Assembly (NCBI GenBank): GCA_007121455.1
Contig: SKKN01000016.1
Coordinates: 1-64,000 of the forward strand
DNA: 64,000 nucleotides
Source of the DNA: Gemmatimonadota bacterium
Lineage (GTDB): Bacteria; Gemmatimonadota; Gemmatimonadetes; Longimicrobiales; Gaopeijiaceae
Reading direction: 5' to 3'
Shown: positions 1 through 64,000 of the stretch, in pieces
Layout of the letters: each line of letters begins with the position of its first letter
Numbering within the stretch: position 1 is the stretch's first letter
Program-made: the position numbers and the translations under genes
The notes under the pieces: model-generated
Databases searched by the model: none
Seen by the model: the letters and a program-made list of their open reading frames with translations, nothing else
What the model was told of the DNA's origin: nothing

Positions 1-2
1 AC

Positions 3-611
3 CTCCTCCAGACCGAGATCGACTCGCCCGAGGTCCGCGAGACCTTCCGCGTCATGATCGACAACGGCGTCGCCATGACCTCGACCCTCGCCGTGTACGA
101 GCTCTCCTACCCCGGGCGCCCTCCTCTCGAAGAGCGCTTCCGCGAAGCCATGCACCCGGACGCCTTCGAGGACTACATGAACACCCGGCAGAGGATCGAG
201 GCAGCCGCCGAAAGCTCCACCATGCCGGAGACCTTCCACCGGGCGCAGGAGTACGAGGTCGCCTTCGTGCGTGCGGGCGGGCTGCTCGGAGCGGGCGTCG
301 ATCCGACCGGAAACGGAGGCGCGCTCCCCGGGTTCGGCGACCAGCGCAACTACGAGCTGCTCCTGGAGGCCGGCTTCACCGCACCCGAAGCGATCCAGAT
401 CATGACGCTCAACGGCGCCACCATCATGGACGAAGACGACATTCTGGGCTCCGTAGAGGAGGGAAAGCTGGCGGACCTCGTGGTCATACGCGGCGATCCG
501 ACCAGGAACCCCGCCGAGATCCGGAGCGTCGTGACGGTGTTCAAGGACGGGGTCGGGTACGACGCGGCTCGGCTCATCGAGGCGGTGCGGGGCCAGGTCG
601 GAGTGCGCTGA
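3..611 (+). CDS. Amidohydrolase, C-terminal part (5' end outside window)
   Basis: The reading frame is open from the first bases, so this is the last 202 residues of a larger protein. It carries the end of an Amidohydro_1 metal-dependent hydrolase. A GAGVDPTGN stretch about residue 98 places an Asp where the last metal ligand of the family lies. It is followed by helix segments typical of the barrel end, and then by the conserved composite-domain strand GKLADLVVIRGDP. Family members hydrolyse C-N bonds in cyclic or acyl amides; in this type of genome they are often secreted, but the signal region is not in view. It converges with the small secreted gene at 645-1052. The substrate cannot be inferred. 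Confidence 0.85.
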   Translation, partial: LLQTEIDSPEVRETFRVMIDNGVAMTSTLAVYELSYPGRPPLEERFREAMHPDAFEDYMNTRQRIEAAAESSTMPETFHRAQEYEVAFVRAGGLLGAGVDPTGNGGALPGFGDQRNYELLLEAGFTAPEAIQIMTLNGATIMDEDDILGSVEEGKLADLVVIRGDPTRNPAEIRSVVTVFKDGVGYDAARLIEAVRGQVGVR

Positions 612-644
612 GGCTTCCGCCCGGCGGGGCTTATCTGCTTACTC

Positions 645-1052
645 CTACCAGCCTCGTCCGCCCTTCCCCCGCCCCCTGCGACCGTGGCCGTGAGGGTGGG
701 TTTGGACCGGCGCTCCTATGAGAACGGCTCCCTGGGGAGGTGCGAACCGGAAGAGCCTCCCACAAGGCTGCGGAGGTGGCTGGTGACCGGGAGGCCGGCC
801 CGGGTACCAGAGACGGCAGGATCCGGGGGGCGGCAAGTGGCCCGGAGGGACTCGGACCGAGCGCCGTGCCGGAACGTGCACCGCGGGAGTCCGCGCGTCG
901 CGATGGGAACGCCAGCGGTCCCCGCCCCATTCCCAGAGGACCTGAACCTGGACCGAGACCTGGCTGTCCCGGAGTTGTGCATGCGTGGCCTCAGGAAAAA
1001 TGGCCACCACACACCCGGCCGCGAACGATATGCCGATCAGACCCCGGAGCAT
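645..1052 (-). CDS. Small secreted protein with PPGH..CRxW..PPGHQPPP motif
   Basis: A 135-residue protein starts at ATG 1052 behind a strong GGAGG Shine-Dalgarno. The first ~26 residues form a clear signal peptide ending in THAQ. After a basic, low-complexity middle comes a Pro/Gly/Cys-rich motif around residues 68-98: PPGHLPPPGSCRLWYPG, then RPPGHQPPPQPC. From memory, motifs of the form PPGH-P-x-G-x-CR-x-W-x(4)-PPG-x-QP occur at the C-terminus of small exported proteins in Gemmatimonadota and related bacteria; their function is unknown. The two cysteines could form a disulfide. The C-terminal ~35 residues (basic, His/Gly/Arg-rich) look less constrained and could reflect a late frameshift. 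It is monocistronic and convergent with the upstream amidohydrolase. Confidence 0.7.
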   Translation of the reverse strand: MLRGLIGISFAAGCVVAIFPEATHAQLRDSQVSVQVQVLWEWGGDRWRSHRDARTPAVHVPARRSVRVPPGHLPPPGSCRLWYPGRPPGHQPPPQPCGRLFRFAPPQGAVLIGAPVQTHPHGHGRRGRGKGGRGW

Positions 1053-1382
1053 GAGCGCCTCCTACGATGGAGAGACGATTCCCTCGGATAGCTGGCCGTC
1101 GGGAAGTGCAGACTTCATGCCACACCGAAGATCGAGCCCCTGCAAGGATTTTCGGCCCGACGGGTCTCGAAGTGTCCTCTGGAGAGTACGCTCCCTCGCC
1201 CCTCTGGGGGGCGCGGTCCGTGCGCGAGATGGCGGGTCGGGCGGACCCGCTCCCGCTCTCCTCTCCCTCCTGTGTTACAATGTTAGATCGCTCCTCGAGC
1301 CTGTGAACAGCCGACCATCGCCGCATCGGAACCATAGCTCTTGACCCGCTCGATCGATCCTGCAGCCGAGTCCCGGTCGGCC
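1053..1382. other. Divergent intergenic region
   Basis: About 330 bases separate the minus-strand secreted gene from the ABC exporter operon. No protein remnant was recognised on either strand. A TACAAT hexamer at 1276-1281 could be a -10 element for the exporter, but no convincing -35 lies 16-18 bases upstream, so no promoter is called. Confidence 0.4.
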
Positions 1383-2312
1383 ATGGGGGAGAACGGCGCA
1401 GCCATCTCCGCCCGTGGTCTCCGGAAGCGCTACGGTGACCTCATCGCCGTCCGCAACCTGGACCTCGTAATTCCCCGGGGAGAGGTCTTCGGGCTCCTCG
1501 GCCCCAATGGGGCGGGCAAGACGACTACGATCGAGATCCTCGAGGGCCTGACGGAAGCCGATGGAGGAGACGTCCGTATCCTCGGAATGTCCTGGGACCG
1601 GGATGCGAAGCGCATCCGCCCCCGGCTGGGGATCCAGCTCCAGGAGACGCGCCTCACCGGGAAGCAGCGGGTGGAAGAGGTCGTCCGACTCTTTCGCTCC
1701 TTTTATCCTTCCGGGCCTTCGGTCGAGGAGTTGATCGAGCGGGTTCAACTCGGCGAGAAGCGCGGCTCGTACGTCCGGGACCTCTCCGGAGGTCAGAAGC
1801 AGCGGCTCTCGGTGGTGTGCGCGCTTGCCGGCTCGCCCGACATCCTCTTCCTCGACGAACCGACGACCGGACTGGATCCTCAGTCCCGCCGGGCGCTGTG
1901 GGACCTGTGCGAAACGTTTCAGCGGGACGGCGGCACGATCCTCCTCACGACCCACTTCATGGACGAGGCGGAACGTCTTGCAGACCGTGTTGCGATCATG
2001 GATCACGGTGAGATCCTCGTCCAGGGGACTCCCCGCGAGCTCATCGACCGCCTCGCCGGACACCACACGGTCGAGGTGGAGTCGACAGTGCCGCTCGACC
2101 CCGGCCGCCTGGAAGCTCTCCCCTCGGTGCGGCGCGTCGTGGCGGTCGGCGACCGGTATCACCTGACCGTCGATGAGACCCACCGCACGGTCCCCGCCCT
2201 CATGGCGCTCCTCGACGCGGCGGGAGGAGAGCTCGCCTGGCTCGGGACCCACCGGGCCACCTTGGACGATGTCTTTCTCACCCTCACCGGCCGGCAGCTC
2301 AGGGATGACTGA
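1383..2312 (+). CDS. ABC-2 type exporter, ATP-binding subunit (DrrA/CcmA-like)
   Basis: This 309-residue cytoplasmic ATPase energises the permease encoded by the next gene. Visible motifs are Walker A GPNGAGKTT (40-48), a Q-loop Gln near 87, the signature LSGGQKQRLS (134-143), Walker B ILFLDEPTTGLDP (154-166) and the H-loop His about 191. The C-terminal ~90 residues form the accessory domain usual in DrrA-type multidrug or antibiotic exporters. ATG 1383 is preferred because the homologous fold begins just after it. An in-frame TTG at 1341 would add 14 residues; neither start has a good Shine-Dalgarno. The stop overlaps the permease start by 8 bases, so the two are translationally coupled. The substrate is unknown. 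Confidence 0.9.
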   Translation: MGENGAAISARGLRKRYGDLIAVRNLDLVIPRGEVFGLLGPNGAGKTTTIEILEGLTEADGGDVRILGMSWDRDAKRIRPRLGIQLQETRLTGKQRVEEVVRLFRSFYPSGPSVEELIERVQLGEKRGSYVRDLSGGQKQRLSVVCALAGSPDILFLDEPTTGLDPQSRRALWDLCETFQRDGGTILLTTHFMDEAERLADRVAIMDHGEILVQGTPRELIDRLAGHHTVEVESTVPLDPGRLEALPSVRRVVAVGDRYHLTVDETHRTVPALMALLDAAGGELAWLGTHRATLDDVFLTLTGRQLRDD

Positions 2313-3348
2313 CCTCCCGGCTCTGCGCCAGCTCACGATGAACCGGGTCCTCGTCATGCTACGAGAGCCCGAGGTCCTCTTCTGGATCTTTCTCTTCCCG
2401 ATCCTCCTGGCCATCGGCATCGGAATCGCCTTCAGCGATCCGAGCCCGGAAGGTCTCACCGTAGCGGTCGAGCGAGGCTTCCTCGAAGAGCAGTACCTGA
2501 AGGGATTGGAAGCGAACTCGGAGCTCGAAGTGACGGTGATGGAGCCGGAGGAGGCATCCGAAGCGTTGCGTCGCGGCGAGGTCGGGGTGGTGGTGGGGAG
2601 GGGGGAAGCAGCCGTAAACATCACGCTTCGCTTCGATCCCACCCGTCCGGATGCACGAACTCTCCGCCTCCTGACCGAAAGCGAGCTCCAGAGGGCCGCC
2701 GGAGGCACTCGTCCACTCGCGATCCGGGAGGAGGAGGTGCGGGTCCAGGGCCAGCGCTACATCGACTGGCTGATTCCGGGGCTCATCGGCTTCAACCTCA
2801 TGGGGACCGGCCTCTGGAGCGTCGGCTTCTACACGGCCCAAGCAAGGGAGAACCGCGAGCTTCGCCGGCTCGTGGCAACCCCCATGCGAAAAAGCGACTT
2901 TCTCGTGTCCCAGGTGCTCGCGCGGTTCCTCTTCCTGCTGGGCGAGATCCCGCTCATCATCTTCTTCGCGTGGCTCATCTTCGGGGTGGTCGTCGCGGGC
3001 AGCATCCTGTCCCTCGGCTTGATCATGCTGCTCGGGGCGAGCTGCTTCACCGGGCTCGGGCTCCTCGCCTCGTCCCGCGTCCGGACGACGGAAGGCGTGG
3101 GGGGGATCATCAACGTCATCATGCTCCCGATGATCGTCCTGTCCGGCGTCTTCTTCTCTGCGCGACGGTTTCCCGATCAGATTCAACCGCTGATCCAGCT
3201 CCTCCCGCTCACAGCGCTGAACGACGCTCTTCGGGCCGTCTACAACGAAGGGGTGTCGATCACGGCGGTCGCGGGAGAGCTGGGGGTCGTCGTGCTCTGG
3301 ACCCTGGTGAGCTTCGCGCTCGCTCTTCGGCTCTTTCGGTGGCAGTGA
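2305..3348 (+). CDS. ABC-2 type exporter, permease subunit
   Basis: A 347-residue inner-membrane protein with the ABC-2 permease layout. One membrane helix lies near residues 20-42. It is followed by a ~150-residue extracytoplasmic segment rich in Glu, then five hydrophobic helices in the C-terminal half. The segment ending in the GVFFSARRFP-type loop and the LNDALRAVYNEG motif before the last helix are typical of the family. The ATG at 2305 lies inside the last codons of the ATPase gene (8-base overlap). Together they form a complete half-transporter pair that would dimerise. No dedicated regulator lies next to them. Confidence 0.88.
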   Translation: MTDLPALRQLTMNRVLVMLREPEVLFWIFLFPILLAIGIGIAFSDPSPEGLTVAVERGFLEEQYLKGLEANSELEVTVMEPEEASEALRRGEVGVVVGRGEAAVNITLRFDPTRPDARTLRLLTESELQRAAGGTRPLAIREEEVRVQGQRYIDWLIPGLIGFNLMGTGLWSVGFYTAQARENRELRRLVATPMRKSDFLVSQVLARFLFLLGEIPLIIFFAWLIFGVVVAGSILSLGLIMLLGASCFTGLGLLASSRVRTTEGVGGIINVIMLPMIVLSGVFFSARRFPDQIQPLIQLLPLTALNDALRAVYNEGVSITAVAGELGVVVLWTLVSFALALRLFRWQ

Positions 3349-3435
3349 TGGCAGAAGGGTGTCACATCCGGACGTCAGCGCCCAGGCGGTCGCCCGTATT
3401 GGATGGCGGCTCATCGTGTGCCACTGGCGGGGTTT

Positions 3436-3585
3436 CTAAAACGTCGTCCAGTAATTCACCTTGACGATGAAGCGGTCGTTCGCGGGCACGTTCCAGAGGG
3501 CGCGCAGATCGCGGCGGAAGTCGAACTCCCCCATCCCGAGCTCTCGACGCACCTGGTCCCTCTGCCACACCAGGTAGAGGACCGC
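3436..3585 (-). pseudogene. Remnant: C-terminal end of a CBM9/DUF5916-type outer-membrane protein
   Basis: The minus strand reads AVLYLVWQ..., then GEFDFRRDLRALW, FIVKVNYWTTF and a stop: about 49 codons. From knowledge of the family, this matches the last beta-strands of DUF5916 outer-membrane barrels (LYLVWQ, F.RDL.ALF and F.VK..YW near the C-terminus). The codon before the fragment is a stop (TAG) and no start is present, so it is a decayed 3' end. An N-terminal half of the same family is encoded on the opposite strand at 5301-6068. Confidence 0.75.
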
Positions 3586-3609
3586 CTACTCCCCTCTTTC
3601 AACAGCCTG

Positions 3610-4068
3610 TTAGTGGGGGTCCAGGTTGATGAAGGCGAGACCGAGTTGATCATCGGGGAGCGGCTCATCGCCCGCCGGATAGCCGTTCATCTCGAGGATG
3701 TAGGCGGTCAACGCCAGGTATTGTTCCGACGTCAATGAGCCCGCTGCACCGTACGGCATGTTCCAAAACAAGTATTCGTAGAGCCGCCAGAGCGGTTGAC
3801 CGGCCCAGAGCCGAAGGAAGTCGGTGCCGTGGAGAGGGTAGGATCCGTTGTGGCAATTGGAGCAAGTCGCCTGGAACAGCTCCGCTCCCCCTTCCGCCTG
3901 CTCGGTGGTGTAGACCCCATCATGGGAAGACCGCACGTCCGGCAATTCCTGAGCAGTCGCGGCAGAGCACCAGATCAAGGTGCCGATGATCGAGATCCCC
4001 GTAATGAGGCGGGCCTTGGCCCCCCTTCTCCACATTCCCTCACCGCGCCCAAGAACTCGCCAGTCCAT
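3610..4068 (-). CDS. Secreted monoheme cytochrome c
   Basis: A 152-residue exported cytochrome c. The start is ATG 4068, which has a GGAGGAGGG Shine-Dalgarno; an in-frame ATG at 4035 would shorten the N-terminus. A basic n-region, a hydrophobic stretch and ATAQ about residue 40 form the signal peptide. The heme-binding motif CSNCH is at 69-73, and NMPYGAAG about 103-110 supplies the probable axial Met104. The C-terminal SEQYLALTAYILEMNGYPAG helix is typical of class I cytochromes c. It probably carries electrons in the periplasm, with an unidentified partner. It is divergent from the gene at 4287. Confidence 0.88.
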   Translation of the reverse strand: MDWRVLGRGEGMWRRGAKARLITGISIIGTLIWCSAATAQELPDVRSSHDGVYTTEQAEGGAELFQATCSNCHNGSYPLHGTDFLRLWAGQPLWRLYEYLFWNMPYGAAGSLTSEQYLALTAYILEMNGYPAGDEPLPDDQLGLAFINLDPH

Positions 4069-4286
4069 ATCCCTCCTCCGGGTATGGGGTATCGCAGAGG
4101 CCAGCAGTCTCACGAGCCTCGGCCGATCCGACATTTCAATCCGGTCCGGTCCGCCGAACGAGATCCGTCCCTCCGATACTACCGCCGACCGGAGTCCGTT
4201 CCCCCGGGTGGCGTGCCACGGCCCCCGAAGATAGCGTTGGAAATCGCTTGCCACCCGCAGCTCCCAAGCAATGGGGCGTCCACCGG

Positions 4287-5039
4287 ATGCGCTACCTTCT
4301 TCTGGCGATGATAACCCTCCTTCCCGCGGCCTCGTCCGCGGCACAGACGCCGACCGCCGCCTCGGAACCTCCCCGCATCTGCGACGGCGGGGCCGAGGAA
4401 GCCACGGTGCCCGATCCTCGCGCACACCGGCTCTTCGTCTGGCCCACGGGCCGCGCCCTACCGGCCCGAACGGGCTATGCCGCCCTCCACCAGGTTTTCT
4501 TTCCCATAGTCGGATACGGCATCACGGACAGGGCAAGCCTGGCGACGGGGACCCACCTGGTCCACATCGCCCCCAAGGGCGGGCGGGAGCAGTACGTCTT
4601 CCTCGCGCCGAAGCTCCAGCTTCTCGCTTCACGCTCCCTCAACGTATCGGTGGGTGCATTCTCCCTGTCGCAGGTGGAGAACCCTACGAGCGCCGGCGGG
4701 CTGGCATACCTGACCGGCACCGTCGGCGACACCGACTCCGCCGTGACCGCCGGGCTCTCGTGGCCGTTCCAGCTCGACCGATGGGATTCGGACGTGTACG
4801 GAAGGCCGATCCTGACGCTGGGCGGGGAGCGGCAGGTGCACGCGGCGGCCAAGCTCCTCGTGGAGGCTCATTACCTCACGGGGGAGACCTCCGGCGCGGC
4901 CATCGGCGGCGTGAGGCTCCTCGGACGGGGATTCTCGGCCGACCTGGGAATCGCGGGCGCGTTGAGCACCGGTAGTGCGTCTTGCTGTCTGCCATGGGTG
5001 AACCTCGCCTACCACTTCGGCGGGGTGCCGGAGGAGTGA
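4287..5039 (+). CDS. Secreted hypothetical protein, probably an outer-membrane beta-barrel
   Basis: A 250-residue protein with a signal peptide (MRYLLLAMITLLPAASSAAQ). The mature part alternates hydrophobic and polar residues and is rich in Gly, with strand-like repeats such as LNVSVGAFSLSQ, AAKLLVEAHYL and FSADLGIAGALS. It ends in WVNLAYHFGG near the C-terminus, as outer-membrane barrels often do. There are four cysteines: two in the mature N-terminus region and a CC pair late. No domain is recognised. The ATG at 4287 is chosen because it opens the signal peptide. Confidence 0.7.
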   Translation: MRYLLLAMITLLPAASSAAQTPTAASEPPRICDGGAEEATVPDPRAHRLFVWPTGRALPARTGYAALHQVFFPIVGYGITDRASLATGTHLVHIAPKGGREQYVFLAPKLQLLASRSLNVSVGAFSLSQVENPTSAGGLAYLTGTVGDTDSAVTAGLSWPFQLDRWDSDVYGRPILTLGGERQVHAAAKLLVEAHYLTGETSGAAIGGVRLLGRGFSADLGIAGALSTGSASCCLPWVNLAYHFGGVPEE

Positions 5040-5300
5040 CGAGCGCGGCATAGGGGCGACCTCTGCCTCGCAGGTCCGCCGCATAGGGTTGCGGAGCGCG
5101 ATGCTTCCCCCATTCGTCCCCCGAATCCACTCCTTCCTTCCCCCTGGTGCGGATCCGTTCCCGTTCGGGGGCGCGGTCCTCGGCCCCTCCCCATCGTACC
5201 GATGTTTCCAGCGAGTAGATGGAAGCCTGGGCACGCTGGTCCGAGGCAGTTCAGATACCCGCGGGCCCGCGCCACCTCCAAGGTCCAAGGACGGATTCCC

Positions 5301-6068
5301 ATGCTCTTGCCCTACTTCCTCAGGACCACCATCCGCTGCGGTGCCGCATGCCTCGCCGTGGTCGTGGCTGCTGCCGTTCCCGCGACGGCGCAAACTACGG
5401 TTTCCACCCCGACCGTCACGTCCGTTGCGGACAGCCGTCCGACGGTTCGGGCGGCACCCCTTGCCGGCGAGATCGTGATCGACGGCCACCTGGACGAGTC
5501 CGTCTGGCAGGCCGCGGAGATCGCCACCGATTTCATCCAGCAAAACCCGCGGGCGGGAGCCCCCGCGAGCCAGCGCACGGAGGCCCGCGTCCTGTACGGC
5601 CCGGACGCGCTGTACGTGGGAATGCGGATGTACGACACCGAGGCCCACGCGATCTCCGCGCAACTCACCCGTAGAGACGCCTGGTCGAACGTGTCGGACT
5701 GGGCGATGGTGATGATCGACAGCCGATTCGACCGACGATCCGCCTTCGGCTTTGCCGTGAACCCGTTGGGCGTGCAGCACGACAACTACTCCTTCGACGA
5801 TGGCCGCCAGGACATGTCCTGGGTGGCCGTATGGGAAGCGGCCACCTCCGTGGGTTCCCTCGGCTGGACCGCGGAGTTTCGGATCCCGTATTCGCAACTC
5901 CGCTTCCATGGCGAAGAGGGTGAGATGGCCTGGGGCGTGCAGTTCCTTCGCGACCTGGCCCGGGAGGGTGAGCGCAGCCACTGGGCGCCGATGGATCCGA
6001 ACCTTCCGGGCACGGCGTCTCGATTCGGCACGTTCACGGGATTGGAAGGAATCGCACCGCCCCGTTAG
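5301..6068 (+). pseudogene. CBM9-like N-terminal half of a DUF5916 outer-membrane protein, truncated
   Basis: 255 residues: a signal peptide ending in ATAQ (about 30), then a complete CBM9-like domain from IVIDGHLDESVWQ (about 58) through YSQLRFHGEEGEMAWGVQF. It stops at GLEGIAPPR. In complete family members this point is followed by RRLEVLPY and roughly 450 residues of outer-membrane barrel. The barrel is absent here, so the product is either a free secreted carbohydrate-binding-like domain or a decayed gene. The frame up to the stop is clean, so expression remains possible. A matching C-terminal remnant lies on the other strand at 3436-3585. Confidence 0.75.
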
Positions 6069-6220
6069 ATGACTTCGGTACGCTTCGGAGCCGGTTCGCC
6101 ACGCTCTGCGGTGGTTACAACAGCGCGGTAGGCACGAACCTCAACGTTTCGAGCGGCCCGTGGGGGAGTGATAGCTGGAGCGTGCCCCTGTTCCCGAATC
6201 TCAACTCCGTTTCCTGCTGA
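6068..6220 (+). pseudogene. Unrecognised coding remnant before a terminator
   Basis: One frame overlapping and following the truncated CBM9 gene is open without a start codon and reads like a real protein end. It contains SRFATLCGGYNSAVG and NLNVSSGPWGSDSW and stops at 6218-6220. A terminator hairpin follows 31 bases later, which fits the 3' end of a former gene. I do not recognise the family. Confidence 0.35.
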
Positions 6221-6251
6221 TCCGACCCGGAGACGGCAGGTCACACGATGC

Positions 6252-6286
6252 AAGGGGGCGCCCTGATTCATCGGGGCGCCCCTTTT
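6252..6286 (+). terminator. Rho-independent-type terminator
   Basis: An 11-bp GC-rich stem with one bulged G and a 10-base loop. The 3' arm runs directly into a TTTT stretch (6283-6286). It would end transcripts from the CBM9/remnant region. Confidence 0.65.
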
Positions 6287-6287
6287 C

Positions 6288-6596
6288 CCGGGCTGGAGGC
6301 ACCCGGGGCTCTACGCCGCGGCGCAGAGGGCGGTGCGGCCGGGTGAGGACGACGAATTGTACGCCGCGCTCGCGGCGGCGGCGATGCCGGCGATCCGGGC
6401 GCTCGCCGAGGCGGGGGTCACGCCTCCTGAGCAGGTGCACCTGACGCGCGCCTTCCGGAGTGCGCTGCACGGCTTCGTGGTGCTGGAGCAGGCTGGTGGC
6501 TTCGGAATGCCGGACTCGGTCGATGACAGCTTCCGCCGTGTGGTGGACCTACTCCTCTCGGCCGTGCGGGGCGTGGCGCCGGAACCGGCGGAGTAA
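6288..6596 (+). pseudogene. TetR-family regulator fragment (C-terminal ligand domain only)
   Basis: About 100 codons begin with HPGLYAAAQRAVRPGEDDEL, continue through VHLTRAFRSALHGFVVLEQ and end with GGFGMPDSVDDSFRRVVDLL. This is the WHG/TetR_C_33 type C-terminal domain. The N-terminal helix-turn-helix DNA-binding domain is missing, because the preceding bases are the terminator at 6252-6286. The fragment cannot act as a repressor. It is evidence of a deletion that removed the 5' half of a regulator gene. Confidence 0.75.
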
Positions 6597-6664
6597 CGAA
6601 CGGCGGTGGTGCAGGAGCACGGCACCGGGTGCAGGATCAACCTTCACTCTTTGAGGTGACGACC

Positions 6665-7213
6665 ATGAAAACGACTGCGATGAAGATCCCTTTGCTGTAC
6701 CTGCTCGCGCTGCTCTTCGGTGCCCCCACCGGCATTGGAGCGCAGGTGGACATCGAGATCGAAGCCGATCCGATCGCGTATGCCTTCAACGGCTTTTCGC
6801 TACACGCGGCGAAGATTTTCGGGAGTGTTCGTGCGAACGTCGGCACCTTCGGAATCGATGTGCCTGGCGCATATCACGGAAACGACGGATGGAGCTCGAC
6901 CATGCGCGGAGCCGGGGTGAAGGTCGATTATCTGGGCTCCTCGCTCGACGGCTTCTTCGTCGGCGTGGAAGGCGGCTACATGCGCAACACGTACACCCTC
7001 GCTGCAGGAGGCGAGGCGGCGGAGCGGAACATCATCGGTGTCGGCGTGCGGGGCGGGTACCGCCTGCCTCTCGGAAGGAGCGGTCTCTACGTGGCACCAT
7101 GGCTGGGGGTGGGCTACAACTTCGATGGCGATGACGTGGAGGTCTCCGGCGAGAAATTCGACCGACGCCCGATCACCGTCTTTCCTACGGTCCACCTCGG
7201 TTGGCGGTTCTGA
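6665..7213 (+). CDS. Outer-membrane beta-barrel-like protein
   Basis: A 182-residue exported protein with ATG 6665 behind a GAGGTGAC Shine-Dalgarno. The signal peptide ends around GIGAQ (~25). The mature part shows alternating strands: GVKVDYLGSSLDGFFVGVEGGYM, GVGVRGGYRLPLG and YVAPWLGVGYNF. The last residues are HLGWRF, and the terminal Phe fits Bam-dependent barrels of the OmpA/OmpW-like size class. The ligand or role is unknown. Confidence 0.75.
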   Translation: MKTTAMKIPLLYLLALLFGAPTGIGAQVDIEIEADPIAYAFNGFSLHAAKIFGSVRANVGTFGIDVPGAYHGNDGWSSTMRGAGVKVDYLGSSLDGFFVGVEGGYMRNTYTLAAGGEAAERNIIGVGVRGGYRLPLGRSGLYVAPWLGVGYNFDGDDVEVSGEKFDRRPITVFPTVHLGWRF

Positions 7214-7417
7214 TCGACCTTCGAGCGCCGATGGCATGTGGTGACGCTGATCGCGCGGCACCACCTCGAGCGTTCGACACGCGGCCGTCGCCCGGGTCCT
7301 GCCGGGAACCCGGAGCCGGGCCCATGCGTTTGCCCCTCACGACCAACCCACCGCGGGCTCCTGCGAGCCGGCATTACATGCGGTGGCCAATCACCACAGA
7401 CGAGAGGCGAACGACAC

Positions 7418-7834
7418 ATGACCGGAGTCGCACACGCAGCCAGGAGCTTTGCGCTGGCCATTCTGGCCCTGATGCTTACCACGGGCGTGGCCCTGGCGCA
7501 GGAAAAGGAGGCCTTCACGGCGGAGCGCTTCGCGGAGCTGCAGGAACAGAATGCCTTGATCCTGCTGGATGTTTTCGCCGACTGGTGTCCGACCTGCGCC
7601 CTGCAGCAAGACATCCTGGACGACTACGTGGCGGCGCATCCGGACGTGCCGCTTCACATCCTCCAGATCGACTTCGACCGTCAGAAGGAGTACGTTCGCC
7701 GCTTCAGCGCGCCGAGGCAGTCCACCTTCATCCTGTACCAGGGTGAGGAGCGCATCTGGTTCAGCGTCGCCGAGACCGATGCGGACGTGATCGTCGGCCG
7801 TTTGAATGAGGCAGCTGCTGACGGCACGCGATGA
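7418..7834 (+). CDS. Periplasmic thioredoxin-like protein
   Basis: A 138-residue thioredoxin-fold protein with a signal peptide (cleavage after ALAQ, ~28) and the redox motif WCPTC at residues 56-60. ATG 7418 follows a GAGG element. It lacks the long insertions of TlpA/ResA proteins. It ends inside the start of the next gene, which encodes a CcdA transporter (ATGA overlap). The expected role is to receive electrons from CcdA and reduce disulfides in the periplasm, for example in apocytochrome c; a cytochrome c gene lies 3.4 kb away. Confidence 0.88.
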   Translation: MTGVAHAARSFALAILALMLTTGVALAQEKEAFTAERFAELQEQNALILLDVFADWCPTCALQQDILDDYVAAHPDVPLHILQIDFDRQKEYVRRFSAPRQSTFILYQGEERIWFSVAETDADVIVGRLNEAAADGTR

Positions 7835-8544
7835 CGTTGGAGCTCGCCGCCGTGCCCCTGGCTCTGGTGGCCGGGGTGGCCGGCATCTTGTCTCCTTGCG
7901 TCTGGCCGCTCGTACCCGTCGTCACCTCCTCCGCAGTGACGAGCGGGCGCCTCGGGCCGGTATATCTCGCGCTCGGGCTGAGCGTCTCGTTCGCCATCAC
8001 GGGGACCTTCCTGACGCTGCTTCTCGTGAGCACAGGGCTCGACCCGGAGCTCTTCCGCTACGTCGCGGCGAGCCTGCTCGTGGCGGTCGCGCTGGTGCTG
8101 CTCATTCGCACCCTGGGTGACTGGCTGACCCTCAAACTTTCCTTGGTTTCGGGCCGGTTCAACCTCGGTTCGGGTGCCGTCAGCGCGTCGGCACCCGGCC
8201 AGTTCGGTGTCGGCGCACTTCTGGGCGTCGTCTGGCTCCCCTGCGTGGGCCCGACGCTCGGTGCCGCCATTGCTTTGGCCTCGATGGGTCAGGATATGGC
8301 GGTCGCGTTCATCGTCATGTTCGCCTACGGAGTCGGCACGGCCGGCGTGCTCCTCGTTGCGGGAATGGTCTCCGGACGAGCGCTCACCCGGTGGCGCTCT
8401 ACCGCCATGTCTGGAGGCGGCATCGGGAAGAAGGTCCTCGGGTGGATGCTTCTCGGCCTCGGTCTGCTCGTGCTGACGGGTGCCGACAAGTACCTCGAGG
8501 CGCTTGCAGTCGACCTGGTGCCGGCCTGGGTGTTCACTCTGTGA
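7831..8544 (+). CDS. ccdA: Cytochrome c biogenesis/DsbD-family thiol transporter CcdA
   Basis: A 237-residue polytopic membrane protein with about six helices. It carries the two signature cysteines in SPCVWPLVP (Cys23) and LPCVGPTLG (Cys138). These relay reducing equivalents from cytoplasmic thioredoxin across the membrane. It lacks the extra N- and C-terminal domains of full DsbD. The start overlaps the stop of the thioredoxin gene by four bases, so the two form a compact electron relay. Confidence 0.9.
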   Translation: MTLELAAVPLALVAGVAGILSPCVWPLVPVVTSSAVTSGRLGPVYLALGLSVSFAITGTFLTLLLVSTGLDPELFRYVAASLLVAVALVLLIRTLGDWLTLKLSLVSGRFNLGSGAVSASAPGQFGVGALLGVVWLPCVGPTLGAAIALASMGQDMAVAFIVMFAYGVGTAGVLLVAGMVSGRALTRWRSTAMSGGGIGKKVLGWMLLGLGLLVLTGADKYLEALAVDLVPAWVFTL

Positions 8545-8928
8545 TCGGGACGATGCGTTCCGCTCGCGCGGGATTGGGTCCGTAATCCCCACCAGTACCT
8601 GAGGCCGGTCGAGGCACCAGCCTATTCTGCGATCCTCTCCACGTTGCAATGCCGCCACCTGCAGGATGCGGACGCGCATCCTGCCCTGTCGTCGTTACCG
8701 TCGCATTCCCCGAGGGGCCATTGCGTCAACTGTTGTCGCATCAACGACTTACGTGTGTCGGTGTGGCGAAGGGTACCGGCCTTGCCACCTGAGGCCCTCC
8801 GCGTCCCCACCCTCCGGGACACCTGTAGCCGGCATTCGGCCTGTGTTCGCGACGGGTTCTGGATCCCGGCGTGCCGGAGGCAGGGGGGCGGACGGATGCG
8901 AGGGGAGAAGTCGGATGTTCGAGCACCC
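8545..8928. other. Long leader/intergenic region
   Basis: About 380 bases with no recognisable gene or remnant on either strand. It precedes the riboswitch and lipoprotein gene, so it probably contains their promoter. I could not identify -35/-10 elements with confidence. Confidence 0.4.
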
Positions 8929-8929
8929 A

Positions 8930-9003
8930 TCGAAACGGCACCCCGGCGGAAACGCCGGTCCGCAAAGCCACGGGTCTCATCGAGACGGCCGGGCTGCCGA
9001 AGA
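8930..9003 (+). ncRNA. Probable cyclic-di-GMP-I (GEMM-I) riboswitch
   Basis: The stretch has the ordered elements of a GEMM-I aptamer. The P1 strand CGGCA (8936-8940) pairs with TGCCG (8995-8999). A CCGGCG/CGCCGG hairpin capped by a GAAA tetraloop lies at 8943-8958. The hallmark GCAAAGCC follows (8961-8968), and then a short GTCTC/GAGAC stem leads into GGCCGGGCTGCCGAA. The base before the C in the 5' GGC is G, matching the position that in family members favours c-di-GMP over cGAMP. The usual AAA after GGC is ACC here, a deviation. A hairpin at 9005-9030 lies between the aptamer and the ribosome-binding site of the lipoprotein gene and could be the expression platform. Confidence 0.7.
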
Positions 9004-9004
9004 G

Positions 9005-9030
9005 GGTTCCGGCGACGAGGCCGGGCAACC
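9005..9030 (+). promoter_or_regulatory. Candidate riboswitch expression-platform hairpin
   Basis: GGTTCCGGC pairs with GCCGG and AACC around a GACGAG loop, immediately after the aptamer and 9 bases before the AAGGAG ribosome-binding site. It lacks a U-run, so it is more likely to act on translation or as part of an alternative pairing than as an intrinsic terminator. Confidence 0.4.
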
Positions 9031-9052
9031 ACCGTTTCAAGGAGTGTTTGGG

Positions 9053-9967
9053 ATGAGACAGACAAGTCGATGGCTGGCGGCGGCCGGAGCGGTCGCGATT
9101 CTGGCGGCATGTTCGGATGGCCCCATGGAGCCGATCTCGCCGGGTGAGAGCGCACTCTCGCTCTCGGGGCATCTTTCGCAGGCCGGACAGAGCAACACGT
9201 GGCATGGGTACTATGCCCCCGTGCTGGAAGTGGAGGATGGACCGCAACTCTGCGCGACCTGGACGGACTTCGGTTCTCTGGAAGGCAAGCTCGAGGATCT
9301 GTACGGCGAAGGCGCGGAGCTTCCCTCGGGAGAGCCGCCGAACCACTACAGCTACGACTTCGAGCTCTGGGAAGAGGGCGAGGGCGATGGGGAGTGGATC
9401 AAGGTCGAGACGGTAAACGGCGATCCGGAAGAAGGGATGACGGCTTGTCTCGATCTCTCCGAGTGGGATGACGGCACCTACAAGCTCCGCGTGAAGGGAA
9501 TCGCCCACGTTGGGTCCGGGCCGGACCGCTCGAATCATCACACCGACTATGCATACGAAGAGGTGACGGTCGGGAGCACCGGGTTCTCGTTCTTCATCGC
9601 GCATGGCAACGCAAATACCGTCGAAGCGGGAGAGATCGTAGCGACGCCGGGCGGCAATGCGTGGCACCTGGATATCCAGCTGCACTATGGCGGGGTGGCC
9701 CTCGACTGCACCACGGACCTCCCAGCGGAGCTGGAAGCGATGACTCTCACGTGGGAGACCTCGCCCTTTACGGAAGCCGAAACGTGGAGCCGTGACCTTC
9801 CGAACGGCCAGAACGACCTCAAGTGCCAGGACTCCGGCTGGTTCCGGATCTCCGTTAATCAGACGGGCCAGCCGAGCTGGCCCGATTCCGGCACGCTCAG
9901 CCTCGAAGTCGTCTACGACGGCGTGACCCTCTCCGCAGGGGAGTACACCTACGACCTTTCGCAGTAA
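9053..9967 (+). CDS. Secreted lipoprotein-like protein under riboswitch control
   Basis: 304 residues. ATG 9053 lies 8 bases after AAGGAG. The signal ends in AILAACSDG, so Cys21 is a probable lipidated residue. The mature part is acidic and rich in Trp, Tyr and Gly. It contains two Ig/fibronectin-like halves: residues ~45-175 include DDGTYKLRVKGIAH, and ~180-300 include GTLSLEVVYDGVTLSAGEY. Cysteines are sparse and could pair. No enzyme motif is seen. With a c-di-GMP riboswitch upstream and a strong terminator downstream, it looks like a one-gene unit encoding a surface protein tied to the motile/sessile switch; that role is inference. Confidence 0.75.
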   Translation: MRQTSRWLAAAGAVAILAACSDGPMEPISPGESALSLSGHLSQAGQSNTWHGYYAPVLEVEDGPQLCATWTDFGSLEGKLEDLYGEGAELPSGEPPNHYSYDFELWEEGEGDGEWIKVETVNGDPEEGMTACLDLSEWDDGTYKLRVKGIAHVGSGPDRSNHHTDYAYEEVTVGSTGFSFFIAHGNANTVEAGEIVATPGGNAWHLDIQLHYGGVALDCTTDLPAELEAMTLTWETSPFTEAETWSRDLPNGQNDLKCQDSGWFRISVNQTGQPSWPDSGTLSLEVVYDGVTLSAGEYTYDLSQ

Positions 9968-9982
9968 CCGGCACGACGGCAA

Positions 9983-10024
9983 CGATGGGGGCCGAAGCGG
10001 CGTGTTCCGCTTCGGCCCTCATCG
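9983..10024 (+). terminator. Long hairpin terminator after the lipoprotein gene
   Basis: A perfect GGGCCGAAGCGG/CCGCTTCGGCCC stem with a 6-base loop, extended by CGATG/CATCG pairing to about 18 bp, starts 16 bases after the stop codon. There is no U-run, so termination efficiency is uncertain. Confidence 0.6.
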
Positions 10025-10066
10025 TATGCGCTACCCGCAGTCGGAGTCGATCGTGCTCGACCTTCG

Positions 10067-10348
10067 GTGGGCCCGACGACCCAGGTCGCCGTCTCCGCCC
10101 CTGGAGAGCAGACTTCGGCGGGCGAGCCCTGGGAGGCGGTCTTCTACATGGACCTACTGGGGGGTGCGCGAAGCGCGAACGCGGAGCGCTCCTCAGTGGC
10201 GGCGGAGCAGGAAGGCGTCGTCGTGGTACGGACTCCCCTCGCGATCCTCTCGGCCGGGACTTCCGTCCAACGGACGGTACAATTTGCGGGGGAGTCGGAG
10301 GAGCTCGCCCATCGACTCAGGGTGGAGTTGCATCTCGACTCCGGTTGA
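10067..10348 (+). CDS. Small hypothetical protein or remnant
   Basis: 93 residues from GTG 10067. A segment GEQTSAGEPWEAVFYMDLLGG resembles the start of small Ig-like (YtkA/FixH-type) domains, and the C-terminus VELHLDSG is strand-like. There is no signal peptide and no good ribosome-binding site. It could be the remainder of a larger periplasmic gene. It lies alone in an otherwise featureless stretch (10025-10501). Confidence 0.3.
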   Translation: MGPTTQVAVSAPGEQTSAGEPWEAVFYMDLLGGARSANAERSSVAAEQEGVVVVRTPLAILSAGTSVQRTVQFAGESEELAHRLRVELHLDSG

Positions 10349-10501
10349 CCACGCCGTTCTCCGCCTGGTGCCGCGTCGTCGGCACGCGCATTGCACTCTT
10401 CGGCTTGTGAGTGAGGCCGACCCACCGGCCCCACGCGCTCACCGAGATCGCCGAAATCCTTTCGATCTCGTGGATGTCGACAGGCGGGAGGTCCGTGGCA
10501 G

Positions 10502-11659
10502 GTGACTGACCAGCAACTGAGTGCAATCGCGAGCTTGATCACGGAGGGCCGGAGCGCGCTCCTCACCCGCTGGCGGGAGGAGGTGCGGAAGCTCCCCGCA
10601 GCCGAGGATCTCGACGAGCCCACGCTGACCAACCATGTCCCACATCTCCTCGATGAGCTTGCCGAGGCACTCCGGTCCGATTCCCAGGAGACGATCACCT
10701 CTGCCCTGAAAGGGGGGCTTTCGCCGGTTCATGGTACGGATCGTTTCGCACACAGCTTCGACGTCGAGGAGGTCGTGGCCGAATACAACATCCTCCGCAC
10801 CGCCATCCACGACATGGTGGAGGAGCACGGTCTCCGGCTCCAGGGAGAGCCATTCCGGGTGCTGAATCGCGTGTTGGACGGCGCGATCGGGGCGGCGGTC
10901 AAGGCGTACACGGCGCGCCAGGCGCTGGAGGTAAAGCGCCAACGGGAGGACTACCTCGCCTTCGTGGCGCACGACCTGCGGGCCCCGCTGCACTCCCTGT
11001 CGATGGCGACCACGGTGCTCGAGTTGACGCTTCCCGACGAAACCCGTGAGCCGGAGACCAGCCGGCTCCTGGAGATGTTCCGCCGCAACATCGAGAACCT
11101 CGACGGGCTCGCCGAGGCGGTGGTTCGCGGAAGCGTCCGGATCGAGACCAGAAGGGGGCGCCGAGCGGAGCGGCGGAAATTCGCTCTCTTCCCGCTGGTC
11201 GAAGCCGTGCTCCATGGGTTCGCCCCCGTCGCCCGCGTGGGAAGCACCGACCTCCGCAATGACGTGCCGGAGGGGCTCGAGGTCGAGGCCGATGCTCTCC
11301 TCCTGAGCCGAATCTTTCAGAACCTGGTCGCAAATGCCCTTACCCACGCGCAGGGCGCGCAGGTGACGGTCGGAGCGATAGAGAGGACCGAGGAATCGAT
11401 GGTGGAGTGCTGGGTGCACGATACCGGGGCAGGGATCCCCCAGAAAATCGTGGAGCAAATGTTCGAGGCCTCCAGCACCAGTGAACCCGAAAGCCACTCC
11501 GGCCTGGGTCTCGCGATCGTCCGGAGGTTCGTGGAGGCCCACGGTGGCGAGGTGACCGTGGAGAGCGAGGAGAAAAGGGGGTCGACCTTTCGGTTCACGC
11601 TTCCGCGACAGTCCGCGTTACGGGGTCGCCGGCGGGGACGAAGGCAGCCTGAGCTTTAG
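10502..11659 (+). CDS. Soluble sensor histidine kinase with RsbRD-like N-terminal domain
   Basis: 385 residues, GTG start at 10502. Residues ~1-140 form an all-helical RsbRD/globin-like sensor (LLTRWREEVRKLP, FDVEEVVAEYNILRTAI). The HisKA motif FVAHDLRAPLHSL has the phospho-acceptor His157. Then come the N-box NLVANALTHA, G1 DTGAGIP and G2 SHSGLGLAIVRRFVEAHGG. There are no membrane segments, so it is cytoplasmic. No response regulator is adjacent, so it is an orphan kinase. It converges with a second orphan kinase only 21 bases away. Confidence 0.87.
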   Translation: MTDQQLSAIASLITEGRSALLTRWREEVRKLPAAEDLDEPTLTNHVPHLLDELAEALRSDSQETITSALKGGLSPVHGTDRFAHSFDVEEVVAEYNILRTAIHDMVEEHGLRLQGEPFRVLNRVLDGAIGAAVKAYTARQALEVKRQREDYLAFVAHDLRAPLHSLSMATTVLELTLPDETREPETSRLLEMFRRNIENLDGLAEAVVRGSVRIETRRGRRAERRKFALFPLVEAVLHGFAPVARVGSTDLRNDVPEGLEVEADALLLSRIFQNLVANALTHAQGAQVTVGAIERTEESMVECWVHDTGAGIPQKIVEQMFEASSTSEPESHSGLGLAIVRRFVEAHGGEVTVESEEKRGSTFRFTLPRQSALRGRRRGRRQPEL

Positions 11660-11680
11660 ATCAGCCGGCGGCGGCTCGGT

Positions 11681-13372
11681 TCAGGATGCAACCGGGTCCG
11701 CGACCGGGAGCCGGAGCGAGAAGGTGCTTCCCTCTTCCGACTCGCTTTCGGCGTAGAGGTCTCCGCCCATCGCGCGGGCCAGGTTTCGGCTGATCGTCAA
11801 CCCGAGCCCAACCCCTTCCACCGGGTTATCGAGGTCGCGGGCGCCCTGGACGAACGGTTCGAAGATCTCCTGCTGCTGCTCCGTGGCGATGCCCGGACCG
11901 GTGTCGGATACGTGGAGGTCGACCCAGTCCTCATCCTCCTCGCAGGTCAGAAGGACCCGGCCGCCACCGGGTGTGAACTTGATGGCATTTCCCACGACGT
12001 TGACGAGAATCTGCCTCACCCTTTCTTCATCAGCATGCAGATGAAGCGGGGAAACGGGGTCCTCGATGGTGAGCTCGATCCCCTTCTCCTGTGCAAACGG
12101 GGATACGAGAGGGTGCATGCTCTGTAGGATCTGGTCCGCGGCCAGCACCTGCAGATCGAAGGTGAGTTGTCCGGCTTCCAGCTTTGCGTAGGTGAGCACG
12201 TCGTTGACCAGCGTCGTGAGATGCCGCTGGTTCGCCTTCACGCGGGAGAGCACGAGGTGCTGTGCCTCATTCACCGGGCCCTGGACGCCGAGAGCCAGCA
12301 GGTCGATGTAGCCGGAGATCGCATGGAGGGGCGTCCGGAAGTCGTGGCTCATCGCCGCGAGGAAGTCCATCTTCGCCCGGTTCGCGATCTCCGCCTGTTC
12401 CCGTGCCTGTTCGGCTTCGAGACGGGCCAGCACGGTGTCGGTCACATCCGCCCCGTGGAAGATGACGCCGGACCGTGTCCCGTCCGTCTTCCTGATCGGC
12501 ACGCACGAGATGTCGATGAATCGCTCCTCGAGGGGCTGGCGGGGAGAACGGGTCAGCAGGACGGATACCTCACGCCCCACGAACGGCTCGCCGAGACCCA
12601 GCACGCCGTCGAGTAGATCGACGAACCCCTGGTCTGCGACTTCCGGGAGGGCCTCGCGCAGGGGTTTCCCGAGGACGGTGCGGAGTCCGGTGAGTTGGTC
12701 GAAGGCGGCGTTCGTCGACTCGAAGACGTGGTCGGGACCTCGCAGGATCGCGAGAAACGCGGGCGCATGATGGAAGGCGTATTCGAGGTGGGAGCGTTGT
12801 AGCGCGAGCTCCCCGAGCAAGCGGTCCCTCTCCGCACGGAGAGGTCGTGCGAGCATCTCCAGCGTGGTCTCGATCGAGGTGATGAGAACCCCCGCCACCT
12901 CCCCAGACTCGTCGCGAACGGGGCCGTAGGAAAAGGTGAAGTGGCCGTCCTCCTGGAACCCACGTCGCGCGACCCGGAGAAGCAGATCCTCGCGGTACAC
13001 CGTCTCCCCTCGCAGCACCTCCTCGAGAAGGGGCTCAATCTCATCCCGGATCTCGGACCGGTTCTCGAGCATCGGGCGACCCAGGGCCCCGGGGTGCTTG
13101 TTTCCGAGAAGCTTCCGGTAGGAGTCATTATAGATCTGAAGCAGGTCCGGGCCCCAGCACAGCGCCTGGGCGAACCCCTGTCCGATGACCATTGCCGCCG
13201 CCGTCTTCAGACTCTGGGGCCAGTCGTCCACGGGTCCCAGTGACGTGGCTGCCCAGTCCTTCTCCCGGCAAAGTCGCCCCATCTCCCCGCCGGAGACGAA
13301 GACCCCTTCTGATTCACGAGCTCGGTGGTCTGAACCGCGCATGGTCGGCACTCTCGGAGCAGGTGGCATCAC
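11681..13372 (-). CDS. PAS-type sensor histidine kinase (soluble)
   Basis: 563 residues. The N-terminal sensor contains GEMGRLCREKDWAATSLGP and YNDSYRKLLGNKHPGALG (about 29-98), typical of the first PAS-like domain in multi-PAS bacterial kinases. A second PAS (about 195-312) follows, then a coiled linker and HisKA MSHDFRTPLHAISGY with His343. HATPase motifs are NVVGNAIKFT, DTGPGIA and GVGLGLTISRNLARAMGG. There are no transmembrane helices and no receiver domain, and no partner regulator is nearby. Internal starts at 13342 and 13282 are possible. Confidence 0.87.
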   Translation of the reverse strand: MMPPAPRVPTMRGSDHRARESEGVFVSGGEMGRLCREKDWAATSLGPVDDWPQSLKTAAAMVIGQGFAQALCWGPDLLQIYNDSYRKLLGNKHPGALGRPMLENRSEIRDEIEPLLEEVLRGETVYREDLLLRVARRGFQEDGHFTFSYGPVRDESGEVAGVLITSIETTLEMLARPLRAERDRLLGELALQRSHLEYAFHHAPAFLAILRGPDHVFESTNAAFDQLTGLRTVLGKPLREALPEVADQGFVDLLDGVLGLGEPFVGREVSVLLTRSPRQPLEERFIDISCVPIRKTDGTRSGVIFHGADVTDTVLARLEAEQAREQAEIANRAKMDFLAAMSHDFRTPLHAISGYIDLLALGVQGPVNEAQHLVLSRVKANQRHLTTLVNDVLTYAKLEAGQLTFDLQVLAADQILQSMHPLVSPFAQEKGIELTIEDPVSPLHLHADEERVRQILVNVVGNAIKFTPGGGRVLLTCEEDEDWVDLHVSDTGPGIATEQQQEIFEPFVQGARDLDNPVEGVGLGLTISRNLARAMGGDLYAESESEEGSTFSLRLPVADPVAS

Positions 13373-13451
13373 CAGGACACGTTGAACCTAAGGGCGAAGG
13401 GGTGTCCTCGACGAGCAGACCCTCTCGCCCGAGGGGCAGCGGACCGTGCGA

Positions 13452-13892
13452 TCAGGAGTCCTCCAGAGGCGTCCGAAGCGCTGGATCCACATACCGAGCT
13501 GCGACTTCGGGCCACCGATCCCGCACGAGCACCAGGACGAAGCTCCATCCGGCGAGGCTCGCCAGGAACCTCAGGAACTCGGACAGGGCGATCACGGCCA
13601 TCCGTTTCTGTTCCGGTTCCGCCACCTTCTCGAAGGCGTCATCGAACAGATGATGTGGGGGCGGCCCTCTCCCCGGCAACTCAACCCTCCCCATGGCCGG
13701 CTGGAGAGAGGCGGACCTGGTCAGCGTCAACGTCATCAGCACCTGAAAGCCCCCCTCACCGATGAGGGGTTCGAGCCTTCGGTGCAGGTAGCGCAAGACC
13801 ACGGCGCTCACGGTCCCAATCGAGAGCCCGGCAGCATTCGCCGATTCCGCGTCCAGAATCGCGAGCGCCAGTTGCAGATGGGGGTGTGATAA
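13452..13892 (-). CDS. Hypothetical helical protein, start codon unclear
   Basis: The frame reads as a genuine ~145-residue soluble protein: LQLALAILDAESANAAGLS, RRLEPLIGEGGFQVLMTLTL, FEKVAEPEQKRMAVIALSEF and a C-terminal helix AGWSFVLVLVRDRWPEV. Coding character begins right after the stop of the M14 gene (13898). No ATG, GTG or TTG is available in frame there; the first standard start is GTG 13811, which would discard ~27 plausible residues. A GGAGG element at 13902-13906 would suit a start near 13892-13895. Either a rare start codon is used or the 5' end is damaged. Translational coupling to the M14 gene is likely. Function unknown. Confidence 0.5.
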   Translation of the reverse strand, partial: LSHPHLQLALAILDAESANAAGLSIGTVSAVVLRYLHRRLEPLIGEGGFQVLMTLTLTRSASLQPAMGRVELPGRGPPPHHLFDDAFEKVAEPEQKRMAVIALSEFLRFLASLAGWSFVLVLVRDRWPEVAARYVDPALRTPLEDS

Positions 13893-13897
13893 ATCGC

Positions 13898-16585
13898 TCA
13901 GCCTCCGGAGGTCCCCGAGGCCCCCGCCTCCGAGACCTCGACCACGGGTGCCTGCAGGAGCCCCTCTGCCGCTCCGGCGTAGATGCTGTTGAAGATCACC
14001 TTGAAGCTGTTCCGGGGCTGGCCGCGGAAGCCTGCCCGGAAGCCGACGAGGATCACGTCGCCCTCCCCTTCCCGCACTTGCAGGGCTGCCGGCCGGCCGG
14101 GGAGGTACTGGCCCTCGCCCAGGGCCCATCCACTCAGGAGGAGCTCCTCCTCTCCCCAATCGAATATCGGCTCGACGAGATGAGCCGGGGCCTGCGCCTC
14201 CTCACTTCGTGCGGGAGGAACGACTCGGAACGCGCGGCTCTGGCTCCCCCTCCGGGTGACGAACGTGCCTACGGCATCCTCGGGCATCCCGAACGTCAGG
14301 GGGTGGTCCGGCCTCGGATGAATTCTCAGAAGCGAGCCGGGAATGAAGAACTCGTCATCGGACACGCCTTCGAGGACGCTTCTCACCGGGAGCCCGAACT
14401 GGTCCATGATCACGTCCGTCGCCCCATCGAATGCCAGGAGCGTTCCGCCTTCCTGAACGTAGCGCTGGAGCGCGAGCACACCTCCGGTCGCCATGCCGCC
14501 CACATACTGCTCGGGCATCGTGCCCCGCGCGTGCCCTCGGAAGATCGCCTCGGGATCCTGGGCCGGAAGGATGATGATGTCGAATTCGGACAAATCTCGA
14601 TCCCTCAGGTCCTGATCCCAGAGGTTCTCCAGGGGGAACTCATAAGTGTCCAGGATCCACCGGAGCCAGCCTTCGGGAATGTTCGCGACCCAGGAGCGGT
14701 AGAGCCCGACCCGGGGCGACCGCAGAGAATGCGTCTCCGTCTCCGGAACGGAGTCGATCCCCACGAAGTCGAGCCCGAGCACACGGGCCAGATCCTCCAC
14801 CCGTTCAGAAGTTCCTTCACCGCTCTCGATGACGAAGGTGCCCGCATCCTGCGTCGCCCCACCCGCGGTGAAGGACCCGGCGCTTCGCCCGACCGCATCG
14901 CCCGCCGCGAGGAGGCGGTTTACCGCCACCGCCGCAGCGTTGGACCGGGGGGAGAGAAGGTAGCCGAAGCCGGCGTCGCCTTCGGCGCGACCCTCCCGTA
15001 CAGCGACCCGTTCCGCCACCTCGCGGGTGGATGCTGTAAAGGGCTCCTCGATCCTGGCCACGTCGACTCCCATCTGAATCGGGAGCGTCCAACCGGCCAG
15101 GTCATAGGGAGGTTCGGGCGGCCCTCCTGGATACAATGCCCGCTCGGGGTAGACCTGGGGCTCCATGAGGTCCATCACGTGGGCCCGAAAGGCCTGGCCG
15201 GCATAGACGATGTGGCTTCCGGCCGGAAAGGTCCTTCCATCCGCCCGGAAGGAGGAGGTCGCTTCGTGGATCTCCACGCCGCCCCTTCTCAGCACGTTCA
15301 GCATCTCGGTCGACTCGAAGGAGTCCCACTGCTCCGGGACCACGACGTAGGCGAAGGGACCCCCTTCCTCACCGGCAGCGATCTGGTCGCGGCCCATCTG
15401 ATAGAAGTTGTGGAGGAACTGCTCGCTTCGGAGGGACGCGATGTCGAGCGTCGCGAGGGATGCCGTGAGGTGGTACTCGACGGACTCTCCGATCGTCAGC
15501 CAGCCCCCGGGCCACGGGTTCGGATAGAAGATGCTGGGCTCGGTGGCCGAGACCACCTGAGCGCGGCTCACGATCGATTCCGGTAAATCTTCGGGATCCA
15601 CGTACCGGGGCGTGGGGGAGTTGTGCTGGACCTCGGCGAGGATTCCGAGCTGGTTGTGGAAGTAGGGGGCCGTCCGCATCCCGCCGTTCCACCACATGTC
15701 GTATTGGATGTGGGAGATCACGCCCGACTTCCCCTCCGCCTCGAAGCGGTCTGCCATGTGGCTCCCGATCAGGTTGGCGCCTCGCACCACCTGGGCGGGA
15801 ATGTGCGGATTCACGGGCTCGGCGAAGGGCGGTATCGTGATCCGGGCGGGGAAGGGGCCGGTCTGGTGCTGGTTGAAGACGATCTGTGGATACCACTCCT
15901 CATACAGGATCCGAGCGATGTGCTTGCTCTCTTCCTGGAGGAGCATGAACCAGTCCCGATTGTTGTCGTGTCCCGTGTACTCGCTGTAGATCTCCGGGGC
16001 CTCCGTGGTCTCGAAGGGGGTGCCGAGATGCTCGCGGTACCAGTCCACGACGAGGCGGTGACCGTCCGGATTCATCAGTGGCATGAGGAGGAGGATGACG
16101 TTCTCGCGGATTCGGCGAGTCTCGGCCGATTCGTCTGTGGCCACATGGTAGGCGAGGTGGGGGGCATGCTGGGAGTGAGCTCGCTCCGTCGAGTGCAGTC
16201 CCGAGTCGATCCAGACGATCGCCTTCCCCTCCCGAGCAAGCTCTCGGGCCTCGTCGTCCGACACGTCGCGGGCACACGCGAGACGAGCACTGATCGACTG
16301 CCAGCGATCGAGTTGACCGAGGTTCTCCTCCGAGGAGATGAAAAGGAGGTGCATCGGCTCACCCCGCGTCGTCTCTCCGATCGTGTGAAGCTCGACTCGG
16401 TCGCTCGCCTCGGCGAGCGTTTCGTAGTACCTGACGAGTTGGTCGTTGTCCGCAAGCAGGTAGTCTTCCCCGGGGTCGAAGCCCACGATCTCCGCAGGGG
16501 CAGGGACTTGCTGGGCGGAGGCCGGGAGTGCGACGACGAATGCTACGGCTACGAGGGTGTTGAGGATAACTGCAGTGCGACGCAT
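13898..16585 (-). CDS. Secreted M14-family zinc carboxypeptidase-like protein
   Basis: 895 residues. ATG 16585 has a GGAGG element 6 bases upstream. The signal peptide ends in PASAQQ. The M14 catalytic domain occupies ~45-400. The zinc motif HSTE is at 131-134 (SGLHSTERA), and downstream are NPDGH, DNNRDWF and NQHQTGPFP, the last probably supplying the third ligand. The remaining ~480 residues include a flavodoxin/GATase-like segment (DIIILPAQDP, LALQRYVQEGGTLLAFDG) often attached to these exported peptidases. It probably degrades peptides outside the cytoplasm. A second secreted M14 protein lies at 39738-42443. Confidence 0.85.
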   Translation of the reverse strand: MRRTAVILNTLVAVAFVVALPASAQQVPAPAEIVGFDPGEDYLLADNDQLVRYYETLAEASDRVELHTIGETTRGEPMHLLFISSEENLGQLDRWQSISARLACARDVSDDEARELAREGKAIVWIDSGLHSTERAHSQHAPHLAYHVATDESAETRRIRENVILLLMPLMNPDGHRLVVDWYREHLGTPFETTEAPEIYSEYTGHDNNRDWFMLLQEESKHIARILYEEWYPQIVFNQHQTGPFPARITIPPFAEPVNPHIPAQVVRGANLIGSHMADRFEAEGKSGVISHIQYDMWWNGGMRTAPYFHNQLGILAEVQHNSPTPRYVDPEDLPESIVSRAQVVSATEPSIFYPNPWPGGWLTIGESVEYHLTASLATLDIASLRSEQFLHNFYQMGRDQIAAGEEGGPFAYVVVPEQWDSFESTEMLNVLRRGGVEIHEATSSFRADGRTFPAGSHIVYAGQAFRAHVMDLMEPQVYPERALYPGGPPEPPYDLAGWTLPIQMGVDVARIEEPFTASTREVAERVAVREGRAEGDAGFGYLLSPRSNAAAVAVNRLLAAGDAVGRSAGSFTAGGATQDAGTFVIESGEGTSERVEDLARVLGLDFVGIDSVPETETHSLRSPRVGLYRSWVANIPEGWLRWILDTYEFPLENLWDQDLRDRDLSEFDIIILPAQDPEAIFRGHARGTMPEQYVGGMATGGVLALQRYVQEGGTLLAFDGATDVIMDQFGLPVRSVLEGVSDDEFFIPGSLLRIHPRPDHPLTFGMPEDAVGTFVTRRGSQSRAFRVVPPARSEEAQAPAHLVEPIFDWGEEELLLSGWALGEGQYLPGRPAALQVREGEGDVILVGFRAGFRGQPRNSFKVIFNSIYAGAAEGLLQAPVVEVSEAGASGTSGG

Positions 16586-16814
16586 CGGAGACCTCCGACA
16601 TCGATGAAATTGAGGCGACCCACTCGAGTGCAGTGGGCCGAGGGCTCGGCCCGGCCGGACGAACCACCTCTTTAAAAAGGGCCCATGCGGACGGGTCCTC
16701 GCAAGAGGTTCCTGGGCGACGGGTCCAGATGGGAATGTAGCTGGAACGGCTCTTGCTCCTCCGTGAGACCTGTCCCCTCTCCGAGTTCTGCCGAGGCCGC
16801 TTCGGAGCCGAGCC

Positions 16815-18095
16815 ATGGCCGCACCTCGCCTCTCGAGCACGTCGCGATCCCGCTCCGCGTCGCGGTCCAGGCGGATGAGTCGCCGCCACCGTGGACGCCT
16901 TCGGGGACGAGCGGGCGCAGGGGGAGTCGCACGGGGAGCGAAGGCCAATCTCCGGTCCTTTCGACAAGCCACCATCCTCGCCGTCGCGATCACCGCCCTA
17001 CTCCTTCTCCTCCTCGGGCTCGGTGAGGAGGTTCAGGAGGGCGTGGGCGATCCCCCGCCGCAGGTGACCTTGTCCGCCGAGACTCCGCCCGCGGACACCG
17101 TTCCGGTCACGGAGCCGGCCGAAGTGCTGAGCGAGGCCGTCGGTGAAGCGCGGCAGACCGCGGCGGACCTGCGCGACGCCTTCCTGGCGAACCTGCCACA
17201 GTACCTCGTCGCCTTCGCGGTCCTCGTCCTCGCCTGGATCCTGAGCCGACTCGTCCGACGCGTTGTGGGGCGGGCCTTTCGGCAGTGGGAGCGGGCGAAC
17301 GCCGTCGCTGCGCTGTCGGGGGTCATCATCTGGGTTCTTGCCGTGGGGATCGCGACCAGCGTCCTGGTGGGGGACGTCCGTGCGCTGGTCGGCTCTCTCG
17401 GCTTGATCGGACTCGCGCTCTCCTGGGCGCTCCAGAGCCCGATCGAGAGTTTCACGGGCTGGCTCATGAATGGCATGCGAGGGTATTACAGGGTCGGTGA
17501 CCGGATCGCGGTGGGGGATGTCCTGGGGGACGTGTTCCGCATCGACTTCTTCACGACCACCGTATGGGAGATCGGTGGCCCGGAACGATCGGGAGTCTTC
17601 GTGACCGCTGAGCAACCGACCGGTCGTCTGATCACGTTTCCCAACAACGAGGTGTTGACCGGAAGCATCGTGAACTTCACCCGGGACTTTCCGTTCGTGT
17701 GGGACGAGTTGACGGTTCCGGTGGCGAACGAGTCGGATCTGCGCTACGCCGTGCAGTTGCTGAACGATACCGCAGTGGATCTGATGGGCGATGCGATGGC
17801 GGGACCCGCGGAGACCTACGAGCAGATCCTGCGGGAGCGTCGCCTCGAGACCTCCATCCCGCGGTCTCCGCAGGTGTTCGTATCTCTCGACGATTCGTGG
17901 ACGAACATCACGGTCCGGTACCTCGTGAACGCCCGGGAGCGACGGCTCTGGAAGAGCCGGATCTCGCTGGCCGCCATGGAAGCGTTCAACGCGGAGGAGC
18001 ATGCGGAGAGGGTCATCGGCGTATATCCGCGTCGTCAGATCATGTTCGTCGGGGAGGATGGGCGACCCACCGGCGGAGAGGAGGAGGTGAGATAA
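16815..18095 (+). CDS. Mechanosensitive ion channel, MscS family
   Basis: 426 residues. A basic N-terminus is followed by a hydrophobic helix (ILAVAITALLLLLLGL). After an extracytoplasmic linker come two more helices (YLVAFAVLVLAWILSRLV and AALSGVIIWVLAVGIATSVLV). The pore-lining TM3 with small residues (LVGSLGLIGLALSWALQSPI) and the MscS beta domain (GYYRVGDRIAVGDVLGDVF, FPNNEVLTGSIVNF) are clear. It would act as a pressure-release channel in the inner membrane. A later start (ATG 16875) is possible. The GGAGGTGA at its 3' end serves the next gene. Confidence 0.85.
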   Translation: MAAPRLSSTSRSRSASRSRRMSRRHRGRLRGRAGAGGVARGAKANLRSFRQATILAVAITALLLLLLGLGEEVQEGVGDPPPQVTLSAETPPADTVPVTEPAEVLSEAVGEARQTAADLRDAFLANLPQYLVAFAVLVLAWILSRLVRRVVGRAFRQWERANAVAALSGVIIWVLAVGIATSVLVGDVRALVGSLGLIGLALSWALQSPIESFTGWLMNGMRGYYRVGDRIAVGDVLGDVFRIDFFTTTVWEIGGPERSGVFVTAEQPTGRLITFPNNEVLTGSIVNFTRDFPFVWDELTVPVANESDLRYAVQLLNDTAVDLMGDAMAGPAETYEQILRERRLETSIPRSPQVFVSLDDSWTNITVRYLVNARERRLWKSRISLAAMEAFNAEEHAERVIGVYPRRQIMFVGEDGRPTGGEEEVR

Positions 18096-18102
18096 AGCTC
18101 AC

Positions 18103-18525
18103 GTGATCTACATCATTCTGGCCGAACTCGTGATGCTCGTCCACTTTTCGTTTCTGGCGTTCGTGGTATTCGGAGCTCTCCTCGTCGCCTGGAGGAAGTG
18201 GGTCGCACTGCTCCATATTCCTGCTTTCGTTTGGGGAGCCCTCATTTCGTTCATGGGATGGCCCTGTCCTTTGACTCCTCTCGAGAACCATTTTCTACGC
18301 CTCGGGGGCCGGGAGGGCTATGACACGGGCTTCATCGAGCACTACATCGCCCCGGTCCTCTATCCGGAAGGTCTCACGCGGACGGACCAGGTTGTCATGG
18401 GAGCGGGGCTTCTGGTTCTGAACGTGGCGCTCTACAGTTGGATCTTCCGGCGTACACGAGGACCGGAGCAGGGGGCTTCCGATCGGGCTCGCTCGAGTTC
18501 GGGGAGGGCGGGAAGCCGGGGATGA
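18103..18525 (+). CDS. DUF2784-family membrane protein
   Basis: 140 residues, GTG 18103; its Shine-Dalgarno GGAGGTGA overlaps the end of the MscS gene, so the two are coupled. There are three to four membrane helices. The family pattern is visible: LVHFSFLAFVVFGALL, then W-containing loops, GWPCPLTPLEN (Cys and Glu), FIEHYIAPVLYP and a last helix. Proteins of this family are uncharacterised inner-membrane proteins. The final ~25 residues are a polar tail. Confidence 0.8.
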   Translation: MIYIILAELVMLVHFSFLAFVVFGALLVAWRKWVALLHIPAFVWGALISFMGWPCPLTPLENHFLRLGGREGYDTGFIEHYIAPVLYPEGLTRTDQVVMGAGLLVLNVALYSWIFRRTRGPEQGASDRARSSSGRAGSRG

Positions 18526-18687
18526 CGGGGGCTCAGGGTCCGGGCGGAACGTTTGCCCGCAGCTTCGGTGTATGTGGATGAGTTCCTACACGTCGAGGAC
18601 GCCTGCCGTGGAGGCCCGCCGCGCGAGACGGTGGAGTTCGAACGTTCACCCGCAGTACCGATCGAGGATGTCGTGAGCCCGATTCCG

Positions 18688-20064
18688 ATGTGTCTCTTCC
18701 ATCCGGCCCTCCGCTCCTCGCTCCACCTTGCATCTCGACCCCCGAGCTTCTTCCTCTGCTTCACCGCGTTGATTGCGGGCGCGTCGATGCTGCTGGCCGC
18801 GGAGCCGGCTGCGGCTCAGTTGGGCTCGAACGCGAACAGCCAGAGGGCGCCGGTGGTCTACCTCGACTGTCCGGGGTGGGTGCCCGGGTGTGACCGGGCC
18901 CATTTCCGCACGGAGATCCAGTTCGTGAACTGGGCGAGAGACCCGACGGACGCGGACGCGCACGTGATCTTGACCAGCGAAAGCGCAGGGGCCGGTGGGC
19001 GTCGATATACCTTCGACTTCATCGGTCAGGGAGAGATGCAGGGCCTCTCGGATGCACTCACGTACACCTCCTCCAGCATGGACGTCCAGGCGGAACGGCA
19101 GGACGGCCTGACCCATACTCTGCGGCTCGGACTGATGCGCTATGCAGTGGAGGCCGGCCTGGGCGGTGACTTCGAGGTCGGGTTCGTCGGGCGGCTCGGT
19201 CCCAACTCGGAGGGAGGGTCGGGAGAGGGCGGTGACGCTGCCGAATCAGGCTTCTACGATCCCTGGAACTACTGGGTGTTCGAGGTGGGCCTCTCCGGGA
19301 ACCTGGACCTCAGGCAGACGAGTACGGACACACGGGTCAACCCGAGCTTCGATGCGGACCGGGTGACCGAGAACTGGAAGCTCAATTTCTCGGGGCGCCT
19401 GGACTTCCGAAGGGACCGGCGGGAGCTCTCCGACGGGACGGAGGTTCGCGACGACCGGGATGACTGGCGCGCCAGCGCCCTCGTGGTGCGAAGCGTGACC
19501 GGGCACGTATCGGTCGGCTTGGATGCCGGAGCCCGGACCTCCGTGAACTACAACCGACATGCCCGGGTCCGCCTCGCGCCGGCCCTGGAGTACAACTACT
19601 ACCCCTACGCCGAAGCGAATCGCAGGCAGTTCATCGGCCACTATGCGGCGGGGTTCGAACACTCGAACTACATCGAGGAGACGATGTTCGGGGTGGAGCA
19701 GGAGACCCTCCCCCTCCATCGGTTGGGGATCCAGTACAACGCGCGGGAGCAATGGGGAAATGCAGGTGTGGGGGTGGAAATGTCCCAGTACCTCCATGAC
19801 GCGGGGTTCTATTCGATGGGGGTCGGCGGGAACCTGAACTACCGGATCGCGCGGGGACTTTCCCTCAACGTTTCCGGAGATGCCGCCTGGGTCCACGACG
19901 ACATCCACATTCCGGCCTCGGCCATCCCGGACGAGGACATTCTCCTCGGCCGTCAGGACCTCCCCTCCGCCTACCGCTACGAGGCGCGTATAGGGCTCAG
20001 CTATCAGTGGGGTTCGGCCTTCACCAACATCGTGAACACCCGGTTTCCGAGGTCCGTGCGGTAG
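18688..20064 (+). CDS. Outer-membrane beta-barrel protein, function unknown
   Basis: 458 residues from ATG 18688. A long N-terminal signal (hydrophobic FFLCFTALIAGASMLLA) ends at PAAAQ. A conserved-looking segment YLDCPGWVPGCDRAHFRTEI with two Cys begins the mature protein. The rest alternates strands and turns rich in Tyr, Asn and Asp (LRLAPALEYNYYPYAEANRR-like, YNAREQWGNAGVGVEMSQYL), as in large surface barrels. The C-terminus is basic and lacks a terminal Phe. It is followed by a perfect hairpin terminator. Confidence 0.72.
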   Translation: MCLFHPALRSSLHLASRPPSFFLCFTALIAGASMLLAAEPAAAQLGSNANSQRAPVVYLDCPGWVPGCDRAHFRTEIQFVNWARDPTDADAHVILTSESAGAGGRRYTFDFIGQGEMQGLSDALTYTSSSMDVQAERQDGLTHTLRLGLMRYAVEAGLGGDFEVGFVGRLGPNSEGGSGEGGDAAESGFYDPWNYWVFEVGLSGNLDLRQTSTDTRVNPSFDADRVTENWKLNFSGRLDFRRDRRELSDGTEVRDDRDDWRASALVVRSVTGHVSVGLDAGARTSVNYNRHARVRLAPALEYNYYPYAEANRRQFIGHYAAGFEHSNYIEETMFGVEQETLPLHRLGIQYNAREQWGNAGVGVEMSQYLHDAGFYSMGVGGNLNYRIARGLSLNVSGDAAWVHDDIHIPASAIPDEDILLGRQDLPSAYRYEARIGLSYQWGSAFTNIVNTRFPRSVR

Positions 20065-20080
20065 CCTGGGGTCCTCGCTC

Positions 20081-20115
20081 CGCGCTCACCCCGACCGAAC
20101 GTCGGGGTGAGCGCG
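20081..20115 (+). terminator. Perfect 15-bp hairpin after the outer-membrane protein gene
   Basis: CGCGCTCACCCCGAC pairs perfectly with GTCGGGGTGAGCGCG around a 5-base loop, 16 bases after the stop codon. There is no U-run. A minus-strand FtsX remnant abuts it. Confidence 0.6.
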
Positions 20116-20228
20116 AGCCCAATCGCGGCGCCGACCACCGTGACCGTCGCCGCCTCCACCAGAAACTGCCACAGGATCTCGCGTCGGGTGGCTCCGAGCG
20201 CCTTTCGAACCCCGACCAGTCGTTTGGG
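20116..20228 (-). pseudogene. Remnant of a MacB/FtsX-type ABC permease C-terminus
   Basis: The minus strand reads KRLVGVRKALGATRREILWQ, then FLVEAATVTVVGAAIGLAL. This is the strongly conserved cytoplasmic loop and last membrane helix start of MacB-like FtsX permeases (IGVRKALGA.R..IL.QFL.EA). A stop lies nine codons upstream in the frame, and the fragment runs out into the terminator hairpin of the neighbouring gene. About 38 residues of a ~400-800 residue protein survive. Confidence 0.8.
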
Positions 20229-20349
20229 CCCGGGTTGCCAAGCGGGAGGCGAGGCGCCCTATTTTTGGAGGCAGGAAATCGGTCGTGGTCGAGTCCTGCC
20301 GTCGCGGCCCTGAATCTGCACTGCGCTCCTCGTTCCCCACAGGTCTCGG

Positions 20350-20811
20350 GTGATCAAGCTCTGGATCGATGCCGACGCGGCCCCTCGCGACGTAAAGGGG
20401 ATCGTCTTCCGGGCGGCCAAGCGTCTCGAGCTGGAGACGCTTCTGGTCGCAAACCAGCGCCTCTATGTCCCGCCCGGAAACACCTTTGTGACCGCGGTGC
20501 GGGTCGAGGGTGGGCCCGACGTGGCCGATCTCTATATCGTCGAGAACGCAGAAGCGGGCGACGTTGCGATCACTGCCGACATTCCGCTCGCTGCGGCGTT
20601 GGTCGAGAAGGAAGTGCTGGTGATCGAGCCCCGCGGCGAGGAGTTCACGGCGGAGAACGTGGGAGAGCGCCTCTCCGTGCGAAACTTCATGGATGAGTTG
20701 AGAGGGAGCGGGGTCGACACCGGGGGGCCTGCACCCTATGGCGACCCTGAAAAGCGCGCCTTCGCGTCGGCCCTCGACCGCGTGCTGACCCGGACGCTTC
20801 GGAGTTTCTGA
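20350..20811 (+). CDS. YaiI/YqxD family protein (UPF0178, DUF188)
   Basis: 153 residues from GTG 20350. The N-terminal [12 protein letters not shown] carries the conserved Asp pair of this PIN-like family. [33 protein letters not shown]-like and [23 protein letters not shown] complete the family pattern. The fold suggests a nucleic-acid-related nuclease, but the biochemical role is not established. It is followed by the SRAP gene 51 bases downstream. Confidence 0.9.
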
Positions 20812-20862
20812 CACAGGGTCGCTGGAGAGCGAGCTCCCGAGGGCGCCCCCACAGGAGTGGAG

Positions 20863-21543
20863 ATGTGCGGACGTTTTGGCCTCACGATCGATGAGGAAGC
20901 CCTCGCAACGAGCTACGGGGTGGAGGAAATCCTCCTCCTCCACGTTCCCCGCTACAACATTGCGCCCACACAGGACGTCCCGGTGCTTCGAGAGCTCGAA
21001 GGAGGAGCCCGCCGGATCGAGGGCTTTCGCTGGGGCCTCGTCCCCTTCTGGGCGAAGGACGTGCGGATCGGCGCACGGATGATCAATGCGCGGTCGGAGA
21101 CGGTGCAGGGGAAGCCGGCGTTCCGGAATCCGTGGAGGAAGCGCCAGCGGTGTGTGGTGCTGGCCGACGGCTTCTACGAATGGCAGAAGCCCCCTTCCGG
21201 GAAGGGCCCGAAGACGCCCTGGTGGATCCGGATGGCGGACGGGCGACCCTTTGGGTTCGCTGCACTCTGGGATCGGTGGGACGGAGGAGAAAGCCCCCTC
21301 TTCAGTTGCACCATCCTCACGACGGATGCCAACGCGCTCGTCCGCCCCGTGCACCACCGGATGCCGGTCGTGCTGGGGGATTCCCGGGCGCGGGAGGCGT
21401 GGGTGGATTCCGGAGTGGCTCCCGAGGAGGTCCTGGAGCTATTGGCGCCGTACCCCGGCGAGGAGATGGTTGCCGACCCGGTCAGTCGATACGTGAACGC
21501 GCCGGGGAACGAAGGACCGGAATGCGTGGCGCCCGTGAATTGA
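20863..21543 (+). CDS. SRAP-domain protein (YedK/HMCES family) binding abasic-site DNA
   Basis: 226 residues. ATG 20863 is chosen over GTG 20857 because it makes the catalytic cysteine residue 2 (MCGRFGLT) after removal of Met. In this family that cysteine forms the thiazolidine crosslink with abasic sites in single-stranded DNA. Other signatures are YNIAPTQ, RWGLVPFWAKD, INARSETV, LADGFYEW (Glu) and VHHRMPVVL (His). It functions in shielding abasic sites from error-prone repair. Length is normal for the family. Confidence 0.95.
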   Translation: MCGRFGLTIDEEALATSYGVEEILLLHVPRYNIAPTQDVPVLRELEGGARRIEGFRWGLVPFWAKDVRIGARMINARSETVQGKPAFRNPWRKRQRCVVLADGFYEWQKPPSGKGPKTPWWIRMADGRPFGFAALWDRWDGGESPLFSCTILTTDANALVRPVHHRMPVVLGDSRAREAWVDSGVAPEEVLELLAPYPGEEMVADPVSRYVNAPGNEGPECVAPVN

Positions 21544-21569
21544 CGGAGCGCCGGGTGATCCGACGGTGA

Positions 21570-21665
21570 TCGATCCGTAGGGCCGCCCGTTCTCATTCAG
21601 AATGCCGCCCCGCTGACGAAGCGCGTGCGTGACCACGTCCCCCGGTCTCAGGATGTCGAGAAACC
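21570..21665 (-). pseudogene. Remnant of an amidohydrolase/deacetylase gene
   Basis: The minus strand in the short spacer reads FLDILRPGDVVTHALRQRGG followed by ILNENGRPYGS. From memory this matches the core strand of dihydroorotase-like deacetylases (L..LRPGDI.TH....GG.LD..GR). Only ~32 residues are recognisable and the frame runs into flanking genes on both sides. It begins 26 bases after the SRAP stop codon. Confidence 0.6.
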
Positions 21666-21712
21666 GTTGCCCTCTGGCGTCCGGGGGCCGGAGCCCGTAT
21701 ACCTTTCGGACG

Positions 21713-23230
21713 ATGACGATCCATGATCTGGTCCGGGAGATCCTGACGAGCCGTGTGTACGAAGTGGCCCGGGAGACACCTCTCGATTCAGCCCCACTCC
21801 TCAGCCGCGGGCTGAGGAACACGGTCCTCTTGAAGCGGGAGGATCTCCAACCCGTCTTCAGCTTCAAGCTCCGGGGTGCATACAACAGGATCGCCCGCCT
21901 GTCCGCATCGGAACGGGAGCGTGGAATCATCGCGGCGAGCGCCGGGAATCACGCTCAGGGGGTCGCGTACTCCGCACGGCACCTCGGAATCCATGCGGTG
22001 ATCGTCATGCCGGAGACGACGCCTCGGATCAAGGTGGATGCGGTGGCCAAGATGGGCGCCGAGGTCATTCTGACCGGTGACACCTATCCGGAAGCGAATG
22101 CCCGGTGTGATGAACTGGTCGACGAGCGAGGGCTCACGTTGATCCATCCGTTCGACGACCCGCTCGTCATTGCCGGCCAGGGCACGGTGGCGGACGAACT
22201 GTTGCGACAGGCCAAGGGGGAGCTTCACGCCGTCTTCGTTCCCGTGGGTGGCGGTGGTCTGATCGCAGGGATCGCGGGATACCTGAAGCACCTCGTGCCC
22301 AACACGCAGGTGATCGGAGTCGAGCCGGTGGAGGCGGACGCGATGTACCGCTCCTTGAAGGCGGGCCGGCGGGTGGCGCTCGATTCGGTCGGGATCTTCG
22401 CGGATGGCGTAGCCGTGCGAGAGGTGGGCGAGCAGACGTTTGCGATCGCCCGAGAGACGGTCGACGGAATCGTCCGGGTCACCAACGATGAAATCTGTGC
22501 TGCGATCAAGGACGTCTTCGAAGACACCCGCTCCGTGATGGAGCCGGCGGGAGCGCTCGCCGTCGCGGGGATGAAGCGGTGGGTGGAGGAGTCGGATGTG
22601 CGTGAGAGGAGGCTGGCGGCCGTCCTCAGCGGAGCGAACATGAACTTCGACCGCCTCCGCTTCGTGACGGAGAGGGCGGAGCTGGGAGAGGCGCGAGAGG
22701 CCGTCTTCGCGGTGACGATTCCCGAGCGGCCAGGCGCGTTCCGGGAGTTCTGCGCGACGATCGGGCGGCGCGTAGTGACCGAATTCAACTACCGGCTCTG
22801 CCGGCGGGAGGCCGCACACATCTTCGTGGGCATCTCCGTCACCTCCCGCAGCGATGCGGCGTCGCTTGCGCGCCGGCTCGAGGACGCCGGGTACGAGACC
22901 GTGGACCTTTCGGATGATGAGATGGCGAAGCTACATGTTCGTCATATGGTGGGCGGGCCCGCTCCGGAAAGCGTAAGTCAGGAAATCGCCTGCCGCTTCG
23001 AGTTTCCGGAGCGACCCGGCGCCCTGATGAAGTTCCTGGAGACCCTGGGGGGGCGTTGGAACATCTCCCTCTTCCATTACCGAAACCACGGGGCCGACTT
23101 CGGCCGCGTGCTCGCCGGGTTCGAGGTCCCCGAAAACGAACGTGTCGAGTTCAGGTCCTTTCTCGACACGCTCGGCTATCCTTTCCTCCTCGAGCCGGAG
23201 AATGCCGCGTACCGGATGTTCCTGAGCTGA
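21713..23230 (+). CDS. ilvA: Threonine dehydratase (biosynthetic, with regulatory ACT-like domains)
   Basis: 505 residues, ATG 21713. A PLP-dependent enzyme converting L-threonine to 2-oxobutanoate and ammonia, the first committed step of isoleucine synthesis. The PLP lysine is Lys52 in FSFKLRGAYN. SAGNHAQGVAYSA and VGGGGLIAGIAGYLK (phosphate loop) follow. The C-terminal ~170 residues hold two ACT-like modules (FAVTIPERPGAFREFCATIG and CRFEFPERPGALMKFLETLG), the normal allosteric layout for isoleucine feedback and valine activation. No other branched-chain genes are adjacent. An upstream start at 21629 is less likely. Confidence 0.95.
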   Translation: MTIHDLVREILTSRVYEVARETPLDSAPLLSRGLRNTVLLKREDLQPVFSFKLRGAYNRIARLSASERERGIIAASAGNHAQGVAYSARHLGIHAVIVMPETTPRIKVDAVAKMGAEVILTGDTYPEANARCDELVDERGLTLIHPFDDPLVIAGQGTVADELLRQAKGELHAVFVPVGGGGLIAGIAGYLKHLVPNTQVIGVEPVEADAMYRSLKAGRRVALDSVGIFADGVAVREVGEQTFAIARETVDGIVRVTNDEICAAIKDVFEDTRSVMEPAGALAVAGMKRWVEESDVRERRLAAVLSGANMNFDRLRFVTERAELGEAREAVFAVTIPERPGAFREFCATIGRRVVTEFNYRLCRREAAHIFVGISVTSRSDAASLARRLEDAGYETVDLSDDEMAKLHVRHMVGGPAPESVSQEIACRFEFPERPGALMKFLETLGGRWNISLFHYRNHGADFGRVLAGFEVPENERVEFRSFLDTLGYPFLLEPENAAYRMFLS

Positions 23231-23246
23231 CGGTCGGGCCGTCCCG

Positions 23247-25433
23247 TCAGGCCCAGCTCAGGTCGTGCTTCGCGAGCGGCAGCGAGCGGATTCGTCGCCC
23301 TGTCGCCGCATGTATCGCGTTGCAGAGGGCCGGGATCACCGGGGGGAGCGGCGGCTCCCCCAGACCGGTCGGGGGAAAGTCGGTGGTGAGGAAGTGGACC
23401 TCCACATCCGGTGCCTGGCGGTGCCGAAGGAGGGGAAAGTCGTGGAAGTTGCTCTCGACCGCGCGCCCTTCAGCGATCGTGATCTCCTGCCCGAGAGCCT
23501 CTCCGATTCCGTCGAGCACGGCTCCCTGCGTATTGTTCTCGGCGTTGCTGGGATTGATGATCTCGCTTCCGATGTCCGCGGCGACCCAGACCTTGTCCAC
23601 CGTCAACTCTCCCTGCCGGCCTACGGTCGCCTGGACCACCTCGGCGACGTAGCCACGGTGGCTGAAGTGGAATGCCACCCCCATTCCGGAGCCGCGGCTC
23701 GGTGAACGGTCCCACCACCCGGACCGCTCCGCAACCAGCTCCACGACGCCTCGCATGCGGGCCGGATCGAAGCCGACCTCATCGCCGGCAGCGTCGAGGA
23801 GGTCGAGGCGAACCTCCACCGGATCCTTTCCCGCTGCCTCCGCGAGCTCGTCGATGAAGCACTGATAGACGAAGGCGAGGGCGTTGCTCCTGGGGGCCCG
23901 CAGCGCGCCCATTGGAACGCCGCTGGGCATCAGGGAGACTTCGAGCGCGAAGCTCGGAACGAAGCCGGCCGGAAACTCGTTTGACCCCACGTTCGCGAAG
24001 GGGGCAAAGCTCTCCCCTTCGCCGAAGGAGGCAAAGTGGTTCTTCCAGGCCACGATCCTCCCCCGGGCATCGACCCCTCCCTCGAGCCGGTGGTATCCCG
24101 CGGGCCGGTAGAAGTCGTGGCGCATGTCGTCCTCACGGCTCCAGACCAGCTTCACGGGAACGCCGGCCTCTCTCGCGATCCACGCGGCCTCGACCATGTA
24201 GTCGTTGTTGAGCCTCCGGCCGAATCCACCACCCATGCGGGTGAGGTGGACGGTGATCTCCGACGCGTCCATCCCGAGCGTGCTTGCGACCAGGGAGCGG
24301 CCTCTCTCCGGGGTTTGGGACGGCGCCCACATCTCCATGATTCCGTCGTGGTAGTGGGCGGTGCAGTTCTGGGGCTCGAGCGGGGCGTGCGCGAGGAACG
24401 GGTAGTCGTAGCGCGCTTCCACCCGGTGGGCGGCCGACGGGAGCGCGGCATCGACGTCTCCGTCCCTCCGTACCGCGAACGCAGGTGGATCCGCGAGCAA
24501 CTCCTCCGCCCGTCGGGAGTACCCGACGCTGCTTTCCTCGACAGTCGACCCCTCGTCCCAGTCGATGCGAAGCGCCTTCCGGGCAGCGTCCGCCTCCCAC
24601 CACGATTCCGCGAGGATCGCCACGCCCCCGAGGAGGCCGGTCAGGTCGTCGCCTCCGTCCACCACGAAGGCCTGCTTCACTCCGGGCCGCCTTCGAATCT
24701 CGTCCAGGTTGGTGCTCGCGACCCGGCCGCCGAAGACGGGGCACTTCTCGAAGACCGCATAGAGCATTCCGGGTACCGTCACATCGATCCCATAGAGAGG
24801 CTTGCCGGTGACGATCGCGAGGTTGTCCACATCGGGGATCGGCGTGCCCACGATCCGAAAGTCCGAAGCGTCCTTCAGCGGCACGGACTCCGCGTCGGGG
24901 ACCGGGAGGTTCGCCGCCGTCGACGCGAGCTCGCCGTATCCGAGGGATCGTCCACTGGCGGGGTGGTGCACGCGCCCTGTCTCCGTTCGGCATTCTCCTT
25001 CGGGCACTTCCCAGGTACGGGAGGCCGCCGTGCGGAGGAGCGCTCGGCCCACGGCGCCGGCCCTTCGCAGGGGCAGCCAGGTGTTGGGGGTGGCGTTGCT
25101 CCCTCCCGCGAACTGGCCTGAAAACCGGTCCGTGTCGAGTCCCGCCTGCTCCACCACCACGTCCTGCCAGTCCACATCGAGCTCTTCGGCGACGAGCATG
25201 GGGAGCATCGTCTTCACACCCTGGCCCACTTCCGGGTTCGGAGCCGAGATCGTGATGACCCCGTCTGTGGCGATATGGATGAAGGCGTTCGGGTTGAAGT
25301 CCGTGGCGCGGGTGGCCGCGCGGGCTGGGGCGGGCGTGAGGAGGTTCAGGTATGTGCCCAGGAGGAGGCCGCCGCCGGCAGCACCCGTCACCTTGATGAA
25401 ATCGCGGCGGTCGAGTCGAGGAGAGGAACCCAT
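23247..25433 (-). CDS. Molybdopterin-binding oxidoreductase, large subunit (IorB type)
   Basis: 728 residues, ATG 25433 behind AAGGAGG. The N-terminus has a Tat signal (RRDFIKVTGAAGGG), so the folded complex is exported. The two aldehyde-oxidase/xanthine-dehydrogenase-type molybdenum domains follow. Visible segments are NPEVGQGVKTMLPMLVAEEL, PQNCTAHYHDG, MGGGFGRRLNNDY, APRSNALAFVYQCFIDELAE and FPPTGLGEPPLPPVIPALCNAI with the active-site Glu. It pairs with the iron-sulfur subunit directly upstream; the stop and start share one base. Isoquinoline 1-oxidoreductase is the named model; the actual substrate, probably an N-heterocycle or aldehyde, is unknown. Confidence 0.9.
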   Translation of the reverse strand: MGSSPRLDRRDFIKVTGAAGGGLLLGTYLNLLTPAPARAATRATDFNPNAFIHIATDGVITISAPNPEVGQGVKTMLPMLVAEELDVDWQDVVVEQAGLDTDRFSGQFAGGSNATPNTWLPLRRAGAVGRALLRTAASRTWEVPEGECRTETGRVHHPASGRSLGYGELASTAANLPVPDAESVPLKDASDFRIVGTPIPDVDNLAIVTGKPLYGIDVTVPGMLYAVFEKCPVFGGRVASTNLDEIRRRPGVKQAFVVDGGDDLTGLLGGVAILAESWWEADAARKALRIDWDEGSTVEESSVGYSRRAEELLADPPAFAVRRDGDVDAALPSAAHRVEARYDYPFLAHAPLEPQNCTAHYHDGIMEMWAPSQTPERGRSLVASTLGMDASEITVHLTRMGGGFGRRLNNDYMVEAAWIAREAGVPVKLVWSREDDMRHDFYRPAGYHRLEGGVDARGRIVAWKNHFASFGEGESFAPFANVGSNEFPAGFVPSFALEVSLMPSGVPMGALRAPRSNALAFVYQCFIDELAEAAGKDPVEVRLDLLDAAGDEVGFDPARMRGVVELVAERSGWWDRSPSRGSGMGVAFHFSHRGYVAEVVQATVGRQGELTVDKVWVAADIGSEIINPSNAENNTQGAVLDGIGEALGQEITIAEGRAVESNFHDFPLLRHRQAPDVEVHFLTTDFPPTGLGEPPLPPVIPALCNAIHAATGRRIRSLPLAKHDLSWA

Positions 25434-25975
25434 CACACTTCCTCCTTCAGCGGGTCGGTCAGCGGTTCCGACTCTCCGGCCGGAGGATCGCCTTCGTCCC
25501 CGTCTCGGACCGCATCGATCGCCCTCACCTCGGCGGCTCTGTGGATTGCCTCCCGGATGCGGAGATACGTAGCACACCGGCAGAGGTTGCCGTCCATGGC
25601 GCTGTCGATGTCGTCGTCGGTCGGTGCCGGGTTCCTGGCGAGGAGGCCGGCGGCGGACATGATCTGTCCCGCCTGACAGTACCCGCACTGCGGCACATCG
25701 AGCTCGAGCCATGCCTGCTGGAGCGGATGGGTCGCGTCTTCGGAGAGCCCTTCGATGGTAAGGATGTCCCGGCCCTCGGCTGCGGAGGCCGGAAGCTGGC
25801 ACGAGCGTGTCGGCTGCTCGTCCACGTGGACCGTACATGCCCCGCACTGTGCGATGCCGCACCCGAACTTGGTGCCCTTCAAGTCCAGCGTATCCCGCAG
25901 AACCCAGAGGAGGGGCATCTCCGGGGGCACATCGACAGTGACGGAATTCCCGTTGATCCGGAAGGTGATGGACAT
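25433..25975 (-). CDS. 2Fe-2S subunit of the molybdenum oxidoreductase (IorA type)
   Basis: 180 residues, ATG 25975. The plant-type [2Fe-2S] cluster is formed by Cys39, Cys44, Cys47 and Cys59 ([13 protein letters not shown]). The second, all-helical [2Fe-2S] domain uses Cys97, Cys100, Cys132 and Cys134 ([17 protein letters not shown]). It transfers electrons from the molybdenum centre in the partner subunit. The C-terminus carries a ~25-residue acidic extension. It has no signal of its own and would be exported with the Tat-dependent large subunit. No FAD subunit is nearby, which suits the two-subunit IorAB class with an external cytochrome acceptor. Confidence 0.92.
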
Positions 25976-26208
25976 GTATCGTCTGCCGGCTGGAGTCAGG
26001 GCATACCGAGCCCGGAGGCCCGGTGGGGATCGAACCCCACCTCAGTATGAGAGTAGGTCTCGCGAACCCCCCAGGGCAAGGATATCGGTATGGGATTTGC
26101 ATGACTGCACGGAATGTATTCCAAAGGCTGGATCGACTCCGGACCTTGCTCCTGCCCACCGAACTCCTGATTCGAGCAGTTCAGTTTCACCGGCTCGGAG
26201 GTGGCCTC

Positions 26209-27411
26209 GTGACCCGATGCCCACGATGTGCCGGCTTCGGTTTGACCGTTCTCACGGTGCTCGGTTTCGGTGCCGCGACATCGCTCAGTGGTGCGCAGAA
26301 CGCGCCGGCGCTCACGCCAGATGAGGAGAACACCGTCGAGGTCGTTCGAGAGAGCGGCCCCGCGGTCGTGGCGGTGCGTGTCGAGGTGGAGGCCCCGCAG
26401 CAGCTCCCATGGGTGCAGCCCGGTCGGCGCGAAGGTGGCGGCAGCGGCTTCGTGATCGATGGGGAAGGCCGCATCATCACGAATTATCATGTGGTGTCTC
26501 CGGCGCTCGAATCGGGGACGCTCGACCTCCTCCCCGGAGCGGTCCTCACGGTCTCCTTCCTCGAGGGAGAAGGGGAGGAGCACTCCGTCCGAGTGCAGGG
26601 GGCGAATCCCGATTTTGACCTCGCTCTCCTCGAGCTTCTCGGGCCGGAGGTGGCTCCGACGGTGACACCGCTCCCCCTCGGCGATTCGGATGGGGTCGAG
26701 GCGGGCCAGAAGACGATCGCGATCGGGAGTCCTTTCGGCCTCCATACGTCGGTCACCGCCGGAATCGTGTCCGCGATCGAACGGGAGCGCCCCGGGTTGG
26801 TTGGGATCGAGATTCCCTTCATCCAGACCGATGCGGCGATCAATCCCGGCAACTCGGGCGGCCCGCTCCTCAACTCACGAGGGGAGGTGATCGGGATCAA
26901 CAACGCGATCCTCGCCTCCCCCGGAGGCGCGCCGGCGTTCGTGGGCGTGGGATTCGCGGTGCCGTCGAACCTCCTTCGTGAAAGCCTGGGAGCGCTTGTC
27001 GAGGGGGGGCTCTCCGGAATCGCCGTCGCAGTCGCGGAGCTGCCGGACCGGCCCCGTCTGGGCCTGACGGTTCCGTTGACCGTGGAGGATTATCCCCCGG
27101 CTCTAAGGGAGAGGCTCGGCCTCCCTGGAACCGGGCTCATCGTGACCAATGTCTCGCCGGGTAGCCCCGCGGACGAGGTGGGGATAGAAGGTCCGGTGGA
27201 GGTGGCTGCGTTCGAGGGGCAGATCTATCCCATAGGAGGGGACATTCTGACGGAAGTCGAAGGAGAGCCTCTTCGGACGGCGCTCGACCTCCAGCGGGTG
27301 GTCCTGGAGAGGGATGCCGGTGACGAGGTTACCCTCACCGTCTGGCGCGACGGTGAGGAGCGAACGGTCGACGTCGTTCTGGAGGTGGTCGGCTCCCCCG
27401 GGTCTCGGTAG
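26209..27411 (+). CDS. Periplasmic trypsin-like serine protease with PDZ domain (HtrA/Deg family)
   Basis: 400 residues from GTG 26209, chosen because GGAGGTGG precedes it and it opens a clean signal peptide (FGLTVLTVLGFGAATSLSGAQ). ATG 26101 would add 36 residues with no clear function. The catalytic triad is visible: His in TNYHVV, Asp in DFDLALLEL and Ser in NPGNSGGPLL. A PDZ domain occupies about 285-395 (GLIVTNVSPGSPADEVGI, GGDILTEVEGEPL). It is likely a quality-control protease or chaperone of the cell envelope. It is divergent from the IorAB operon. Confidence 0.9.
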   Translation: MTRCPRCAGFGLTVLTVLGFGAATSLSGAQNAPALTPDEENTVEVVRESGPAVVAVRVEVEAPQQLPWVQPGRREGGGSGFVIDGEGRIITNYHVVSPALESGTLDLLPGAVLTVSFLEGEGEEHSVRVQGANPDFDLALLELLGPEVAPTVTPLPLGDSDGVEAGQKTIAIGSPFGLHTSVTAGIVSAIERERPGLVGIEIPFIQTDAAINPGNSGGPLLNSRGEVIGINNAILASPGGAPAFVGVGFAVPSNLLRESLGALVEGGLSGIAVAVAELPDRPRLGLTVPLTVEDYPPALRERLGLPGTGLIVTNVSPGSPADEVGIEGPVEVAAFEGQIYPIGGDILTEVEGEPLRTALDLQRVVLERDAGDEVTLTVWRDGEERTVDVVLEVVGSPGSR

Positions 27412-27470
27412 AGCGAAGCTCCGCGAGGGGCTCGACGGCGTCTCCCGCCCAGGAACGACGTGGGCTTACG

Positions 27471-28052
27471 TCAGGCCCCCGCCGCGTCCCGGGAGCGGCA
27501 GAGCGGCAGGATCGTCCCCACGTTCTCGTCCACCTCCTCGAGGGTCGCGAACGCGGCCAGCGTCTCCGTGGACGCGAGGATACAGATGACGATCACGAGG
27601 TAGAAAAGCGCTGATGGAAGCTCGCCAAAGGCCAAGAGCGCGGCGCCGAACAGGAACCCCGCGAAGTTGGCCGCTTTCGCGGAGTAGAGGTGGAGATCGA
27701 CGATCCTTCGAAAGCGAAGCCACCCGACCAGGTAGGCAGAAAGACCGACGACGAGCCAGAGGGCAAGCACGGCGGCATGGTCCCGGACGAACTCGGGGCG
27801 GAGCATGACCAACCAGACGAGAGCGGACCCGAAGACCAGCGTGTCCGTCACGGAGTCGAACCGGCTTCCCCAGGCGCTCTGCGCATCGAGCGCACGGGCG
27901 AGGAAGCCGTCCAGCGCGTCCGTCAGCCATGCAAAGAAGACTCCGGCTCCCACTACCGCCGGGTTCCCCGCGAGGGCGAAGCCCCAGAGCACAGGAAGGG
28001 AGGCCAGGCGTGCTCCCGTGATCATGTTCGGGATCGACTTGCGACTCACCAC
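27471..28052 (-). CDS. CDP-alcohol phosphatidyltransferase
   Basis: 193 residues, GTG 28052. An integral membrane phospholipid-synthesis enzyme. The family motif DG-x2-AR-x8-G-x3-D-x3-D is complete (DALDGFLARALDAQSAWGSR then FDSVTD). About six hydrophobic helices follow in order. It transfers a phosphatidyl group from CDP-diacylglycerol to an alcohol such as glycerol-3-phosphate or inositol; the acceptor cannot be told. It lies downstream of a tiny membrane-protein gene and a ferric-reductase-like gene on the same strand. Confidence 0.9.
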   Translation of the reverse strand: MVSRKSIPNMITGARLASLPVLWGFALAGNPAVVGAGVFFAWLTDALDGFLARALDAQSAWGSRFDSVTDTLVFGSALVWLVMLRPEFVRDHAAVLALWLVVGLSAYLVGWLRFRRIVDLHLYSAKAANFAGFLFGAALLAFGELPSALFYLVIVICILASTETLAAFATLEEVDENVGTILPLCRSRDAAGA

Positions 28053-28088
28053 TGCCGGCGCATCCGGGGCATCCTCAGAATCGGCACA

Positions 28089-28178
28089 TCAGACACGGAG
28101 CCAGGAAATCATCACGACGACGAGAAAGAGCACCCCTCCAATCATTTCCGCTGCGCGGCGGATTCGTTCGTGGAGCAT
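28089..28178 (-). CDS. Tiny single-span membrane protein (29 aa)
   Basis: ATG 28178 starts four bases after the stop of the flavocytochrome-like gene. The predicted peptide has a basic amphipathic start (MLHERIRRAAEM), one hydrophobic segment (GGVLFLVVVMISW) and a basic end. Its size, topology and tight coupling suggest an accessory small membrane protein, possibly for the reductase upstream. Without homologues this stays tentative. Confidence 0.45.
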   Translation of the reverse strand: MLHERIRRAAEMIGGVLFLVVVMISWLRV

Positions 28179-28182
28179 CTCG

Positions 28183-29502
28183 CTACACCATGTCGAAGCG
28201 TTCGGAGAGCAAGCGGTTCCAGTGGATACCCATTTCCCTCAGCGACGTCTCTGCGATGTTCATCATCGGCTCCGGTCCGCACATGAAATATTCGGAACCA
28301 TGCCGGTTCTCCGGAAGGTACCGGGCGAGGAGCTCCCGGTCGATGAGCCCTCGCTCTCCATCCCACCCCTCGGGCGGATTTTCGATCACGTGCACTATGT
28401 CGAGATGGAGATCGTTCTGGAGCTCCTCCAGTTCCTCGTAGAAGATACATCCGTCCAGCGTGACGTTTGCGTAGATGAGCTGCAGCGGACGCGGATCGCC
28501 TCGAGCCCCGAAGGTACGAATCATGCTCATGCAGGGCGTCACCCCGACTCCGCCCACGATCATCACGCACCCCAGGTCCGGCTGACGGTTCGGGACGAAG
28601 AAACCGAATGGTCCCTCCAGGAAGGCGGTCTGGCCCGGCTCAACATCGGAAACGGATCGTGAGAAGTCCCCTTCCACCTTGATCGTGAACTCGAGCCGAG
28701 TCGGGGCGTCGTCTGCGCTCGAGCTGAACGAGTAGGGGTTTTGCTGAAGTGAGAAGGGCGTGTCGTTCATTGTGATCCATGCGAACTGACCCGGGCGAAA
28801 GCGCATTCCTCCATGCCCTTCCGGGGCAAGCACGAGCGTCCACGCGTCTCCCCGCTCCTCCCGGACCTCGAGGACCTCATAGGGGCGGCGCTTCATGCGC
28901 CAGGGTCGCACCACACGCGTGTTCACGAGCAGGCCGACGGCGCTCGCCGTGCCGAGCACGAAGAAGCTCTGCTTCCAGAACTCCGCGACGTAGTACCCGA
29001 CTTGGAGGATGTGGACGAGGCCGATGAAGACGATGAAGAGAGCCAGGACACCATGCGCCGCGCGCCACCACTCGTAGGCCAGCCTGAAGGTGAGACGCCA
29101 GAGGCTCGTCGCGACGAGGAGGAGGAGCGCACCGATCACTGCGGCGAGCGCGAGGGCCCGCATCCAGTCGACCCTCGGGTCGAGGTATTCGAGGTATACG
29201 GGATCGGTGAGGAAGAGAATGGCAGGGTGCGCGAGGATGAAGACCATAGCGACGAGCCCGACCTGGCGGTGGTACTGGAGCATCGAATCGCTTCCGAACG
29301 ATTCGGCGAGCTGGGGATAGCGCCCGGTGAAGAGGAACTGAAGGAGCATGAGGGACATCCCCACGAAGCCGAGACCCACCCCGACCTCGATCCAGAAGGT
29401 CCGGGCCTCCGCCGGCCCGACGTACGCGACCGCGAGTGGGAGAAGCGCAGCCAGGATGTAGCTCAAGGCCCAGAACGCGGCTCGAGCAAAGCTGTACTTC
29501 AC
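28183..29502 (-). CDS. Ferric-reductase-like transmembrane flavoprotein
   Basis: 439 residues. The N-terminal half is a heme-b membrane domain: His78/His92 and His150/His164 sit 14 residues apart in two helices (QYHRQVGLVAMVFILAHPAI and AHGVLALFIVFIGLVHILQ), the FRE/NOX pattern. The C-terminal half is an FAD/NAD(P) reductase: FRPGQFAWITM, NPYSFSSS (FAD), EGPFGFF, IVGGVGVTPCMSMI (NAD) and FMCGPEPMM. It would move electrons from NAD(P)H across the membrane to an extracytoplasmic acceptor such as Fe(III), oxygen or a quinone. It is the first gene of a three-gene strand run. Confidence 0.9.
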   Translation of the reverse strand: MKYSFARAAFWALSYILAALLPLAVAYVGPAEARTFWIEVGVGLGFVGMSLMLLQFLFTGRYPQLAESFGSDSMLQYHRQVGLVAMVFILAHPAILFLTDPVYLEYLDPRVDWMRALALAAVIGALLLLVATSLWRLTFRLAYEWWRAAHGVLALFIVFIGLVHILQVGYYVAEFWKQSFFVLGTASAVGLLVNTRVVRPWRMKRRPYEVLEVREERGDAWTLVLAPEGHGGMRFRPGQFAWITMNDTPFSLQQNPYSFSSSADDAPTRLEFTIKVEGDFSRSVSDVEPGQTAFLEGPFGFFVPNRQPDLGCVMIVGGVGVTPCMSMIRTFGARGDPRPLQLIYANVTLDGCIFYEELEELQNDLHLDIVHVIENPPEGWDGERGLIDRELLARYLPENRHGSEYFMCGPEPMMNIAETSLREMGIHWNRLLSERFDMV

Positions 29503-29782
29503 GCGATCCCCCCTGCTGTCGGATGCGTCCTGGTGTCAAAGACACGTAAGATGGAGCGGGTGGCCCGGTTCTTGGCAAGTTCCGGTCCAGCTCCACCTGG
29601 TGGACATGGCTGAAGTTCCGGTCCATGATCGCCGCTTCGTGCAGGCCGAGCCTGATGGAGGCGATGGGAGCAGGGTTTACGCACCGCTTGCGGTCCCGCC
29701 TCCTCATGGGGATGTTTCCTGTCCCCTGGGACCTCGACGGCGCCCCGCGTCGCGACCTGTGACCCGAACCGGCCGACCGTCC
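29503..29782. other. Divergent intergenic region
   Basis: 280 bases between the flavoprotein gene (minus) and the M28 peptidase gene (plus). No remnant, repeat or convincing promoter was seen. It must contain both promoters. Confidence 0.35.
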
Positions 29783-32302
29783 ATGCTTCGATTCGCGCTT
29801 TCCCCCTGTGCCCTTCTGGTCGGATTGGTTTGGGCGTACCCTTCCGCAGGCCAGGTGCAGCCCGCGCCCGCGCTTCACGATGCCTACTTCGCCTGGGACG
29901 AAGGACGGTACACCGAGTCGATGGAGGCGTACCTGGAGGTGTTGGAAGGTCCCGGGGGCTCCGAACTCGCGGATGAGGTCGCTCTTCTCACCGGCGAGCT
30001 CCACCCCGTTCGTGCCGTCGACGACGACGGATCGATGTTGGCGGTTTCTCCCGGCGGTTCTCACCTCCTCTGGAGCCGGCAGGCGGACGAAGGTTGGGTG
30101 TCCAGGGTGGAGGGCGTGGAGGGCGGCGGCCGCATCGAGCTCCCGGGAGCGCCTGCTGCCTTCACCCCGGGTGGGGTGGCATACGTCGACATGGGAGCCC
30201 GGACCTTGACGATTCTGGACCTGGGGTCCGGCGAGGAGGAGGTCATCGGGATGGGCGACTTCATCCCACTCGATGTCGTCTCGAGCCCCACGAGTCCGGA
30301 CCTCTTCGTAACTGCCGGGCGAGATGGAGCCGGAGACCGCCTTCACATCGTGCACCTGAGTCGGGATGGTGGCGCTGTGGAGGACGAGGGAGGTGCCTCC
30401 GCCCGTGAGCCCCGGCTCCTGGAACTGGGGTCCGGGCATGCCGCGGAGCCGGTCTCCGCAGCCGGTGGGCGACTGCTTGTATTCCAGAGACCGGAAACCT
30501 CCCCGCTCCCGGTTCCGGAGGGGGTTCCGGAGACGCAGACGCCGGACCCGGGCCTCGGCGTGATGGATCTGGAGAATGGTGCCGTGCTTCATCTGGATGG
30601 CTCGCACCCGTCCGTGTCCGGGGATGGCGGGTTTCTGGCATTCGTCCGGTCGGAGGGGGATCATTCAAACCGGATCCTCGGTCTCTCGTTGTCACCCGAC
30701 GGACTCCCCGATTCAGGGGATCCGGAGCTTCGAGTTCTCCTCGAGACTGAAGAGGACCCTGAAGGGCTCGCCGTCTCACCGCTCGGGGACCGGGTGGCAT
30801 TCGAGATGCAGCCTCAACGTGCCCGTGAGATCTTCCTCGTTCCGACGGATGGATCCGGGGAGCTCGAGCGTGTGACCCGCGAAGCGCAGCACGACCGGTT
30901 CCCGCAGTGGGTATCCGACAGCAGGCTGCTTGCGATGAAGGGGGAATTCCGCCACCGCCGCGCCTATCTGTACGATCTGGAGACCGGCGAGGGATACCGG
31001 CTCTTTCACAACAATACGCTGCGCACGATCGCTCCCGAATACGAATGGGTGGCCCATCCCGAGGGAGACGGCGTGTTCGTCGTAGCGGAGAGGGACGGGA
31101 ACACGATCGCACCCGAGCGGGCCGTATGGTGGACCGACCTCACGCGCACGGTGAGCCACGAGGACGTGATCGAGCGGGTGCGGGAGAATCTGGAGATGGA
31201 GGAGGAACTTCTGGAGCGGGGGCGATTGGCATTCGAGCCGGTTGCCGATGATGTCCGGATGGCGACCGAGGAGGTTTCGGTGGGCCGAATCCATCATTAT
31301 GCCTCCACCCTCTACTCCTTCGGCACCAAGTTCTTCACCGAGCCCGGAAACCGGCAGGCGATCGAATATCTGGCCGAGACGCTCGAGTCGTGGGGGTACG
31401 AGGTGGAGCTTCAGTGGTGGGAGCCTCGGGGGGTTCGGACGGCGAACGTGGTGGCGACGCTCCCCGGCACCCGGGATCCGGAGATCGTCTACGTCATCTC
31501 CTCGCATTTCGACTCGGTGCTCCGGAGTCCCGGGGCGGATGACAACTCATCGGGCACCACGGCCCTTCTCGAGGCGGCGAGGGTCCTGAAGGCCCACCCC
31601 CGAAGTGCGACGATCCAGTTCGCGTTCCTCTCGGCCGAGGAAGCGGGGCTTCTCGGCGCCCGCGAGTTCGTGCGGTTGGCCGAGGAGGAAGGCAAGCACG
31701 TGGCGGGAGTCCTGAACAACGATATGGTCGGTTGGACCCGGAGCCACCGGCTCGACAACACCGTCCGGTATTCGAACCCGGGCATCAAGGACGTCCAGCA
31801 CGCGGCATCGCACTACTTCTCGGACCTCATCACGTACGACGCGCTCTATTACCGCGGGACGGACGCAGCGGTCTTCTACGACGTGTATGGGGATGTGGTG
31901 GGCGGAATCGGATCCTATCCGGTCCTCGGCAACCCGAACTACCATCAGGTGACCGATGAGTTGGAGACGATCAATCAGCGGTTGGTGGCCGAGGTGAGCC
32001 GCACCACGGTGGCGAGCATCATGCTCATGGCCGACAGTCCGGCCCGACTTCAGGGTGTGCAGGTCGCCGCCGCTGGGCCTTCGGGCACGGAGGTCTCGTG
32101 GAACCCGGCCCCGGAGGCGGGGATCGTCGGGTACCGGGTTCGGGGGCGGAGCGGACCCGGGGATGCGTGGAGGGAGCTCGACGTCGTGTTGGATCCCCGC
32201 ATCGAACTTGACCCCGGCTCCGAAGTCGCCGAGGTGAAGGTGCGGGCCGTGCGGGACAATCGGACGGAGGGGTGGGACTGGGCGTACGCCACGATCCCTT
32301 GA
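29783..32302 (+). CDS. Secreted M28-family zinc aminopeptidase with N-terminal PD40-like propeller
   Basis: 839 residues, ATG 29783, signal peptide ending in SAGQ. Residues ~90-480 contain repeated TolB/PD40-like blades (LAVSPLGDRVAFEM, FPQWVSDSRLLAM). The M28 catalytic domain follows (~520-760). Metal ligands are in SSHFDSVLRSPGADDNSSGT, the Glu pair in LSAEEAGLLGAREF, Asp in NNDMVGW and His in NPNYHQVTDELE. A fibronectin-like C-terminal domain (~765-835: TEVSWNPAPEAGIVGYRVRG) completes it. The propeller-peptidase arrangement suggests a peptide scavenging exoenzyme. Confidence 0.88.
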   Translation: MLRFALSPCALLVGLVWAYPSAGQVQPAPALHDAYFAWDEGRYTESMEAYLEVLEGPGGSELADEVALLTGELHPVRAVDDDGSMLAVSPGGSHLLWSRQADEGWVSRVEGVEGGGRIELPGAPAAFTPGGVAYVDMGARTLTILDLGSGEEEVIGMGDFIPLDVVSSPTSPDLFVTAGRDGAGDRLHIVHLSRDGGAVEDEGGASAREPRLLELGSGHAAEPVSAAGGRLLVFQRPETSPLPVPEGVPETQTPDPGLGVMDLENGAVLHLDGSHPSVSGDGGFLAFVRSEGDHSNRILGLSLSPDGLPDSGDPELRVLLETEEDPEGLAVSPLGDRVAFEMQPQRAREIFLVPTDGSGELERVTREAQHDRFPQWVSDSRLLAMKGEFRHRRAYLYDLETGEGYRLFHNNTLRTIAPEYEWVAHPEGDGVFVVAERDGNTIAPERAVWWTDLTRTVSHEDVIERVRENLEMEEELLERGRLAFEPVADDVRMATEEVSVGRIHHYASTLYSFGTKFFTEPGNRQAIEYLAETLESWGYEVELQWWEPRGVRTANVVATLPGTRDPEIVYVISSHFDSVLRSPGADDNSSGTTALLEAARVLKAHPRSATIQFAFLSAEEAGLLGAREFVRLAEEEGKHVAGVLNNDMVGWTRSHRLDNTVRYSNPGIKDVQHAASHYFSDLITYDALYYRGTDAAVFYDVYGDVVGGIGSYPVLGNPNYHQVTDELETINQRLVAEVSRTTVASIMLMADSPARLQGVQVAAAGPSGTEVSWNPAPEAGIVGYRVRGRSGPGDAWRELDVVLDPRIELDPGSEVAEVKVRAVRDNRTEGWDWAYATIP

Positions 32303-32376
32303 AGCTCCACCGGCTGCGGACTCTTCAGCGCTCGGGCTTGTGGTCCTGAGGTGCGGCCCGCTAGCGTCCTATCCGG

Positions 32377-33030
32377 ATGACGTACCTTCCTCATATGAAA
32401 CGACAGGGTCGACTGATGGTGTTTGCTTTTCGATCACTGGCTTCTCTCGCTGGAGCCTTCCTGCTTTTCGGAACCGGCTGCGCTTCGACCGGGGAGCCGG
32501 CGGCGACCGTGCCACCGGAGCTCGAGGCGGATCTCCAGCGCCAGGGCACGGTGGAGGAACGGGTGGACACCGTCGTCGATGTCCGGTCGTGGCAGCTCCA
32601 CCCGATCAACGTGACCGGGGACCCATTCATCCCGGGGGTGAGCGAGTCCGGAAGAGAGCTTCGTATCGGCGCGATCGCGACGATCACCGGGCCCGAGCAT
32701 CCGGTGAATCCCGGGCACTCCGGCATTCAGATTCTCTTCATGGGGGTTTCCGACGACTGGTTGTACCGGGACGAGGACGTGGATACGGTCGAGCTGCTCT
32801 TGGATGGGGAGGATCGGCTCGAGCTCCGGATCGTGACCTACGATGACTCCCCGGGGCAGGGGTATGTGGTGGAGGTGATGAATGCCCCGGTCTCGATCGA
32901 GCTCCTCGATGCCCTGACGGAGGCATCGTTCGTCGAGGGACGTCTCGGATCGGTGGAGTTCGCTCTCGCCGACCGGGAGCTGGAGGGATTCCGCGAGTTC
33001 AGGGACGCCCTGCCGCCCGAGATTCGCTGA
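32377..33030 (+). CDS. Lipoprotein of unknown function
   Basis: 217 residues from ATG 32377 (ATG 32395 also possible). The signal ends in LLFGTGCAS, so Cys35 is the likely lipidated residue. The mature protein is acidic with strand-forming sequence and no recognised domain. It has no cysteine other than the lipidated one. It is followed by a perfect bidirectional terminator. Confidence 0.7.
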   Translation: MTYLPHMKRQGRLMVFAFRSLASLAGAFLLFGTGCASTGEPAATVPPELEADLQRQGTVEERVDTVVDVRSWQLHPINVTGDPFIPGVSESGRELRIGAIATITGPEHPVNPGHSGIQILFMGVSDDWLYRDEDVDTVELLLDGEDRLELRIVTYDDSPGQGYVVEVMNAPVSIELLDALTEASFVEGRLGSVEFALADRELEGFREFRDALPPEIR

Positions 33031-33034
33031 CCGA

Positions 33035-33069
33035 CCACGAGGAGCGGCCTTTTCGGCCGCTCCTCGTGG
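33035..33069. terminator. Bidirectional terminator between convergent genes
   Basis: A perfect 15-bp stem (CCACGAGGAGCGGCC with its complement) and a TTTTC loop, placed 5 bases after the lipoprotein stop on the plus strand and 6 bases after the stop of the minus-strand gene. Confidence 0.85.
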
Positions 33070-33074
33070 CGGCG

Positions 33075-34298
33075 CTACGAACCGTCGGGTGGGGAGCTCG
33101 GCTCTTCCGCCGGGATGAGGGATTCCAGGTCACGAGCGAGCTGGCCGTCTTCCCAGTACGCGAGGAGCTCTTGCACGGCGGAAGCCTGGCCCACCGGGGT
33201 CACGCCGAGGGAGAAGATGATCTCACCATCCACCTCCTCCTCGTTCTCCGCGAGAGTCACCGCCGTAAAGCTCACCGGTTCTCCGCCCGCGAGGCGTCCG
33301 AGCGCCCAGCCGGGCGCGGGGGCGCTCGCTTGAACGACACCCCCCTCCCCGGCCGGAATGCTCCAGATGATCTGGTTCTCCGGGTCGGAGAGGTCTCCGA
33401 AGTGCAGGAGGTAGTCCGTCTCCCCCGCCACCGGCTCCGCGACGTCGAAGAAGATCGAAAGAGCAGGGGCCATCACGAACTCGGGGTTGTCGAAGAGAAG
33501 ACCGAGAGAGTCGAGGTTGGCATCGAACTCCGCTTCCTCCTCGGCGGAGATGCTCTCCCGTTCCCGGATCATCGGCTCCACGGTCAGGATGAGACTCAAA
33601 TTCCCCCGGCGCACGAGGGTGCTCGTCCGGGAGCCGGCTATGCTTCCGTCCTGCATCCGACCCAAGCGGGAGGGGCTGGTCCAGGGACGCATCTGCTCCA
33701 CATCCCAGAGGTCCTCGGGAGCGTCCACGAACCGGAAGCGGTCGTCGCCATCGGAGTCCCTCGCCGCGTCGCAGAGAGGGCTGTCGACTCCGTCACATGC
33801 CTCCAGAACGGCACTTCGCACGAAGATCACGTCGTCACACTCCCGAAAGGCCATCTGCGCCTCCTCATCCTGGCCGATTCGCTCCTGGACCGACGCGGAA
33901 AGCGCTTCGAGCTCTTCCGTGATGCGAAGCTGGATTTGCCGTCGACCTTCTGCGCGCTCCTCCTGAAGTGCCTCGTCCCCCTCCTCGAGGTAGCGCTGAG
34001 CCAGGGCCGCGTCGTCCTCGAACCATTCACGAACGGCACGCTCGAGGCCCGAGTCGTCGAACGGGGCGGCGCGATCGGGATCCTCCACGGTGACGGCGCG
34101 GGCGAGTGCCTGGAGGCGCTCGGCGCGGGCTCCGAGAGGCTCGAGGTCCGCCTCGAGGGCGTCGAGCGTTGCGAGCGCGGGCACACACGTATGGGATCGC
34201 TGCACCTCGTCCGCGATCAATTCTGCGGGCGGGGCCTCCTGGGCGACGAGGGCGAGTGGAAATACCAGGGTCGGGATGAGGAGTCGAACGATGTTCAC
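33075..34298 (-). CDS. Secreted hypothetical protein
   Basis: 407 residues from GTG 34298, which begins a signal peptide (LLIPTLVFPLALVAQ). The mature N-terminal ~140 residues are strongly helical and acidic (repeated EALQEERAEGRR-like segments), probably coiled-coil. The C-terminal ~250 residues are strand-rich and carry four cysteines in the middle (ECDDVIF, LEACDG, PLCDAA). No family is recognised. It closes the minus-strand run that begins at 42443. Confidence 0.7.
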   Translation of the reverse strand: MNIVRLLIPTLVFPLALVAQEAPPAELIADEVQRSHTCVPALATLDALEADLEPLGARAERLQALARAVTVEDPDRAAPFDDSGLERAVREWFEDDAALAQRYLEEGDEALQEERAEGRRQIQLRITEELEALSASVQERIGQDEEAQMAFRECDDVIFVRSAVLEACDGVDSPLCDAARDSDGDDRFRFVDAPEDLWDVEQMRPWTSPSRLGRMQDGSIAGSRTSTLVRRGNLSLILTVEPMIRERESISAEEEAEFDANLDSLGLLFDNPEFVMAPALSIFFDVAEPVAGETDYLLHFGDLSDPENQIIWSIPAGEGGVVQASAPAPGWALGRLAGGEPVSFTAVTLAENEEEVDGEIIFSLGVTPVGQASAVQELLAYWEDGQLARDLESLIPAEEPSSPPDGS

Positions 34299-34403
34299 CT
34301 GACGCTCCGGGTCGGGGGTGAGATCACCCCGACTATACTCATCAGCCGGCGTCGCGGTCCATCGGCCCCCCAAAGGCCCCGGGAAAGGTCCTGGACCGCC
34401 CCC

Positions 34404-35927
34404 TCAGCGGCGTTCGAGCGGAGCGACCGCCGGACCAACGAGAATTTCGCCGGTGACGTCGAACCGGGAGCCGTGACAGGGGCAGTCCCACGACCGCTCC
34501 GCCTCGTTCCAGGTCACCCGGCACCCCATGTGCGTACAGGTGGGTGAAAGCAGGTGGAGCTCTCCGGTCTCCTCCCGGTAGGCTGCGACGACCTCTCCAT
34601 CCGTCTTGCAGATGGCTCCCGCCCCGGGGGGGAGCTCGTCCGGAGAGCCGGCCGCCGCTTGTCGAATCCGATCTCCGACGAAGCGCTTCGCTACGTTCGC
34701 CTGCTCCTTGAGAGCTTCTCCCGCTCCATCGAGCACCTTCGTGCGGCGTGCATCGAAGATGGAGGCCCACGAGTTTTCACGGCCTTCGATGAGATCGGTG
34801 AGGATGCGCCCCGCGATGGTTCCGGTGGTGAGGCCCCACTTCTTGAAGCCCGTGGCGACGTAGAGCCGGTCGGACGAGAAGGGCATCCGCCCCACCATCG
34901 GAAGCCCGTCCACCGGAATATAGTCCTGGGACGACCAGCGAGCGGCTACGGCTCCGACCGGAAAGCATCGGTGCGCGAAGTCCTCGAGGAAGGCGTAGTG
35001 GTCCGAGGTGTGCTCCGCCTGCCCGACCTTGTGGTCGTGGCCGGCGACGAGAAGAAGCTTCCCACCTCCCGGCGCCGTGATCGGGCGGACGGAGAGGGTA
35101 GGACGCTCGGCATTGATCGACATGGACTCGGGGAGGGCCCCGTCGCTCTCCAGGGCCACACAGTACGAGCGGGATGGGTATGCGGTCGCGAAGAATCCGC
35201 CCCGGTCCAGGAACGGAAGCCCGCATGCCGAAACGACATGGGAGGCGTGCACGCGGGCGCCGCCCTCCAGTTGAACGGTGATCGGCTCGCCATTCTCCTC
35301 GACGTCCACGGCCCGGGTCTGCTCGTACACGTATGAGCCGTCACCGTCGACGGCCATTGCGAGTGCAAGGACGTAGCGAAGCGGATGGAAGGAAGCCTGG
35401 TCGGGTAGCTGGATGCCGGCAGCGATCGGGAAGGGGAGGTCGGACTCGCGGACGAGCTCCGCCGAGAGTCCTGCGTTGAGGGCGGCGTCCACCTCCCTTT
35501 CGATGTCTTCGCTCTTCTCCGAGTCCGTCGTGTAGGTGAGCACAGGCCTCCTCTCGAACTGGCAATCGATGTCGAGCTCCTCGACCAGCTCGGAGATCAT
35601 GCCGATCGCCCACAGGTTCGCGGCTGCATAGATGCGAGCCGTCTCGGCTCCCTCCGAGTCGGACAGGCGTGCATAGGTGAGGCCGTGGAGAGCGGTGAGC
35701 TTGGCCGTCGTGTTGCCGGTGATGCCCCCTCCCACCTCTCTCGCCTCGAGCACGACGACGCGGAACCCCGCTCGCTTCAGGAAAAGGGCGGTGGTGAGCC
35801 CGGTGATTCCGGCTCCGAGCACGACCACGTCGGTGCTTGCTTCGCCCCGGAACGGCGGGAAGCTCGCCCCTTCGGAAGTCAGCATCCAGTACGAGGGGTG
35901 TCGGGGTTCGGGGGTGGCTCGCGGCAT
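34404..35927 (-). CDS. FAD-dependent oxidoreductase with C-terminal Rieske domain
   Basis: 507 residues. The DAO-type FAD fold begins at VVVLGAGITGLTTALFLKRA (~34-53), with GGGITGNTTAKLTALHGLTY after it and a second FAD contact at DRLYVATGFKKWGLTTG. The last ~75 residues are a Rieske [2Fe-2S] domain with CTHMGC and CPCHGSRF supplying two Cys and two His. This fusion is known in several phyla as a glycine-oxidase-like enzyme of unclear substrate. It would oxidise an amine or similar donor and pass electrons to the cluster. No signal peptide is visible. Confidence 0.9.
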   Translation of the reverse strand: MPRATPEPRHPSYWMLTSEGASFPPFRGEASTDVVVLGAGITGLTTALFLKRAGFRVVVLEAREVGGGITGNTTAKLTALHGLTYARLSDSEGAETARIYAAANLWAIGMISELVEELDIDCQFERRPVLTYTTDSEKSEDIEREVDAALNAGLSAELVRESDLPFPIAAGIQLPDQASFHPLRYVLALAMAVDGDGSYVYEQTRAVDVEENGEPITVQLEGGARVHASHVVSACGLPFLDRGGFFATAYPSRSYCVALESDGALPESMSINAERPTLSVRPITAPGGGKLLLVAGHDHKVGQAEHTSDHYAFLEDFAHRCFPVGAVAARWSSQDYIPVDGLPMVGRMPFSSDRLYVATGFKKWGLTTGTIAGRILTDLIEGRENSWASIFDARRTKVLDGAGEALKEQANVAKRFVGDRIRQAAAGSPDELPPGAGAICKTDGEVVAAYREETGELHLLSPTCTHMGCRVTWNEAERSWDCPCHGSRFDVTGEILVGPAVAPLERR

Positions 35928-36024
35928 CGGAGGAACTCGCAGAAGAGGGTGCGAAAACGGTCACGGACGAGAAAGCATCCGTCCCTCGGCCGGAAGCAAA
36001 GCTCGTGCCGCTGCCGTGCTCGCC

Positions 36025-38391
36025 TCAGGTGGGCGGAGAGAGCCTCAGCGGGACGCCCGCCTCCAGGACATGCTTTTCGCCCCGGATCGTCACTCCGAGA
36101 GGATCGCCCCTTTCCAGCCGGTAGCACTCCGTGCCGTGCTCGAACTGGAAGCGGAGCCGGCGGTCCTGGAATCGAAGCGGGAAGTTGAGCCGGCTCCACG
36201 TCCGGGGCAGGCGGGGGTCGACCGTGAGGTCGCCATCGAAGTCGCGGACGCCGCCGAACCCGAAAACGAGTGCCTGCCAGGCGGCACCGGTGGCGGCGAC
36301 GTGCACCCCGTCGGATACGTTTCCGGCGACGTCGCCCAGGTCCATCATGAGCGCGTACTGGAAGTACTCGAGCGCCTTCTGCTCGTCCCCGACCTCGGCC
36401 GCCACGATGCTCTGGATCCCAGCGGAAAGAGAGGAGTCTCCCGTGGTGAGCGGGTCGTAGTATTCGAAGTTGCGTCGTTTCTGCTCTTCCGTGAACTCGT
36501 TACCCAGGAGGAACATCGCCAGCACGACATCAGCCTGCTTGATCACCTGGTGCCGATAGATGACGAGCGGATGGTAGTGGAGGAGGAGTGGGAACTTCGA
36601 CCGGGGGGTGTTCTTGAGGTCCCACGGTTCCCTCTCGAGGAAGCTCGCGTCCTGCGGGTTCGTCTTCCGCGCCTCGTCGTAGGGCACGAACATCGCGGCG
36701 GCCGCTCGCTCCCATGCCTCCACCTCTCCGGGCTGGAGCCTCACGGTGTGAACGAGCGCCCGGTAGTCTCGCGGATGCTCCCTTTCGAGCCGCCGCACCG
36801 CGCTGGCGGCGTAGTTCAGATTCAGGCGCGCCATCAGGTTCGTGAAGGTGTTGTCGTCCACGACCGTCGTGTACTCGTCCGGGCCCGTCACTCCGTGGAT
36901 GTGGAAACGCCCATGGTCCCCGTAGAAGCCGAGGTCCTCCCACAGACGCGCCGTCTCCACGAGGATCTCGGCACCCACTTCGACGAGGAACCCGGGGTCG
37001 TCGCGAACATCCACGTACTTCCGGATCGCATACGCAATGTCCGCGTTTATGTGGTACTGGGCGGTGCCTGCCTGGTAGTAAGCCGAAGCCTCCTCTCCGT
37101 TGATCGTCCGCCAGGGAAAGAGCGCGCCCTTCTGACTGAGGTCCGCGGCGCGGATCCGTGCCTGGTCGAGCATGCCGTGCCGGAAGCGAAGGAGGTTCCG
37201 GGCGATCCGAGGTTCGGTGTACGCGAGGAAGGGGAGGACGTAGACCTCCGTATCCCAGAAGTAATGCCCCTCGTACGCTTGTCCGGTGAGGCCCTTCGCA
37301 GGGACCCCCGACTCCTCGGCCCGGTGGGTCGCCTGAGCGAGCTGAAAGAGGTTCCAGCGGATCGCCTGCTGCGTCTGGAGCGAATCGTCGGCGCCGGTGT
37401 CCACCTGGACGTCCGCGCGGTCCCAGAATCGCGTGAGGTGCTCCTTCTGGGATTCCACGAGGGAGTCGATTCCACCTTGCACGGTCCGGTCCAACGTCCG
37501 GTGGCACCGATCCGCCAACTCGCGAGCCGGTACGCTACGGGAAACCTGATAGGTCACGTACTTCGTGACGTGGATCGACTTTCCCGGCTCCCCGTCGGCG
37601 GTGAGGACCAGCCGCGACATGTCTTCGCCGGTGGAGGTCTCGACTTCATGGCGCACCTCGGTGTCGATCGCGTGCTCCACGCCCATCCCGAGGGTCAACC
37701 GGCTGTTCGTCGTCTGGTAGCCGAGCACCATCCTCCGGTCGCTCGCCTCCTCGGTACGGAGGTTCAGCACCCGCTCCGTGAAGCCCCTCGCGAGTCGAGG
37801 GTCCGTGACCCGTCGCCGAGGCTCGTCTTCGGGCACGGAGTCCTGGCGGTTCAGCACCTTCGAGACGATCGTGACGGGCGCAGACCGATTGAGCACCGTG
37901 ACCTCGAATGTGATCGCCAGCACGTGTCGGTGTTCGAAGGAGACGAGTCTGCGGGATCGCACACGGACGTTCTTCCCCGCGGGGGTCGACCAGAGAAACT
38001 CCCGCGACAGCGTGCCTTCCTTCATGTCGAGAACCCGGCGGTACTCCCGCATTCGGGCGGTGGGAAGAAGGAGAGGTTCGTCGTCGACGTAGAGCTTGAG
38101 GACCGTGGCGTCGGGCACGTTTACGATCGTCTGACCGGTTCGTGCGAGGCCGTACGCGTCCTCGGCATGCTTGATCGGCCATATTTCGTGGAACCCATTC
38201 ACGAAGATGCCGGGCGAGAACGCGGGTCGTCCCTCCTCGAAGGTGCCTCGCACTCCGATGAACCCGTTGGCGAGGGAGAAGGTCGTCTCGGCGCGGGCCA
38301 TGTGGCGCAGGGCGAATCGATCCTCGACCAGCCGCCACGCGTCGGCGGGGTACAGGTGCTCGGGAAGGGGAATCACCTCACGGGTTAACAT
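36025..38391 (-). CDS. Glycoside hydrolase family 65 disaccharide phosphorylase
   Basis: 788 residues. It cleaves an alpha-linked glucose disaccharide with phosphate (maltose, trehalose, kojibiose or nigerose) to give beta-glucose-1-phosphate. The N-terminal beta-sandwich (~1-270) is followed by the (alpha/alpha)6 barrel. Glu506 in VTGPDEYT is the general acid. QAYEGHYFWDTEVYVLPF and YRHQVIKQADVVLAMF (substrate/phosphate binding) are clear. The C-terminal beta domain closes the protein. It has no signal peptide and is cytoplasmic. Its start overlaps the end of the homoserine dehydrogenase gene by 14 bases, an odd metabolic pairing. No beta-phosphoglucomutase gene is nearby. Confidence 0.92.
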   Translation of the reverse strand: MLTREVIPLPEHLYPADAWRLVEDRFALRHMARAETTFSLANGFIGVRGTFEEGRPAFSPGIFVNGFHEIWPIKHAEDAYGLARTGQTIVNVPDATVLKLYVDDEPLLLPTARMREYRRVLDMKEGTLSREFLWSTPAGKNVRVRSRRLVSFEHRHVLAITFEVTVLNRSAPVTIVSKVLNRQDSVPEDEPRRRVTDPRLARGFTERVLNLRTEEASDRRMVLGYQTTNSRLTLGMGVEHAIDTEVRHEVETSTGEDMSRLVLTADGEPGKSIHVTKYVTYQVSRSVPARELADRCHRTLDRTVQGGIDSLVESQKEHLTRFWDRADVQVDTGADDSLQTQQAIRWNLFQLAQATHRAEESGVPAKGLTGQAYEGHYFWDTEVYVLPFLAYTEPRIARNLLRFRHGMLDQARIRAADLSQKGALFPWRTINGEEASAYYQAGTAQYHINADIAYAIRKYVDVRDDPGFLVEVGAEILVETARLWEDLGFYGDHGRFHIHGVTGPDEYTTVVDDNTFTNLMARLNLNYAASAVRRLEREHPRDYRALVHTVRLQPGEVEAWERAAAAMFVPYDEARKTNPQDASFLEREPWDLKNTPRSKFPLLLHYHPLVIYRHQVIKQADVVLAMFLLGNEFTEEQKRRNFEYYDPLTTGDSSLSAGIQSIVAAEVGDEQKALEYFQYALMMDLGDVAGNVSDGVHVAATGAAWQALVFGFGGVRDFDGDLTVDPRLPRTWSRLNFPLRFQDRRLRFQFEHGTECYRLERGDPLGVTIRGEKHVLEAGVPLRLSPPT

Positions 38392-39688
38392 TACGTGTCG
38401 AACACCTCCGCGCTTCCACTCGAAGTACGCTGGCCACCTTGCGGACGGCGGGGGTCTCGGCCAGCGCCTCGACGGTGTCCCTGAGAGAACCCTCGCGTGC
38501 TCGATGCGTGATCAGCACGAGCCGTGCCGATTCCCCTCCACCGTCCTGCCATACCTGGGCGATGGACACGTCATGCCGGCCGAAGGTTCTGGCCACATCG
38601 GCGAGGACTCCCGGCCGATCGGCCACCTCGAGAAGCACGTAGTACTGGGTCTGAAGCTCGTCGACCGGGAAGAGCGAGGTCGGCCGGTGGATCGACTCAC
38701 TCGCACCACGCGCCGTCTGGAGGAGGTTTCGCGAAACGTCGATGAGGTCGCCGACGACGGCGGAGCCCGTGGGAAGCGCCCCGGCTCCGCGTCCGTAGAA
38801 CATCAATTCGCCGGCGGCCTCCGCATCCACATAGATGGCGTTGAAGGAGTCCCGGACCGCCGCGAGGGGGTGCGTCTTGGGGAGGAACGCCGGGTACACC
38901 CGCACGGCGAGCGCATCCCCCTCCCGGTGGGCGATTCCCAGAAGCTTGACCACGTAGCCGAGCCGGTCGGCGACGCCGATGTCCGTGGCGGTCACCCCTT
39001 CGATGCCTTCCCGGAATACGTCACGGTCATGCACGGCCATGTCGAATGCGAGGGAGGAGAGGATCGCGGTCTTCGCTGCGGCGTCGTGGCCTCCGACATC
39101 GGCGGTAGGGTCGGCTTCCGCATACCCGAGTCGCTGAGCTTCGGCGAGCGCGTCGCCGTATGAGGCCCCGTCCTCCGTCATGCGGGTCAAGATGTAGTTC
39201 GTGGTGCCGTTCAGGATCCCCACCACACGCCGGACCCGATCTCCCGCAAGGGATTCCTTGAGGGGTTTGATGATCGGGATCGCACCGGCGACCGCGGCTT
39301 CGTACGCGAAGTCCACCCGCGCGGTCCGGGCCATGGCATAGAGCTCGGGTCCCTCGTGCGCCACCAACTCTTTGTTCGCCGTGACGACGGGCTTTCCGAG
39401 CTCGAGCGCTCGGCGGAGGAGCTCGCTCGCCGGCTGGCGTCCCCCCATCACCTCCACGATCACGTCCACGTCGTCCGCTTCGACGACGGACCGCGCGTCG
39501 GTGGTGAAGATCTCCGCCGGCAGGGAGAGCCCCCGGTCCTTTCCGGTGTCGCGGACGGCGACACGGGTCACCCGAACCTCTGCACCTGCACGGGCGGTGA
39601 TGTCCGCGCTTCCGCGGCTCAATATGGATGCGACTCCGCCGCCGACGGTGCCGCAGCCCAGCATTCCTACACGAATCACACGGTCCAA
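38378..39688 (-). CDS. hom: Homoserine dehydrogenase with C-terminal ACT domain
   Basis: 436 residues, ATG 39688. It reduces aspartate-semialdehyde to homoserine for threonine and methionine synthesis. The Rossmann motif GMLGCGTVGGGV (8-19) binds NAD(P). VVTANKELVAHEG, LNGTTNYILTRM and EADPTADVGGHDAAAKTAIL are the catalytic signatures. An ACT domain (~350-430: LLEVADRPGVLADVARTFG) would bind threonine for feedback. It is monofunctional, with no aspartokinase portion. The upstream M14 gene ends 50 bases before it on the same strand. Confidence 0.95.
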   Translation of the reverse strand: MDRVIRVGMLGCGTVGGGVASILSRGSADITARAGAEVRVTRVAVRDTGKDRGLSLPAEIFTTDARSVVEADDVDVIVEVMGGRQPASELLRRALELGKPVVTANKELVAHEGPELYAMARTARVDFAYEAAVAGAIPIIKPLKESLAGDRVRRVVGILNGTTNYILTRMTEDGASYGDALAEAQRLGYAEADPTADVGGHDAAAKTAILSSLAFDMAVHDRDVFREGIEGVTATDIGVADRLGYVVKLLGIAHREGDALAVRVYPAFLPKTHPLAAVRDSFNAIYVDAEAAGELMFYGRGAGALPTGSAVVGDLIDVSRNLLQTARGASESIHRPTSLFPVDELQTQYYVLLEVADRPGVLADVARTFGRHDVSIAQVWQDGGGESARLVLITHRAREGSLRDTVEALAETPAVRKVASVLRVEARRCSTRNVNP

Positions 39689-39737
39689 GGTCGCACGCTC
39701 ACAGTGTTGAAGGTGGAGGCGAAAAACACGTCTGCGT

Positions 39738-42443
39738 TCACGGGGTCGAAGGTACGGAGATGTGGCTTCCGAAGTAGATGGCGTTCAGGAAGAGGCGATT
39801 CGTTCCGTACCAGTAGCCTCGGAAATTCGGGTTGTCCAGCAGAAGCACCACCGTCCCGCTTCCGATCCCGTCGGTGAGGACCGACGCCGAGCTGCGGATT
39901 CGGTCGAGGTTCCGACTCGAGATGTAGCCGCTCAGATGCGGATCCTCCGTGAGCTGCACCGGGGTCGAGAAGGGATTTGCGCTCGCCGGAAAGACGAACT
40001 CGTGGTCGCGCCAGACGGCGAGCTCGCGGTTCGGAAATCCAAACCCGAGGGGGTGTGTCGTGTCCACGTCCGCTCGGTAGATCGAGCCCCCGATCCTCTG
40101 GGCGCCCGCGAGGTCCTGTGCATCCTGGTAGTCGGTACGATCCAGCTCCACAGGCTCGGCTTCCTCCGCGCTCTCCAGCGCCTCCGCGACGCGAGGCGCC
40201 AGTTCGCGATCCACCGCCCATGGAACCGCACCCCGAACCGCGATCAACGTCCCGCCACGGCGCACGAAACGCTCGATCTCCTCCTCCTGCTCCTCATCCA
40301 TGAACCCGTAATTTCCCGTCACGAGCACGAGGACGTCGTACCGGGCAAGGTCCGCACGGGCCAGGTGGTCCCGGTCGACCTTCGTGAGAGGCAGGTCGAC
40401 GCGTGAGTCGAGGAGTTGCCAGACCTGCCCCGCCTCGTACTGGGAGATCCCGGCACCCACCACCATCAGAACCCGCGGCATCGCCCCGATCGGCTGCATG
40501 CTCCGGCTCCCGAGATCGATCCCCGAAACGGAGTACCCCGTATGCGTGGCATGGAACGGTGCGCCCGAGTGGGCTTCGGCTTCTCGCACGAGCTGGTGGA
40601 GCTCTCCTGCGTCGACGTTCTGAGTCTGCAGCGGAATCGAGATCGAACCTCTCGCAAAGGTCCGCTCCACCTCACCCGTCTGCCCTCCCCCCAGCGCACG
40701 GGTGGTGAAGGGCTGGAACGCGGCCTCGACCCTGACGCCGCGAGCAAGGAGGTACTGCAAGGCCCTCGGCGCATAGTAGTCGCTCCAGTCGAGCAGGTAC
40801 GCATACCGGGCCTCGGACACCTCCCCCCTCCCTGCGGGTTCGGGCACCTCCGTGACCTGCGCTCCACGGGGAACGCTTCCACTCGCGATCTCCGCATGCG
40901 GAATCCCGTAGGCCAGGCTCATCGTCCAGGTGGAGGCGTCGTAGAAGACACTGTCGGCGTAGGTGTCGGTGCGCTCGAAGATCGAACGGACGAGACGGTA
41001 GCCCGGCTGCTCGACCGGCACGACCCACGCAGATCCCGATTCGAATGAAACATCTCCGAACTCACCGGAGGAGGGCAGCTCGTAGACCTCGAGTCGGTGC
41101 CGGAGAAGGAGGTCCAGGAACTCCCGGTTCAGCGAGTGGTCAATGCTGCTCCCGAATACCCATCCGCGGATCGAAAAGTCGGCGGCTTCCTCGAGTCCCG
41201 TGGTGAAGAAGTCGCGCTGGTACTCGAGCATCCGCTCACGTTCCTCGACCGAAGCACGGACGGTGGCCATGCTCGTGCGAAGTTGATTCCTGATGGCATA
41301 GGCGAAGGTGAGGACGCCATGGTGGGAGCTCTCCTGGATGTGCCCCCGGGCACTTGCCTGTTCGAAGACGAGCCCCAACCCGCCCAGGAAGTTGGGATAG
41401 GTCGATCCGTAGCCCGGATACGTGTTGTCGAAGACCTCCTTCGTGAAGTAGAGGGAGCCGAGCTCGTCGAGCGCTGCCGCCCAGTAGTCCGCAAATCGCA
41501 GCGTGACGTCCGTGTACAGCTCTTCGGGCAGGAGCGGGTTCCACGAGCCCTCCGGCTTCGTGGGCTCGAAGAAGTAGGTGCTGCTCGTGCCCATCTCGTG
41601 ATAGTCCGTGACGACGTTCGGGCGCCAACTGTGGTGGAAGTCGATTCGGGCTCTGCTGCTCGGGTCCTGCAGGGGAAGCCAGTCGCGATTCAAGTCGAAC
41701 CAGTAGTGGTTCGTTCGACCTCCCGGCCACACCTCGTTGTGCTCCCGGTCGAGCGGGTCGGCGACGAACGGTTCGGATTTGTGCATGTTCGCCCAGTTCG
41801 TGTGCCGGTCGCGACCGTCGGGATTCAGCACCGGCTCGATGTGGAAAACCCCCTGCTCCAGGATCGATTGCACCTCGCCCGTCTGCCCTGCGACGAGCCA
41901 GTATGCCGTGAGCATCGCGACCTCGCTCGAGGAGGTCTCGTTCCCATGGACGCCGAAGCCGAGGTGTACGATGGCGGGTCGCCCCTCCGGTGAGACGGGA
42001 TCCTCGTTCGGGTCCGAGGCGGCGAGGTGCTGGCTCCGAATGTCCTCCAACCGCCCATGGTTCTCGGGGGAGGTGACGGTCAGGACTCCAAGGTCCCGGT
42101 GTTCGATGGAGCGCCCGATCACCTGATAGGTCGCTCGGTCGGAGCGACGCGCCAGCTCCTCGAGGTACGCGACGATCCGGTCGTGACGCGTGTGATGGGT
42201 TCCGATCTCGTAGCCGAGGAACTCTTCGGGGCTCGGAATCGCCTCACCGAAGGATTCGCCCTCGGGGAAGAAGTACTCGAGCGGCTGCACCGCATTCGCC
42301 GGCCCATCCGCTGGAACCTGAGCGTGTGCGGGAAGTGAAGCAGCGCTCCACGCGAGCGCCGCCAGGGCCGTGAACAAGACGAAGTGAGCCGCTCCGAGCC
42401 GCGAAGACCGAGGATCGAACGAAGTCGAAGCACGTCGAAGCAT
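39738..42443 (-). CDS. Secreted M14-family zinc carboxypeptidase-like protein
   Basis: 901 residues, ATG 42443. The signal peptide ends in LPAHAQ. The zinc motif is HGNE (GFGVHGNETSSSEVA), with EPVLNPDGRDRHTNW, FDLNRDWLPLQDP and DYHEMGTSSTYFFEP further on. The C-terminal ~350 residues contain a GATase/flavodoxin-like fold (YDVLVLVTGNYGFMDEEQEE, GGTLIAVRGAVPW). It is similar in architecture to, but clearly diverged from, the M14 protein at 13898-16585. It is probably a periplasmic or surface exopeptidase. Confidence 0.87.
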   Translation of the reverse strand: MLRRASTSFDPRSSRLGAAHFVLFTALAALAWSAASLPAHAQVPADGPANAVQPLEYFFPEGESFGEAIPSPEEFLGYEIGTHHTRHDRIVAYLEELARRSDRATYQVIGRSIEHRDLGVLTVTSPENHGRLEDIRSQHLAASDPNEDPVSPEGRPAIVHLGFGVHGNETSSSEVAMLTAYWLVAGQTGEVQSILEQGVFHIEPVLNPDGRDRHTNWANMHKSEPFVADPLDREHNEVWPGGRTNHYWFDLNRDWLPLQDPSSRARIDFHHSWRPNVVTDYHEMGTSSTYFFEPTKPEGSWNPLLPEELYTDVTLRFADYWAAALDELGSLYFTKEVFDNTYPGYGSTYPNFLGGLGLVFEQASARGHIQESSHHGVLTFAYAIRNQLRTSMATVRASVEERERMLEYQRDFFTTGLEEAADFSIRGWVFGSSIDHSLNREFLDLLLRHRLEVYELPSSGEFGDVSFESGSAWVVPVEQPGYRLVRSIFERTDTYADSVFYDASTWTMSLAYGIPHAEIASGSVPRGAQVTEVPEPAGRGEVSEARYAYLLDWSDYYAPRALQYLLARGVRVEAAFQPFTTRALGGGQTGEVERTFARGSISIPLQTQNVDAGELHQLVREAEAHSGAPFHATHTGYSVSGIDLGSRSMQPIGAMPRVLMVVGAGISQYEAGQVWQLLDSRVDLPLTKVDRDHLARADLARYDVLVLVTGNYGFMDEEQEEEIERFVRRGGTLIAVRGAVPWAVDRELAPRVAEALESAEEAEPVELDRTDYQDAQDLAGAQRIGGSIYRADVDTTHPLGFGFPNRELAVWRDHEFVFPASANPFSTPVQLTEDPHLSGYISSRNLDRIRSSASVLTDGIGSGTVVLLLDNPNFRGYWYGTNRLFLNAIYFGSHISVPSTP

Positions 42444-42755
42444 GGTGGAATCCAGGTGCTGGATCTCATGTGATGGATCGGGGGCGAAGCCTGCCCCAAC
42501 CCCCAAGGCCGCCCTCGTGTTCCGATTGGGAAGCACGGCGTCGTGCGCTCTTCCGGCACTTTGCGTGGATCGCTCGCGGACGACCGGGGTCTCCGGGAAC
42601 CGATTCGGGAGATCCGGCATTCGTTGGGGAGAACTACAGACGGAGAGCAGAAATCCCCGGCCGGGGGTCGCCCGCTGCCGAGTCGCACACTACCATGGAC
42701 CGGCGTCACGTCCCGGTCCCGCCGAATGCAAGCGAGCACTGCGAGCCATGATCCG
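42444..42755. other. Divergent intergenic region
   Basis: 312 bases between the M14 gene and the TVP38-reductase fusion. I found no remnant or repeat. Promoters for both genes are expected here, but no confident hexamers were seen. Confidence 0.35.
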
Positions 42756-44891
42756 ATGAACGTTGGGAAAATCCTGATCGCCGGAGCGATCCTGACGGCG
42801 ATCGCCCTTTTTCTGGTGCTCGACCTCGGTCAGTATCTCACCTTCGAATTTCTCGAGGGCCAACAGGCGGCGATCGAGGAGTTTCGGAGGGAGAACACTG
42901 GACTTGCCGTGGGCGCCTATTCCCTCGTCTACGTCCTCGTGACCGCGCTGTCCCTTCCGGGCGCCGCGATCATGACGCTTGCGGGAGGAGCGATCTTCGG
43001 GCTCCTCTGGGGGACGGTGATCGTCTCGTTCGCATCGACGATCGGGGCCACCCTCGCCTTCCTGGTGGCGCGCTTCCTCTTTCGGGACTCCGTCCAGCGT
43101 CGCTTCGGGGCTCACCTCGCCGCCGTGAACGAAGGAGTGCGGAGGGAGGGCGGCTTCTATCTGTTCATGCTCAGGCTGGTTCCGGTCTTTCCCTTCTTCG
43201 TGATCAACCTGGTGATGGCGCTCACGCCGATGAAGACCCGCACCTTCTTCATCGTGAGTCAGGTGGGCATGCTCGCGGGCACGATCGTCTACGTGAACGC
43301 CGGTACGCAGCTCGCCCAGATCGACTCCGCGGCCGGGATCCTCTCTCCCCAGCTCATCGGAGCCTTCGCCCTCCTGGGGGTCTTTCCGCTCGTGGCCAAG
43401 TGGACGGCCGGCGGGATTCAGCGCCGTCGAGCTCTCCGGGGGTGGAGGAAGCCGAAGCGCTTCGATCGGAATCTCGTGGTGATCGGAGGCGGGGCTGCGG
43501 GGCTCGTGACCGCCTACATCGCGGCTGCGGTGAAAGCGAAGGTGACGTTGGTCGAGAAGAACGAGATGGGGGGAGATTGCCTGAACACGGGGTGCGTCCC
43601 TTCGAAGACGCTCATTCAGTCCGCAAAGCTGGTGCACCAGGTGGAGCGTCACGAGGAGTTCGGCCTCGCGGGAGCGCGGGTGAAGCCGGATTTCGGCCTG
43701 GCCATGCAGAGAGTGCGCCGCGTGATCGCGGCGATCGAGCCACACGACTCGGTGGAGCGTTACCAGGGGCTCGGCGTGGACGTCGTGAAGGGAGAGGCGC
43801 GCATCACCGGGCCCTGGTCGGTCGAGGTGGACGGCCGAACGCTCACGACCCGCCACATCGTGATTGCCACTGGAGCCCGGCCCTTCGTTCCGGCGATTCC
43901 CGGGCTCGACGACGTCGGCTACTTCACCTCGGACACGATCTGGTCCCTGGAGGAGCACCCGGGCCGCCTCCTCGTTCTCGGAGGAGGGCCCGTTGGAAGC
44001 GAGCTCTCACAGGCCTTTCAACGTCTGGGCGCAGAAGTGACACAGGTCGAGATGATGTCGAGAATCCTGAACCGGGAGGACGACGAGGTCTCGGAGTTGA
44101 TCGCCGACACGTTCCGGAGCGAGGGCGTACGCGTCCTCGCAGGCCACAAGGCAACGGCGTTCGAACTCCACGACGGCGAGAGCGTCGCGATCCTCGAGCA
44201 CCAGGGTGAGACCGTACGGGTTCCGTTCGACACGCTCCTGGTCGCCGTCGGACGGCAGGCACGGGTCGAGGGGTTCGGCGCAGAAGAGGTTGGAGTGACG
44301 GTACGGAATGGCCGGATCGAGACGGATCCATACCTGCGTACCCGGGTGCCGACCATCTTTGCGTGCGGCGATTGCGTAGGGCCGTATCAGTTCACCCATG
44401 CGGCGTCACATCAGGCCTGGCATGCCGCCGTGAACTCGCTCTTCGCGAATCCCTTCAAGCGGTTCAAGGTCGACTACACCTACTTCCCAAGCGCGACGTT
44501 CACCGACCCCGAAGTCGCTCGTGTGGGACTGAACGAGGCAGAGGCCACGGCGAAGGGAACCGAGTACGAGCTGACCCGTTACGACTTCGCGGGACAGGAC
44601 CGCGCACTCACCGAGGAAGCCGCCCTCGGGTTCGTGAAGATCCTCACCCCACCCGGCAAAGACCGGATCCTGGGGGCGACGATCGTGGGACCCAGCGCTG
44701 GAGAGTTGATCAGCGAGGTCACCCTTGCCATGAAGCACGGGATCGGGTTGAACAAGATCCTGAGCACGATCCATCCGTACCCGACCCTTTCGGAGGCGAT
44801 CAAGTCCACCGCTGGAGAGTGGAAGAAGGCCCACGCTCCCCAGAACGCGCTGAAGTTCCTGGAGCGGTACCATGCGTGGCGCATCGGGTGA
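42756..44891 (+). CDS. Fusion of TVP38/TMEM64 membrane domain with mercuric-reductase-like flavoprotein
   Basis: 711 residues, ATG 42756. Residues ~1-225 form a VTT/DedA-like (TVP38/TMEM64) membrane domain: LSLPGAAIMTLAGGAIFG, FRDSVQRRFG, FLFMLRLVPVFPFFVINLV-like and a final helix. A short basic linker (~222-238) leads to a pyridine-nucleotide-disulfide oxidoreductase. It has FAD motif VVIGGGAAGL, redox pair GGDCLNTGCVPSK (Cys275/Cys280), NAD motif LVLGGGPVGSELSQAF and the C-terminal dimer domain ending HPYPTLSEAIKS. It lacks the C-terminal vicinal cysteines of true MerA and any HMA domain, so mercury reduction is unproven. A membrane-tethered thiol/quinone reductase is plausible. Confidence 0.9.
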   Translation: MNVGKILIAGAILTAIALFLVLDLGQYLTFEFLEGQQAAIEEFRRENTGLAVGAYSLVYVLVTALSLPGAAIMTLAGGAIFGLLWGTVIVSFASTIGATLAFLVARFLFRDSVQRRFGAHLAAVNEGVRREGGFYLFMLRLVPVFPFFVINLVMALTPMKTRTFFIVSQVGMLAGTIVYVNAGTQLAQIDSAAGILSPQLIGAFALLGVFPLVAKWTAGGIQRRRALRGWRKPKRFDRNLVVIGGGAAGLVTAYIAAAVKAKVTLVEKNEMGGDCLNTGCVPSKTLIQSAKLVHQVERHEEFGLAGARVKPDFGLAMQRVRRVIAAIEPHDSVERYQGLGVDVVKGEARITGPWSVEVDGRTLTTRHIVIATGARPFVPAIPGLDDVGYFTSDTIWSLEEHPGRLLVLGGGPVGSELSQAFQRLGAEVTQVEMMSRILNREDDEVSELIADTFRSEGVRVLAGHKATAFELHDGESVAILEHQGETVRVPFDTLLVAVGRQARVEGFGAEEVGVTVRNGRIETDPYLRTRVPTIFACGDCVGPYQFTHAASHQAWHAAVNSLFANPFKRFKVDYTYFPSATFTDPEVARVGLNEAEATAKGTEYELTRYDFAGQDRALTEEAALGFVKILTPPGKDRILGATIVGPSAGELISEVTLAMKHGIGLNKILSTIHPYPTLSEAIKSTAGEWKKAHAPQNALKFLERYHAWRIG

Positions 44892-44959
44892 GGCCGGCCT
44901 TCACTCCTCCGGTGGGAAAGGATTTCAGCCGGGTCCACGGGACCGGGCCGCCTGCTTTT

Positions 44960-45523
44960 TCAGCGCGCGGTCGTTCCCACTCGATCCCGTTTGAGTGCGG
45001 TCTTCATTCTGGCGATGAACGCGGGAAGGTCGTTCGGATTCCGGCTCGTGATGATCTCCCCGTCCTCTACGACCTCTTCATTCACCCATTGCGCCCCGGC
45101 GTTCTCCAGATCCGTGCGGAGCGAAGGGTAGGACGTCATGCGTCGGCCGCGCACGGCGCCAGCCTCGATCAGGGTCCACGGGCCGTGGCAGATCGCAGCG
45201 ATCGGCTTTCGCGCGTCGACGAAGTGACGGACGAACTCGACCGCTCTCGGATTGATGCGGAGCTTGTCCGGATTGTAGAGCCCGCCGGGGAGCAGAAGTG
45301 CGTCGTAGCCGGCCGGGTTCGCCCTCTCGAGGGGAATGTCGACGGGGATCTCCTCCCCCCAGTCGGTCCGGTCCCATGCGCGCACCCAATCTCCCGATGG
45401 CGCGATCACATGCGCAGTCGCTCCCGCCTCGTTCAAAGCATCCAGAGGCTCGGTGAGCTCCACCTGCTCGAACCCGTCGGTCACGAGGATCGCGACCCAC
45501 ACATTCCCCAACTCGTTCGACAT
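44960..45523 (-). CDS. DJ-1/PfpI family protein (YhbO-like)
   Basis: 187 residues. The nucleophile elbow AAICHGPW places the catalytic Cys about residue 113. The upstream strand DALLLPGGLYNPDKLR carries the conserved Gly-Gly, and SRNPNDLPAFIARM is the usual C-terminal helix. Members act as deglycases, glyoxalases or chaperones against carbonyl stress. It is cytoplasmic. It converges with the reductase fusion gene 68 bases away. Confidence 0.9.
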   Translation of the reverse strand: MSNELGNVWVAILVTDGFEQVELTEPLDALNEAGATAHVIAPSGDWVRAWDRTDWGEEIPVDIPLERANPAGYDALLLPGGLYNPDKLRINPRAVEFVRHFVDARKPIAAICHGPWTLIEAGAVRGRRMTSYPSLRTDLENAGAQWVNEEVVEDGEIITSRNPNDLPAFIARMKTALKRDRVGTTAR

Positions 45524-45730
45524 GATCTCTCCTCTGTCCGCTCGTTCAGCCCCTGCCGACGGCCGGGATCTGCTTCCGGTGTTCGCAAGCCGAATGCCAC
45601 CACCCGTAGAATGCAGTAGATCGAAAAGCCACGAGGTTTATTGCAGGAAGCACGGGCCGCGCGGACGGGGAGTCGCGGACCGGGTACCCGTCCGCGGGCA
45701 ATCTTTCCCCGCGACTGTTGCGGATCTGGT

Positions 45731-45820
45731 TCACGCCCGGCCGCCGATCGCGATCCCCAGGGCTCTGCGGATCGCACAATCCAGGCCGGCCCGGCTCCTA
45801 CGATGACGACGGGTGCCGAA
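45731..45820 (-). pseudogene. Remnant of an FAD-dependent oxidoreductase N-terminus
   Basis: The minus strand reads APVVIVGAGPA, the dinucleotide-binding start of many flavoproteins. It then needs a two-base shift to continue as LDCAIRRALGIAIGG and stop. The Rossmann fingerprint (GxGPxG...A...G) is recognisable across the shift. Nothing of the remaining ~300+ residues was found. It sits in the 434-base spacer 45524-45957, whose other parts show nothing I recognise. Confidence 0.55.
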
Positions 45821-45957
45821 GTCGTTGCGGAGGAGGGAGGGTTCGCACGCTCCAGTGGCACCGCAATTGCTCCTCTCAAAGGTCGCGTCCAATTGGATCC
45901 AGCGAGTTCCATGCCACTGCCACTTGTAGAGGGGAAAGCGGGAAGGGGGAGAGCAGA

Positions 45958-46905
45958 ATGGGGGTAAAGCAGCGGATGACGGAAGGATGGAGCTTCGTGA
46001 AGCGTACGGTCTCGCTCTGGTCCGCGAAGAACCCATTCCAGTTCGCCGGAGCACTCGCCTTTTATACGATCTTTTCCCTGGCGCCCCTCCTCATCATTCT
46101 GATCACGGTCACCGGCGTGATTTTCGGGGAGGACGCGGCACGCGGCGAGATCTCGAACCAGATCGAGGATCTCATCGGACCTCAGGCAGCGCAGGCGGTG
46201 GAGTCCGCTGTTCGACAATCTCGACCGGAGGAGTCGGGAATCCTGCCTACGCTGATCGGGGTCGGAGCCCTCCTCTTCGGCGCCACAACCGTTTTCGCCC
46301 AGATGCAGACTGCGCTCAACAACATCTGGGATGTCGTGGCGCGACCTTCCCGCAGCGGAATCCTCCTCTTCATCAGAACCCGGCTTCTCTCCCTGAGCCT
46401 CGTCCTGATCATCGGGTTCCTCCTGCTCGTGTCGTTCGTCCTCACGATGACCCTCGCTACGCTCCTGCGGTTCGCATCGCAGTGGGTTCCGGTTCCCAAC
46501 GCGGTGGCCTGGGTGACGGACCTGGCAATCTCGCTCACGGTTGTCACCCTCCTTTTTGCGACGATCTTCAAGGTGCTGCCGGACGTGCACCTCTCCTGGA
46601 GGGACATGTGGCGAGGGGCGTTCCTGACGGCAGTTCTCTTCACCGTCGGGCAGTACCTGATTTCCTTATATCTCACGGAGACGGCTCCCGGCTCGCCCTA
46701 CGGTGCCGCCGGCTCTCTGGTGATCGTGCTTATGTGGGTCTACTACTCGTCTCTCATCCTCTTCTTCGGAGCGGCATTCACACGGCTCTCCCTCGAGCGT
46801 AGAGGGGGCGCGATCGAGCCGAAGAGCACGGCCGTCCGAGTCCGCACCGAGGTCGTTGAGGACGCGTCCGAGGAAACGCGAGAGCCGGTGCCGGAGGCGG
46901 GGTGA
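45958..46905 (+). CDS. YihY/UPF0761 family inner-membrane protein
   Basis: 315 residues, ATG 45958 behind GGAAGGGGGAGA. Six membrane helices. The family signature NPFQFAGALAFYTIFSLAPLL near residue 25 is clear, as are QMQTALNNIWDV and the late PYGAAGSLVIVLMWVYYSSL. These proteins were once misnamed RNase BN; their function is uncertain (envelope integrity or transport). The C-terminal ~30 residues are a charged cytoplasmic tail. Confidence 0.9.
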   Translation: MGVKQRMTEGWSFVKRTVSLWSAKNPFQFAGALAFYTIFSLAPLLIILITVTGVIFGEDAARGEISNQIEDLIGPQAAQAVESAVRQSRPEESGILPTLIGVGALLFGATTVFAQMQTALNNIWDVVARPSRSGILLFIRTRLLSLSLVLIIGFLLLVSFVLTMTLATLLRFASQWVPVPNAVAWVTDLAISLTVVTLLFATIFKVLPDVHLSWRDMWRGAFLTAVLFTVGQYLISLYLTETAPGSPYGAAGSLVIVLMWVYYSSLILFFGAAFTRLSLERRGGAIEPKSTAVRVRTEVVEDASEETREPVPEAG

Positions 46906-46909
46906 GCCC

Positions 46910-47728
46910 CTACTCGACCTCGCCTCGCACCACCACGAACTCGCCGGGGATGCTGTATCCGTCGCCGTTTGCGTACTGATCGATCGAATCGAGGTACTCC
47001 GCATAGACCCGGCGACGGGTCGCGTCGTCGAAGCGGCTGTGGGCCATCGCTACGGGACCGGCCACGAAGCTGGCCTCCAGGACGTCCTCGGCTGAAGTGA
47101 AGTGGAGGGTGGTGGAAAGGCGCCGTGTTTCCACCCCTCGGAAGCCGGCGGATTCCATCTCGTTTCGAAGAGAGTTTCCCGTTCCGAGTTGGAAGAAGAG
47201 AGGGCATACCTCCGTCTCGACGCAGGCATCGACGATCGGGAAGATCTCTGCCCAACCACATCGCTTCCGCTCACCCCAGACCGCCGCGACCGCCCTGCCC
47301 CCCGGCCGAAGGACGCGCATCGTCTCCCTCAAGGCAGCCCCGGGATCCGGCACGTACATGAGGCCCAGCGCGCAGAGCGCCGCATCGAACGAGGCATCCG
47401 GGAAATCCAGGCTCTGGGCATCCATGCGGTGGAACGAGACGTTTGACAGCTCCTCAACGAGGATTGCCTCCCGGGCCTGCTCGATCATCCCCTCGGAGAG
47501 GTCCGTGGCGACAACCTCCCCCGAAGGCCCCACGCGCTGCGCCGCCTCGACGGTGGCGAGCCCCGATCCGCAGGCTACCTCGAGGATCCGCTCGCCTCCG
47601 GCGGGTCCAGCCATTTCCAGAAGGAGGTCCTGGGCCGGTTCGAGATGGCGACTCCAGGCCCGGTCGTAGAGCTCGGAAGCGCGGTCCCAGCCGTAACGCT
47701 GCACCCGTAGTTGAAGCCTGTGGTCCAC
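46910..47728 (-). CDS. SAM-dependent methyltransferase (class I)
   Basis: 272 residues. GTG 47728 is preferred because GGAGGAG lies 7 bases upstream; a TTG at 47734 is too close to it. The SAM-binding motif is ILEVACGSGLATVEAA (motif I), with Asp in VVATDLS (motif II), PDASFDAALCALGLMYVPDP and VLRPGGRAVAAVWG (motif III). The UbiE/COQ5-like pattern suggests a small-molecule acceptor. The start lies two bases after the OsmC stop, so the OsmC and methyltransferase genes are coupled. Confidence 0.85.
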   Translation of the reverse strand: MDHRLQLRVQRYGWDRASELYDRAWSRHLEPAQDLLLEMAGPAGGERILEVACGSGLATVEAAQRVGPSGEVVATDLSEGMIEQAREAILVEELSNVSFHRMDAQSLDFPDASFDAALCALGLMYVPDPGAALRETMRVLRPGGRAVAAVWGERKRCGWAEIFPIVDACVETEVCPLFFQLGTGNSLRNEMESAGFRGVETRRLSTTLHFTSAEDVLEASFVAGPVAMAHSRFDDATRRRVYAEYLDSIDQYANGDGYSIPGEFVVVRGEVE

Positions 47729-47730
47729 GG

Positions 47731-48267
47731 TCAATCTCCTCCAGGGGTGAATCGGACTTCGCGGCTGACCTCCTGTGGGTCCCGGAACAGCGCGAGATAG
47801 GGGCTATGTGCCTCGGCCTCCTCCAGAACTGCACGAACGTCCTCCTCCGGGGCTGGACTCTCCACATGGACCACGCAGCGGATCGCCTGGTAGGCCGGCG
47901 AACTCTCTCCAACGCCGTACTGAGGACGGACGTCGTAGTCCGCTTCGACCTCGACCTGAACGCTGGAGAGGGGCACGCCCCGATAGCTGGCCCAGATCAC
48001 ATACCCGACGGCGAGGCAACTCCCCAGCGCGGCACGCCCCAGCACCCCCGGGTCGGGACCTTCTCCCCCGCCTCCTGCCTTTTCACTCAGGTCGGCAACG
48101 AAACTCCAGCGGCCATCCTCCACCTCGCAGGTGAGGCCGTCCCGGATCGTGGCCCGCGTCGTGGCGGTGCCCTTCCCGAGGGTGGAGCGCTTCTTCAGCG
48201 CGGTGCGGGTTCGTTCGAAGACGGAGCGGAGCTTCTCCATCGAGCTCAGCGTCGGTGTCGTGGGCAT
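47731..48267 (-). CDS. OsmC-family protein
   Basis: 178 residues from ATG 48267 (an upstream TTG 48285 is possible). The OsmC fold is shown by LGRAALGSCLAVGYVIWA with the first redox Cys, and by an IRCVVHVESPA strand carrying the second Cys. Members reduce organic hydroperoxides or are regulators of unknown activity; both cysteine positions look present, though spacing should be checked. It is encoded between the TPR gene and a methyltransferase, all tightly spaced on one strand. Confidence 0.82.
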   Translation of the reverse strand: MPTTPTLSSMEKLRSVFERTRTALKKRSTLGKGTATTRATIRDGLTCEVEDGRWSFVADLSEKAGGGGEGPDPGVLGRAALGSCLAVGYVIWASYRGVPLSSVQVEVEADYDVRPQYGVGESSPAYQAIRCVVHVESPAPEEDVRAVLEEAEAHSPYLALFRDPQEVSREVRFTPGGD

Positions 48268-48281
48268 CGTCGGTTCGGTCC

Positions 48282-49931
48282 TCAATGGGGTTCTGGTGAG
48301 ATTCCGAGCACGCTCCGCGCCTCTCGGACGCCCACCCGGTCGGTTTCCACATCCTCGGACACGTCGAGGAGGGTGGCGTAATGCTCCCGGGCGCGCTCTT
48401 CCTCTCCGAGATAGCGAGCCGTTCGCGCCGCGCCCAGGAGGCTGTGGTGGCGCGCGGGCCAGATTTCGAGCCCTGCCTCGTACGCTGCCAGGGCCTCCTC
48501 CGCCCGGTCCAACTCGCTCAGAAGGTCGCCCAGCGCCTCCTTGGGTGGGAGGAGTGCTCCCGGGCTGACCGGGTGCTTCTCCACGGTGCTCTCCAGTTCG
48601 GCGGCTTCCTCGATCCGCGCGGCGGCCATCGCGGCTTCACCTTCGGCATTCGCGATCCTGCCGGTCAGGATGAGGCGGTCGATTTCGATATACGTCGCGA
48701 AGGCATCTTCACCCGCTTGCCTCGCCTCATTCCGAAGCTCGATCATCCGGGCCTCCGCTTCCCGCGCCGAGTCGAGGTCGTTCCCCTTCGCCGCCCCCAG
48801 CCCTCGAGCAAACCAACTCAACGCCAGAGGCCAGGGATATCGGTCCCACATTACGTCGTCGGAGTCACCCGGTGTGATCCGGGCGGCTTCCTCCCATTTC
48901 CTCCTCTCCACGGCGTAGCGGGCCGGCATCACTGCCAGATGGAATGCGGTCGTGAAGTCCTCCTGATAGGGGCGGTTCGCCTCCGCCTCCTCGATCACGC
49001 GCGCCGCCTCGTCATCCTCTCCGCGCTGGAGGTACGCGTAGAGAAGGTAGTCCAGGGCATGGATGTGATGGAGCGAAGTTCGGCCGTCTACCGGGAAGTG
49101 GAGGGCCGCGTCGGCGGAGCGGCGGTTCCAGTCGATGACCTCCGGCCACTGGCCGAGCCGAACGAAGATGTGGCTCGGCATGTGCAGCGCGTGAGGGACG
49201 CTGGGCGCAATCTGATCATAGCTGTGCACGACGTCGAGGGATTCGTTGGCGCGACCGGTGACATCGTTTGCGTGGATCGTATAGTGGATTGCACCTGGAT
49301 GATGGGGGTTTTCCTCATACACCTCCGCCAGGACAGCGGCCGCACGTGCGTTGTAGGAGAGCTGATCGTCGGATACCTGACCCGCGGCGAGTTGGGAGAG
49401 CGCGTAGAACGTCCTGATCTCGACGTCGTCCGGTTGCTCCTCGTACGCCTCCTCCAGGGCCCCGGCCCACCGTTCGATCCGAGGCCACCACTCATCCGCT
49501 TCCGGATCCTCGAAGAAAGCGGCCGCTGCTCGGATGAGGGCGCGTTCACGATCCGTTTCGGGTTCGAGGGCCTGCGCTCTCTGGATCGCCTCCCATCCGC
49601 GTGATCGCTCCGCCTGGCCGGGGCGGGCAGGCCAGAGGGGCTGAAAGAGCGTCATCGCCGTTCCCCAGTAGGCCATTGCGCAGGTGGGATCTTCTTCGGC
49701 GATGCGTTGGAAGCCGGCCTGCGCTTCCGGATACATCATGTGGTGGAGAAGGGCGACCGAATCCTCGAGTTCGTGTTGCACCTCCGGGGCGCAGATGGCG
49801 TGGAATTCGACCGAACCCAGCTCCGAGTCGGTATGCGCGTGCTGGGCGGTCAGCGGGGAGACCAGCGCGAAGGCCGCCGTGCCGAGCACGGCGATGCTCA
49901 CGAGCGTCGAAGCAGAAAGCGTAGAGGGCAT
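48282..49931 (-). CDS. Secreted TPR-repeat protein with conserved His-rich core
   Basis: 549 residues with a signal peptide ending in LTAQ. The N-terminus has HAICAPEVQHELEDSVALLHHMMY. TPR-like helical pairs run through most of the protein (FQRIAEEDPTCAMAYWGTAM, ALAAYEAGLEIWPARHHSLL). A striking central stretch holds many His: HHPGAIHYTIHANDV, HALHMPSHIFVRLGQW and HHIHALDYLLYAYLQ. The family is seen in diverse bacteria but has no assigned function. The clustered His could bind a metal or line an active site. It is the first gene of the TPR-OsmC-methyltransferase run. Confidence 0.8.
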   Translation of the reverse strand: MPSTLSASTLVSIAVLGTAAFALVSPLTAQHAHTDSELGSVEFHAICAPEVQHELEDSVALLHHMMYPEAQAGFQRIAEEDPTCAMAYWGTAMTLFQPLWPARPGQAERSRGWEAIQRAQALEPETDRERALIRAAAAFFEDPEADEWWPRIERWAGALEEAYEEQPDDVEIRTFYALSQLAAGQVSDDQLSYNARAAAVLAEVYEENPHHPGAIHYTIHANDVTGRANESLDVVHSYDQIAPSVPHALHMPSHIFVRLGQWPEVIDWNRRSADAALHFPVDGRTSLHHIHALDYLLYAYLQRGEDDEAARVIEEAEANRPYQEDFTTAFHLAVMPARYAVERRKWEEAARITPGDSDDVMWDRYPWPLALSWFARGLGAAKGNDLDSAREAEARMIELRNEARQAGEDAFATYIEIDRLILTGRIANAEGEAAMAAARIEEAAELESTVEKHPVSPGALLPPKEALGDLLSELDRAEEALAAYEAGLEIWPARHHSLLGAARTARYLGEEERAREHYATLLDVSEDVETDRVGVREARSVLGISPEPH

Positions 49932-50042
49932 GGGAATCTCCTCGATGCTTCGTCGTGGGTCGGGCCGCGTTCCCGACTCCTTTCACATTTTCGGTCGACC
50001 TGGCTGAGCGTCCTTCAAGTTTGTAGCGGTCCTTACCTCCTC

Positions 50043-50061
50043 GCAACCGGATTCTCCGGTT
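50043..50061 (-). terminator. Short hairpin after the alcohol dehydrogenase gene
   Basis: CAACCGG/CCGGTTG with a 5-base loop, 24 bases downstream of the stop on the minus strand. There is no U-run, so it is a weak candidate. Confidence 0.35.
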
Positions 50062-50084
50062 GGACGCCCACTACTCCCCTCGCA

Positions 50085-51263
50085 TCATGGCTGCAGTACG
50101 ACTTTCGTGCATTCGTTCGGAGCTTCCTTGAACAGGGCGTACCCGGCAGGAGCCTCGTCGAGCGCCATGCGGTGGCTGATGACTTCAGGGAGCTTGATAT
50201 CCCCCCTCTCCACATGGTCCAGCAGCGGCTTCATGTACCTCTGCATATGGGTCTGACCCCCCGACAGGGTGAGCCCCTTCGCGAAAGCGGAGCCCAGCGG
50301 CACCTTGTCCGTGACTCCTCCGTAGATGCCGGGGACTGAAACCGTCCCCCCTTTCCGGCAGCAGCGGATCGCCTGCCGAAGTGCGTGGGCACGGTCCGTC
50401 GCGGCCATCGTTGCAACCTTCAGACGGTCGTATATCGCGTCCAATGTATCTCCGTGTGCCTCTAGGCCCACGGCGTCGATGCATGAGTCGGGGCCTCGTC
50501 CTCCGGTCAGTTCCAGCAGGCCCTCGTAGACGTGCTCCTTCTCGTAGTTCATCGTGGTTACCGCGCTGTCGCCATCGGCCTGTCGAGCCAGCAGGAGCCT
50601 CCGCGGATGGCGGTCGATCACGACCACATGACCTGCCCCCATCATCAACGCACTCCGCACGGCGAACTGTCCGACGGGTCCGGCTCCCCATACAGCGACG
50701 ACATCGCCTTCCTGAATATCGCACAGTTCAGCCGCTTGATAACCGGTGGGATAGATATCGGAAAGGAACAGCACCTCCTCGTCGGAGAGGTGGTCGGGGA
50801 CCTTCACGGGTCCCACGTCCGCGAATGGGACGCGTGCGTATTCCGCCTGCCCGCCGGCATAGCCACCGAGCATGTGCGAGTATCCGTATATCGCAGCCCC
50901 ACTATGCCCGTAGGCCTTCTCCATCACCGCCGCGTTCGGGTTCGTGTTGTCGCATAGAGCGTGCTTCTGGTGCTCACAGAACCAACACGCGCCGCACGCG
51001 ATCGTGAAGGGCACGACGACTCGATCTCCGACCTCGAGGTTCTTTACGCTCGATCCGACCTCCACCACTTCTCCCATGAACTCGTGTCCGAGGACGTCAC
51101 CCGGCCTCAGGCTCGGGATCGCGCCGTTGTACAGGTGAAGGTCCGAGCCGCAGATCGCGGTCAGCGTGATCCGCACGATGGCGTCCCGTGGGTTCACGAT
51201 CTGGGGGTCGGGCACACGGTCTACGCGCACATCCTCCTTCCCGTGCCAGCACAAGGCTTTCAC
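50085..51263 (-). CDS. Zinc-dependent alcohol/formaldehyde dehydrogenase (MDR family)
   Basis: 392 residues, GTG 51263 behind GGAGGAG. Catalytic zinc ligands are Cys38 (ICGSDLHL), His60 and Glu61 (GHEFMG). The structural zinc site is Cys90, Cys93, Cys96 and Cys104 ([15 protein letters not shown]). The NAD fold has [15 protein letters not shown] and VIDRHPRRL. The length and the 15-20 residue insertions after the zinc site match FdhA-like enzymes. It oxidises an alcohol or glutathione adduct; the substrate is unknown. It is coupled to the SRPBCC gene upstream (TGAcGTG). Confidence 0.9.
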
Positions 51264-51264
51264 G

Positions 51265-52242
51265 TCACTCCTCCCTCTTCTCCGCGGGAACCCGTCTAAA
51301 CGGTCTCCTGCTCGTGGACTGCGCGTTGAACGACGGAGAATCGCTCGCGGGGAACGACTCGAGGGAGGCCGCGTCCACCCGGTCCGGCTGCGCTTTCGTG
51401 TTCGCCGTCGGGAGAGGAGTCCTGGATGGAGGCCGCACCTCCTGGTCCGGGAGGGTCTTGCCGCCGAACGCCTCCTCCCGCAGAGAGCCTCTCGTCCAAC
51501 CTCGATCCCGTCGGGCTGGGCTCATCGCGGAGGCGATTTCGCCGGTCTCGACCCACTGCTTGAGGCGGCGCAGAGCTTCGGCGGCCTCCCACGTCGGATC
51601 CGTTCCCATCGCCTTGGCAGCGATCGCCCCTACGACCCCCCCCGGCAAGCGTGCGTGGAGCTCGAGCGTGACCTCGGTTCCGCGGCCACCCGGGGCGCGG
51701 TGAAACGAAATCGCCCCCCGATGATCAAAGACGAGACTGTCGACGCTTCGCCAGGTGATCCTCTCGTTTTCCACGTCATCCCAGATGATCGCCTCCCACT
51801 CGATCGGTGCATGTCCCATCAGGCTCCCTTTCCACCGCGAGGTCACTTTATCGAGGGTCCGGACCTGCTCGACATGGGGAAAGAATCGGTGCAGGCCCTC
51901 CACATCGCGCCACTCTCCGTAGATCCGCTCGGGAGAGGCCTGGATCGTGATCGCTCGCCGGCTTCGGATTTCCCGCGTGACGGGAGAGCTGGTGAGCGAG
52001 GCATCGTCGGCGGTGACACCGAGAGAATCGTACAGACGGCAGTGCCGCTGCAGCCCGTGCCTCGCGAGGCCGGCTCCCAGCAAGGCCGTAGACCATCCGA
52101 GCACGCCGCGCGTTTGCAGACCCCAGCCGAGGAGACCCATCCCCCCTACCGCGGAGACGACCCGCTCCCCCGCACCCACGTTTGCGTCGTCTCTTCGCCT
52201 GATCGGTGGATAGGCCCTTCGAGGCGAAATGGCTCTCTCCAT
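51265..52242 (-). CDS. SRPBCC/CoxG-like polyketide-cyclase-fold protein with membrane-like N-terminus
   Basis: 325 residues. Residues ~28-65 are hydrophobic ([16 protein letters not shown].. then [13 protein letters not shown]), a possible DUF2892-like membrane pair. A START/SRPBCC domain spans ~90-225 ([53 protein letters not shown]). The C-terminus has a ~75-residue polar tail with the [12 protein letters not shown] motif that recurs in unrelated small proteins. It probably binds a hydrophobic ligand. It overlaps functionally with the dehydrogenase gene that follows after a single base, so they are one operon. Confidence 0.85.
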
Positions 52243-52350
52243 GGCGCTTCACTCTCCTCGCCCCAAGGCTCCTCGGGGCGGACGGCGGGGTCTTCAGCTT
52301 CGGAACGGTTACCTCCTGGGTCAACACGTTTCGTGCCATTCGCCTCCTTG

Positions 52351-52374
52351 GGACGTCCGGTTCCTCGGACGTCC
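52351..52374. promoter_or_regulatory. Twin GGACGTCC palindromes (possible operator)
   Basis: Two copies of the 8-bp palindrome GGACGTCC at 52351-52358 and 52367-52374, centre-to-centre 16 bp. They lie between the divergent SRPBCC and transglycosylase genes. They can also form a hairpin. The arrangement suits two dimeric regulator sites on one DNA face. Confidence 0.4.
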
Positions 52375-52410
52375 TGGGACCTCTCCGCGGGGACGGCAGA
52401 AACAAATGTG

Positions 52411-52440
52411 TTGCGCAGTCCCGTTCCCGAGTCTCATATT
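52411..52440 (+). promoter_or_regulatory. Candidate sigma-70 promoter of the transglycosylase gene
   Basis: TTGCGC (52411-52416) and CATATT (52435-52440) are separated by 18 bases and lie 41 bases before the ATG. The match is moderate. Confidence 0.35.
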
Positions 52441-52480
52441 CAATCACGGGCCATGCAATCCTCCCCATCCTGAGCCTGAC

Positions 52481-54007
52481 ATGAGCACGAAATCCCTTCT
52501 TCCCCACATCATCGTCTTCATTTTCTCCGGCTTCATCTTCCTTTCCCATCCCTTCCTGCCGCAATCCGGCTCGGAGGCGAGCGCTCAGGCCGCGTTGGAC
52601 GCCGCGATACCCTCTCTGGATCTGGCCTCCTCTGAGGCGGTCTCTCCAGCGGTGCGTGTGCACGCGTTCATAGGGTCGCGTCTGGAGGCGGACCTCTCCG
52701 CGATGGGTTCATTCCGGCCGGGGTATCCGTTCTGGCAGCATATCTTCACGATTCCGGACGGCTCGATCGCTTTCGGGAGTGCCCAGGATGGTCGCCTTCT
52801 GGCGGTCTTCCCTTCACAGGGAGATTGGACCCGGAACGCCCGCTGGGAGGAGCATGCTCTCGCAGCCCGGGTGAACGGTCGACAGCTCCCGCGCTCACTC
52901 TCTCAGCGACGGGAAGAGGTGGCTTCCCTCCTGGAGCCGACTGTGGGGATGGTGCTACATAACCCGACCCGCGGACGGTTTCTTCTTCCGAACGCCAGGC
53001 GGTATGGCGGCTTTCTGGAAGAGTGGGGGAGCATCTACGAGCGGTTCGGGGTGCCGGCGGAGATCGGGCTCGCGCAGGCCATTTTGGAGTCGGGACTGAA
53101 TGGGAGAATCCGTTCGAGCGCGAATGCGATCGGGTTTTGTCAGTGGCTCATCGGGAACTGGAATCACATGAAGCGCTACGCGCCGAATGTGATCGAAGGG
53201 TACAACCAGACCACTCAGGCACCCTATTGTGCCGCGTACCTGACCGTTCTGGCGACGAAGTACGGAAGCTTCATCCCCGCACTTTCCGAGCACCACGCCG
53301 GCGGCACGAATGTCGGCCGCACCCTGATCAACGGTGAGAGGCTCGGCGGACAGGACGTGCGCGAACGCTACTTCCTCGGGTCCGAGTTCGCTGTCGATCT
53401 ACGGGCGATGTCGATGGATCAGTACCGGGAGGTCGTTCGGACGTATGGTCCGCGCTCGTTCCGTTATGCCGAAATGGTGTTCGGAAACACGCGCAATGTG
53501 GTGAATCTCAGGGAGTCGATTCCCCAGGAGCGGGTGTACGCGATGCGGGCAACCCGTCCGATTGCGATCGACGAGGTCTCCCGTCGCACTGGGCTCTCCG
53601 TGGACGAGGTCCGGCGATACAACCCCGCCCTCGTGCGCCAGGTCCCACGGGGGGCGAACCTCTACCTGCCCCTCTACATCGCGGACTTTGGCCCGAACGT
53701 CAGCTTCTGGCATCAGCCGCCCGATGAACAATTCAAGACCGTCCTCGACGACTTCGTCCGGCTGGATGCCACTCTCCTCGAGTGGGAGAATCCGACGTTC
53801 GCCGCGGTGCTCCGGGAGTACCAGCGACGGTTCGCCGCGACGGACACGGAGGAAGGGGCAGTCATGGGTGCCGTCCTGAACTATGTTATCGACGAGAGTT
53901 ACCAGGGTGGTCGCTCGGAGCTTTTGGCCGAGTACCGGACGAGCACCCGGATTCAGCGCCTCGTCGAGCAGGGAGTTCGGGAGCGGACGGGGGCAGGCGG
54001 AAGGTAA
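52481..54007 (+). CDS. Secreted lytic transglycosylase-like protein with LysM-type motif
   Basis: 508 residues, ATG 52481, with a hydrophobic N-terminus (HIIVFIFSGFIFLSHPFL) acting as signal or anchor. The transglycosylase (SLT) fold contains IGLAQAILESGLNGRIRS with the catalytic Glu, then NAIGFCQWLIGNW and PALSEHHAGGTNVGRTLING. A LysM-like segment (IAIDEVSRRTGLSVDEVRRY with NPALVRQVPRGANLYLPL) follows. It would cleave peptidoglycan glycan strands. The region between ~50 and 170 is unassigned. Confidence 0.82.
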   Translation: MSTKSLLPHIIVFIFSGFIFLSHPFLPQSGSEASAQAALDAAIPSLDLASSEAVSPAVRVHAFIGSRLEADLSAMGSFRPGYPFWQHIFTIPDGSIAFGSAQDGRLLAVFPSQGDWTRNARWEEHALAARVNGRQLPRSLSQRREEVASLLEPTVGMVLHNPTRGRFLLPNARRYGGFLEEWGSIYERFGVPAEIGLAQAILESGLNGRIRSSANAIGFCQWLIGNWNHMKRYAPNVIEGYNQTTQAPYCAAYLTVLATKYGSFIPALSEHHAGGTNVGRTLINGERLGGQDVRERYFLGSEFAVDLRAMSMDQYREVVRTYGPRSFRYAEMVFGNTRNVVNLRESIPQERVYAMRATRPIAIDEVSRRTGLSVDEVRRYNPALVRQVPRGANLYLPLYIADFGPNVSFWHQPPDEQFKTVLDDFVRLDATLLEWENPTFAAVLREYQRRFAATDTEEGAVMGAVLNYVIDESYQGGRSELLAEYRTSTRIQRLVEQGVRERTGAGGR

Positions 54008-54079
54008 TCGCCGGAGGCGTGTCCCGGGAAAGGTTTTCCTGCACCGGGTAGGCTGTGCCGGCAGCAGATCGGACGCGGC

Positions 54080-54127
54080 GCAAGAAGAAGAGCCCGGCGG
54101 GAGGATCCGCCGGGCTCTTCTTCTTGC
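54080..54127. terminator. Bidirectional terminator with 21-bp perfect stem
   Basis: GCAAGAAGAAGAGCCCGGCGG pairs perfectly with its complement around a GAGGAT loop. The AAGAAGAAG/CTTCTTCTT ends give A/U-rich outer arms on both strands. It separates the convergent transglycosylase and lectin-like genes. Confidence 0.88.
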
Positions 54128-54179
54128 GAACCACCTCGATGAAGGAATCGCGGACCCGCGTTCCCCCTTCCCGCAGCGA

Positions 54180-54854
54180 TCAGTTGGCCGCAAAGCAGTA
54201 GAACAGCCCCGCACCACCCGTTGCCACCAGGTTGTCCTGACTGCATCCCTGAGAGGGGTGGGACGCGTTCCATGGGGCGCCGGGCGTCTGCCGCGTGTAG
54301 CGATCATGGTGGCCTACGAACGCACTCCCCTCGTCACTGCTCGTCCAGTTACTGCACGTCCGGTCCTCGCCGGACGGAAATGCCGTTCCGTCGATCCTCG
54401 TGCCCGTGAGGATGTCGTGGTAGTTCGGCGAGTCGCCCATCACCCCCGAGTTGACCGTCTCCCCACGCTCGTTCAGGGCGTGCTCGTACCGGATGTTCGA
54501 GTTGTCGTAGTGCAGATGGTCCACGTCGGAGCCGATCAGGAGGCCCTCCGCATTGTGCCACGGACCCGAACCGATCCGGTCCCGGGCGTTCACGGCCTGT
54601 TGTCCGCCCTCGGCCTGGGTGCTCAGGTAGGCGCGCCAAGTGCGGTCGCCCGCTCCTACATCCTCGGCCAGTGCCTGGCAGTGGGCGTCGGCTCCGTCCA
54701 GGCCGCCGAGGTCCGCCCCGTTGCCCACGCCCACGCTGGTGATGAAGAAGCCCATCTCTTCCTGCGACTCGTCCTCCTGCGCGAGAAGGTGCGTGGAGAG
54801 TGCGATCACGCAGAGCCCCGCCACTGTGGCCGTCACAGCTTGTTTCAAGCTCAT
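54180..54854 (-). CDS. Secreted lectin-like protein (C-type-lectin/endostatin-like fold)
   Basis: 224 residues with a signal peptide ending in LLAQ; AGGAGAAG precedes ATG 54854. The mature protein follows a pattern I know from bacterial lectin-like domains: GADLGGLDGADAHCQALAE, RTWRAYLSTQ, NARDRIGSGPWHNAEG, YHDILTGTRIDG, TCSNWTSSDEGSAFVGHHD, HPSQGCSQDNL and a final GGAGLFYCFAAN. Four conserved Cys form the expected two disulfides. It probably binds a glycan or acts at the surface; the ligand is unknown. Confidence 0.8.
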   Translation of the reverse strand: MSLKQAVTATVAGLCVIALSTHLLAQEDESQEEMGFFITSVGVGNGADLGGLDGADAHCQALAEDVGAGDRTWRAYLSTQAEGGQQAVNARDRIGSGPWHNAEGLLIGSDVDHLHYDNSNIRYEHALNERGETVNSGVMGDSPNYHDILTGTRIDGTAFPSGEDRTCSNWTSSDEGSAFVGHHDRYTRQTPGAPWNASHPSQGCSQDNLVATGGAGLFYCFAAN

Positions 54855-55084
54855 TGTAGGACTTCTCCTGTTCAGATACTGTGGATCGTTGGTACCAGGA
54901 GGGGCGCCGGAGCATGCAGGACGAACGCGAAGACCCCGACGGTCCCTGTCTCCCGGAGTGAAGCTCGCTAAGGCACGGTAGGCGGCCGATGAGCGCCAGG
55001 CAAGCCACGGCAGTTCAGGTGCGATTGTCCTCCGTCCGTCCGATTCCTAAAATCAGGGTCCTTCTCCACTCTCCTGAAGGATCC

Positions 55085-55292
55085 ATGCGCCCCGGCACGT
55101 GCCTGCGGCTCCATCCAGCCTCTCTACTCTTCCCACTACTCCTGGCGGAGTGCGGGCAGGGTGAAGCGATGCCCCCAGGCCGCGGTGCCCGATGCGGAAG
55201 TCGAGGAGGAGATTCGGGACTCGGACCAGGCCGAGGTGCGGGCGATGCTCGAAGGAGACCTCGAGCTTCAGGACAGGATCGTGCAGGACTGA
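55085..55292 (+). pseudogene. Small lipoprotein gene broken by a frameshift
   Basis: ATG 55085 opens a lipoprotein signal (ASLLFPLLLAECGQG), but within ~8 codons of the Cys the frame loses coding character. A frame one base away continues as a credible acidic protein, AAVPDAEVEEEIRDSDQAEV through LELQDRIVQD, and stops at 55290-55292. Joined, it would encode a ~69-residue lipoprotein. It may be a true frameshift mutation or a sequencing error. It lies 14 bases before the next gene. Confidence 0.55.
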
Positions 55293-55306
55293 ACGATGGA
55301 GGTACG

Positions 55307-56437
55307 TTGCGCCGTTCCATGAGCATGATCTTGATGAGTCTGGTCCTCGTGGTTGGATGCGATCAGCAGAGCGACCCGAACGGGCCGATCGCCTCCGAGG
55401 ATTACGAGGTGCTAACCGTCGTCGAGGGCCTCGAGCATCCCTGGGGCATGGTTTTCCTGCCTGCCGGAGACGGGATTCTGGTGTCCGAGCGGCCGGGGCG
55501 GCTCCGCCTGATCCGGGATGGGGAACTCGAGCCCGAGCCGATCTCGGGGGTGCCCGAGGTATGGGCCGAGGGTCAGGGCGGTCTACTGGACGTGGCGCTC
55601 CACCCGAACTTCGACGAGAATCGTCTCGTCTATCTCTCCTACTCGAAGCCGGGGGATCATGGAGCGACCACGGCGGTAGCGCGCGGCCGACTCGAAGCGG
55701 AAGCGCTCGTGGACGTGCAGGATGTCCTCGTGGCCGAAGCGTGGGCATCGGGCGGGCAGCATTTCGGCTCACGCATCATCTTCGACGGAGCCGGGTTTCT
55801 CTATGTCACCGTGGGCGATCGAGGCGGCATGGCCCGCGCACAGGATCTCGGCGACCACGCGGGAACCACTCTGCGTGTGTTGGAAGATGGCGGAGTGCCG
55901 GAGGACAACCCTTTCGTCGACCGAGCGGACGCGCTCGACGAGATTTTCACCTATGGGAATCGCAACGCTCAGGGGATGGCGATCCACCCGGAGCGCGACG
56001 AAGTCTGGCAGAACGAACACGGGCCGAGGGGCGGGGACGAGCTCAACCGAATCGTAGCCGGCGGGAACTACGGCTGGCCCGAGTACAACTTCGGGGACCA
56101 CTACGACGGACGGACGATCCCCGATCCGGGACCGGACACCGGAACGGTGCTTCCTCTCCTCCACTGGACTCCGGCGATCGCGCCCTCGGGCATGGCAATC
56201 TACGATGGGAACGCCTTTCCGGAGTGGGCCGGAGACGTGTTCGTCGGAGCTCTGGCGGGGGAGCATCTGCGGCGAATTCGCTTCGATGGCACCGCGCCGG
56301 TAGAGGAGGAAGCCCTTCTCGCGGGTCTCGGACATCGTATCCGCGCCGTATCCACAGGCCCCGACGGGTTCATCTATGTGCTGGTCGATGCACCCGCCGC
56401 TCCCCTGTTGCGCCTCGAGCCCTCTGCCGGTCGGTAG
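55307..56437 (+). CDS. Lipoprotein of the soluble PQQ glucose/sorbosone dehydrogenase family (sGDH-like)
   Basis: 376 residues. TTG 55307 is favoured: GGAGG lies just upstream and it adds an RR-containing n-region; ATG 55319 is the alternative. The lipobox is VLVVGC, with the mature protein starting at CDQQ. It has the six-bladed beta-propeller pattern: EGLEHPWGMVFLPAG, WAEGQGGLLDVALHPNF, FLYVTVGDRG, IFTYGNRNAQGMAIHP, WQNEHGPRGGDELNRI and GGNYGWPEYNFG. The GNRNxQG and HGPRGGDE motifs bind PQQ/Ca in the family. It oxidises a sugar or other polyol at the cell surface; the exact substrate is unknown. Confidence 0.88.
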   Translation: MRRSMSMILMSLVLVVGCDQQSDPNGPIASEDYEVLTVVEGLEHPWGMVFLPAGDGILVSERPGRLRLIRDGELEPEPISGVPEVWAEGQGGLLDVALHPNFDENRLVYLSYSKPGDHGATTAVARGRLEAEALVDVQDVLVAEAWASGGQHFGSRIIFDGAGFLYVTVGDRGGMARAQDLGDHAGTTLRVLEDGGVPEDNPFVDRADALDEIFTYGNRNAQGMAIHPERDEVWQNEHGPRGGDELNRIVAGGNYGWPEYNFGDHYDGRTIPDPGPDTGTVLPLLHWTPAIAPSGMAIYDGNAFPEWAGDVFVGALAGEHLRRIRFDGTAPVEEEALLAGLGHRIRAVSTGPDGFIYVLVDAPAAPLLRLEPSAGR

Positions 56438-56460
56438 TCGGGAGGCCGAGGAACGGCCGG

Positions 56461-56690
56461 CCCCCACCGCAGGGGTTCGAACTGTGAGTCGATGAGCCAC
56501 CTGCCGGCTTGTCGCGGTAGGGTGCGCGCGGTAGGGTCGACCGTGGGTCCGACGAAGACGAGCCGTTCGAGGCGCTCCGGATGCCGCGTTGCGAACTCCG
56601 CCGCGACCTGGCACCCGAACGAGTTCGCCAGCACATGGGCTCGTTCGAGCCCTGTCGCAGCCGACGCACCTGCGAAACGTCGGTGACGAT
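56461..56690 (-). pseudogene. Alpha/beta-hydrolase remnant around the nucleophile elbow
   Basis: The minus-strand frame reads LERAHVLANSFGCQVAAEFA, then TRHPERLERLVFVGPTVDP and RQAGRWLIDSQFEPL. This is the nucleophile elbow (usual GNSFGCQ, here ANSFGCQ with the Ser) and the next helix and strand of an alpha/beta-hydrolase. The N-terminal third and the Asp/His part of the triad are missing. It begins 24 bases after the sGDH-like stop codon. Confidence 0.75.
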
Positions 56691-56980
56691 CCGTCTCCTC
56701 CGTCGCCCAGGATGGGCCACAAGTTCACATCCGCCGATCCGACTTCGCATTCCAGTCCACCTCTCTGTGCGCTAAAAGTACTGTGGGGTAAGGACTTGCG
56801 TGTCTGCTCTCCGTTCATGGGTGCTTTGGCGCGGGGCTTGCCCTTCTCTGTCCCCCGGCCCCATCCGTAGGCTCGGGGCTCATTGCGCAGATATGGCGCG
56901 GTGGCTCCCGGACCAGCGCGCGAGTTGGAGGCGCCATCGGCAGGGGAACTCCACAGGCGATACCCCGACGAGGAGGAACC
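56691..56980. other. Intergenic region before the small membrane protein
   Basis: 290 bases without a recognised gene or remnant. It probably carries the promoter and leader of the gene at 56981. Confidence 0.35.
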
Positions 56981-57247
56981 ATGGCGAGGTCCGAAAAGGT
57001 GAACCCTACAAAGGCCCTGATCCTGGCGCCGATCGTGCTATTGGCTGGAATCGGGCTGGGCGTGGTGTTCGCCGAGCAGGGGCGGTCACCTGTGCTTCAG
57101 GAGGCGACGGTATCCAGCGACTCCCATGCGGCACCGGAACGCTCGGAAGCCTCCGGGACTGTGGCCGTGCCCGTAGATGCGCTGGCAGACGTAGAGGCGG
57201 AGGCCAGCGAGGACGAGGTCGAGGGCCGCACCAAGGTAGTGCGCTGA
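56981..57247 (+). CDS. Small single-span membrane protein with acidic tail
   Basis: 88 residues, ATG 56981 with a GAGGAGG Shine-Dalgarno. A short basic start (MARSEKVNPTK) is followed by one hydrophobic helix (ALILAPIVLLAGIGLGVVFA). The ~55-residue tail is highly acidic and Val/Ala-rich (DALADVEAEASEDEVEG). It may be an uncleaved anchor or a signal peptide releasing an acidic peptide. There is no family match. A GC-rich hairpin follows. Confidence 0.6.
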   Translation: MARSEKVNPTKALILAPIVLLAGIGLGVVFAEQGRSPVLQEATVSSDSHAAPERSEASGTVAVPVDALADVEAEASEDEVEGRTKVVR

Positions 57248-57285
57248 CCGGATCCAAGCTCGTGTGATCCCCTCGGACCGCTGAG

Positions 57286-57308
57286 GGCCGCTCGGCCGCC
57301 GAGCGGCC
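57286..57308 (+). terminator. Hairpin after the small membrane protein gene
   Basis: A perfect 10-bp GGCCGCTCGG stem with a 3-base loop, 39 bases after the stop. There is no U-run. Confidence 0.5.
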
Positions 57309-57403
57309 TCGGGCTTGAACGGGTCTATCCTTCTTCCTACGGTACCCGGGCGTAGGAGCACGCACCCGAACGCCGAGGCAGCAACGATCTCGCCCGTCAC
57401 CCC

Positions 57404-57640
57404 GCCACCTTCCTTCTTCGGTGGCGATTCGAGGCGCTCGTCCCGTCCTTCGGTCTGGCGCTCTTCGGCTTCGCGCTCTGGGTTCTCCGTGGTGAGCTCG
57501 CGCTCCGCACATGGGAGGAGGTTCGGGAGGCATCAGCAGTCGTGCCTGCCCCGCGCGTGGCCGGCGCCGTCGGCCTCACCGGCGTGAGCTTCGCTCTGCT
57601 CACACTCTACGACCGGCTCCTGGAGAACGTCGAGGTGGGA
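57404..57640 (+). pseudogene. Remnant of an MprF-like/UPF0104 flippase domain
   Basis: The frame reads ALVPSFGLALFGFALWVLRG, ELALRTWEEVREASAVV and VGLTGVSFALLTLYDRLLEN. This is the first two membrane helices and loop of the lysylphosphatidylglycerol flippase/UPF0104 family (usual ..LGLALFGFALWVLH.EL.., ..LTALSY..LTGYD.L..). The frame has a stop upstream at 57353 and no usable start before GTG 57541, and the pattern is lost after ~80 residues. The next 260 bases hold nothing I recognise. Confidence 0.65.
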
Positions 57641-57912
57641 GCGACCTCCCAGAAGGTCGCCGCCTCCAGCCCTTCGTCCGCCTGCGCCGACCGCGCCTCG
57701 GTCAACGCCTGGGCGACCGCTCGATCCCCGCTTCGCGTTGCAACTCGAGAAGCCGGTCCTGGAAGCCACGGGCAGCCGGATGGCTTCCAGAGGGACGGGT
57801 CTCGGGCGTGGCCTCGGGGGTGCGTGGCTCCCGTCTGCTGCGCCCTCGCCGGACCAAGCCGCGGGCAATGCGTTTCAGGAGCATCGGCAAAGGGACAGGA
57901 GGGCGATGTCGT

Positions 57913-58737
57913 TCAGCCTATCCGCTCCACGAACTTGCTGTGCACCCACCCCTGCACTTCCGCTCCCTCCTCGTCCGAATCCAATACGGTGGCGAAGCGC
58001 CAGGCCCCGTCTTCGTCCAGGACCTCCAACCGCGTGCCTGGAGATAGCGGGCTCTGTGGAAGACGGTCGTGCTCCGTCCCCGGACCGAGGCGAATGTTGA
58101 GGGCCGTGCGAGTTCGAAACTGCGGAAGATGGTCCTCGGAGCGGCCGAAGAGACGCGAGCGAAAGCTTTCGAGAGGGAAGGCTGGGCCAGGGTCGCACTT
58201 TCGCCCCGGCGAGATGTCGTCGTGACCCACCACATCCCGCAACTCGTACTTCTTGACCAGGGAAGCGCATACCTCGAGCGTTGCATCGAGCTGTGCCGGC
58301 GGAAAGAGGTGCCAGCCGCACTCATGGGTCTCGTGCTTGTGCGCAGCCACCATGAGCTCCTCGTCCGGGTATGTCGTCCCGAACCAGGCGGCCCACTTTC
58401 CGCCCTTGCGCTCCAAACGCCCCGCGTTGTCCAGCTCGATGCCGATGCTGTGCTGGTTCATTCCGACGAGCCCATCCCATTGGCTCGGTCCCGCATGCCA
58501 CGCGACCCGATCGAACGGCACGAGCTGCGTGACTGCCCCGTCCCGGCCGATGACCAGATGTGCGGATGCTCGAGCGTCGGGGTTGGTGAGCCAATTCACC
58601 GACCCTTCAGCACTCCGTCCGGCCGTGAAATGAATCACCAGGTATTTCGGGTCGAGTTGCCCCCCGGTGTTCGGGGAGCGAATGAAGCTCGCAGGTTCCC
58701 CTTCCTTCGCGTGGAGTCGGTGTCGGAGGATCCTCAT
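57913..58737 (-). CDS. N-acetylmuramoyl-L-alanine amidase (Amidase_2) with C-terminal SH3-like domain, no signal peptide
   Basis: 274 residues, ATG 58737 after AAGGAACG. The Amidase_2 fold has YLVIHFTAG (zinc His36), RASAHLVIGRDGAVTQLVPF, VAWHAGPSQWDG, NQHSIGIELDN and GHDDISPGRKCDPGPAFPL, which supplies the second His and the Asp/Cys site (AmiD-like). An SH3b-like domain covers ~200-272 (ALNIRLGPGTEHDRLPQSPL, AEVQGWVHSKFVERI). No signal peptide is present, so it is cytoplasmic or released by lysis or another route, unlike cell-wall AmiD. It follows the SARP regulator gene on the same strand with 58 bases between. Confidence 0.87.
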   Translation of the reverse strand: MRILRHRLHAKEGEPASFIRSPNTGGQLDPKYLVIHFTAGRSAEGSVNWLTNPDARASAHLVIGRDGAVTQLVPFDRVAWHAGPSQWDGLVGMNQHSIGIELDNAGRLERKGGKWAAWFGTTYPDEELMVAAHKHETHECGWHLFPPAQLDATLEVCASLVKKYELRDVVGHDDISPGRKCDPGPAFPLESFRSRLFGRSEDHLPQFRTRTALNIRLGPGTEHDRLPQSPLSPGTRLEVLDEDGAWRFATVLDSDEEGAEVQGWVHSKFVERIG

Positions 58738-58795
58738 CGACGTTCCTTCTGCGTCGAGATCGCCCGAACCTGTGGCCTTGGCCCGGGTGGCTCGA

Positions 58796-59719
58796 TCATG
58801 GTTGGTTTCCCTGATACTCCAGAGCGGATCGTGCCTCTTCAAGGCGTTCCGTGAGTGCGTAGACTGCGTTCAGCGCTTGTTCCACCTCGGCGGCCAGAAG
58901 CCATGCCGGGGACTCGGGTTTCCCTGTCTCTCCATTGGAGCTCGTGGGATCATCCTCCATCGGTTCGAAAGCCCGCACGCTCTCGTACAGGCGGACCGTC
59001 TCCTCCATGGGCCGGATGTCGAGTTCTTCTCGGAGGATGCGAACACATGTCCCGTACTGGCGGAGAGCCGAGGGACGGTTACCCATCGAAACGTGGCACT
59101 CCATGATCGCACGGTGAACGTGCTCACGAAGGGGGTCTTCCCGGAGGAGTTGGCGGCCGCAGTCGATCGCCTCGAGCCACTCCTCTCGCTCCCGGTAGTA
59201 CGTCATGAGTCGTTCGAGAGCGGTCAGGAAAGTCATCCGAAGTCGTTCTCGAGCGATGAGACACCAGTCATCGTAGGTCCCCTCCAGGAGGTCCCCACGG
59301 TAGAGTGAGACGGCATCGACGAGTCGACGAGCATCGTCCTCGGAGAGCGCCCCCCACCCGCCGCGGCCCGGTGCGCCAACGCCTGCAGCGAACTCGCTGG
59401 CATCCACCCAGGCGTCGCCTGTGCCGGGGAACCCCACGTGCTGGCCCTCGACCCTCAGGAACGTGCCGCGAAGGGCTTGATTCGGCTCGAGCACGGAGCG
59501 GATCCGCCAGAGGGCTGTTCGAAGTGCTTTGCGGGCGTCAGCATCCGGTTGATCGCCCCAGAAGTGCCCGCACAGCACATGTCGGTGGAAGAGGCGGTCC
59601 CGGTTCAGGACCAGGAAGGCAAAGAGGTTCTTGGACTTCTCTGTCGCGAAGCTGGGAAGCAGGGTTTGCCCAGTATGGACTTCAAGTCCTCCGAACAGTC
59701 GGATCCGCAAGTGATCCAT
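58796..59719 (-). CDS. SARP-type transcriptional regulator (winged helix plus BTAD)
   Basis: 307 residues, ATG 59719. The N-terminal winged-helix domain (LRIRLFGGLEVHTGQ, KSKNLFAFLVLNRDRLFHRH, ARKALRTALWRIRSVLEP) is OmpR-like. The bacterial transcriptional activation domain follows (~125-250: YRGDLLEGTYDDWCLIARER, ALRQYGTCVRILREELDIRP). A ~55-residue tail ends in a coiled-coil-like EEARSALEYQ. SARPs usually activate secondary-metabolite or local gene clusters by binding direct repeats. Its nearest target candidates are the amidase downstream and its own promoter. Confidence 0.87.
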   Translation of the reverse strand: MDHLRIRLFGGLEVHTGQTLLPSFATEKSKNLFAFLVLNRDRLFHRHVLCGHFWGDQPDADARKALRTALWRIRSVLEPNQALRGTFLRVEGQHVGFPGTGDAWVDASEFAAGVGAPGRGGWGALSEDDARRLVDAVSLYRGDLLEGTYDDWCLIARERLRMTFLTALERLMTYYREREEWLEAIDCGRQLLREDPLREHVHRAIMECHVSMGNRPSALRQYGTCVRILREELDIRPMEETVRLYESVRAFEPMEDDPTSSNGETGKPESPAWLLAAEVEQALNAVYALTERLEEARSALEYQGNQP

Positions 59720-59824
59720 GGGTCGGTCCGTGGCGCATGGTGCAGACGGCTGGGAAGCTCCTCCTCCCTACGCAGCCTCCAGCCCGAAACGGGGCTGAGC
59801 GAGCCGGCACCGGATATTGCCAGC

Positions 59825-59845
59825 CTTGCTTAGCGTACGCAAGCA
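59825..59845. promoter_or_regulatory. TTGCTT-GCGTACGC-AAGCAA near-palindrome
   Basis: The arms TTGCTT and AAGCAA flank the perfect palindrome GCGTACGC with a single extra base. It lies ~105 bases upstream of the SARP gene and 58 bases after the end of the outer-membrane gene. It could be an operator for the regulator or a weak terminator. Confidence 0.4.
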
Positions 59846-59902
59846 ATCCGATTTCGCCGAGTTTGTGGGCACGGTGAGGGACTGCTGTCGGCCGTCGTCC
59901 CG

Positions 59903-60505
59903 TCAGTCGTACCGGATGACGTCGTCCGACCTGTACGTATCCTGACCACGAGGCTGGAACCGAAGTCCCAGCTCCAGCCCCCACTGATTCAGATTGTTCA
60001 CGAAGATCCTTCGAACCTCGGCCATCGCCATGCTGCGGTGGCCGTCATCCAGCGCCCACATGAACCCCACGCCCAGCCCGATGCCGGCGTTGAATCCATC
60101 GAGCGCCCGTTCGAGGCCAGGGTTGTCCGGAAGGTTGAAGCGCCCTTCGTAGAGATTCGCCGTGACCAGGATGAAGGGAGACAGTCGGGCAGCTCCCAGC
60201 GGGTCGAGCCGCAGCCCCAGGCGCCCCCCTCTCGCGTTGAACGAACCGTCCGCATCCACCCGCTCGACGTCGGATCCCAGATAGCTGAAGCCCACGATGG
60301 TCCTCAGGGTCGGAGCGGCCAGGTATCCGAGGTCCAGGTCCGCGGTCGCTCCGAATCCGAGTTGGGCGTTCTCGGGTGAAGCCAGGCCCAATCTGACCTC
60401 GATGCCTCCGAATCCCGGGAAGCTCTGCGCGGCTGCGGGAGGGGTGCCGAACAAGCCTGTGAGCAGCACAGTAAGAGCGAGGAGGCCTGACAACCGTGGA
60501 ATCAT
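59903..60505 (-). CDS. Outer-membrane beta-barrel protein
   Basis: 200 residues, ATG 60505 behind GGAAGGTGG. The signal peptide ends in AAAQ. Gly-rich strands follow: GIEVRLGLASPENAQLGFGA, LGYLAAPTLRTIVGFSYLG, LSPFILVTANLYEGRF and NQWGLELGLRFQP. It resembles small OmpA/OmpW-size barrels, but no named family is assigned. A degenerate copy of the same gene lies directly upstream at 60660-60830. Confidence 0.72.
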   Translation of the reverse strand: MIPRLSGLLALTVLLTGLFGTPPAAAQSFPGFGGIEVRLGLASPENAQLGFGATADLDLGYLAAPTLRTIVGFSYLGSDVERVDADGSFNARGGRLGLRLDPLGAARLSPFILVTANLYEGRFNLPDNPGLERALDGFNAGIGLGVGFMWALDDGHRSMAMAEVRRIFVNNLNQWGLELGLRFQPRGQDTYRSDDVIRYD

Positions 60506-60659
60506 AACCACCTTCCAAACATGAGATGCTCCCGGGTTCCACACGCCCGATCGAGTGGCGTTGGGCGGGAGCGCGAAGTTCGGCGACACCCCGGGAAGCG
60601 AGGTCCGTGGGAGGACACTCCGACACAATCAACTAAAAGCGTCTGCAACAGTCATGCCG

Positions 60660-60830
60660 GTCTCCGCTGCGATGGTTGTCGTCCAGTGCACACAGGGGTC
60701 CCGCTCCGAGCCCGACACCGACATCGATCCCATGGAGTGCTTACTCGAGCCCGGGGTTGTCGTCGAAGGCCACGAGCGTTCGCAGCGTTGGTGGACCCAG
60801 CTATCCGAGGTTCACGTCCGCGGTGGCACA
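60660..60830 (-). pseudogene. Degenerate tandem copy of the outer-membrane protein gene
   Basis: One minus-strand frame of 57 codons aligns with the intact protein at 59903-60505. ATADVNLG-stop-LGPPTLRTLVAF matches ATADLDLGYLAAPTLRTIVGF. After an in-frame internal deletion of ~50 codons, DNPGLE-stop-ALHGIDVGVGLGAG then ALDDNHRSGD matches DNPGLERALDGFNAGIGLGVG then ALDDGHRSMA. It has two in-frame stops and no start. Its upstream end lies 8 bases from the GNAT stop codon. Confidence 0.85.
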
Positions 60831-60837
60831 GCAAGGG

Positions 60838-61332
60838 TCATGTCCGGGTCCGGGGGGGGTCGGTGAAGTCGAGCTCGAGCATGCGGTAGGGGGCATCGAC
60901 GAGGCCCGCGGCGTGGTAGCTTGCGATCGCGGCTTCGTTCGCTGGCTCCACGTAGAGCCGGAGGCCACAGCAATCCGCGGCGGCCCGAGCCTCGAACGCG
61001 ACTCTCCGGTACAGCGCTCGGAAGACGCCCTTCCGTCGCGATCCGGGGTGCACGTACACGCTCTGGATCCACCAGAAGTAACCGTTCCGCCAATCGCTCC
61101 ACTCCGTGGTGACGGCGAGTTGGCCGACCGCTGCCGCATCCTCTCCCGTCTCCGTTCGTTCCGCGATCCAGTAGCGGCCCCGCATGGGATCCTCGAGTTG
61201 CCGACGTACTCCCGCGGCTAACGTCGCCTGGTCCAACGCCAAACCTTCCGACTCCTGAGCCAGGGCGCGATTGAACGCCACGATCACCTCGTGATCTTCC
61301 ATGCGCGCCTGACGAATCGTGATCCTGCTCAT
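60838..61332 (-). CDS. GNAT-family N-acetyltransferase
   Basis: 164 residues, ATG 61332 (GTG 61359 would add nine residues). The GNAT core is visible: ITIRQARMEDHEVIVAFNRA at the start, WWIQSVYVHPGSRRKGVFRA containing the acetyl-CoA pyrophosphate loop (R-x-x-G-x), and LYVEPANEAAIASYHAAGLV near the end. The acceptor is unknown. It is divergent from the DUF3179 gene. Confidence 0.88.
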   Translation of the reverse strand: MSRITIRQARMEDHEVIVAFNRALAQESEGLALDQATLAAGVRRQLEDPMRGRYWIAERTETGEDAAAVGQLAVTTEWSDWRNGYFWWIQSVYVHPGSRRKGVFRALYRRVAFEARAAADCCGLRLYVEPANEAAIASYHAAGLVDAPYRMLELDFTDPPRTRT

Positions 61333-61413
61333 GGGCGCCCTTTGTATCGTGAATCTCACAGCGCGGAACCTACGAAGCGTCTGGACGATTCTCCTATAGG
61401 AAGGAGGATCCCG

Positions 61414-62598
61414 ATGCTTACGTTCTCTCGACTCGAGGAGGCTTCTGTGTCCCGGCCTGACCTGCGTAGTTCTCTCCCGTGCGGGCCCGCCACGTCATGG
61501 CGCCGCCAATGCGGGACCGCGCTCATGCTGACGGTGCTGGCGTCCTGCTCGGACAGCGGGACGAGCCTCGAGCCGGTCGATGGTCTGCTCGATCAGTTGG
61601 AGTGCAGCATACCGGAGCGGGAGTTCGCCGACGGCGGAGTGGGAATTGGCGGAATTCCCTCCCTCGAGAACCCGGAGTTCGTTCCGCACTTCGACCCGGC
61701 TGCAGCTTATCTCGACAATACGACGGGCTTCTCCGACCCGCGCGTGGTCGGGATCGTAGTGGAGGGGGAGGCCTTCGCCATCCCACACAATATCCTGTGG
61801 TGGCACGAGATCGTGAATCTCGATTTTCCTTCCGGCCTCCAGATCGCCGTGACCTACTGCCCGCTCACCGGGTCGGCCCTCGTGTTCGACCGGAGCACGA
61901 TCGGCGGCGCCGAGCTCGGTGTCTCGGGCCTCCTCATCCGAAACAACCTGGTGATGATCGACCGTGACACCAACCGATCGCTCTGGCCCCAGATGATGAG
62001 GGAGGCCAGGTGCGGGAGCCGGGACGGGACCGAGCTCCCGATGTATGCCTCCACGAGCATGACCTGGTCCGGGTGGCAGGAGCTCCACCCATCGACCACC
62101 GTCATCGGGGAGAACACGAATGCACCGCGCGACTATACGCGCTATCCCTATGGAAGCTACAAGGAGAACCAGGACCTCCTCTTTCCGCAGAGCGATATCG
62201 ATGACCGGCGGCCGATGAAGGAATGGGTGCTGGGAATTCCCGCAGTGACCGGGGATGGGGGGATCGCCTTTCCTTTCCTGAGCCTCCAGCAGGTGGAGCC
62301 CGGGCCAGTCACGGTCGTCCACTCCCCCTCTCCGCGGGGAGATGTGGTGGTCTTCTGGGACCAGCGGGCGGAAGGCGCGATGGCGTTCATTCCGGAGGTG
62401 GAGGGGAGCCCTCTCACCTTCCGCGCGGACGATGACCGCATCGTGGATGAGGAAACCGGCTCGGTGTGGCGTCTGGACGGCGTTGCCACCGCCGGCCCCC
62501 ACGCAGGAACCGGTATGGCGCCCGTCGCCGAGGCCTTTCCCGCCTTCTGGTTCGCCTGGGCCGCGTTCCATCCGGACACGGAGGTCTGGGAACCATGA
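61414..62598 (+). CDS. DUF3179 lipoprotein
   Basis: 394 residues, ATG 61414 with GGAGG. The N-terminal segment has an unusually long n-region before LMLTVLASCSDS, so Cys45 (by this start) is the likely lipidated residue; GTG 61447 would give a more normal signal. The DUF3179 pattern is clear: DPRVVGIVVEGEAFAIPHNI, QIAVTYCPLTGSALVFDR (conserved Cys), LGVSGLLIRNNLVMIDRDTN, SLWPQMM and PYGSYKENQDLLFPQ. The function is unknown; it resides in the envelope. Its stop overlaps the next start (ATGA). Confidence 0.9.
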   Translation: MLTFSRLEEASVSRPDLRSSLPCGPATSWRRQCGTALMLTVLASCSDSGTSLEPVDGLLDQLECSIPEREFADGGVGIGGIPSLENPEFVPHFDPAAAYLDNTTGFSDPRVVGIVVEGEAFAIPHNILWWHEIVNLDFPSGLQIAVTYCPLTGSALVFDRSTIGGAELGVSGLLIRNNLVMIDRDTNRSLWPQMMREARCGSRDGTELPMYASTSMTWSGWQELHPSTTVIGENTNAPRDYTRYPYGSYKENQDLLFPQSDIDDRRPMKEWVLGIPAVTGDGGIAFPFLSLQQVEPGPVTVVHSPSPRGDVVVFWDQRAEGAMAFIPEVEGSPLTFRADDDRIVDEETGSVWRLDGVATAGPHAGTGMAPVAEAFPAFWFAWAAFHPDTEVWEP

Positions 62599-63467
62599 GG
62601 CTGCCGGGAGCACGGCGCTCTCTCACTCGGGGGTTAGTCCTGGTCGCAGTGCTTCTGCCGCTGATGGCTCCGAACATCGAGGGACAGTGGCTCTCCGCTC
62701 CTGGGGAAGGCTGGGTGGAGGCTGCCTTCTTCCACCATGACACCCGACGGACCTTCGACCAGGAGGGAACGGAGCGTACGATCTTCGGCGATGGGCGGGC
62801 GATCACCCGCTCCGCGTTTTTCACCGCCGTGGCGGGGGTGCGACGCGGTGTCGATGTCTGGGTCCAGGTTCCCGCACACAGCCTCCGCTTCGACGATGCG
62901 GGTGGAGAGCGGGTGAGTCGAGGACTCGGAGACCCCAGGGTGTTCTTGCGCGTCGGTCCCGAGCTGTTCACGCGTGAAGCACCGGATTGGCCGGTCGCCC
63001 TGCGCGGCGGGGTGAAGCTGCCGGGGGGCGACTTCGATGTGGATGCCGAGGTCATCCCATTGGGCGAGGGGCAGACGGACTGGGAGCTTCTCCTCGAACT
63101 CGGCCGCTCCTTCTACCCGCTTCCCCTTTGGACGTCCGGATGGGTGGGGCATCGTTGGCGGTTGGAGAACAGCGACAACCGCCGCCGTCCCGGAAACGAG
63201 TGGTTCTGGCTCTGGTCGCTCGGAGGCGAGGTGGGACCGGCCGGCTGGAAGGCCACTCTGGAAGGGCTCGAGGGCGACGATTGGATCATCCAGTCGCTTC
63301 GCATCGGTAGTGCGAGCCGGCACCTCACTCAACTCTTCCTCGAGCTGGACTACGGCATCGGACCGGGGCGTCTGAGCGGGGGGGTGCGCGTTCCCCTGCG
63401 GGGTCAGAACCTCCCCGCGGGGACCGGCCTCACGGCAGGGTACTTTCTTCGGTTCGGAGAGGGATGA
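62595..63467 (+). CDS. DUF3187-like outer-membrane protein
   Basis: 290 residues, ATG 62595, with a signal peptide ending in NIEGQ. The strand-rich mature protein begins with a WVEAAFFHHDTRRTFD pattern. GLGDPRVFLRVGPELF, VALRGGVKLPGGDF and LLLELGRSFYPLPLWTSGWV are typical of transport-channel-like barrels (DUF3187/MetA-pathway-of-phenol-like). It is translationally coupled to the DUF3179 lipoprotein, so the two likely act together at the outer membrane. Confidence 0.78.
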   Translation: MRLPGARRSLTRGLVLVAVLLPLMAPNIEGQWLSAPGEGWVEAAFFHHDTRRTFDQEGTERTIFGDGRAITRSAFFTAVAGVRRGVDVWVQVPAHSLRFDDAGGERVSRGLGDPRVFLRVGPELFTREAPDWPVALRGGVKLPGGDFDVDAEVIPLGEGQTDWELLLELGRSFYPLPLWTSGWVGHRWRLENSDNRRRPGNEWFWLWSLGGEVGPAGWKATLEGLEGDDWIIQSLRIGSASRHLTQLFLELDYGIGPGRLSGGVRVPLRGQNLPAGTGLTAGYFLRFGEG

Positions 63468-63489
63468 GGCGCCGGGACCCACCGCCCTC

Positions 63490-63687
63490 TCACCCGCCGA
63501 TCCATCCCTGGAGCCGTTCGTCCGCCGCCTCCATCCGGAAGTCGAGCAGGGGTCCGGTGGTGACGAAGCTCCGGCCGTCACGGAGGGCGTCCAGATAATT
63601 CGGGAGGGTGAGAGCTCCTTCCCGACGCACGTAGACCCTCGTCGTACCGATGGCCATGGTACGATCGAAGTTCGTCATTACGTCCGT
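63490..63687 (-). pseudogene. CehA/McbA-like metallohydrolase C-terminal remnant
   Basis: The frame reads TDVMTNFDRTMAIGTTRVYV, then LTLPNYLDALRDGRSFVTTG and PLLDF. This is the end of the PHP-type CehA/McbA-like hydrolases fused to PD40 propellers in many bacteria. It directly follows, in frame, the TAA (63688-63690) that ends the PD40 protein beyond. The metal-binding core expected between propeller and this end is absent. Readthrough would give a propeller joined to a hydrolase tail, so a deletion and a stop have destroyed the gene. Confidence 0.7.
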
Positions 63688-64000
63688 TTAGACCAGGTGC
63701 CGGCCATCGGGGTGCGGCAAGGGACGGAGGGCCAGGCCCGGTTCCGGGGTGATCCGAACCTGCTCGCCGGTCCCGAGGTCGAGCCTCCAGAGATCGAGGT
63801 CGCCGGCCACCGCGGAGCTGTAACAGAGCGACTGTCCGTCGGGAGCGAACGATGGATCCAGGTCGATCGCGCCGGTGCTCACGACCTCCCGCTCCGCTCC
63901 GGAGTCGAGCTCCAGGATCCAGATCGAGGTGTCCGACCCGGTATCCCGGACGAAGGCGACCTGCTCTCCGTCGGGGGAGAACGCGGGACGGAAGTCCAGC
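63688..64000 (-). CDS. PD40/TolB-like propeller protein, 5' end outside window
   Basis: The visible 103 codons run to a TAA stop. They contain PD40 repeats: FRPAFSPDGEQVAFVRDTGS, DLDPSFAPDGQSLCYSSAVA, LDLWRLDLGTGEQVRITPEP and HPDGRHLV. Such propellers usually form the N-terminal part of secreted amidohydrolases or CehA-like proteins. Here the hydrolase core is missing and an in-frame tail remnant follows (63490-63687), so the gene may be defective. Confidence 0.65.
   Translation of the reverse strand, partial: LDFRPAFSPDGEQVAFVRDTGSDTSIWILELDSGAEREVVSTGAIDLDPSFAPDGQSLCYSSAVAGDLDLWRLDLGTGEQVRITPEPGLALRPLPHPDGRHLV

Follow-up and report, generated by a model that had tools for sequence, protein, structure and literature searches.

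At the sequence level, covariance models confirmed that the leader of a lipoprotein gene in the window, by which we mean the whole stretch of 64,000 nucleotides of Gemmatimonadota DNA analysed here, contains a real riboswitch of the well-known c-di-GMP-I class. On balance, and with some reserve, we favour the view that this RNA is a cis-acting element which would control the translation of the single lipoprotein gene as an ON switch. While the riboswitch class and its mechanism are already known, the most useful additions made here are a lipoprotein regulon and a testable ON-switch pairing. A literature search disclosed no paper of substance on c-di-GMP riboswitches in Gemmatimonadota.

Identification and structure of the aptamer

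At curated thresholds the Rfam scan yielded one match in the 64-kb window. The best-scoring model, RF03167 (c-di-GMP-I-GGC), matched positions 8928-9002 of the forward strand over its full length with 63 bits (E 1.6e-12), the gathering cut-off being 59 bits. RF01051 recognized the leader RNA as well, with a score of 59.4 bits against a cut-off of 35 bits. Thus, the call of a c-di-GMP-I riboswitch made by the first-pass annotation, which had proposed RF01051 as a check, was borne out, RF03167 being the best family. A match to a SAM riboswitch overlapping 8974-9059 reached 17.8 bits with a cut-off of 44.4 and was rejected as chance.

The elements that had been read from the letters, namely P1, a GAAA-capped hairpin, the GCAAAGCC hallmark (8962-8969, +), a spacer hairpin and then the ribosome-binding site, are all present in this order. 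The bounds of the aptamer, originally given as 8930-9052, had to be corrected to 8925-9007 (+), including an extended P1, on the basis of both Rfam models and covariation in relatives. P1 is short and interrupted; as read from the sequence, it is made up of 8925-8928/9004-9007 plus 8931-8932/8998-8999. The P2 hairpin (8938-8963) carries the GAAA tetraloop at 8949-8952, and the P3 hairpin (8966-8995), delimited by alignment and covariation, has a two-base GG bulge at 8987-8988. Further downstream the spacer hairpin GGUUCCGGC-GACGAG-GCCGGGCAACC (9005-9030), whose base competes with P1 for 9005-9007, is followed by the ribosome-binding region CCGUUUCAAGGAGUGUUUGGG (9032-9052) with the Shine-Dalgarno (SD) sequence AAGGAG at 9039-9044.

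The fold is conserved. When 28 relatives were aligned (25 of them of the ACC/UCC type described below), 94.9% of the P2/P3 cells were paired, and double-sided changes affected 11 of 20 pairs; none of 500 shuffles was as good.

The ACC/UCC variant of the P2 internal loop

In the window RNA, the canonical 3x3 internal loop AAA/GAC of P2 is replaced by ACC (8940-8942) opposite UCC (8959-8961). The exchange converts A24·A43/A25·G42 to C24·C43/C25·U42, C25 being located at 8942 and U42 at 8959. The first-pass annotation had described ACC in place of AAA as unusual. The ACC indeed exists, yet it faces UCC and recurs in many bacteria and is therefore no peculiarity of one RNA. Although A25 and G42 have been listed as highly conserved (PMC3764141) and are C8942 and U8959 here, relatives harboring ACC/UCC still pass RF01051 and RF03167. 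Since the exchange is common in relatives passing the models, we treated ACC/UCC as a subtype and not as a reason for exclusion.

The pattern used to scan a public genome collection admitted either base at positions 25 and 42 independently, and a loose aptamer filter was applied afterwards. The filtered matches comprised 45 A25·G42 and 19 C25·U42 aptamers, whereas the mixed combinations were found once and four times, respectively (Fisher P 3.5e-12). The rarity of mixed pairs indicates that C25·U42 replaces A25·G42 as a unit, along with C24·C43. Outside the Gemmatimonadota, ACC/UCC aptamers were detected in records labelled Actinobacteria, Acidobacteria and Armatimonadetes. In the order to which the window belongs, a pattern search gave 33 such aptamers (the window's own perhaps counted) in 18 of 154 genomes, and the analysed class-level matches from outside this order included none. 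Hence, the apparent defect is in fact a coordinated variant of wide distribution. It resides in the lower part of P2, where changes have been reported to alter affinity and selectivity for c-di-GMP and cGAMP and thereby to influence the choice of ligand (PMC9262584).

The predicted target gene and the linkage to lipoproteins

The aptamer is situated directly before one lipobox gene (9053-9967, +), which supports the suggested control of a single lipoprotein gene. Its product, starting with the ATG at 9053, is a lipoprotein of 304 amino acids with the lipobox LAAC at residues 17-20 (MRQTSRWLAAAGAVAILAAC followed by S). A strong 16-bp hairpin at 9985-10022 (+), terminator-like without a T run (-31.7 kcal/mol, z -6.9), lies 3' of the gene and makes a single-gene unit likely. 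The lipoprotein reached the cut-off of no Pfam or NCBIfam family, and a structure model built from two sequences was of low confidence (mean pLDDT 40.5). Clear homologues among 395 genomes of the phylum were restricted to G025 (E 2e-23) and G119 (E 1e-9). In G025, which represents another family of the order, the homologue begins immediately downstream of an ACC/UCC aptamer (L127); at the G119 gene no aptamer was found.

Within the order the ACC/UCC variant is locally common and stands nearly always before genes of predicted lipoproteins. A lipobox protein was encoded downstream of 26 of the 29 ACC/UCC aptamers with a placeable start compared to 13% of background ORFs showing this lipobox pattern, an excess somewhat inflated by a start picker that favoured hydrophobic N-termini; one gene behind a tandem pair was counted twice among the 29. 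The proteins behind these aptamers are diverse, since three of ten scanned were subtilases and the others had no Pfam match. In relatives, subtilase-family (Peptidase_S8) lipoproteins follow the ACC/UCC riboswitches L333, L336 and L343, a hint that surface proteases are controlled by c-di-GMP. Some relatives also carry c-di-GMP-I aptamers in tandem, spaced by about 85-180 bases (L193/L345, G033:C48:33385-33543; L196/L351, G042:C120:10676-10840; L182, G015:C174:3537-3812).

By these data an orphan lipoprotein family, and many other lipoproteins of a little-studied order, are placed under predicted direct control by c-di-GMP and may thus serve in attachment to surfaces or in biofilms. For the lipoprotein of the window we infer, in agreement with the first-pass annotation, a function as a c-di-GMP-regulated surface factor. 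One may go further and propose that ACC/UCC is a distinct GEMM-I subtype in which the exchanged loop of lower P2 retunes affinity or cyclic-dinucleotide selectivity. In this order it would then serve as a translational ON switch dedicated to lipoproteins and have a regulon of its own, comprising orphan lipoproteins and surface subtilases; we regard this proposal in its entirety as rather doubtful.

Just upstream of the riboswitch, the window encodes at 7418-8544 a thioredoxin-like protein and then a DsbD-type membrane protein with overlapping ends, likely a thiol-redox pair. A histidine-kinase-like protein with an RsbRD_N domain is encoded at 10502-11659 (+), and a second sensor-kinase-like ORF occupies 11681-13372 on the opposite strand.

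Predicted mode of switching

According to the ON model, the 5' strand at 8918-8938 (+), i.e., the 5' side of P1 and J1/2 up to G21, would pair in the absence of c-di-GMP with the ribosome-binding region 9032-9052 and hide the SD sequence. As this strand holds G20, G21 and the 5' side of P1, the pairing excludes the bound aptamer. When c-di-GMP is present, G20 and C92 would recognise its two guanines, and A47 would stack between these. Closure of P1 and of the P2/P3 junction would then use up the 5' strand, by which the ribosome-binding site would be freed and the lipoprotein made.

For the duplex 8918-8938/9032-9052 we calculated -20.8 kcal/mol, a strength which was attained by 0.1% of the strand shuffles and by about 0.8-1% of spacer shuffles or genomic windows. 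In the free leader ensemble, the apo helix had a mean probability of 0.93 over 18 choices of ends. Enforcing the aptamer raised the mean unpairedness of the SD from 0.44 to 0.65, a modest gain in accessibility that varies with the chosen 3' end, at a cost of approximately 10 kcal/mol, which tight binding of c-di-GMP could roughly pay.

The pairing was also studied in the ACC/UCC relatives of the order. Their own 5'-strand/SD duplexes were stronger than those with swapped partners (z -2.9, P about 0.004, n = 26), the discovery and test sets overlapping and the seven fresh members alone giving P 0.04. When long leaders were scanned along the aptamer, the 5' stretch gave the clearest pairing signal (z -3.4). 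The own-partner excess was not significant in MFE folds of chimeras (13 of 26 compared to 10.7 expected, P 0.18). An independent class-level set of A25·G42 types without an ACC/UCC member showed no effect in the own-versus-swapped test (n = 21, P 0.80), so that the ON-switch rule is supported for the ACC/UCC subtype only.

The main rival to the ON model is OFF or transcriptional control: either P1 of the bound aptamer would release a downstream strand to block the ribosome-binding site, or transcription would end at the spacer hairpin. We consider this rival possible rather than probable. Cyclic-dinucleotide riboswitches with such aptamers work as ON or OFF switches (PMC9262584), and the SD of short-leader relatives adjoins the 3' strand of the aptamer or lies within it, which fits an OFF switch there. 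Moreover, with the aptamer enforced in the window RNA, the SD is still partly paired downstream for some 3' ends. The hairpin at 9005-9030, however, has no U tract, and no intrinsic terminator or terminator-like site was found between the aptamer and the start of the gene. The strong alternative pairing that was detected masks the SD when the ligand is absent, not when it is bound. For the window RNA we thus infer translational control in the ON direction. In AAA/GAC relatives such as L011, L014, L017 and L023, the 3' strand of P1 contains GAAG or GAGG and is separated from the start codon by only about 10-30 bases; the ribosome-binding site of these short leaders could be masked by P1, an OFF-switch geometry.

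Ligand pocket and predicted ligand

The bases recognising the ligand are G20, A47, A48 and C92 (PMC3764141, PMC4744006). By alignment, and in the numbering of Vc2, the window RNA has the ligand-contacting G20 at 8937, the ligand-stacking and pocket bases A47 and A48 at 8964-8965, and C92, the Watson-Crick partner of one ligand guanine (PMC4744006), at 8997 (all +). C44 (8961) and G83 (8988, in the P3 bulge) are present as a candidate interhelical pair according to published residue rules (PMC3764141). The RF03167 consensus contains G at position 47 (model GCGAAGCC), whereas the window RNA has A47 (GCAAAGCC). Because the pocket is canonical and the G47 of the model is absent, c-di-GMP is the predicted ligand and not an altered one. 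We read "GGC" in the name of RF03167 as bases 20/47/92, and the Rfam name of the best match should not be equated with a ligand class.

Sensing of another cyclic dinucleotide, either 3',3'-cGAMP or a "GGC"-class ligand, is nevertheless brought into play by the best-scoring family being c-di-GMP-I-GGC and by the alteration of lower P2, a kind of change reported to shift c-di-GMP/cGAMP affinity and selectivity (PMC9262584). We judge it unlikely. G20, A47 and C92 are canonical, and G47 is missing here as in nearly all RF03167 matches of the phylum, which also have A47. The genome contains 12 GGDEF matches. The canonical aspartate of GHxxGD was found in all eight with a readable motif, none of which is of the Hypr type (Ser), the other four matches being weaker. 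The SMODS model for CD-NTases gave no match in this genome, which is 95.6% complete. In Hypr-type GGDEF domains, a serine takes the place of the GHxxGD aspartate. It is such serine-bearing enzymes that make cGAMP (PMC6456294). The canonical GGDEF proteins, together with the failure to find SMODS/CD-NTase, indicate that c-di-GMP is available.

Four further c-di-GMP-I-type aptamers were identified in the genome (L002-L005: G000:C47:2400-2491-, C77:39099-39191+, C16:6253-6342- and C29:57059-57158-). All four combine A20, which has been linked to the sensing of cGAMP, with G48 (GCAGAGC or GCAGAGT), and this combination recurs in 12 aptamers of the phylum set. Three of the four lie upstream of lipoprotein-like ORFs, though Hypr GGDEF and CD-NTase were not found.

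Other pairings and chance resemblance

The 5' strand and loop of P3 (GUCUCAUC, 8974-8981) might pair with the start codon region (GAUGAGAC, 9052-9059) in the unliganded RNA and block initiation. Eight bases are perfectly complementary, and only 0.5% of genomic windows pair equally well with the start region. Yet in the relative L344, which has an identical P3 loop, the start region ATGAGGCAC matches less well, and across relatives own pairs had no advantage over swapped ones (z -1.0 and 0.3). Moreover, P3 by itself folds into a stable local hairpin, and the MFE structure is favoured in energy over the enforced state. With no support from relatives, sequestration of the start codon by P3 was rejected as very improbable. 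Pairing of the P3 strand with the SD was also discarded, its own-partner signal being absent in the ACC/UCC group. Finally, the short and interrupted P1 could point to a chance resemblance or a decayed, functionless element, which is scarcely credible in view of the E value of 1.6e-12, the covariation and a lipoprotein linkage kept across families.

Comparison with known riboswitches

The 3',3'-cGAMP riboswitch of Geobacter (GEMM-Ib) has the same fold as the window RNA, and GEMM-Ib RNAs control surface proteins, among which are lipoproteins in Geobacter (PMC6456294). Its recognition of cGAMP is tied to A20, whereas the window RNA has G at 8937; the four paralogues of the genome have A20. A cGAMP synthase (Hypr GGDEF with Ser or CD-NTase) was not detected in the genome, as all eight readable GGDEF motifs have GD and SMODS matches were 0. 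With RF03167, the window RNA shares the best score, obtained over the full length and above the cut-off, and a similar P3; it differs by A47 instead of the G47 of the model.

The P3 of Vc2 from Vibrio cholerae (GEMM-I, RF01051) is of the tetraloop-receptor type, while the window RNA has a plain base-paired P3 at this place. Further differences to Vc2 and GEMM-I are the ACC/UCC loop instead of AAA/GAC and the short, interrupted P1. Common to both are the three-way junction of P1, P2 and P3, the GAAA loop, the G20/A47/A48/C92 pocket, C44 together with a G in the P3 bulge, and a site before the gene of an exported protein.
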